From positions 1 through 23,129 of the IMG/VR virus record IMGVR_UViG_3300034374_000195: DNA of 23,129 nt. One strand, written 5' to 3'. Below, one piece after another: positions 1 through 23,129 of this stretch. A program made the position numbers and the translations under genes. The stretch is from a virus. Within the stretch, counting starts at the first letter, position 1, and each line of letters opens with the position of its first letter. The notes under the pieces were generated by a model. The model saw only the letters and a program-made list of their open reading frames with translations. It did not search any database and was not told where the DNA came from.

Positions 1-1
1 T

Positions 2-292
2 CTCATGGTAGCGCATCTGCGTCGCCTTGAGGGTAACAAAGGCCACGAGAATGGAGTTACGACTAGCCTTAGTCATCTCCGTGGCTCTCAATCAATAGCT
101 CAAACTTCTGATGTGGTCATTGGTCTTGAAAGAGACCAGCAAGGTGAGAACCGTAACATAACTACAGTTCGCATTTTGAAGAACCGCTTCAGTGGTATCA
201 CTGGTGAGTGCTGTCAGCTCAGATATGACGAGCAAACAGGCAGATTGACAGAAGTGACAACGGAGGCATTCCAAGATGGAGATATCTACTGA
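2..292 (+). CDS. T7 gp4-like primase/helicase, C-terminal fragment
   Basis: Partial gene: its 5' part lies before the window, and only the last 96 codons are seen, in the frame starting at base 2. The product is the replicative DnaB-type (RecA-fold) helicase that unwinds DNA ahead of the phage polymerase. Visible motifs match the end of T7 gp4: HLRGSQSIAQTSD (helicase motif H4, DNA-contacting loop), then GLERDQQGEN, then ILKNRFSG, whose Arg sits where the T7 arginine finger is. The T7 equivalents are DLRGSGALRQLSD and ILKCRFTG (from memory). The tail after this core is short, about 30 residues, and lacks the long acidic C-terminus that T7 gp4 uses to contact its polymerase. The stop overlaps the next start by 17 bases, suggesting coupled translation. 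Whether a primase domain is present cannot be told here. Confidence 0.92.
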   Translation, partial: LMVAHLRRLEGNKGHENGVTTSLSHLRGSQSIAQTSDVVIGLERDQQGENRNITTVRILKNRFSGITGECCQLRYDEQTGRLTEVTTEAFQDGDIY

Positions 293-626
293 TGATGAAA
301 TCTTTGAGATGGCTGAAATGACAGCCTTGATAGCAGTAAAAAATCCAGCTTGGGAAGAGCTTCACCACTTCTTCAATACACAAGCCCAGTCACTAGAGCA
401 TAACGGATGGAAGAAAAGGAACGGTATGACACAACACGATAAAATCCTAAAACATATGCGTACAGCAGGGTCAATTTCAGTACGGGAAGCTATGAACGAT
501 TATAGCATCCATAAGCTTGCTACTCGCATTTCAGAGCTTCGCAGTGCTGGTCATAATATTGAGCATAAGGTTCAGTACCACCCAGTAACTGGTCAGAAAT
601 ATTACCGTTACAACCTTGCAAGCTAA
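276..626 (+). CDS. small winged helix-turn-helix protein
   Basis: A 116-residue protein of two parts. Residues 51-112 (MTQHDKILKHM ... LATRISELRSAGH ... GQKYYRY) have the pattern of the phage helix-turn-helix domain family HTH_39: a first helix, a GSIS turn, a recognition helix with LATRISELR, and a beta wing. Residues 1-50 are acidic and resemble nothing I recognise. The start at 276 follows GGAGG by nine bases inside the helicase gene; an internal ATG at 426 would give the HTH domain alone. It lies between helicase and polymerase, where T7 has small genes of group 4. A role in DNA binding or transcription control is inferred from the fold only. The target is unknown. Confidence 0.8.
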   Translation: MEISTDDEIFEMAEMTALIAVKNPAWEELHHFFNTQAQSLEHNGWKKRNGMTQHDKILKHMRTAGSISVREAMNDYSIHKLATRISELRSAGHNIEHKVQYHPVTGQKYYRYNLAS

Positions 627-644
627 TTGACGTAGGAGAAGTGG

Positions 645-2417
645 ATGCGATTAGTATTCGACCTTGAAAGCAATGGACTACTGGACGAGCTGGATCGTAT
701 CCACTGCCTCTGCCTAAAAGATATAGACACCGAACAGACTTATAGTTTTGCACCTTCTGAGGTGGAAACTGGTGTCAAGATGCTGATGGAAGCTGACCTT
801 ATTGTAGGCCACAACGTCATCAGCTTTGATATACCAGCAATCAAGAAGGTGTATCCGTGGTTTCGAATCCGAAAATCACAGGTTAGAGACACTCTAGTTA
901 TGTCCCTGTTACTCTACCCTGATCTCAGTGACCGAGATTATCGTTTAGTAGCCACTGATGAGAGCTTTCCAAAAAAGTTGATTGGTAAGCACCGTCTAGA
1001 GGCATGGGGGCATAGGCTCAAGTGTTTCAAAGGTGACTATGATGGCGGTTGGTCAGAATGGTCTCAGGTTATGCAGGATTACTGCGAACAGGATGTGGAG
1101 GTCACCGACAGGCTGTGGAAGCTTATCGAGTCTAAAGATGTATCTCCTGTCGCTACCGAACTTGAACATCAGGTCAAGTGGGTTATTGCAGAGCAGGAGC
1201 GTTGTGGTTTTCCTTTCGACGAGGACGCAGCGTTACATCTCAAGAAGACGTTGGATAAACGTCGTGCAGAACTCGAGGCAGAACTACAGGACACATTCCC
1301 TCCGTGGGAAGAAGAGCTGGGTCTCTTTACACCCAAGGTAAACAATAAGTCCCGTGGTTACGTCAAAGGCGTACCCATCATGAAGAAGAAGACTGTGGTG
1401 TTCAATCCTGGTTCTAGGATGCACATCGAGTCTAGGCTCAAGGCTATCCACGGATGGAAGCCCAAGGAGTTCACTGAAGACGGACGAGCAAAGGTAGATG
1501 AACGTGTATTGTCTAGCTTACCTTATCCTGAAGCGAAGCTCCTGAGCGAATACCTAATGGTGCAAAAGCGTATCGGTCAAGTGGCTGAGGGTGCTAACGG
1601 CTGGCTCAAGAGAGTTAAGTCCGGACGTATCTACGGTCAGGTCATCACCAATGGTGCTGTCACAGGTCGAGCTACGCATCGGTCACCCAATGTAGCCCAG
1701 ACCCCTGCTGTCTATGTCCCTTATGGCAAAGAGTGTAGGTCATGCTGGACTGCATCCAAACACCGTGTACTCATCGGTGCTGACGTATCTGGCCTCGAGC
1801 TGCGAATGTTGGCAAACGAGATGTGGCGGTTTGACAATGGTGCATATGCAAAGGAGGTAGTGGATGGAGATATTCACACCGCTAACCAGACCGCAGCCGA
1901 ACTGCCAACAAGGAATGATGCAAAGACTTTTATCTATGCGTTTCTCTACGGTGCTGGCGACGCTAAGATTGGCTCTATTATCGGCAAGGGTGCGACGGCT
2001 GGCCGCGAAATCAAGAAGAAGTTCTTCGAGAAAGTCCCAGCGTTAGAGCGTCTGGTAAAACAAGTAAAGGCACAAGCTGGTGATAAAGGTTATCTGCTTG
2101 GTCTCGATGGTAGACAGTTACACATACGGTCTACTCACGCTGCTCTCAACACTTTATTACAGTCGGCTGGTGCGCTGGTCTGTAAGCAGTGGCTTGTGGA
2201 GGTAGACAAAGAACTACGCTCCAGAGGGTGGCAAGACAGATGTCAGCAAGTGGCATGGATACATGATGAATTACAATTCGACTGTGATGCAATGATTGCA
2301 GAAGAATGTGGTCAGCTCATCGTGGACTGCATTGCCAAAGCTGGTCAACACTTCAACGTCCAAGTCCCATTAACTGGTGAATACAACATTGGTGCTAACT
2401 GGGCTGAGACACACTAG
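645..2417 (+). CDS. DNA polymerase, family A, T7 gp5-like
   Basis: Replicative polymerase of 590 residues with N-terminal 3'-5' exonuclease and C-terminal polymerase domains. Exonuclease motifs: D6-L-E8 near the N-terminus, GHNVISFDIPAI, and the MQDYCEQDVEVT motif. Polymerase motif A has D380 (GADVSGLELRMLA), the O helix runs R423-N-D-A-K427 to Y431 and Y435, and motif C is H540-D541-E542. Y431 matches E. coli Pol I position 762, so the enzyme has the Tyr type that accepts dideoxynucleotides. The next residue is Ala432, where the family normally has Gly. The protein is about 110 residues shorter than T7 gp5 (704). Only 33 residues separate F218 from V251, where T7 carries its thioredoxin-binding loop of about 70. 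The start follows AGGAG by six bases. Confidence 0.97.
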   Translation: MRLVFDLESNGLLDELDRIHCLCLKDIDTEQTYSFAPSEVETGVKMLMEADLIVGHNVISFDIPAIKKVYPWFRIRKSQVRDTLVMSLLLYPDLSDRDYRLVATDESFPKKLIGKHRLEAWGHRLKCFKGDYDGGWSEWSQVMQDYCEQDVEVTDRLWKLIESKDVSPVATELEHQVKWVIAEQERCGFPFDEDAALHLKKTLDKRRAELEAELQDTFPPWEEELGLFTPKVNNKSRGYVKGVPIMKKKTVVFNPGSRMHIESRLKAIHGWKPKEFTEDGRAKVDERVLSSLPYPEAKLLSEYLMVQKRIGQVAEGANGWLKRVKSGRIYGQVITNGAVTGRATHRSPNVAQTPAVYVPYGKECRSCWTASKHRVLIGADVSGLELRMLANEMWRFDNGAYAKEVVDGDIHTANQTAAELPTRNDAKTFIYAFLYGAGDAKIGSIIGKGATAGREIKKKFFEKVPALERLVKQVKAQAGDKGYLLGLDGRQLHIRSTHAALNTLLQSAGALVCKQWLVEVDKELRSRGWQDRCQQVAWIHDELQFDCDAMIAEECGQLIVDCIAKAGQHFNVQVPLTGEYNIGANWAETH

Positions 2418-2425
2418 GAGAAGAT

Positions 2426-3163
2426 ATGGCTAAAAATACGCTCCTGATTGATGGAGATATTGTAGCCTTTCAAGCATCTGCTTCTCTGGAACACCCTACA
2501 AAGTACGACGAAGACACTTGGATACTCTGGGCGTCTGAGTCAGACACTAAAGCTAAATTCAATGACATGATGTCTACCCTGCATGAGAAGTCAGGGTGTG
2601 CAGATGTCGTTGTAGCTTTCTCTGATAAGGTGAACTTCCGTAAAGAGCTAGATGCTAATTATAAGGCTAATAGAGCTAAGACCAGAAAGCCTATGCTTCT
2701 GCCTTTGCTCAGAGACTACTGCCAACAGAAATACAGGACACTTATCTACCCTCGGCTAGAGGCTGATGATGTGCTGGGTCTGTGTGGTACATACGAACCT
2801 CTTTTTGAAGAGTGTGTCATCTATAGTATCGACAAGGATTTAATGCAAATTCCAGGTCGGCATCTTATTGATGATGAAATCGTCGAAGTAACGCCTGAAG
2901 AGGCTGACTACTTCTTTCTTAAACAAGTCCTCACTGGCGACCAAGCCGATAACTACCCTGGTTGTAAGGGTATCGGTGAGAAGAGAGCTACTGCTATTCT
3001 TGACGAAGACCCTACATGGGAAGCTGTCGTCAAGACTTACGAAAAAGCAGGGCTGTCAGAAGGGGATGCCGTACACCAAGCGCAACTTGCCCGTATCCTT
3101 AGATATGGTGAGTACGACTTGGAGGCACAAAAGGTAAAACTCTGGAGACCCAATGGAAGATAA
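2426..3163 (+). CDS. 5'-3' exonuclease / flap endonuclease, T7 gp6-like
   Basis: A 245-residue FEN-superfamily nuclease. In T7 the homologue (300 residues) removes RNA primers, degrades host DNA and acts in recombination. Metal-binding acidic motifs are visible in order: LLIDGDIVAF (D9, D11), E112-A-D-D115 (LEADDVLG), D136-K-D138 (SIDKDLMQ) and G171-D-Q-A-D-N176 followed by PGCKGIGEKRA, the helix-turn segment that binds DNA. The C-terminal ARILRYGEYD and KLWRP resemble the end of T7 gp6 closely. The polymerase stop TAG at 2415 is part of the Shine-Dalgarno TAGGAG, five bases before this start, so the two genes are probably coupled. All catalytic residues expected of the family appear intact. 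Confidence 0.94.
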   Translation: MAKNTLLIDGDIVAFQASASLEHPTKYDEDTWILWASESDTKAKFNDMMSTLHEKSGCADVVVAFSDKVNFRKELDANYKANRAKTRKPMLLPLLRDYCQQKYRTLIYPRLEADDVLGLCGTYEPLFEECVIYSIDKDLMQIPGRHLIDDEIVEVTPEEADYFFLKQVLTGDQADNYPGCKGIGEKRATAILDEDPTWEAVVKTYEKAGLSEGDAVHQAQLARILRYGEYDLEAQKVKLWRPNGR

Positions 3164-3392
3164 AGTAAACAGCCCTAGTCATTACACAAACGGCTCAATC
3201 GAAACATGGGACTATATACTCGATGTGCAAGGCGATTTTATAGCTATGCACACTGCCCATGCTCAAATTCTGAAATACACAGGCTCACGGCTTTGGAACA
3301 AGAATAACCCCATTGAAGACGCTGAAAAAGCGCAATGGTATCTGGCAGAGATGATACGTCTGATGAAAAAGACTAAGGGGGTTAATTGGTAA
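3153..3392 (+). CDS. DUF3310 protein (gp1.7-related domain)
   Basis: A 79-residue protein with the DUF3310 pattern: VNSPSHYTNGSIETWDYI at the N-terminus, then ILKYTGSRLWNKN and IEDAEKAQWYLAEMI. It is a stand-alone copy of the domain. The T7 nucleotide kinase gp1.7, which phosphorylates dTMP and dGMP, belongs to the same family, so a role in nucleotide metabolism is plausible; it is not proven for a domain of this size. The start overlaps the exonuclease gene by 11 bases and follows GGAG by five. Its position next to a MazG-like gene and an RNR supports a dNTP-supply role by context. Confidence 0.82.
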   Translation: MEDKVNSPSHYTNGSIETWDYILDVQGDFIAMHTAHAQILKYTGSRLWNKNNPIEDAEKAQWYLAEMIRLMKKTKGVNW

Positions 3393-3826
3393 TGAGAGAT
3401 GTTAGCCGTGAAAATAAAGTAGCCTCGTTTCATAAGGCTATGGAAATGAAACGTCAGGTAAGCTTCAACACCAAGGAGCTTACCGCAAAAGAACTAATCG
3501 ATTTCATTCATATGCGAATGACATTGATACAAGAGGAAGTACTCGAATTAAAAGAGGCATCCGATCATATATGTATGCGGCTAAATAATAATGAGACAGT
3601 CGCTACATCTGAGAAAGCCCACTTACTGAAAGAACTAGCTGATGTGCAGTACGTTGTTTCGGGCTTTGCTGATGCCTTTGACCTTCCTATACAGCCAGCA
3701 TTCAACCGAGTCCATGACAGTAATATGTCCAAACTTGAGGATGGGAAACCAGTGAAGCGTGAGGATGGCAAAGTCCTCAAAGGCAAGAACTATAAACCCC
3801 CATACTTAGAAGACTTGGTAGAATAA
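3392..3826 (+). CDS. MazG-like nucleotide pyrophosphohydrolase
   Basis: An all-alpha NTP pyrophosphohydrolase of 144 residues. The metal-binding signature EExxE ... ExxD is complete: E48-E49-V-L-E52 (LIQEEVLELKEA) and E81-L-A-D84 (LKELADVQYVVSGF). MazG and HisE relatives hydrolyse (d)NTPs or related nucleotides to monophosphates; in phages they are thought to recycle nucleotides or alter host (p)ppGpp signalling, which has been debated. I chose ATG 3392 because it overlaps the preceding stop as TAATG and lies about ten bases after AAGGGGG; an in-frame TTG at 3386 would add two residues. The C-terminal 45 residues are basic and polar (GKPVKREDGKVLKGKNYKPPY), forming an extension beyond the MazG core. 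The stop overlaps the RNR start by one base. Confidence 0.85.
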   Translation: MRDVSRENKVASFHKAMEMKRQVSFNTKELTAKELIDFIHMRMTLIQEEVLELKEASDHICMRLNNNETVATSEKAHLLKELADVQYVVSGFADAFDLPIQPAFNRVHDSNMSKLEDGKPVKREDGKVLKGKNYKPPYLEDLVE

Positions 3827-5508
3827 TGGCATTCAAATCTAATAACAATCCGATGTTCCGATCTAAATTCAGTGAGGACATCTTCAATCACAAATACGCA
3901 CACGACGGTTGTGAGACATGGGCAGACCTAGCTAAGACGCTAGTGAAGGACGTATGTTCCGATCATATGTCTGTGACCGATATGTCGCAACTTCAACAAT
4001 ACATCACAGAACTCAAGTTCATACCTGGTGGTAGATATCTATATTACGCTGGGCGTCCTAACAAGTTCTTCAATAACTGCTATCTATTGAAAGCAGAAGA
4101 GGATACCCGTGAGGACTGGGCTAACCTGTCATGGAAAGCTGAAAGCTGCCTTATGACTGGTGGTGGCATTGGTGTCGATTACAGTGTGTACCGTCCGGCA
4201 GGAGCAACCATCAGTAGGACTGGTGGGCAAGCTTCTGGCTCTGTTACCAAGATGAACATGATCAATGAGATTGGTCGTCGGGTAATGCAGGGCGGTAGCC
4301 GTCGGTCAGCTATCTATGCATCCCTTAATTGGAAGCATGGTGACATTCAGGACTTCCTGAAAGCAAAAGACTGGCAATCAATGCCTGTTGGTAGCACAGG
4401 TAAATCCCTATGGGATATTAAGCAAGAAGACTTCAACTTCCCTGCCCCGTTGGATATGACCAACATCAGTGTAAACTATGACACTGACTGGTTATTGGGC
4501 TATTGGGAAACTGGTGATGTTGGTGACGTATTCAAAGAAAACGTGCGTCAAGCCTTAAAATCAGCAGAGCCAGGTTTCAGTTTCAACTTCTTTGATAAAG
4601 AAAACGAAACTCTCAGGAACGCCTGTACAGAGGTTACTTCAGCCGATGACTCAGATGTATGTAATCTTGGAAGCATCAACTTAGGTCGCGTCGATGATAT
4701 TAAAGAATTTAGAAGTATCGTAGACCTTGCAACCAAGTTTCTGATTTGTGGGACACTGCAAGCTAAACTCCCGTACCGTGCTGTCTATGAGACAAGGGAA
4801 AAGAACCGTCGTCTAGGCTTAGGCTTGATGGGTATGCATGAATGGTTAATCAAGAAAGGTTACAGATATGAAGTTACCCCCGAGCTTCACCAATGGCTAT
4901 CTATATATAAAGGACAGTCTGATAAAACTAGTAGACAATTTGCAGATCATCTATCTGTATCCCGTCCAGTTGCAAACAGGGCGATTGCTCCTACTGGTTC
5001 TATTGGTATTCTTGCTGGGACTTCTACAGGCGTAGAACCTATCTTTGCTGTCGCCTATAAACGTAGATATCTAAAAGGGCAAAATCGCTGGCACTACCAG
5101 TATGTTGTAGACTCGGCTGCTCAGGAGCTGATTGATATGTATGGAGCTGACCCACATAAGATTGAGTCATCTCTAGACTTAGCTGAGGATTACGAGCGTC
5201 GTATGATGTTCCAAGCTGACGTACAAGACTATGTCGATATGTCTATCTCTTCAACAATCAATCTCCCCTCTTGGGGCAGTAAACTAAACAACGAGGATAC
5301 AGTAGATGATTTTGCTAACACTCTGGCATCCTATGCCCACAGGCTCAGAGGCTTCACAGTCTATCCCGATGGTGCGAGAGGAGGCCAACCCTTGGTCTCT
5401 GTCCCGTACAGCGAAGCAGTGGATAAGCTTGGTACTGAGTTTGAAGAAGGTATTGAGACCCACGACATCTGTGACATAAGTGGCACAGGAGGCTCATGTG
5501 GTGTCTAA
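3826..5508 (+). CDS. cobalamin-dependent class II ribonucleotide reductase
   Basis: Reduces ribonucleotides to deoxyribonucleotides using adenosylcobalamin instead of a separate radical-generating subunit; no NrdB-like gene is nearby. It has 560 residues, short for the family (the Lactobacillus monomeric enzyme is 739). Visible features: KFIPGGR and FNNC85YLL in the N-terminal half; the thiyl-radical motif N265-A-C267-T-E269; C279 in SDVCNLGSINLGR; NRRLGLGLMGMHEWL; and AIAPTGSIGILAG at 386-398. C85 and C279 fit the pair that forms the active-site disulfide, with a C267-C279 gap of 12 against 11 in the Lactobacillus enzyme. C549 and C558 at the C-terminus could be the shuttle pair. The start overlaps the previous stop (TAATG) and has only a weak Shine-Dalgarno, so translation may depend on coupling. 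Class II is inferred from motifs and from the missing partner subunit. Confidence 0.93.
   Translation: MAFKSNNNPMFRSKFSEDIFNHKYAHDGCETWADLAKTLVKDVCSDHMSVTDMSQLQQYITELKFIPGGRYLYYAGRPNKFFNNCYLLKAEEDTREDWANLSWKAESCLMTGGGIGVDYSVYRPAGATISRTGGQASGSVTKMNMINEIGRRVMQGGSRRSAIYASLNWKHGDIQDFLKAKDWQSMPVGSTGKSLWDIKQEDFNFPAPLDMTNISVNYDTDWLLGYWETGDVGDVFKENVRQALKSAEPGFSFNFFDKENETLRNACTEVTSADDSDVCNLGSINLGRVDDIKEFRSIVDLATKFLICGTLQAKLPYRAVYETREKNRRLGLGLMGMHEWLIKKGYRYEVTPELHQWLSIYKGQSDKTSRQFADHLSVSRPVANRAIAPTGSIGILAGTSTGVEPIFAVAYKRRYLKGQNRWHYQYVVDSAAQELIDMYGADPHKIESSLDLAEDYERRMMFQADVQDYVDMSISSTINLPSWGSKLNNEDTVDDFANTLASYAHRLRGFTVYPDGARGGQPLVSVPYSEAVDKLGTEFEEGIETHDICDISGTGGSCGV
5487..5492 (+). promoter_or_regulatory. 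ribosome binding site that fixes a GTG start
   Basis: AGGAGG lies inside the last codons of the RNR gene. In-frame GTG codons at 5498 and 5501 lie five and eight bases after it, while the upstream GTG at 5480 lies before it. This favours a GTG start overlapping the RNR stop for the next gene. The ATG at 5496 is out of frame. Confidence 0.65.
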
Positions 5509-5686
5509 GTTACCAGTAGTAGACGAACCTCTGCTCGATTATGTCGAACGGATGTTTCCAGACCGCTGCCCAACACTTGAAGATGATGAAAAGACAGTTT
5601 GGTTCAAAGCTGGGGCTGCTTCGGTAGCCCGTCATCTCAGGGCGGTTCACAATCAACAAAATGAAAATATTCTGGAGAATATGTGA
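5498..5686 (+). CDS. small conserved-type phage protein, function unknown
   Basis: A 62-residue protein with a GTG start at 5498 (or 5501), set by AGGAGG at 5487-5492. Features are the LLDYVERMFPDRCP segment, an acidic LEDDEKTVWFKAG segment and a helical ASVARHLRAVHNQQNENIL end. This looks like a small soluble helical protein with no signal peptide, membrane segment or metal motif. I do not recognise a named family, though short proteins of similar look occur just before the portal region in T7-like marine phages. It overlaps the RNR gene and its stop TGA overlaps the next start, so it is translated in the same chain. No function is claimed. Confidence 0.72.
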   Translation: MVSKLPVVDEPLLDYVERMFPDRCPTLEDDEKTVWFKAGAASVARHLRAVHNQQNENILENM

Positions 5687-5913
5687 TGTGTATGTCTAAC
5701 AAAGCACCAGCTCCTCCACCACCTCCACCTCCTCCACCACCTCCTCCTCCAGTATTGGATCAGGGCGCACCCACAGAGGCAGTTACTGCTGATGAGGAAC
5801 GGGCAAAGCGTAATAAGAGTGGTAAAAAAGGTGGCACTAAACCTTATCGCAGTTCTGGCTTGTCAATCACTGGCGGTCAAAGCGGTAGCTCAACAGGTGG
5901 CGTAGGAGTCTAA
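5686..5913 (+). CDS. proline-rich virion assembly protein, gp7.3-like
   Basis: A 75-residue protein just before the portal, the position of T7 gene 7.3. Residues 1-8 lead into A-P-A followed by 13 consecutive prolines. The C-terminal half is basic then glycine/serine-rich: EERAKRNKSGKKGGTK, YRSSGLSITGG, and a Gly/Ser tail. T7 gp7.3, a tail-associated virion protein needed for adsorption, ends in a similar basic-then-SGGG pattern, so homology is likely but rests on composition and synteny. The start is ATG 5686, sharing its A with the preceding stop (TGATG) and nine bases after GGAG; GTG 5683 and ATG 5692 are alternatives. The polyproline run should stall ribosomes and need host EF-P. Confidence 0.78.
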   Translation: MCMSNKAPAPPPPPPPPPPPPPVLDQGAPTEAVTADEERAKRNKSGKKGGTKPYRSSGLSITGGQSGSSTGGVGV

Positions 5914-5917
5914 AATT

Positions 5918-7495
5918 ATGCACAACGGTAAGACCTGTGCAGGACGGTACGAGCAGCTTGCCGTTGAGCGAGAAATGTTTCTTAACCGAGCTAGAGATTG
6001 CTCTGAGGTAACTATACCAACTTTAGTTCCTCCTAGCGGTCATAGCTCGGCTACAGAATACAGAACTCCTTATCAAGGTATTGGGGCTAGGGGTGTAAAT
6101 AACCTAGCCTCAAAACTTCTGCTCTCCCTCCTGCCCCCCAATTCCCCTTTCTTTCGTCTTCAAGTAGACGACCAGACACTAGTAGAACTTACTGGGCAAG
6201 ATAATGCCCGTGCTAAAGTTGAAGAAGCACTGAACCAGATTGAACGGTCAGTAATGACTGAGATTGAAACATCAGGTCTACGCTCTCCCATCTTTGAGGC
6301 ACTGAAGCACCTTATTGTTGCTGGTAATGTCCTAGTTTATCTCCCTAAGTCTGGTGGCATCCGTGTATTCCGACTAGATAGCTATGTCGTGAAACGTGAT
6401 CCCTACGGTAATGTTCTAGAAATCATTACCAAAGAAGAAATCTCCCCTGCTGTATTAGAAGAAAAAGAACTAGAGCTTTTAGGTAGTGACCTGAATAGCG
6501 ATGTTAAAGAAAGCTACAAAGACAAAGTAGCTCTCTATACCCATTTTTATCTAGATGGTAATAGATGGCGTCTGTACCAAGAACTCAAGGGACAAGTAAT
6601 TCCAGGTTCTGCTGGTAGCTGGCCTCTTGATAAGTCACCTATGTTACCCCTCCGGTGGACTAGGATCGACGGTGAGGACTACGGACGTTCCTATGTTGAA
6701 GAGTACCTCGGAGACCTTATCAGCCTTGAGGGGCTTTCTAAGGCGATTGTAGAGGCATCTGCCGCATCAGCTAAAGTACTATTCATGGTTAACCCTAATG
6801 GTACTACTAGGATGCGTGACATTGCTCAGGCCGAGAACTGCGCTATTGTTGCTGGTAACTCTAATGAGGTGTCTGTACTACAAACTCAGAAGTATGCAGA
6901 CATGAGGGTAGCCTACGATACTGTACGCTCAATCACTGAGCGTCTATCTTATGCCTTCCTAATGAATAGTGCTGTCCAGCGTTCAGGTGAACGTGTGACT
7001 GCCGAAGAAGTACGCTTCATGGCTAAGGAACTAGAAGATGCCCTTGGTGGTGTCTATTCTATTTTATCGCAAGAGTTTCAGCTCCCATTAGTAAACCGTC
7101 TAATGGACAGGATGACAAAGGCCAAGAGATTACCTGAATTACCGAAGGGTATCGTAAGGCCAGCTATTGTTACTGGATTGGAAGCTCTAGGTCGTGGTCA
7201 TGACCTCAACAAATATAATGCATTTTTACAGGCTCTACAGCCCATCGGGGCAGAGGCCGTAGCACAATATATGAATGTTGGGGATTACATCACCCGTATT
7301 GGTACAGCCTTGGGCATTGATATGGATGGTCTGGTCAAGACAGAAGAAGATATCATGGCAGAGCAACAGGCACAGGCCGAAGCTCAACAGCAAATGATGA
7401 TGAATGAAACGATGGGACGTATGGCTGAGAAAGCCACTCCCGAAGCTATGAAAATGGCACAACAAGGATTAAATGATGGCAACGGAAACGGTTAA
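5918..7495 (+). CDS. portal (head-tail connector) protein, T7 gp8-like
   Basis: A 525-residue protein, close to T7 gp8 (about 535). It forms the twelve-subunit ring at one capsid vertex through which DNA is packaged and ejected, and it nucleates procapsid assembly. Family-typical segments include TPYQGIGARGVNNLASKLLL near residues 48-70, LLPPNSPFFRL, HLIVAGNVLVYLP, RLDSYVVKRDPYGNV, DGEDYGRSYVEEYLGDL, RSGERVTAEEVRFMAKELED (cut here) and the Gln/Met-rich acidic C-terminus. The start follows AGGAG by nine bases. The last 23 bases overlap the scaffold gene, a tight arrangement suited to producing portal and scaffold together. Confidence 0.95.
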   Translation: MHNGKTCAGRYEQLAVEREMFLNRARDCSEVTIPTLVPPSGHSSATEYRTPYQGIGARGVNNLASKLLLSLLPPNSPFFRLQVDDQTLVELTGQDNARAKVEEALNQIERSVMTEIETSGLRSPIFEALKHLIVAGNVLVYLPKSGGIRVFRLDSYVVKRDPYGNVLEIITKEEISPAVLEEKELELLGSDLNSDVKESYKDKVALYTHFYLDGNRWRLYQELKGQVIPGSAGSWPLDKSPMLPLRWTRIDGEDYGRSYVEEYLGDLISLEGLSKAIVEASAASAKVLFMVNPNGTTRMRDIAQAENCAIVAGNSNEVSVLQTQKYADMRVAYDTVRSITERLSYAFLMNSAVQRSGERVTAEEVRFMAKELEDALGGVYSILSQEFQLPLVNRLMDRMTKAKRLPELPKGIVRPAIVTGLEALGRGHDLNKYNAFLQALQPIGAEAVAQYMNVGDYITRIGTALGIDMDGLVKTEEDIMAEQQAQAEAQQQMMMNETMGRMAEKATPEAMKMAQQGLNDGNGNG

Positions 7496-8234
7496 TATTG
7501 ACCCCCAAGAAAATAATCCATCATTGGAAGAACAGGCTGCGCTTCAAGACGAGGCGCAGTCACCTTCTTCTGGTGAAGAAAAAATATTAGGTAAATTTGA
7601 TTCATACGAGGAACTAGAAAAAGCCTATGCTGAATTACAGTCAGAATACACAAAATCACGCCAATCAACTGAGAGCGAGAGTGTTTCGGATAGTAATGCA
7701 GAGGCATCTGAAGAGGTCGCTCGTGAAGCTGTGGAACAAGCTGGCTTAGATTTTGAAGCACTCAGTCAAGAGTTTTGGAATAATGACGGACTGGCTGATG
7801 CATCTTATGAACAGCTCGAGAAAGCTGGTATCCCAAGAAATTTAGTAGATAGCTATATTGAGGGACAGCAAGCTTTATTATCCACAACTACAAATCAAGT
7901 TTATGACTCTGTTGGCGGTCAGGATAGCTATGAAGCTATGACTGGTTGGGCTGGCGATAATCTATCCGAAGGACAGATTGATGCCTTTAACAGAGCAGTA
8001 AATAGCGGTGACATGGAAGAAACCATGTTTGCCGTTCAGGGTCTCAGATCAATGTATGAGGCTCAAAGAGGTGTTGAACCAGCACGAAACTTAGCTGGTC
8101 AATCACGCCCATCTGCCGATGCTTACTCGAGCCTAGCTCAAATGAAAGCAGATATGGCAGACCCACGATACAGTTCTGATCCTGCGTTCCGTGATCAAGT
8201 CGCAGCCAAACTGTCTCGCTCAAACATTATGTAA
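7473..8234 (+). CDS. capsid assembly (scaffold) protein, T7 gp9-like
   Basis: A 253-residue, strongly acidic protein between portal and capsid genes, the place and character of T7 gp9 (307 residues). Scaffold fills the procapsid and directs capsid protein assembly, then leaves. Residues 1-75 are acidic and probably disordered, with KFDSYEELEKAYAELQSEY, a segment typical of T7-like scaffolds. The middle (about 85-145) contains AGLDFEALSQEFWNNDGLAD and YEQLEKAGIPRNLVDSYIEG, also family-like. The C-terminal 50 residues (PSADAYSSLAQMKADMADPR, DPAFRDQVAAKL) match the conserved scaffold end that contacts capsid protein. The start may be ATG 7473 or ATG 7476; AAGGA lies five or eight bases upstream. 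Confidence 0.9.
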   Translation: MMATETVNIDPQENNPSLEEQAALQDEAQSPSSGEEKILGKFDSYEELEKAYAELQSEYTKSRQSTESESVSDSNAEASEEVAREAVEQAGLDFEALSQEFWNNDGLADASYEQLEKAGIPRNLVDSYIEGQQALLSTTTNQVYDSVGGQDSYEAMTGWAGDNLSEGQIDAFNRAVNSGDMEETMFAVQGLRSMYEAQRGVEPARNLAGQSRPSADAYSSLAQMKADMADPRYSSDPAFRDQVAAKLSRSNIM

Positions 8235-8245
8235 AGGATATTAGA

Positions 8246-8470
8246 ATGGCTAGGGATTATGAAGCAGAATACGCTGATTATCATTCCAAGCCCGAGCAGA
8301 AGAAGCGACGGGCAGGACGAAATGCAGCTCGTCGTTTAATGATTAGGAAGGGACTGGCTCGGAAGGGTGACGGCAAAGACGTACACCACAAAGACCGTAA
8401 CACTCTTAATAATGCATCTAGTAATCTTTCAGTCATGTCTCGGAGTGAAAACCGAGGCATGAAGACCTAA
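8246..8470 (+). CDS. small HNH-nuclease-like protein
   Basis: A 74-residue, very basic protein. Residues 45-71 carry an HNH-type core: D-V-H47-H48-K-D, then L-N-N (54-56), then N60-L and SRSENRG, the beta-beta-alpha-metal pattern of small HNH proteins linked to homing or group-I-intron endonucleases. Zinc-binding cysteines are absent, as in several phage HNH families. The N-terminal half (KKRRAGRNAARRLMIRKG) is a positively charged helix that could bind DNA or RNA. It sits between scaffold and capsid genes, where T7 has no gene, so it is either a free-standing mobile endonuclease or a domesticated DNA-binding protein. Activity cannot be judged by eye. AAAGGA lies about nine bases before the ATG. 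Confidence 0.78.
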   Translation: MARDYEAEYADYHSKPEQKKRRAGRNAARRLMIRKGLARKGDGKDVHHKDRNTLNNASSNLSVMSRSENRGMKT

Positions 8471-8588
8471 AGAAAACAGACCATTTGTACTTTTTGGCTC
8501 TCTGCGGAGAACAACCTCGAAGGAAAGGTGGCGAGTAATCTGAGGTTAACCCCTTAATTTTAACTCGTACAATAGAGGTACAACAAAA
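8471..8588 (+). other. leader region upstream of the capsid gene
   Basis: The longest non-coding stretch of the window, 118 bases. It holds two small hairpin possibilities: TCTC/GAGA around 8508-8511, and AACCTC (8513-8518) with GAGGTT (8542-8547). The second overlaps a perfect GGTTAACC palindrome at 8544-8551. The 3' end is AT-rich with a candidate -10 box and an AGAGG Shine-Dalgarno at 8574-8578. In T7 the equivalent place carries the strong phi10 promoter. I see no T7-consensus promoter here; a phage-specific promoter or a structured 5' leader is inferred. Confidence 0.55.
8546..8573 (+). promoter_or_regulatory. candidate promoter for the capsid gene
   Basis: TTAACC (8546-8551, four of six matches to a bacterial -35 box) and TACAAT (8568-8573, five of six matches to TATAAT) are separated by 16 bases and lie 15 bases before the capsid ATG. 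If used by sigma70-type polymerase the transcript would start only a few bases before the Shine-Dalgarno. It could equally be part of a phage polymerase promoter, whose consensus cannot be derived from one copy. Confidence 0.35.
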
Positions 8589-9545
8589 ATGGCTAATGCT
8601 ACTCCTTCGCGCTTAGGCGCAAATAATGGCGGTTCAGATAAGGACGCCTTGTTTCTCAAGGTATTCTCAGGCGAAGTCCTGACCGCTTTCGAACAGCAGA
8701 CCATCATGATGGACAAACATCAGGTTCGCACTATCGCTAACGGTAAGTCTGCTCAATTCCCAGTGATGGGTCGTACATCTGCTGATTACCATACTCCTGG
8801 TGATGAAATCACTGGTGACAGCATCAACCACTCAGAGAAGGTTATCACTATTAACGACCTCCTGCTGGCTTCTACCTTCATTGCTAACATCGATGAAGCT
8901 AAGAACCACTACGATGTTCGTTCAGTGTACTCTCGTGAGATGGGTATTGCGCTGGCTAACCAGATGGACAAGCACATCTTGCAGACCATCATTCAGGCAG
9001 CTAACGAAACCACTGCTACAGTGACTGGTGAAGCTGACATGGTTGGTGAGGTTATCACTTCAGCCAACTCTGGTACAGACGGTGATACCTTGATTGCCGC
9101 TATCTTCGATGCCGCACAGGCTCTCGATGAGAAGAACGTACCTGAAGATAACCGTTATGTTGTTGTGAAGCCTGAGCAGTACTATCTGCTGGCTAACAGC
9201 TCAAAGGTTATCAATGTTGACTTCGGCAACGCAGGAAACGGCTCAACCGCTACTGGTAAGGTCATGCAAGTTGCTGGCATCAATGTCCTGAAGTCAAACA
9301 ACCTACCTACTACCAACATCACAACTGGTGTTGACGCTGGTACTTCAACCCGTCAGGCCGTTGACGCTTCTAACACCACAGCATTGGTATTCCACCCATC
9401 TGCTGCTGGTACTGTGAAGCTGATGGACTTGGCTACAGAGTCTGAGTACGACATCCGTCGTCAGGGTACTCTGATGGTTGCTAAGTATGCAGTAGGTCAT
9501 GGCGTACTGCGTAACGAAGCTGCTGTGCAGATTCAGTCTGCCTAA
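8589..9545 (+). CDS. major capsid protein, T7 gp10-like
   Basis: A 318-residue protein that forms the icosahedral HK97-fold shell; T7 gp10A is 344. Family-typical segments: the N-arm with SDKDALFLKVFSGEVLTAFE, TIANGKSAQFPVMGRTSA, YHTPGDEI, NDLLLASTFIANIDEAKNHY (E-loop and spine region), the helix with ALANQMDKHILQTIIQAANE, and the late VAKYAVGHGVLRNEAAVQI. The gene is bracketed by a leader on the 5' side and a strong terminator on the 3' side, so it can be expressed at a high level on its own. Its GC content (47% over 8641-8940) is typical of the structural core. There is no readthrough frame long enough after the stop for a gp10B-type extension before the terminator. Confidence 0.97.
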   Translation: MANATPSRLGANNGGSDKDALFLKVFSGEVLTAFEQQTIMMDKHQVRTIANGKSAQFPVMGRTSADYHTPGDEITGDSINHSEKVITINDLLLASTFIANIDEAKNHYDVRSVYSREMGIALANQMDKHILQTIIQAANETTATVTGEADMVGEVITSANSGTDGDTLIAAIFDAAQALDEKNVPEDNRYVVVKPEQYYLLANSSKVINVDFGNAGNGSTATGKVMQVAGINVLKSNNLPTTNITTGVDAGTSTRQAVDASNTTALVFHPSAAGTVKLMDLATESEYDIRRQGTLMVAKYAVGHGVLRNEAAVQIQSA

Positions 9546-9555
9546 GCTAACAATT

Positions 9556-9586
9556 AGAGAGGCACTTTCGGGTGTCTCTCTTTTTT
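9556..9586 (+). terminator. intrinsic terminator after the capsid gene
   Basis: A ten-base-pair stem (9556-9565 with 9572-9581, including one G-U pair) closes a six-base loop TTTCGG and is followed by T at 9581-9586. It starts ten bases after the capsid stop. This is the position of T-phi in T7, downstream of gene 10, and it should reduce transcription into the tail genes so that capsid protein is made in excess. Confidence 0.9.
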
Positions 9587-9600
9587 ACTAAGAGGTTAAT

Positions 9601-10197
9601 ATGGCACTTGTCCCAACTACTAAGCTGGAAGCTGTGAATGCCTGTCTATCTAATATAGGCGAAGCTCCAGTGGCATCTCTAACAGGACTTCAGGTTGACG
9701 CTCAGGTTGCCTCCTCGATTATCGATGAGGTGTCCCGTGAGGTACAGACCCACGGCTGGCACTGGAACTCCGAAGTTCATACATTAAAACCAGATATCAA
9801 TAGTGAAATTAAGCTCCCAGCTAATGCATTCCGTGTAGACACTGTACAAGAAGATGTATCTACCGATGTTATTCAGCGTGGTATGAAGCTGTATGACCGT
9901 AAGGAAAACAGTTATAAATTCACTAAAGCCTTAAAACTAAGACTTACTGTAGGTCTCGACTTTGATGACCTACCGGAAGCAGCCCGTAGGTATATCACTG
10001 TTCGCTCTATTCGGGTATTCCAAGAGCGTACTCTAGGGTCTGACTCTCTGTCTAAATTTAACAGAGCAGACGAGCAACAGGCTTGGGGTCTCCTTCAGCA
10101 TGAAGAAGCAGAGACAGCAGACTACAATGTACTTACAGATAGCTACTCCACATATTCTATGGTGGGCAGATATGCCCCAGTCAGGAGGACTTACTAA
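9601..10197 (+). CDS. tail tubular protein A (adaptor), T7 gp11-like
   Basis: A 198-residue protein, near-identical in length to T7 gp11 (196). It forms the ring joining portal to the nozzle. The N-terminus (TKLEAVNACLSNIGEAPV), then VASSIIDEVSREVQTHGWHW, and LPEAARRYITVRSIRVFQER near residue 120-145 are hallmarks of the gp11 family. The C-terminal Tyr-rich tail (YSTYSMVGRYAPVRRTY) is likely to contact neighbouring tail proteins. The start follows AGAGG in the short space after the terminator, so its expression depends on readthrough or an upstream promoter. The stop overlaps the next ATG by one base. Confidence 0.94.
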   Translation: MALVPTTKLEAVNACLSNIGEAPVASLTGLQVDAQVASSIIDEVSREVQTHGWHWNSEVHTLKPDINSEIKLPANAFRVDTVQEDVSTDVIQRGMKLYDRKENSYKFTKALKLRLTVGLDFDDLPEAARRYITVRSIRVFQERTLGSDSLSKFNRADEQQAWGLLQHEEAETADYNVLTDSYSTYSMVGRYAPVRRTY

Positions 10198-12551
10198 TGG
10201 CTCTCGTTGCTGGCACAATGCCTAATATGTTCAACGGTGTCAGTCAGCAGCCCCCAGCACTCCGATTGCAAAACTCTTGTACTGAGATGGAGAACGGTTG
10301 GGCTTCGCTTGTTGCTGGCCTACAAAAACGTCCAGGTTCTGAGATTGTTGCAAGACTAGGTAACAATATCTCAGGTAACATCAAAGGACACTTCTTCCAG
10401 AGATTTGATGGCAAGAAGTTCTTTATTAACGTACAAGATAATGACATCAAGGTATATGATGAGACTGGTAGCTCTAAGACAGTCAATGGTACACTTTCTG
10501 GCTCATACCTAGATTTTAATTCGAACCCCCGTGAAAACTGTAAGATGATTACGGTGGGTGATACTACATTTATTCTAAACAGAACGGTTAATGCTGCCGC
10601 CTCTACAATAGCAGAGTCCAGTATTACGCCAGCTCGTCTAGACCCAGACCGCTACTGGTCTATCTTTATTAAAGGGTCATTGAGCAACTCTAATTATGCT
10701 ATCTATGTAAATAATGTCCTAAAGGCTAACTTTACCACAGGGGCTAACACAGAGGCTTCTAATGCTGTCGAGCGTACAGAAGAGATTGCACAAGAGCTTG
10801 TAAACGATTTATCTGCTGCTGGTTACACTGTAGCTAGATACAACTCAACAATCTCTCTATATCTCGCATCTACAGATGTAGTGACAATCGATGAAGGCAA
10901 TGGCGGTAATGCCATGACAGCTTTCAAAGATGAACTAACAAGCTTTGAAGACCTCCCTGCACAGGATAAAGATGGTCGTCTGGTTCGCATTATTGGTGAA
11001 CCTGGGTTTGATGGTGATGACTACTATGTTGTTTATCAGGATGGATTATGGATAGAGACACATGGCTACGGTAAGAAGAGACAGCTAACTGCCTCAACCC
11101 TGCCTCATACATTATCCTACGATGCCTCTACAGACTCGTTCACATTCGATGAGCATACTTGGGCTAAGATGCTTGTAGGTGATGATACAACAAATGCTGA
11201 CCCTACCTTTGTAGGCAAGCCTATTAACGATATCTTTATCCATCAAGGACGCATGGGCTTTCTCGCTGATGAGAACGTGATTATGTCTGAAGCTGATTAC
11301 TTTGAGAATTTCTTCAGAACCACTGTCGCCCAACTAGTAGATGCTGATCCAATCGATATCGCTGCGGTAACTGGTCAAGTTACACTGCTAAACTTTGCTG
11401 TCCCGTTTAACAAGAAACTGCTCGTCTTCTCAGACAGAACGCAATACATTCTTGAAACGCTGGACTTACTCTCCCCAAAAACTGCACAACTGAACTTTGC
11501 TTCAGCTTTTAACTGCTCCAAGACACAGACCCCTGTACAAGTCGGTGCTTACATTTACTTTGCCGATGACACTGGGACAAACTCTAAGCTCATGGAGTAC
11601 TTCGTAGATAACGACTTAAACACAGAGAACGCTGATGAGGTATCAGCACAGATACCAGAATATATCAAATCTCCTGTACAATACATCGGGGGTTCTAGTC
11701 GTCTTTCTAGCGTATTTCTACTAGGCAGCAATCCAAACGAACTCTACTGCTATAAATACTTCCAAGGGACTCAAGGTAAAATCCAGTCATCTTGGGGTAA
11801 GTGGATATTCGAAGGTGATGTCAAATACTTTACGCTAGTCGATAATGATATGTTCCTGCTGGTGGATTATGATAGTGACGGGCTGTATATGGAGAAGATA
11901 AACATCGAGGAAGACTCGGTGCGCTCCAGTACATCCTTTCCTATTCACCTAGATCACAGCTTTAAGTTCTCGGACACTACAAGGACGTATGATGCCGCTA
12001 CAGGCCTAACTACGTTCACACTGCCCCATCCTACCCCAGCAACCGCTGTGTTCGTTCAGAGCGACGCTGACGCCCCTAGAGGGATAACTATAGGCACTAC
12101 TAGAACCAACAGCACAACATTTACTGCTATCGGTGATTATACTGGCTCAGATTACGATAATGCGATTATCGGAAGAAACTATACCTTCCGCTATGAGTAT
12201 TCTCCCTTCTTCCTAAAAGAAGACAAGGGTCAGGGTCAGGTAGCCATACAGGATGGTAGGCTGTCGGTCAGGTATGTGTCAGTACAATACGAAGATACAG
12301 CTCAGTTCACTGCTAGAGTAACCAACCGTGGTCGAACCCCTTATGAATATACTTTCTCAGGGCGCAACCTCGGGTCTGGTAATAATACACTAGGCGGTCT
12401 GTCGTTGGACGATGGTGAATTCAAGTTCCCAGTTATGGGTGAAAATCTTTACACAAAGATTGAACTCCTAAACGACACTCCGTTCCATTGTACGTTTACT
12501 GGTACAGAATGGAACGCACAGTGGACAGCGAAGGCTGTAAGAAGGGTCTAA
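10197..12551 (+). CDS. tail tubular protein B (nozzle), T7 gp12-like
   Basis: A 784-residue protein, against about 794 for T7 gp12, forming the distal tail nozzle that fibres surround. Typical segments: MPNMFNGVSQQPPALRLQNS at the N-terminus, the LVAGLQKRPGSE that follows, PINDIFIHQGRMGFLADENV and YFENFFRTTVAQLVDADPID near residue 345-385, FNKKLLVFSDRTQYIL, and the late RVTNRGRTPYEYTFSGRNLG. The fold is expected to be beta-rich. The start shares bases with the preceding stop as TAATG, indicating coupling. No truncation or frameshift is seen. The stop again overlaps the next start by one base. Confidence 0.95.
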   Translation: MALVAGTMPNMFNGVSQQPPALRLQNSCTEMENGWASLVAGLQKRPGSEIVARLGNNISGNIKGHFFQRFDGKKFFINVQDNDIKVYDETGSSKTVNGTLSGSYLDFNSNPRENCKMITVGDTTFILNRTVNAAASTIAESSITPARLDPDRYWSIFIKGSLSNSNYAIYVNNVLKANFTTGANTEASNAVERTEEIAQELVNDLSAAGYTVARYNSTISLYLASTDVVTIDEGNGGNAMTAFKDELTSFEDLPAQDKDGRLVRIIGEPGFDGDDYYVVYQDGLWIETHGYGKKRQLTASTLPHTLSYDASTDSFTFDEHTWAKMLVGDDTTNADPTFVGKPINDIFIHQGRMGFLADENVIMSEADYFENFFRTTVAQLVDADPIDIAAVTGQVTLLNFAVPFNKKLLVFSDRTQYILETLDLLSPKTAQLNFASAFNCSKTQTPVQVGAYIYFADDTGTNSKLMEYFVDNDLNTENADEVSAQIPEYIKSPVQYIGGSSRLSSVFLLGSNPNELYCYKYFQGTQGKIQSSWGKWIFEGDVKYFTLVDNDMFLLVDYDSDGLYMEKINIEEDSVRSSTSFPIHLDHSFKFSDTTRTYDAATGLTTFTLPHPTPATAVFVQSDADAPRGITIGTTRTNSTTFTAIGDYTGSDYDNAIIGRNYTFRYEYSPFFLKEDKGQGQVAIQDGRLSVRYVSVQYEDTAQFTARVTNRGRTPYEYTFSGRNLGSGNNTLGGLSLDDGEFKFPVMGENLYTKIELLNDTPFHCTFTGTEWNAQWTAKAVRRV

Positions 12552-13012
12552 TGTTACATACAGAAGTTACTGAGGCTTGGCACATCTCGTCGCTGGCCTC
12601 ACGGCTTCGGGACGCTGACAAGCAAGAAATAAAAGCCTCCTCCGATCTTGAAGCCCTAGAGGGTCTCTCGAGGTCGGTGGAGTATTCCCCCATATGCTAC
12701 ACAATCATGGAAGACGAACTACCAGTCGGTATCTTTGGTACTGCTCCAGACGACGCTAACTCAGCTCTAGTATGGATGCTTGCCAGTGAAGACTTGAAGC
12801 GTCATTCCAGGCAGTTCCTACGAGAAAGTAGGGATTATATAAAACAACTCCACGAGGAATCTAAAGCAGACCTTCTGTGGAACTTAACAGATAAAAGAAA
12901 CACAGTTCACCATAAGTGGCTGAAGTGGTGTGGGTTCTCATTCATCCGTGAGGTGAACTGGGGCGCACATAATTTGCCGTTTTACGAATTTGGAAGGTTT
13001 GAAAATGTGTGA
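12551..13012 (+). CDS. T7 gp13-like virion morphogenesis protein
   Basis: A 153-residue protein in the gene 13 position between nozzle and gp14. It resembles T7 gp13 (138 residues) in layout: a short N-terminal segment, CYTIMEDELPVGIFGTAPDD as central strands, VWMLASEDLKRHSRQFLRES as the helix, LWNLTDKRNTVHHKWLKWCG, and FSFIREVNWGAHNLPFYEF at the end. The arrangement recalls a degenerate GNAT acetyltransferase fold, with the N-x-x-H-x-x-x-L-x-x-x-G-F segment near the C-terminus; enzymatic activity is not implied. In T7 the protein is needed for proper virion assembly. ATG 12551 was chosen because it overlaps the preceding stop as TAATG and follows AAGAAGG by five bases. A longer frame from 12488 would lie inside the nozzle gene without such signals. 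Confidence 0.85.
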   Translation: MLHTEVTEAWHISSLASRLRDADKQEIKASSDLEALEGLSRSVEYSPICYTIMEDELPVGIFGTAPDDANSALVWMLASEDLKRHSRQFLRESRDYIKQLHEESKADLLWNLTDKRNTVHHKWLKWCGFSFIREVNWGAHNLPFYEFGRFENV

Positions 13013-13544
13013 CGTTACAGCAGCCGTCCAAGGCGGTCAGGCGGTAATGCAGTATCAGGCAGAGCGTGAGAAAGTTAATGCCGCCAATGCTGCCGCCAAC
13101 GCCAGTATTACAAGTGGACGAAAAGATTATAATTATAAGTCTGGTGTTGCCCAAGGTAATTATCAATTAGACGCTAGGGCGCAAAACCAAACAGAATTTG
13201 ACACAATATTAGCAAACAGAGCCGCACGGTCTACAGCCATTGCGTCTGCCGCATCCCAAGGTGTCACAGGTAAATCTGTTGATGCCACCATCAACGCTAT
13301 TATTCAGCAGGGTGCAAGAAACACAACCAGAGTTAAAGACCAAGAGATTGTTCTGGATAGAGCATATGAGGCTGAGGCCTACGGTATGCAGAAGAACATG
13401 GAACAGGTTATTGCCAGTAATCCGCTACAAGCCGCCCCCAATCCATTGGGTGTTGCCTTGGGTATTGGTGGAGCAACTGCTGGTGCAAACGATAGAGCTA
13501 TAGACGCTGGAGGTAAGGGTTTCCTACCTTCCATGTTTGGATAA
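13005..13544 (+). CDS. internal virion protein, T7 gp14-like
   Basis: A 179-residue Ala/Gln/Asn-rich protein (T7 gp14: 196) and the first of three core proteins ejected into the cell to form the channel for DNA entry; gp14 inserts in the outer membrane. It begins MCDVTAAVQGGQAVMQYQAE, like the MC-start of T7 gp14, and continues as long helices (NAANAAANASITSG, RSTAIASAASQGVTGKSVDA, TRVKDQEIVLDRAYEAEAYG). A small hydrophobic Gly-rich stretch (NPLGVALGIGGATAGA) lies near residue 145-160 and could insert in membrane. ATG 13005 follows GGAAGG by seven bases and overlaps gp13 by eight bases; a TTG at 12990 is in frame but precedes the Shine-Dalgarno. Confidence 0.87.
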   Translation: MCDVTAAVQGGQAVMQYQAEREKVNAANAAANASITSGRKDYNYKSGVAQGNYQLDARAQNQTEFDTILANRAARSTAIASAASQGVTGKSVDATINAIIQQGARNTTRVKDQEIVLDRAYEAEAYGMQKNMEQVIASNPLQAAPNPLGVALGIGGATAGANDRAIDAGGKGFLPSMFG

Positions 13545-13555
13545 GGAATTAAGAA

Positions 13556-15325
13556 ATGGCACGGACTACAGTTGATTTAACACCTGTGTCTCCCACTGCG
13601 AGGGGAATAGGACGACAGGGGTCAGGTGCAGTACAATATAGAGCTAACCCAAACGCTGGCAGTTCTGCGGAACTTCTGGCAAATAGCTTGAATGTTGTAT
13701 TGGACGCATCTCAACGCAATGACCGAAGAAAGATTGATGAGGCTAACAAGAAGTTTGAGCTAGAGTTTGATGGGTATGTATCTAAGGCACTGCAAGGTGA
13801 CAATACTACAGGCATCGAAGAGCTAGACACACTGTATCCAGACATGAGTATGACAAGGAAGCTCATGATCCTGAAGGCGGCTGGTAAGGCCACTATGGAA
13901 CGGGACGATGACTTTCAGAGCTTAGTGGCATCTATTGGTGCGCCTAGCACTGACGAGTTTGGTAACTCTACAGGCTTTGCAAATACCCTAGACGGTATCA
14001 ATTCCGGCTATGCATCGGCAGAGCAATACATCCGTGATAAGTACGGTGAATCAAATGGTGCATATGTATCAGGGATGCTCGGCTACCTAGATGGTCAGCG
14101 TTCAGCTCAGGTACAGCAGTATGTCGCTGGAAAACGAGCAGACGAGCTACAGGCCACTGCTAATGACTTTTCAACTACAGATAAAGCTTTAGCGGCATCT
14201 GGTGACTGGAAAACTCTACAGCAACGGGACGATATCTGGCGTTCTGCCGGAGGAAACGATTTTATTCAAGGTAAGACCCGTAACGCTGAAATTTTGAATG
14301 CAGCCCGTGACCAAGCTTTATTAAATAGAGACATAGGTGTCTTAAAGGATGCTCCAGAAGTTTACAAAGGCATCATGAAAGATAAGCCCCAGCTATGGGA
14401 CACTTATATGTCTAATGTACAGCGTGAGATTGACAGACTGAATGCTGTCGATGCTGCGGCTACGCTCAAGAAAAAAGAAGATGAACAAAAGCTTCGTAAG
14501 GACACCCTACTAGATAAGATGATCAAAGGTGACCCACCCCTTACTGAATCTGAAGTCCGTGAAGTAGAAGGCTACTCAGACCTCAGCTCTGCTCGTGAGC
14601 GACTACGGGCTAACACTGGTGTCGATAAGACAGTCTCTAAGAACAACCTAGTAACACTACAAGGTCAGTTAAAAGAAGCTGATACTGTAGAGGAACTAGA
14701 GGAACTAGGGCTTACTGAGGCAGCATTAGGTAACCCAGAAGCAATCATCAGGTGGGCATCTACACAGCCTGATATTCATCCTGACGATGTCCCTGCTCTT
14801 ATCGAGGCTACACAGTCAGCTTACTATATTACTGATGTTAAAAACTCTAATGAACATAAGCGGTTCGAAACCCAAGTAGAAGGTGCGCTTGCTGAAATTA
14901 GAAACGTAGCTTTACTGGACGGTCAATATGGTATGGCTGGTGGGCTATTAAACCAAGATAGCACATTCTATGCACGAGGTAAGACATTAGCAAAAGACGA
15001 GTTTTCTGAGCTTGTAGAGATTTACAGGGAAGAAAACGGAAATGAAAAGCTTACTAAAAGACAGCTAAAGGAAATCCGTGAGCTTGTTGTTGCAAAAGTC
15101 GAAAAATATGTCGAGAGCTTTAGAAACCAGACTACAGCATCTGCTGCTTACCAACTGAAAGAGCAAACAGAAAAACTACGAAACACTAGTAATGAGTATA
15201 GAGACCCTGAATCAGGGGTTATCTACCCTGTCATTAGCCCTGCTGAAGCGGCTGAAGTCAAGGCTATCAATCCTGATGTAGAGTTCAAGGAAATCACTCC
15301 AAATAGACTTATTCAAACGAGGTAA
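13556..15325 (+). CDS. internal virion protein, T7 gp15-like
   Basis: A 589-residue protein in the gene 15 position, shorter than T7 gp15 (747). gp15 forms the periplasmic tube of the ejectosome with gp16. The N-terminus (VSPTARGIGRQGSGAVQYRA) is a Gly/Arg-rich arm, followed by mainly helical charged sequence: LNVVLDASQRNDRRKIDEAN, LMILKAAGKATMERDDDFQS, YIRDKYGESNGAYVSGMLGY near residue 155-180, and long helices rich in Lys/Glu around 300-400 and 480-560. No enzymatic motif was found. AAGGA overlaps the preceding stop and precedes the ATG. The next gene starts four bases after the stop. Assignment relies mainly on synteny, length and N-terminal character. Confidence 0.85.
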   Translation: MARTTVDLTPVSPTARGIGRQGSGAVQYRANPNAGSSAELLANSLNVVLDASQRNDRRKIDEANKKFELEFDGYVSKALQGDNTTGIEELDTLYPDMSMTRKLMILKAAGKATMERDDDFQSLVASIGAPSTDEFGNSTGFANTLDGINSGYASAEQYIRDKYGESNGAYVSGMLGYLDGQRSAQVQQYVAGKRADELQATANDFSTTDKALAASGDWKTLQQRDDIWRSAGGNDFIQGKTRNAEILNAARDQALLNRDIGVLKDAPEVYKGIMKDKPQLWDTYMSNVQREIDRLNAVDAAATLKKKEDEQKLRKDTLLDKMIKGDPPLTESEVREVEGYSDLSSARERLRANTGVDKTVSKNNLVTLQGQLKEADTVEELEELGLTEAALGNPEAIIRWASTQPDIHPDDVPALIEATQSAYYITDVKNSNEHKRFETQVEGALAEIRNVALLDGQYGMAGGLLNQDSTFYARGKTLAKDEFSELVEIYREENGNEKLTKRQLKEIRELVVAKVEKYVESFRNQTTASAAYQLKEQTEKLRNTSNEYRDPESGVIYPVISPAEAAEVKAINPDVEFKEITPNRLIQTR

Positions 15326-15328
15326 AAC

Positions 15329-18300
15329 ATGGGCGTCGCTGATCTACCCACTTGGAATCCGTCTAGTGATGAGCTGGAGGAGATTCGTAAGAAGCAAGAA
15401 AAGATAAAGGCTGACCGAGAAGCTGCACAAAGGTTAAACGCTCCTCAGTCTACCACTTCTCCAACAACACCGAACACAACAGCATCTTCTACAACCCCAG
15501 CCCCAACCAATGTCTCTCAAGCGATTGCTGGAGGACAAGAAGCATTCACTGCACGGTTTGAGGCTGGCGAAGAAGATACCACCGAGGATACCCTTGTAGA
15601 AGACGATGACTTCTTGATGGCAGCTCGTAACGTATATCGGTTCAATCACAATGGTCGAGACTTTGATGGGTCAGATCAAGAGCTGGCAGACTACGCCTTA
15701 GATACTATGGGCTGGTTTAACTACAACCTACCTAAGATGACTGTAGATGCCTCTATTATCTCTCGAGCAGACGATAATACAAGAGCATCCTTCCTATACC
15801 TAATGGAAGCCTATGATGATAAAAATATCTCATGGGACGGGACTTGGCGTTTTGTGAAAGGCGTGGCTACCGATCCTACAACTTACGCTGGACTAGCGTC
15901 TTTTGGTATTGGTACTGGAGCAAGCTTTGCTGGTAAACAGCTTGGTAAGGAAGGTCTCAAAGCTCTACTGAAGGGCGGTATGCGTAACACTGTTATTGCC
16001 GCCACTGAGGGGGCTATCTATGGTGCTGTTGATGATATCAACCGTCAGGTCATTGAGACCTCTGTAACAGGTGAGGATATCGACTTAGGACGTACACTGA
16101 AGTCTTCTGCCCTTAGCGCAGCGACTGCTGGTACGATTGGTCTAGCCGCTACCCCTGCTATAAATCAGGCACAAAAGCTTCTAGGAGCTAAACCTAAGAA
16201 ACGTAAGACTTCTAAAGGTGCAGCTAAGACAGCAGACGACGCTACACCAGCCGACGGGGCAACTAAAGATATCAACGAGGCTGGCGCAAAGCTAGTAACT
16301 CGGGTTGAGCAGGAAGGTGCATCAGAGCCTAAGCTAGGTGTCACTTCAGCTATCCTAAAAATCCGTGAGGCTGTAGAAAAGACAACTAAGGATGGATTTG
16401 TTGCTGTAGACCCTGAGACTGGCGTACAGAAGCGTAAGTTAATCAAAGACGCTACAGATATGCTAACAAGTGTCTTAGGTAAGGTAGTCCATAATACTGA
16501 TGGTAGTCTGGATACAAACTCACTGACTCAACAGATACTGGGTATGCAACTTACTCAGGCTGAGTTTAATGCTCTAGGTATTTCTGTACAGCGTACCATG
16601 TCAGACCTTGTAGAAGAGCTGGATGATGTTATACGTCGCCAAGAGGGTGACCTGTCAGAGGACGCTGCGGTTGAACTAGGTGCAGCCCGAGAGGAGCTTG
16701 AAGACCTCTTCCGTAAGCTTAATATACTCGATGAGGGCTTTCGTTCTACTAACGCCCGATCACAAGGTGCAAGACGGGAAAACATCTATCGTGGTGAACT
16801 GCTAAACCTGTTACCTGAAGATATCAAAGTAAGGGATAATGTCACACAGGAAGTAGCTGACCGTGAATGGCTGGCTATGGTTGATAAGCAACGTGAACTG
16901 TTGTCAAAGGATACAGACATCAAACGTCTGAACGGTGAAATTGAACGGGCTTTGAAAAAGAACCGTATCGAGAAAGCCGCTAAGTTGTCAGCAGAACGTC
17001 GTGAACTGTTGAAGCAGAAGATGGACGCACAAAACCCAGGTATTGGGTACAAGGCAAAAGCATCATTCCGTCGCACTGTCGAAGGTGTGAATGAGTTTGT
17101 TATTGGCACTGTGTTTACGACTTCTACGATTGTGGTTAACACACTTCCCTCTCTTGTTAAGACTGCATATAAGCCATTCTTGAATTTCGTAGTTGAGGGC
17201 GATTACGCCAGTTCAGGTTTTCGTAAGATGACTGGTACATACTCGGCTATGTGGAGGATGCGTGAGGGTGCGGCAAAAGCTGCCATTGCTGCTTATAAAT
17301 ATGAGCGTGGGATGCTAACAGGCGACTACAGTAGGTTTATGGAAAACCACAATGTTATCCCTCAGCGTTTCAAAAAGTATGTACCAGTAGGGTCAGTCAT
17401 TCGCCTTTTTCCTAATATTCTCAATATGACCGATGAGTTTTTCCAACAGATTAACTATCGTGGATATGTAGAAGGCCAAGCGATTGCTAACGCTATTCTA
17501 CATAATAAAAGCCTAAAACGTCCTAAGAAAGGAAAAGCCTTAGAAGATTACATCCAAGAGGAAGTAGATAAGGTTATCCTAAACGCCTACGAAAATCTTG
17601 ATGAAGTTCAGATCAAGCAAAACCTTTTAGAACAGGCCGAAGCTCGGGGGATGAACCCTAAGCAAGCTAAGAAGTTTGTAGCTGATGAGTTCAAGAAGGA
17701 TAAGGACAGACAAGCTAAGGGTAAGGATAGCATCTTCAGGAACGCTAAGAACAAGGAAGGACGGTCATACACAGAAGACCTCCTGTTCAAGCGTCAGTTC
17801 TCTGGAGACGGTACGGCATCACAGACAGCTCAGAAGTATGAGCAGTTTGTCCGTGATAACCCGTGGATGAAGATTATAGGTCAGCTCTTCTTCCGTACAC
17901 CAGTTCGTGTATTTGAAGAAGGTATCAGGATGACACCTGGTATTCAGTTGATTGCTCCTAAGTATATCCAAGACTTGCGTGGTGCAAACGGTACAGCTCG
18001 TCAGGTACGGGCGCAAGGTGAAGCCTTGTTGTCATATGGTATCGCTGGGTACGTCATGATGCAGTATGCTCAGGGTAGCATTACTGGTGCTGGTACAGGT
18101 GACTATAAGCGTCGTAAGATGCAGGAAGACACTGACAGGCAACAGCCATACACCATCAAGTTTGACGATGGAACTACACTTAGCTTCAAAAACTACGACC
18201 CGTTCTCGACACCCATTAAGATTATGGTAAATGCCTTTGAGAGATATGAAGAGGTAGAGTATCGTCGTCGTCAAGGCGAGTATGTAGAAGATGAGCTGGG

Positions 18301-19126
18301 GCTGATCCGAGACCGTCTGTACGTCGGTGTAGGCTCACTGTTCAATGCAATCAAAGATGCAAGCCTTATGGAAGGTTTAGATCAAGCCAGTGGCTTAATA
18401 CAGTCATTTGGTAAAGAAGATGCATGGTATCGGGACGTTCTCAAGTTTATGGGGCAGAAGACCCAGCTTGCATTCCCTAACATGATTTACAAGACCAAGA
18501 ATGCATTCTTTGATGACACTCCTACTCTGAAGAACCCCGTAGGCTTCCTACAGCACCTCGAGGCTCGTATGGACTTAGGTTTTACCCCTGTGTCTAACCA
18601 ATACGACATCTTAGGTAACGCAAGGCCAATCGAAGCTCCTACCAACAGTCTTCACGGTATATTCATTACAGATGAAGAAGACCGTCGTAAGGGTAAGTCG
18701 GAAAGAGACCTCTTTGTTCTGCGGAAGATGGAGCTGATTGCTATTGCAACAGATTCAGCCTTCGAGATACCAGCTCGTGTTCCTAATTTCTTTGGTAACC
18801 GAGACCTGAGAACAGAAGCATACCCTGGCGAAGATAAGACCCTGTATGACCGCTATGTCGAAATCTACAGGGAAGCTAACGGTGGGATTACAAACATCCT
18901 ATACCCAATCTTGTCTAACGGTGACCAGATGTATGGGACTGCAAGTCAGGACGGTGCAATCAGTCAGGTTGTCCGTAGTGTAATCGCAAAGCAACGACAG
19001 GTCGCTGCAATCCTTCTTCTAGAAGAACTCGGCAAGATGCCTGAATTTACAAACAGGAAGGTACGTCAGGGTGAGGCTAAAGCTGGTCTCCGTGATGACA
19101 CCATATTCCCTAATGTTAGAGACTAA
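15329..19126 (+). CDS. internal virion protein, T7 gp16-like, without visible transglycosylase domain
   Basis: A 1265-residue core protein (T7 gp16: 1318), the largest ejectosome part, which crosses the inner membrane during infection. Residues 1-70 hold a charged helix and a Ser/Thr/Pro/Asn-rich linker. About 90-195 is a compact module (VYRFNHNGRDFDGSDQELAD, ALDTMGWFNYNLPKMTVDAS, FVKGVATDPTTYAGLASFGI) of a kind I recall from large marine podovirus core proteins. Hydrophobic stretches occur at about 170-240, 587-610 (FVIGTVFTTSTIVVN) and 899-922 (LLSYGIAGYVMMQYAQGS). Coiled-coil-like charged helices fill 430-580. The N-terminal lytic transglycosylase (SLT) domain of T7 gp16, with its catalytic Glu and GLMQ-type motif, is not visible. 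The start follows GAGG by six bases. Confidence 0.9.
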   Translation: MGVADLPTWNPSSDELEEIRKKQEKIKADREAAQRLNAPQSTTSPTTPNTTASSTTPAPTNVSQAIAGGQEAFTARFEAGEEDTTEDTLVEDDDFLMAARNVYRFNHNGRDFDGSDQELADYALDTMGWFNYNLPKMTVDASIISRADDNTRASFLYLMEAYDDKNISWDGTWRFVKGVATDPTTYAGLASFGIGTGASFAGKQLGKEGLKALLKGGMRNTVIAATEGAIYGAVDDINRQVIETSVTGEDIDLGRTLKSSALSAATAGTIGLAATPAINQAQKLLGAKPKKRKTSKGAAKTADDATPADGATKDINEAGAKLVTRVEQEGASEPKLGVTSAILKIREAVEKTTKDGFVAVDPETGVQKRKLIKDATDMLTSVLGKVVHNTDGSLDTNSLTQQILGMQLTQAEFNALGISVQRTMSDLVEELDDVIRRQEGDLSEDAAVELGAAREELEDLFRKLNILDEGFRSTNARSQGARRENIYRGELLNLLPEDIKVRDNVTQEVADREWLAMVDKQRELLSKDTDIKRLNGEIERALKKNRIEKAAKLSAERRELLKQKMDAQNPGIGYKAKASFRRTVEGVNEFVIGTVFTTSTIVVNTLPSLVKTAYKPFLNFVVEGDYASSGFRKMTGTYSAMWRMREGAAKAAIAAYKYERGMLTGDYSRFMENHNVIPQRFKKYVPVGSVIRLFPNILNMTDEFFQQINYRGYVEGQAIANAILHNKSLKRPKKGKALEDYIQEEVDKVILNAYENLDEVQIKQNLLEQAEARGMNPKQAKKFVADEFKKDKDRQAKGKDSIFRNAKNKEGRSYTEDLLFKRQFSGDGTASQTAQKYEQFVRDNPWMKIIGQLFFRTPVRVFEEGIRMTPGIQLIAPKYIQDLRGANGTARQVRAQGEALLSYGIAGYVMMQYAQGSITGAGTGDYKRRKMQEDTDRQQPYTIKFDDGTTLSFKNYDPFSTPIKIMVNAFERYEEVEYRRRQGEYVEDELGLIRDRLYVGVGSLFNAIKDASLMEGLDQASGLIQSFGKEDAWYRDVLKFMGQKTQLAFPNMIYKTKNAFFDDTPTLKNPVGFLQHLEARMDLGFTPVSNQYDILGNARPIEAPTNSLHGIFITDEEDRRKGKSERDLFVLRKMELIAIATDSAFEIPARVPNFFGNRDLRTEAYPGEDKTLYDRYVEIYREANGGITNILYPILSNGDQMYGTASQDGAISQVVRSVIAKQRQVAAILLLEELGKMPEFTNRKVRQGEAKAGLRDDTIFPNVRD

Positions 19127-19137
19127 GGAAAAACATA

Positions 19138-20409
19138 ATGGCAAACTCCATCTATGAATCCACAGGTGATGGAAGCACCACGGACTTTACTATTCCGTAC
19201 AGCTATCTTGAAGCAGATGATGTTACTGCATTCGTAGATGGTGTTTCCACTTCCTTTACTTTTACTTCAGATAACATCGTAAGCTTCGCCACAGCCCCTG
19301 CAAATGGGGCTGCTGTGCGGATTGTTCGTAATACAGATATTGCTTCTCTAAACGTCACCTATTCAGATGGTGGAGCGTTGACAGCTAAACAGCTCAATGA
19401 CTCCAATACCCAGCTCTTATATGGTGTGCAGGAAGCTATCGATACAGCTAACGAAGCTATTACCCTAGATGACGATGGTAAGTTTGACGCTCAGGTAAGC
19501 TCGACTGACCGTGTAATCAAGAACGTGGCTGATCCTACAAATGCTCAGGATGTTGCTACGAAGAACTATGTGGACACTGCATCTACCTCTCAGGTTAACC
19601 AGGCGACCACTCAGGCTACTAATGCCGCTAATTCTGCCACAGCAGCAGCCAACAGTGCGACTGCTAGTGCCAGTTCAGCATCTGCGGCTTCCGCATCAGA
19701 AACAAATGCCGCTACCAGTGCCACTACAGCAACCACTCAGGCTACTAATAGTTCCAACTCAGCGACAGCTAGTGCGAACTCAGCGACTGCTTCGGCAACC
19801 TCAGCGACAGCTAGTGCGACCTCGGCAACCGCAGCGGCCTCTAGTGCTACAGATGCTCAGAGTAGCGAGGATGAAGCTGAAGAATGGGCTACAAAGACAA
19901 ATGGTATTGTAGCAAGTACTGGCTACTCATCTAAGGCATGGGCTACAGGTGGCACAGGTGTCACCAACCAATCAGGTGGTGGTGCTTCTGAGGAATGGGC
20001 TACCAAAACTACAGCTACTGTAGATGGTACTGAGTATTCAGCCAAAGAGTACGCCATTGGCGCACAGGCGGCTAATACAAGCGGTTCAGCTAAACAGTGG
20101 GCTGTAGGTGGTGGAGCAAGCTTTGACATTAACACTGCTGTAGAAGGTACTAACTACTCAGCTAAGTATTATGCAGAACTTGCGGCCTCAACCCTAGACA
20201 GCTTTGATGATGTGTATCTGGGCGGTAAGAGTAGTGCGCCATCAGTGGATAATGATGGAGACCCTCTGACTGCTGGTGACTTATACTTTGATACCACCAC
20301 AAGTAAACTAAGATACTACGATGGTTCAGCATGGAACAATGTAGAAGCAGTGGATACTAGCACATTTGCTACTGCTGGCTTCAGTATAGCCATGAGCGTG
20401 GCTCTATAA
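19138..20409 (+). CDS. tail fibre protein, T7 gp17-like N-terminus
   Basis: A 423-residue fibre subunit. Residues 1-150 match the virion-attaching N-terminal domain of T7 gp17: GDGSTTDFTIPYSYLEADDV, AVRIVRNTDIASLNVTYSDG, LTAKQLNDSNTQLLYGVQEA, LDDDGKFDA, and VIKNVADPTNAQDVATKNYV. Residues 152-246 are an Ala/Ser/Thr heptad region expected to form a trimeric coiled shaft. Residues 248-345 contain three EWA...YSAK repeat units. Residues 362-405 (GDLYFDTTTSKLRYYDGSAW) form a small beta domain common at fibre ends, closing with a hydrophobic AGFSIAMSVAL. T7 gp17 is 553 residues and ends in a receptor-binding pyramid that is absent here, so binding may be handed to the following genes. AAGGA precedes the ATG. 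Confidence 0.93.
   Translation: MANSIYESTGDGSTTDFTIPYSYLEADDVTAFVDGVSTSFTFTSDNIVSFATAPANGAAVRIVRNTDIASLNVTYSDGGALTAKQLNDSNTQLLYGVQEAIDTANEAITLDDDGKFDAQVSSTDRVIKNVADPTNAQDVATKNYVDTASTSQVNQATTQATNAANSATAAANSATASASSASAASASETNAATSATTATTQATNSSNSATASANSATASATSATASATSATAAASSATDAQSSEDEAEEWATKTNGIVASTGYSSKAWATGGTGVTNQSGGGASEEWATKTTATVDGTEYSAKEYAIGAQAANTSGSAKQWAVGGGASFDINTAVEGTNYSAKYYAELAASTLDSFDDVYLGGKSSAPSVDNDGDPLTAGDLYFDTTTSKLRYYDGSAWNNVEAVDTSTFATAGFSIAMSVAL
19591..19875 (+). repeat. heptad repeat region in the fibre shaft
   Basis: It codes for about 95 residues of Ala/Ser/Thr/Asn sequence with seven-residue periodicity, repeated units such as NSATASA, TSATASA and TSATAAS. At the DNA level an 18-base stretch occurs at 19606-19623 and 19732-19749 (126 bases apart), and a 20-base stretch at 19758-19777 and 19800-19819 (42 bases apart). 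Both spacings are multiples of 21 bases, one heptad. Confidence 0.88.
19879..20190 (+). repeat. three EWA...YSAK protein repeats in the fibre
   Basis: Three imperfect units begin at residues 248, 285 and 319: EEWATKT ... GYSSKAWATG, EEWATKT ... EYSAKEYAIG, and KQWAVGG ... NYSAKYYAE. Conserved points are the Trp-Ala near the start and Tyr-Ser-Ala/Ser-Lys near the end. Similar units occur in many phage fibres and probably form stacked shaft segments. The DNA copies have diverged more than the heptad repeats have. Confidence 0.82.
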
Positions 20410-20423
20410 ACTAAGGAATTATT

Positions 20424-20759
20424 ATGGCACAGAATTTTAGACGATATACCCTACAGGGCGTAGGCACTTCAGCCGCAGATATTCCTGATGGGGCTAACTT
20501 TGACAGTTACGATACCATTGTAGGTATCCACATGACAAACATTACAAGCAACGCCATCAATGTAGACTGCTATATTAACGATGGTACTAGCGACATCTAC
20601 TTGGTTAAGGGTGCGCCTATTGCCGCTGGTGGTGCATTACAGGTACTTGATGGTGGCGCAAAGATTGTTGTCCAGTCTGGTGACAGACTATGGATTAAAT
20701 CAGATACAGCTAGTTCAGTAGACTGCTGGGTATCTGCTGTTGATGACATTAGCACATAG
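20424..20759 (+). CDS. small beta-rich virion-type protein, function unknown
   Basis: A 111-residue protein between fibre genes. The sequence alternates short strands and turns: NFRRYTLQGVGTSAADIPDG, SYDTIVGIHMTNITSNAINV, DCYINDGTSDIYLVKGAPIA, GGALQVLDGGAKIVVQSGDR and KSDTASSVDCWVSAVDDIS. This is the pattern of an all-beta domain of the kind I recall as a small stand-alone protein in marine phages, usually unnamed. No catalytic motif, signal peptide or membrane segment is visible. It may be a fibre-linked or capsid-decorating beta domain; this is inference from location and composition only. AAGGA precedes the ATG, and the stop TAG at 20757 is part of the next gene's TAGGAG. Confidence 0.8.
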   Translation: MAQNFRRYTLQGVGTSAADIPDGANFDSYDTIVGIHMTNITSNAINVDCYINDGTSDIYLVKGAPIAAGGALQVLDGGAKIVVQSGDRLWIKSDTASSVDCWVSAVDDIST

Positions 20760-20768
20760 GAGTAAGCA

Positions 20769-21542
20769 ATGGGATATGTAGGAAATCAAACTACAAACGC
20801 ATACTCCTCAATGGACAAGCAGACCATCACTGGTGATGGCGGTGCGTCTTACACACTAACCCATGCTGTAGCTAACGCCCAAGAGATTGAGGTGTTTGTA
20901 AACAATGTGCGTCAGGAAGCTGGTGTTGCGTACACAGTAGCTGGTACTGCACTGAGCATGACAGGCAACGTGGCAAGCACAGATGACTTCTACGTTATCT
21001 ATCAGGGCAAGGCATTGCAGACTGTAGTACCGCCTGATGGTTCTGTAACACAGGCTAAACTTGCTTCTAATGTTGTTTTTATTCCCACAGGAATGATTGC
21101 ACCTTTTGCTATGAGTACAGCCCCTACAGGCTGGCTAGAGTGTGATGGCTCTGCTGTATCAAGAACAACCTATTCAGATTTGTTTGCGGCATTAAGCACC
21201 ACACATGGCGTAGGTGATGGTTCAACTACATTTAATGTGCCTGACCTAAGAGGTGAGTTTATTCGTGGCTGGGATAACGGCAAGGGTACAGATAGCGGTA
21301 GAACATTTGCTTCATCTCAATCAGATAATGCTAATTCTATTAGTCAGGTTAATAGTAGTGGTTCTGGTCAAATAACTGGTTCTCTTTTTACAGTCACTGT
21401 ACCTACTGACGGCACGTATTCAAGTTACTTATCAATGGATGGAAGATTAACCACATACGGTCAAGGTGCTATTAGATTTCAAACAAACGGTATAGAAACA
21501 AGACCACGCAACATCGCCATGATGTACTGCGTAAAAACATAG
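20769..21542 (+). CDS. tail fibre protein with phage tail collar domain
   Basis: A 257-residue protein of three parts. Residues 1-85 are an N-terminal beta module (TITGDGGASYTLTHAVANAQ, EIEVFVNNVRQEAGVAYTVA, DDFYVIYQGKALQ), similar in pattern to the incomplete gene at 22852. A linker with SVTQAKLASN follows at about 95-105. Residues 110-180 form a phage tail collar domain: GMIAPFAMSTAPTGWLECDG, SRTTYSDLFAALSTTHGVGD, and STTFNVPDLRGEFIRGWDNG. The C-terminal 75 residues are Ser/Asn/Gly-rich and end with IETRPRNIAMMYCVK, the usual collar-fibre ending. Collar domains occur in short fibres that bind host surface. The C-terminal part looks more AT-rich than the N-terminal part. AGGAG precedes the start and overlaps the previous stop. 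Confidence 0.9.
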   Translation: MGYVGNQTTNAYSSMDKQTITGDGGASYTLTHAVANAQEIEVFVNNVRQEAGVAYTVAGTALSMTGNVASTDDFYVIYQGKALQTVVPPDGSVTQAKLASNVVFIPTGMIAPFAMSTAPTGWLECDGSAVSRTTYSDLFAALSTTHGVGDGSTTFNVPDLRGEFIRGWDNGKGTDSGRTFASSQSDNANSISQVNSSGSGQITGSLFTVTVPTDGTYSSYLSMDGRLTTYGQGAIRFQTNGIETRPRNIAMMYCVKT

Positions 21543-21551
21543 GAGGCTGTA

Positions 21552-22667
21552 ATGGCATTATCAAAAATACTACCAGCCTCTCAAGAGCAATATGCAGGGG
21601 CGAGAAATCTTATCATCAATGGTGCGATGCAGGTTGCCCAGAGGGGAACGAGTACTACTGACTCCAATGGGTTTGGTGTGGATAGGTTTAAGGGTGCTGT
21701 TGGGAATATGGACGACCTTGTAACAACTTACTCACAGTCAACTACTGCACCTGATGGATTTAGTAATTCTCTTAAAGTTAATATTGACACAGCCGAAACT
21801 GCGTTAGCCGCAGATGAAACATTATTGATACAACACAAAATGGAAGGCCAAAATTTACAACATCTTAAAAAGGGAACTTCATCCGCTAATTCCGTAACGG
21901 TTTCTTTTTGGGTGCGTTCTAATAAAACAGGAACATACATTGTTGAATTAGAAGATATTGATAACGGCAGACACATAGGACAATCTTATACTGTGTCATC
22001 TTCTAATACGTGGGAGTATAAAACACATACGTTTGTGGGAGATACAACAGACCCATTAGGTAACGACAATGGAAACAGTTTAACATTAAACTTTTGGCTA
22101 ATGGCTGGGTCTAATTATTCAAGTGGTACATTACAAACTTCTTGGGGCGATTATAGCGATGCTGACAGGGCGGCAGGGCAAGTCAACTTAGGCGATACTG
22201 CCAACAACAACTGGCACATCACAGGCATCCAACTAGAAGTAGGCGAGACAGCCACACCGTTTGAGCATCGGTCATTTCAAGACGAAATAACAAGATGCAA
22301 ACGATACTATCAAAAGTCTTTCCCATACGACACAGCACCTTTTAACAACGCTGGTCAAGGTGGAGCAAGATGGGATGAAAGAACTGCGGTAATGCCTCCG
22401 AACAGCTACAGCACCAGCACTTATATTGGTGCGTGGTGTCACCTTTCTGTTCCAATGAGAGCCACGCCAACAACTACACAATATAACACTAATACTTCTG
22501 GAACATCTGGTTCTTACTTAAACGACTTACAAAATAGCGGTGTATCAACCAGTTACTCTATAACAGCCACAAGTCATAATACAGAAAAACTGCACTATTA
22601 TGTAGGTGGAATATCAAATCAAGGAAATACTTTTGGTGTTAACTGGGAAGCTGATGCGGAGTTATAA
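21552..22667 (+). CDS. putative receptor-binding tail protein with carbohydrate-binding-like fold
   Basis: A 371-residue protein. Residues 17-50 (ARNLIINGAMQVAQRGTSTT and the following VDRF) are a motif widely seen in phage tail proteins that starts a jelly-roll carbohydrate-binding-like domain. The segment VSFWVRSNKTGTYIVELEDI near 115-135, LNFWLMAGSNYSSGTLQTSW near 175-200, and WHITGIQLEVGETATPFEHR closing at about 240 complete that domain. RCKRYYQKSF follows, then a variable Ser/Thr/Asn-rich C-terminal domain (250-371) expected to touch the receptor. Bases 21841-22140 are 36% GC against 47% in the capsid gene, suggesting that this tip region was exchanged. AGGAGG, overlapping the preceding stop TAG, lies five bases before the ATG. 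Confidence 0.85.
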   Translation: MALSKILPASQEQYAGARNLIINGAMQVAQRGTSTTDSNGFGVDRFKGAVGNMDDLVTTYSQSTTAPDGFSNSLKVNIDTAETALAADETLLIQHKMEGQNLQHLKKGTSSANSVTVSFWVRSNKTGTYIVELEDIDNGRHIGQSYTVSSSNTWEYKTHTFVGDTTDPLGNDNGNSLTLNFWLMAGSNYSSGTLQTSWGDYSDADRAAGQVNLGDTANNNWHITGIQLEVGETATPFEHRSFQDEITRCKRYYQKSFPYDTAPFNNAGQGGARWDERTAVMPPNSYSTSTYIGAWCHLSVPMRATPTTTQYNTNTSGTSGSYLNDLQNSGVSTSYSITATSHNTEKLHYYVGGISNQGNTFGVNWEADAEL

Positions 22668-22669
22668 AA

Positions 22670-22852
22670 ATGGATAGCATGACAATTACAAACGCAAAAT
22701 ATGGTGCTGACTCAGAAGGAAATAACACAAGCATTAAAGCCACCATTGACGGCACAGAGATGTTCGTTCCCATAGACCCAGCCAACCGCCACTACGTAGA
22801 AATCTTGCGTCAGGTAGATGCTGGCACACTAACAATACAGGAGGCTGAATAA
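22670..22852 (+). CDS. small conserved-type phage protein, function unknown
   Basis: A 60-residue acidic protein: ITNAKYGADSEGNNTSIKAT, IDGTEMFVPIDPANRHYVEI and LRQVDAGTLTIQEAE. Short proteins of this kind are common just after tail fibre genes in phages, and the same motif occurs in others as the end of a fibre protein. It may therefore act as a small chaperone or accessory of the preceding fibre; no activity is claimed. GGAG lies eight bases before ATG 22670, with an in-frame ATG three codons later. Its stop overlaps the next start as TAATG. Confidence 0.75.
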   Translation: MDSMTITNAKYGADSEGNNTSIKATIDGTEMFVPIDPANRHYVEILRQVDAGTLTIQEAE

Positions 22853-23129
22853 TGCCCTATATCGGTGTAGCCCCCTCTAGTGGGCTTTTCAAAAAGCTAG
22901 ACGGCATCACTGTGGTAAACGGTCAGGCCGCTTACACTATGCAGTACAGCAGTGCGAACTTCAAACCAGCTACTGCTGAACAGCTTATTGTATCTGTAAA
23001 CGGTGTTATCCAAGCCCCTAACGATGCTTACACGGTATCTGGCTCAACGATTACATTCTCAGAGAACCTAGTTACTGGGGATGTGATTGACTTCATCGTG
23101 GCTTTGGGTGAGGTGGGTAATACTGTAAC
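22852..23129 (+). CDS. tail fibre-like protein, N-terminal part (cut by window end)
   Basis: The reading frame stays open to the last base, so the gene is incomplete; 92 codons are seen. It starts MPYIGVAPSSGLFKKLDGIT and continues NGQAAYTMQYSSANFKPATA, EQLIVSVNGVIQAPNDAYTV, and SGSTITFSENLVTGDVIDFI. This is a beta-rich N-terminal module typical of fibre and appendage proteins in marine phages, and it parallels the N-terminus of the collar gene at 20769. GGAGG at 22840-22844 lies seven bases before ATG 22852, which overlaps the preceding stop. Length and C-terminal function are unknown. Confidence 0.82.
   Translation, partial: MPYIGVAPSSGLFKKLDGITVVNGQAAYTMQYSSANFKPATAEQLIVSVNGVIQAPNDAYTVSGSTITFSENLVTGDVIDFIVALGEVGNTV

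Follow-up and report, generated by a model that had tools for sequence, protein, structure and literature searches.

Published compilations report a characteristic finger loop for each class of ribonucleotide reductase (RNR): NPCxE in 3,175 of 3,347 class II sequences, a predominant but not universal motif, NLCxE in 1,914 of 2,022 class I sequences and NVCLE in 30 of 35 class O sequences (PMC9669993). Within class II, the monomeric enzyme is reported to have arisen from a dimeric one through an insertion (PMC4390871), the inserted segment mimicking the dimer partner (PMC4390871, PMC9669993), and the phosphate level of the substrate is reported to be set by an apical loop, P-A/S/G-G-R for triphosphates and P-N-S-P for diphosphates (PMC8365446). 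In phages, B12-dependent class II RNRs have been reported for CRP-3 and for nine of ten Autographiviridae roseophages (PMC6918029, PMC11092137), and the monomeric RTPR has been followed in virioplankton (PMC10547690). Marine surveys split viral class II enzymes into 'monomeric' and 'dimeric', reading the substrate (NTP or NDP) from this split, and report unexpectedly many 'monomeric' clades (PMC12918982, a preprint).

The DNA analysed here, hereafter the window, comprises all 23,129 bases of an IMG/VR record, which itself represents a fragment of a genome (Table 1). Its RNR ORF encodes a barrel recognized by Pfam (PF02867, E 1.1e-49), a Pfam scan of the ORF found no ATP-cone, and the ORF is a conserved gene for which chance is excluded. 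N265, C267, E269, C85, C279, C549 and C558 all lie where the initial annotation had placed them on the plus strand, and the T7-like replication setting it described is borne out by the polymerase, exonuclease, portal, scaffold, capsid and tail tube genes that flank the RNR. The stop of the MazG-like gene overlaps the RNR start, and the region 3' of the portal encodes T7-like scaffold, capsid, tail tubes, internal virion proteins and fibre. Two long ORFs at the position of the T7 internal virion proteins (13556-15325, 589 aa, and 15329-19126, 1,265 aa) have no PHROG match at E 0.001. An Rfam scan of the window gave no match.

Table 1. Genes of the window and key sites of the RNR chain (positions in the 23,129-base window).
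Feature	Position	Strand	Remarks
Helicase end and winged-helix protein	5' of polymerase gene		
T7-like family A DNA polymerase	645-2417	+	Pfam and PHROG matches
5'-3' exonuclease	2426-3163	+	Pfam and PHROG matches
DUF3310 protein	3153-3392	+	Pfam and PHROG matches
MazG/PRA-PH-like nucleotide pyrophosphohydrolase	3386-3826	+	PF01503, phrog_671
Class II-type RNR, single chain, 560 aa	3826-5508	+	ATG start, complete ORF
Apical phosphate-site loop P67-G-G-R70, triphosphate type	4024-4035	+	GGR in 239/239 loci; meaning as reported in PMC8365446
C85, putative first active-site redox cysteine	4078-4080	+	82/82 and 68/68
Finger loop N265-A-C267-T-E269, putative thiyl-radical cysteine	4618-4632	+	Clade-specific NA motif
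C279, putative second active-site redox cysteine	4660-4662	+	14 residues after N265, 13 in other class II rows
T511-V-Y-P-D-G516, class II-like strand	5356-5373	+	Site of the YY pair of classes I and O
C549-X8-C558, C-terminal cysteine pair	5470-5499	+	Disordered tail
Small ORF, 68 aa, directly after RNR	5480-5686	+	Too small for small subunit
Small proline-rich ORF, 76 aa	5683-5913	+	Too small for small subunit
T7-like portal (head-tail connector)	5918-7495	+	phrog_449

The clade to which this RNR belongs is represented here by 239 full-length loci encoding 181 distinct proteins, 8 of 247 loci having been dropped because they had no complete, high-scoring ORF. C85, N265, C267, E269 and C279 are identical in all 82 aligned sequences, as are C549 and C558 in the 81 sequences that extend into the tail. 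A wider sampling of 68 sequences, whose other members are 45-83% identical to the window RNR, gives the same picture: C85, N265, A266, C267, E269, C279 and C558 are each found in 68/68 and C549 in 67/68, with residue 268 being T in 63, C in 4 and G in 1. An odd residue in the C85 column of one locus (L094) is due to its broken N-terminus. Residue 512, within T-V-Y-P-D-G and near the active-site barrel strand, is an additional cysteine in 35 of the 68 clade members.

Neither the window RNR nor any other member of this clade carries the usual class II finger loop NPCxE. The first two residues are NA in 239/239 loci, and the full loop reads NACTE in 232, NACCE in 6 and NACGE in 1. At the same site of a 68-row reference set we found NP in 33/33 class II rows (27 dimer-type and 6 monomer-type, labels that reflect NCBIfam matches, record annotation and insertion length and not experiment), NL in 14/14 class I rows and NV in 3/3 class O rows, in line with the published frequencies (PMC9669993). 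The step from the finger-loop asparagine to the second redox cysteine also sets the clade apart, being 14 residues in 18/18 clade rows; all 33 class II rows and the 3 class O rows have 13, and the 14 class I rows have 17 or 25. At the level of sequence, the departure of NACTE from NPCxE is the mark of a fully supported, mostly viral clade, a point that the initial annotation overlooked.

A pair of tyrosines (YY) is the radical carrier in classes I and O. This pair is present in 14/14 class I and 3/3 class O rows and in 0/51 clade and class II rows, and the only one of the 181 distinct clade proteins with YY within its last 90 residues has it at another site. The window RNR has neither the YY pair nor an NL or NV finger loop.

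Phylogenetic analysis places the clade within class II. In a first tree (68 rows, 500 columns, IQ-TREE LG+C20; the fragments or truncated ORFs L187, L219 and L232 and 12 near-copies removed), the clade forms one group (100/99) that joins six monomeric class II rows (99/96), and forcing it together with class I or class O is 52 log units (AU p 0.00094) or 10 log units (AU p 0.0187) worse, respectively. A second tree included 14 monomers and left out the insertion columns, and none of its end branches was flagged as long; its set was reduced to 74 rows by removing 5 rows that were long-branched or broken and L414, which was too short, from among 12 added loci, and to 60 by dropping 14 more. This tree separates classes I and O from class II (81/100), then PAGR-type dimers (80/85), then the clade plus the monomers (100/99), with the clade and the monomers each forming a clade of their own (100/99), and it rejects placement of the clade outside class II (AU p 0.00029) or with the PAGR dimers (AU p 0.00074). 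A third tree, with 11 of 68 rows dropped and a single monomer kept, agrees (100/99). By tree and motifs, over samplings of 57 to 68 rows, the window RNR is a catalytic chain of class II type. The class II type given in the initial annotation is upheld, both in the phylogeny it had proposed as a check, which rejects class I and any position outside class II, and by the missing tyrosine pair; class I or class O identity is rejected on the same two grounds. Because the inner branches are long, a sister relation between the clade and the monomeric class II enzymes can be called likely but falls short of proof.

An alternative to weigh here is that the chain resembles class O or class I and has been mistaken for class II, with a small subunit too divergent to see or derived from the host, as with P-SSP7; class O and P-SSP7 provide the precedents (PMC9531940, PMC6370689). 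The window RNR resembles the P-SSP7 class O genes in being compact, in having no ATP-cone and in lying between exonuclease and portal, the highest structural Z scores (below) come from class Id alpha chains, and the P-SSP7 RNR was itself first annotated as class II (PMC6370689). Searches with PF00268 gave no match in the window record, which is a fragment, in CRP-3 or in another 16 records, four of them complete isolates, but the same search is also blank in P-SSP7, whose small subunit is known and divergent. The argument from a missing partner gene is therefore weaker than it looks, and we dropped the PF00268 result as an argument on its own, relying instead on residue motifs, gene order and a second search. 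With the P-SSP7 small subunit as tblastn query, all 56 records found are named Synechococcus, Prochlorococcus, cyanophage, Tiamatvirus, uncultured or Microcystis, so the clade isolates are not among them. A 37,988-base relative (L323; RNR 95% identical to that of the window, 79% DNA identity over 14 kb) has a replication region with integrase, T7-like RNA polymerase, SSB, endonuclease, primase-helicase, polymerase, exonuclease, DUF3310, MazG-like and RNR genes, in which no unassigned ORF is of small-subunit size, and in the window the position of the P-SSP7 small subunit holds only the 68 and 76 aa ORFs. Together with the absent YY pair and both AU tests of the first tree, these observations make a misread class I or class O chain very unlikely. 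The single-chain enzyme proposed in the initial annotation is supported by the class II placement and the lack of the tyrosine pair, and no small-subunit gene was found in the record, fragment though it is. In L323, a tyrosine integrase (1640-2755) lies beside the T7-like RNA polymerase (2958-5561), and this T7-like phage may integrate.

Within class II, the features that separate dimeric from monomeric enzymes are mixed in this clade. The C85-R123 and R123-R160 distances are 37-38 and 37 residues in 18/18 clade rows, compared with 37-40 and 37 in dimers, 83-142 and 60-61 in the 6 monomers of one set and 83-143 and 61-69 in the 15 monomers of another, all of which have the insertion. Loop 1 of the clade is without the dimer-mimicking insertion, as in the dimeric subgroup and not as in the monomeric RTPR, and since its distances equal those of dimers the clade looks dimer-type. 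On the other hand, the C279-T390 stretch is 110-111 residues, short as in monomers (102-131) and not as in dimers (131-191), and the apical loop is of the triphosphate type (a G-R pair, or S-M-R) that is a monomeric RTPR feature (PMC8365446), with the invariant GGR preceded by P in 230 loci and A in 9.

These mixed features bear on the label carried by the homologous CRP-3 gene (MK613345.1, 11124-12809), whose record calls it a ribonucleoside-triphosphate reductase, as with the CRP-1 and CRP-4 enzymes, although it falls in another clade, one that lacks the insertion of those enzymes. Given GGR in every locus, the label is plausible as to substrate. The membership in the monomeric RTPR family that it implies does not appear plausible from the profile scores: against TIGR02505, with a cut-off of 340 bits, CRP-3 scores 90.6 and the window RNR 88.9, CRP-1 and CRP-4 also falling under the cut-off at 302 bits. 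An ordinary monomeric RTPR that still works as a monomer after partial loss of its insertion would account for the sister position, the triphosphate-type loop, the short C279-T390 stretch and the CRP-3 annotation. Neither insertion can be traced, however, the dimer-equal distances recur in 18/18 clade rows, and scores of 89-91 of the required 340 bits for the RTPR profile stand against 203-222 for the class II profile NrdJ_Z, so that we regard this reading as unlikely.

Comparison of the predicted fold did not tell the classes apart. A single-chain AlphaFold2 model built from 68 sequences of the clade itself is of high confidence (pLDDT 87.6, pTM 0.89) and is disordered from about residue 547. 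Foldseek returned T. maritima NrdJ as first match, while VIA-align gave Z scores of 36.7 and 36.3 for class Id alpha chains (rmsd 2.6-2.7, 441-444 aligned residues), 34.6 for T. maritima NrdJ and 32.7 for the monomer 1l1l; the class O structure 7urg is not among the 50 matches listed by VIA-align, which excludes nothing. With Z scores this close across classes, the fold alone leaves the class undecided.

Counting against the class II reading are the NA-C finger loop with its extra residue, the NrdJ_Z score of the window RNR (222 bits, far below the cut-off of 400) and the Z score of 36.7 for class Id alpha against 34.6 for T. maritima NrdJ, along with the blank PF00268 control in P-SSP7, the incomplete window and the long inner branches of the trees. 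The first of these could also mean that radical initiation is non-standard, with a new cofactor or an activating protein in place of the usual AdoCbl. The exchange of NP-C-x-E for NA-C-x-E and the added residue are fixed across the clade, and finger-loop sequence has been tied to catalytic mechanism (PMC9669993). Nevertheless, the catalytic residues are kept, the neighbours of the chain in the tree are AdoCbl enzymes, and neither a candidate activase nor a metal subunit could be recognized in the surrounding genes, so a new mode of initiation seems highly improbable.

Overall, the RNR is real, conserved and of class II type, a protein with an ordinary role from an unusual clade. We think it probable that it is an AdoCbl-dependent class II enzyme that supplies the phage with dNTPs without a partner subunit, predicted to reduce NTPs, to act as a dimer and to be fed by a host redoxin. 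Its clade most likely represents a sister group of the monomeric class II enzymes in which the insertion is absent. In this class II enzyme, homolysis of AdoCbl would generate a thiyl radical at C267, and an NTP bound under the P-G-G-R loop would be reduced with electrons from C85/C279. The C549/C558 pair of the tail would then re-reduce C85/C279 and be reduced in turn by host thioredoxin or glutaredoxin. Two chains would pair through the usual helices, with a dNTP at the dimer interface setting the choice of substrate. Cobalamin dependence, NTP use and the dimer state are predictions.

As to the electron donor, the initial annotation had taken the wide C549-X8-C558 spacing as a hint of a different one. 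The cysteine pair itself is real and conserved, but its spacing varies within the clade (X8 in 180 of 239 loci, X7 in 29, X4 in 27 and X6 in 2, with a single cysteine in 1), and the spacing is therefore rejected as a sign of a new donor. Tail spacing is reported to be highly variable in class II, CxxC being the class I norm (PMC9669993). One viral class II enzyme of the monomeric type was active with thioredoxin from the host (PMC6459318), which makes a host redoxin the default guess for this clade as well. No glutaredoxin gene was seen in the window or in ten scanned proteins of L323, a scan that covered part of the small ORFs.

The clade is mainly viral. Among the best 60 of 1,630 matching records in a collection of 50,697 phage records, the only close relatives are CRP-3 (81% identical) and CRP-212 (80%), followed by seven Tunturiibacter and Streptomyces phage records at 48-49%, with the remaining 51 at 28% or less. 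In IMG/VR, at least 595 stretches encode relatives, of 599 candidates among the matches listed, and the best 80 of these were kept. Conversely, a scan with two short patterns of one genome each from 84,980 bacterial and archaeal species detected at least 16 loci, a lower bound. It is these counts that make the clade mainly viral. Six of the 16 bacterial and archaeal genomes were examined, and five of them hold a further class II gene over the NrdJ_Z cut-off. The exception is Thiospirillum jenense (L098, 5992-7653), whose clade member, on a 130 kb contig, has the NACGE loop. In a metagenome-assembled contig (L103, about 7164-8029), the RNR gene is split after PTGSIGILAG by about 860 bases that include a 215-aa HNH-type endonuclease-like ORF, possibly a mobile intron.

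A literature search over text passages found no account of a clade with an NA-C finger loop, nor of a sister clade that lacks the insertion; the whole words 'NACTE' and 'ribonucleotide reductase' together gave no match, nor did finger loop plus proline. The clade may be present without a name among the 172 class II sequences of PMC9669993 that depart from NPCxE or the 'monomeric' clades of PMC12918982.

The gene appears, by inference from sequence comparisons, to be exchanged independently of the phage backbone. The RNRs of the window and CRP-3 are 81% identical, whereas their polymerases are 20% identical and their MazG proteins have no BLAST similarity. A portal like that of the window (86-99%) lies nearby in 13 of the 80 loci, and in 21 there is a polymerase like that of CRP-3 (38-96%). 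By portal and polymerase, the phages closest to the window are the Autographiviridae roseophages CRP-804, CRP-403 and CRP-118; in CRP-804 and CRP-118 the stretch from exonuclease to portal contains no RNR, and CRP-804 instead encodes near its right end a 638-aa NPCSE enzyme with 73% identity to the monomeric type of CRP-1 and 22% to the window RNR. In P-SSP7 and S-CBP4, class O alpha and beta genes fill the stretch before the portal.

If the clade is indeed an insertion-free sister of the monomers, the step from dimer to monomer would be open to direct study, with one protein from each side. The survey split into 'monomeric' and 'dimeric' may misjudge this clade, as an NTP-type loop here goes with a dimer-type architecture. 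For phage biology, the clade would represent a one-gene reductase that moves between unrelated backbones, found where T7-like cyanophages have the two-gene class O enzyme.

Compared with known systems, the window RNR shares with the dimeric class II enzyme T. maritima NrdJ (PDB 1xje, 3o0n, 3o0o) the common barrel, the cysteine trio, an insertion-free loop-1 length and the lack of a YY pair. It differs in its NA finger loop and PGGR loop, where T. maritima NrdJ has NP and the NDP-type PNSP (PMC8365446 for PNSP), and in a much shorter chain with a short tail that has no zinc finger. The monomeric class II RTPRs (L. leichmannii 1l1l and the phage MA5, CRP-1 and CRP-4 types) are its nearest sisters in all three trees and share the triphosphate-type loop and a short tail with a cysteine pair, but they have the dimer-mimicking insertion, the NP finger loop and the 13-residue step, all three of which are absent from the clade. 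The class O RNRs of P-SSP7 and S-CBP4 are likewise compact, without an ATP-cone and placed just before the portal, and unlike the window RNR they have NVCLE, the YY pair and an adjacent small subunit. CRP-3 gp17 and the CRP-212 RNR, from HMO-2011-type roseophages, belong to the same clade as the window RNR, at 80-81% identity and with all of its motifs, on a backbone that differs from that of the window.
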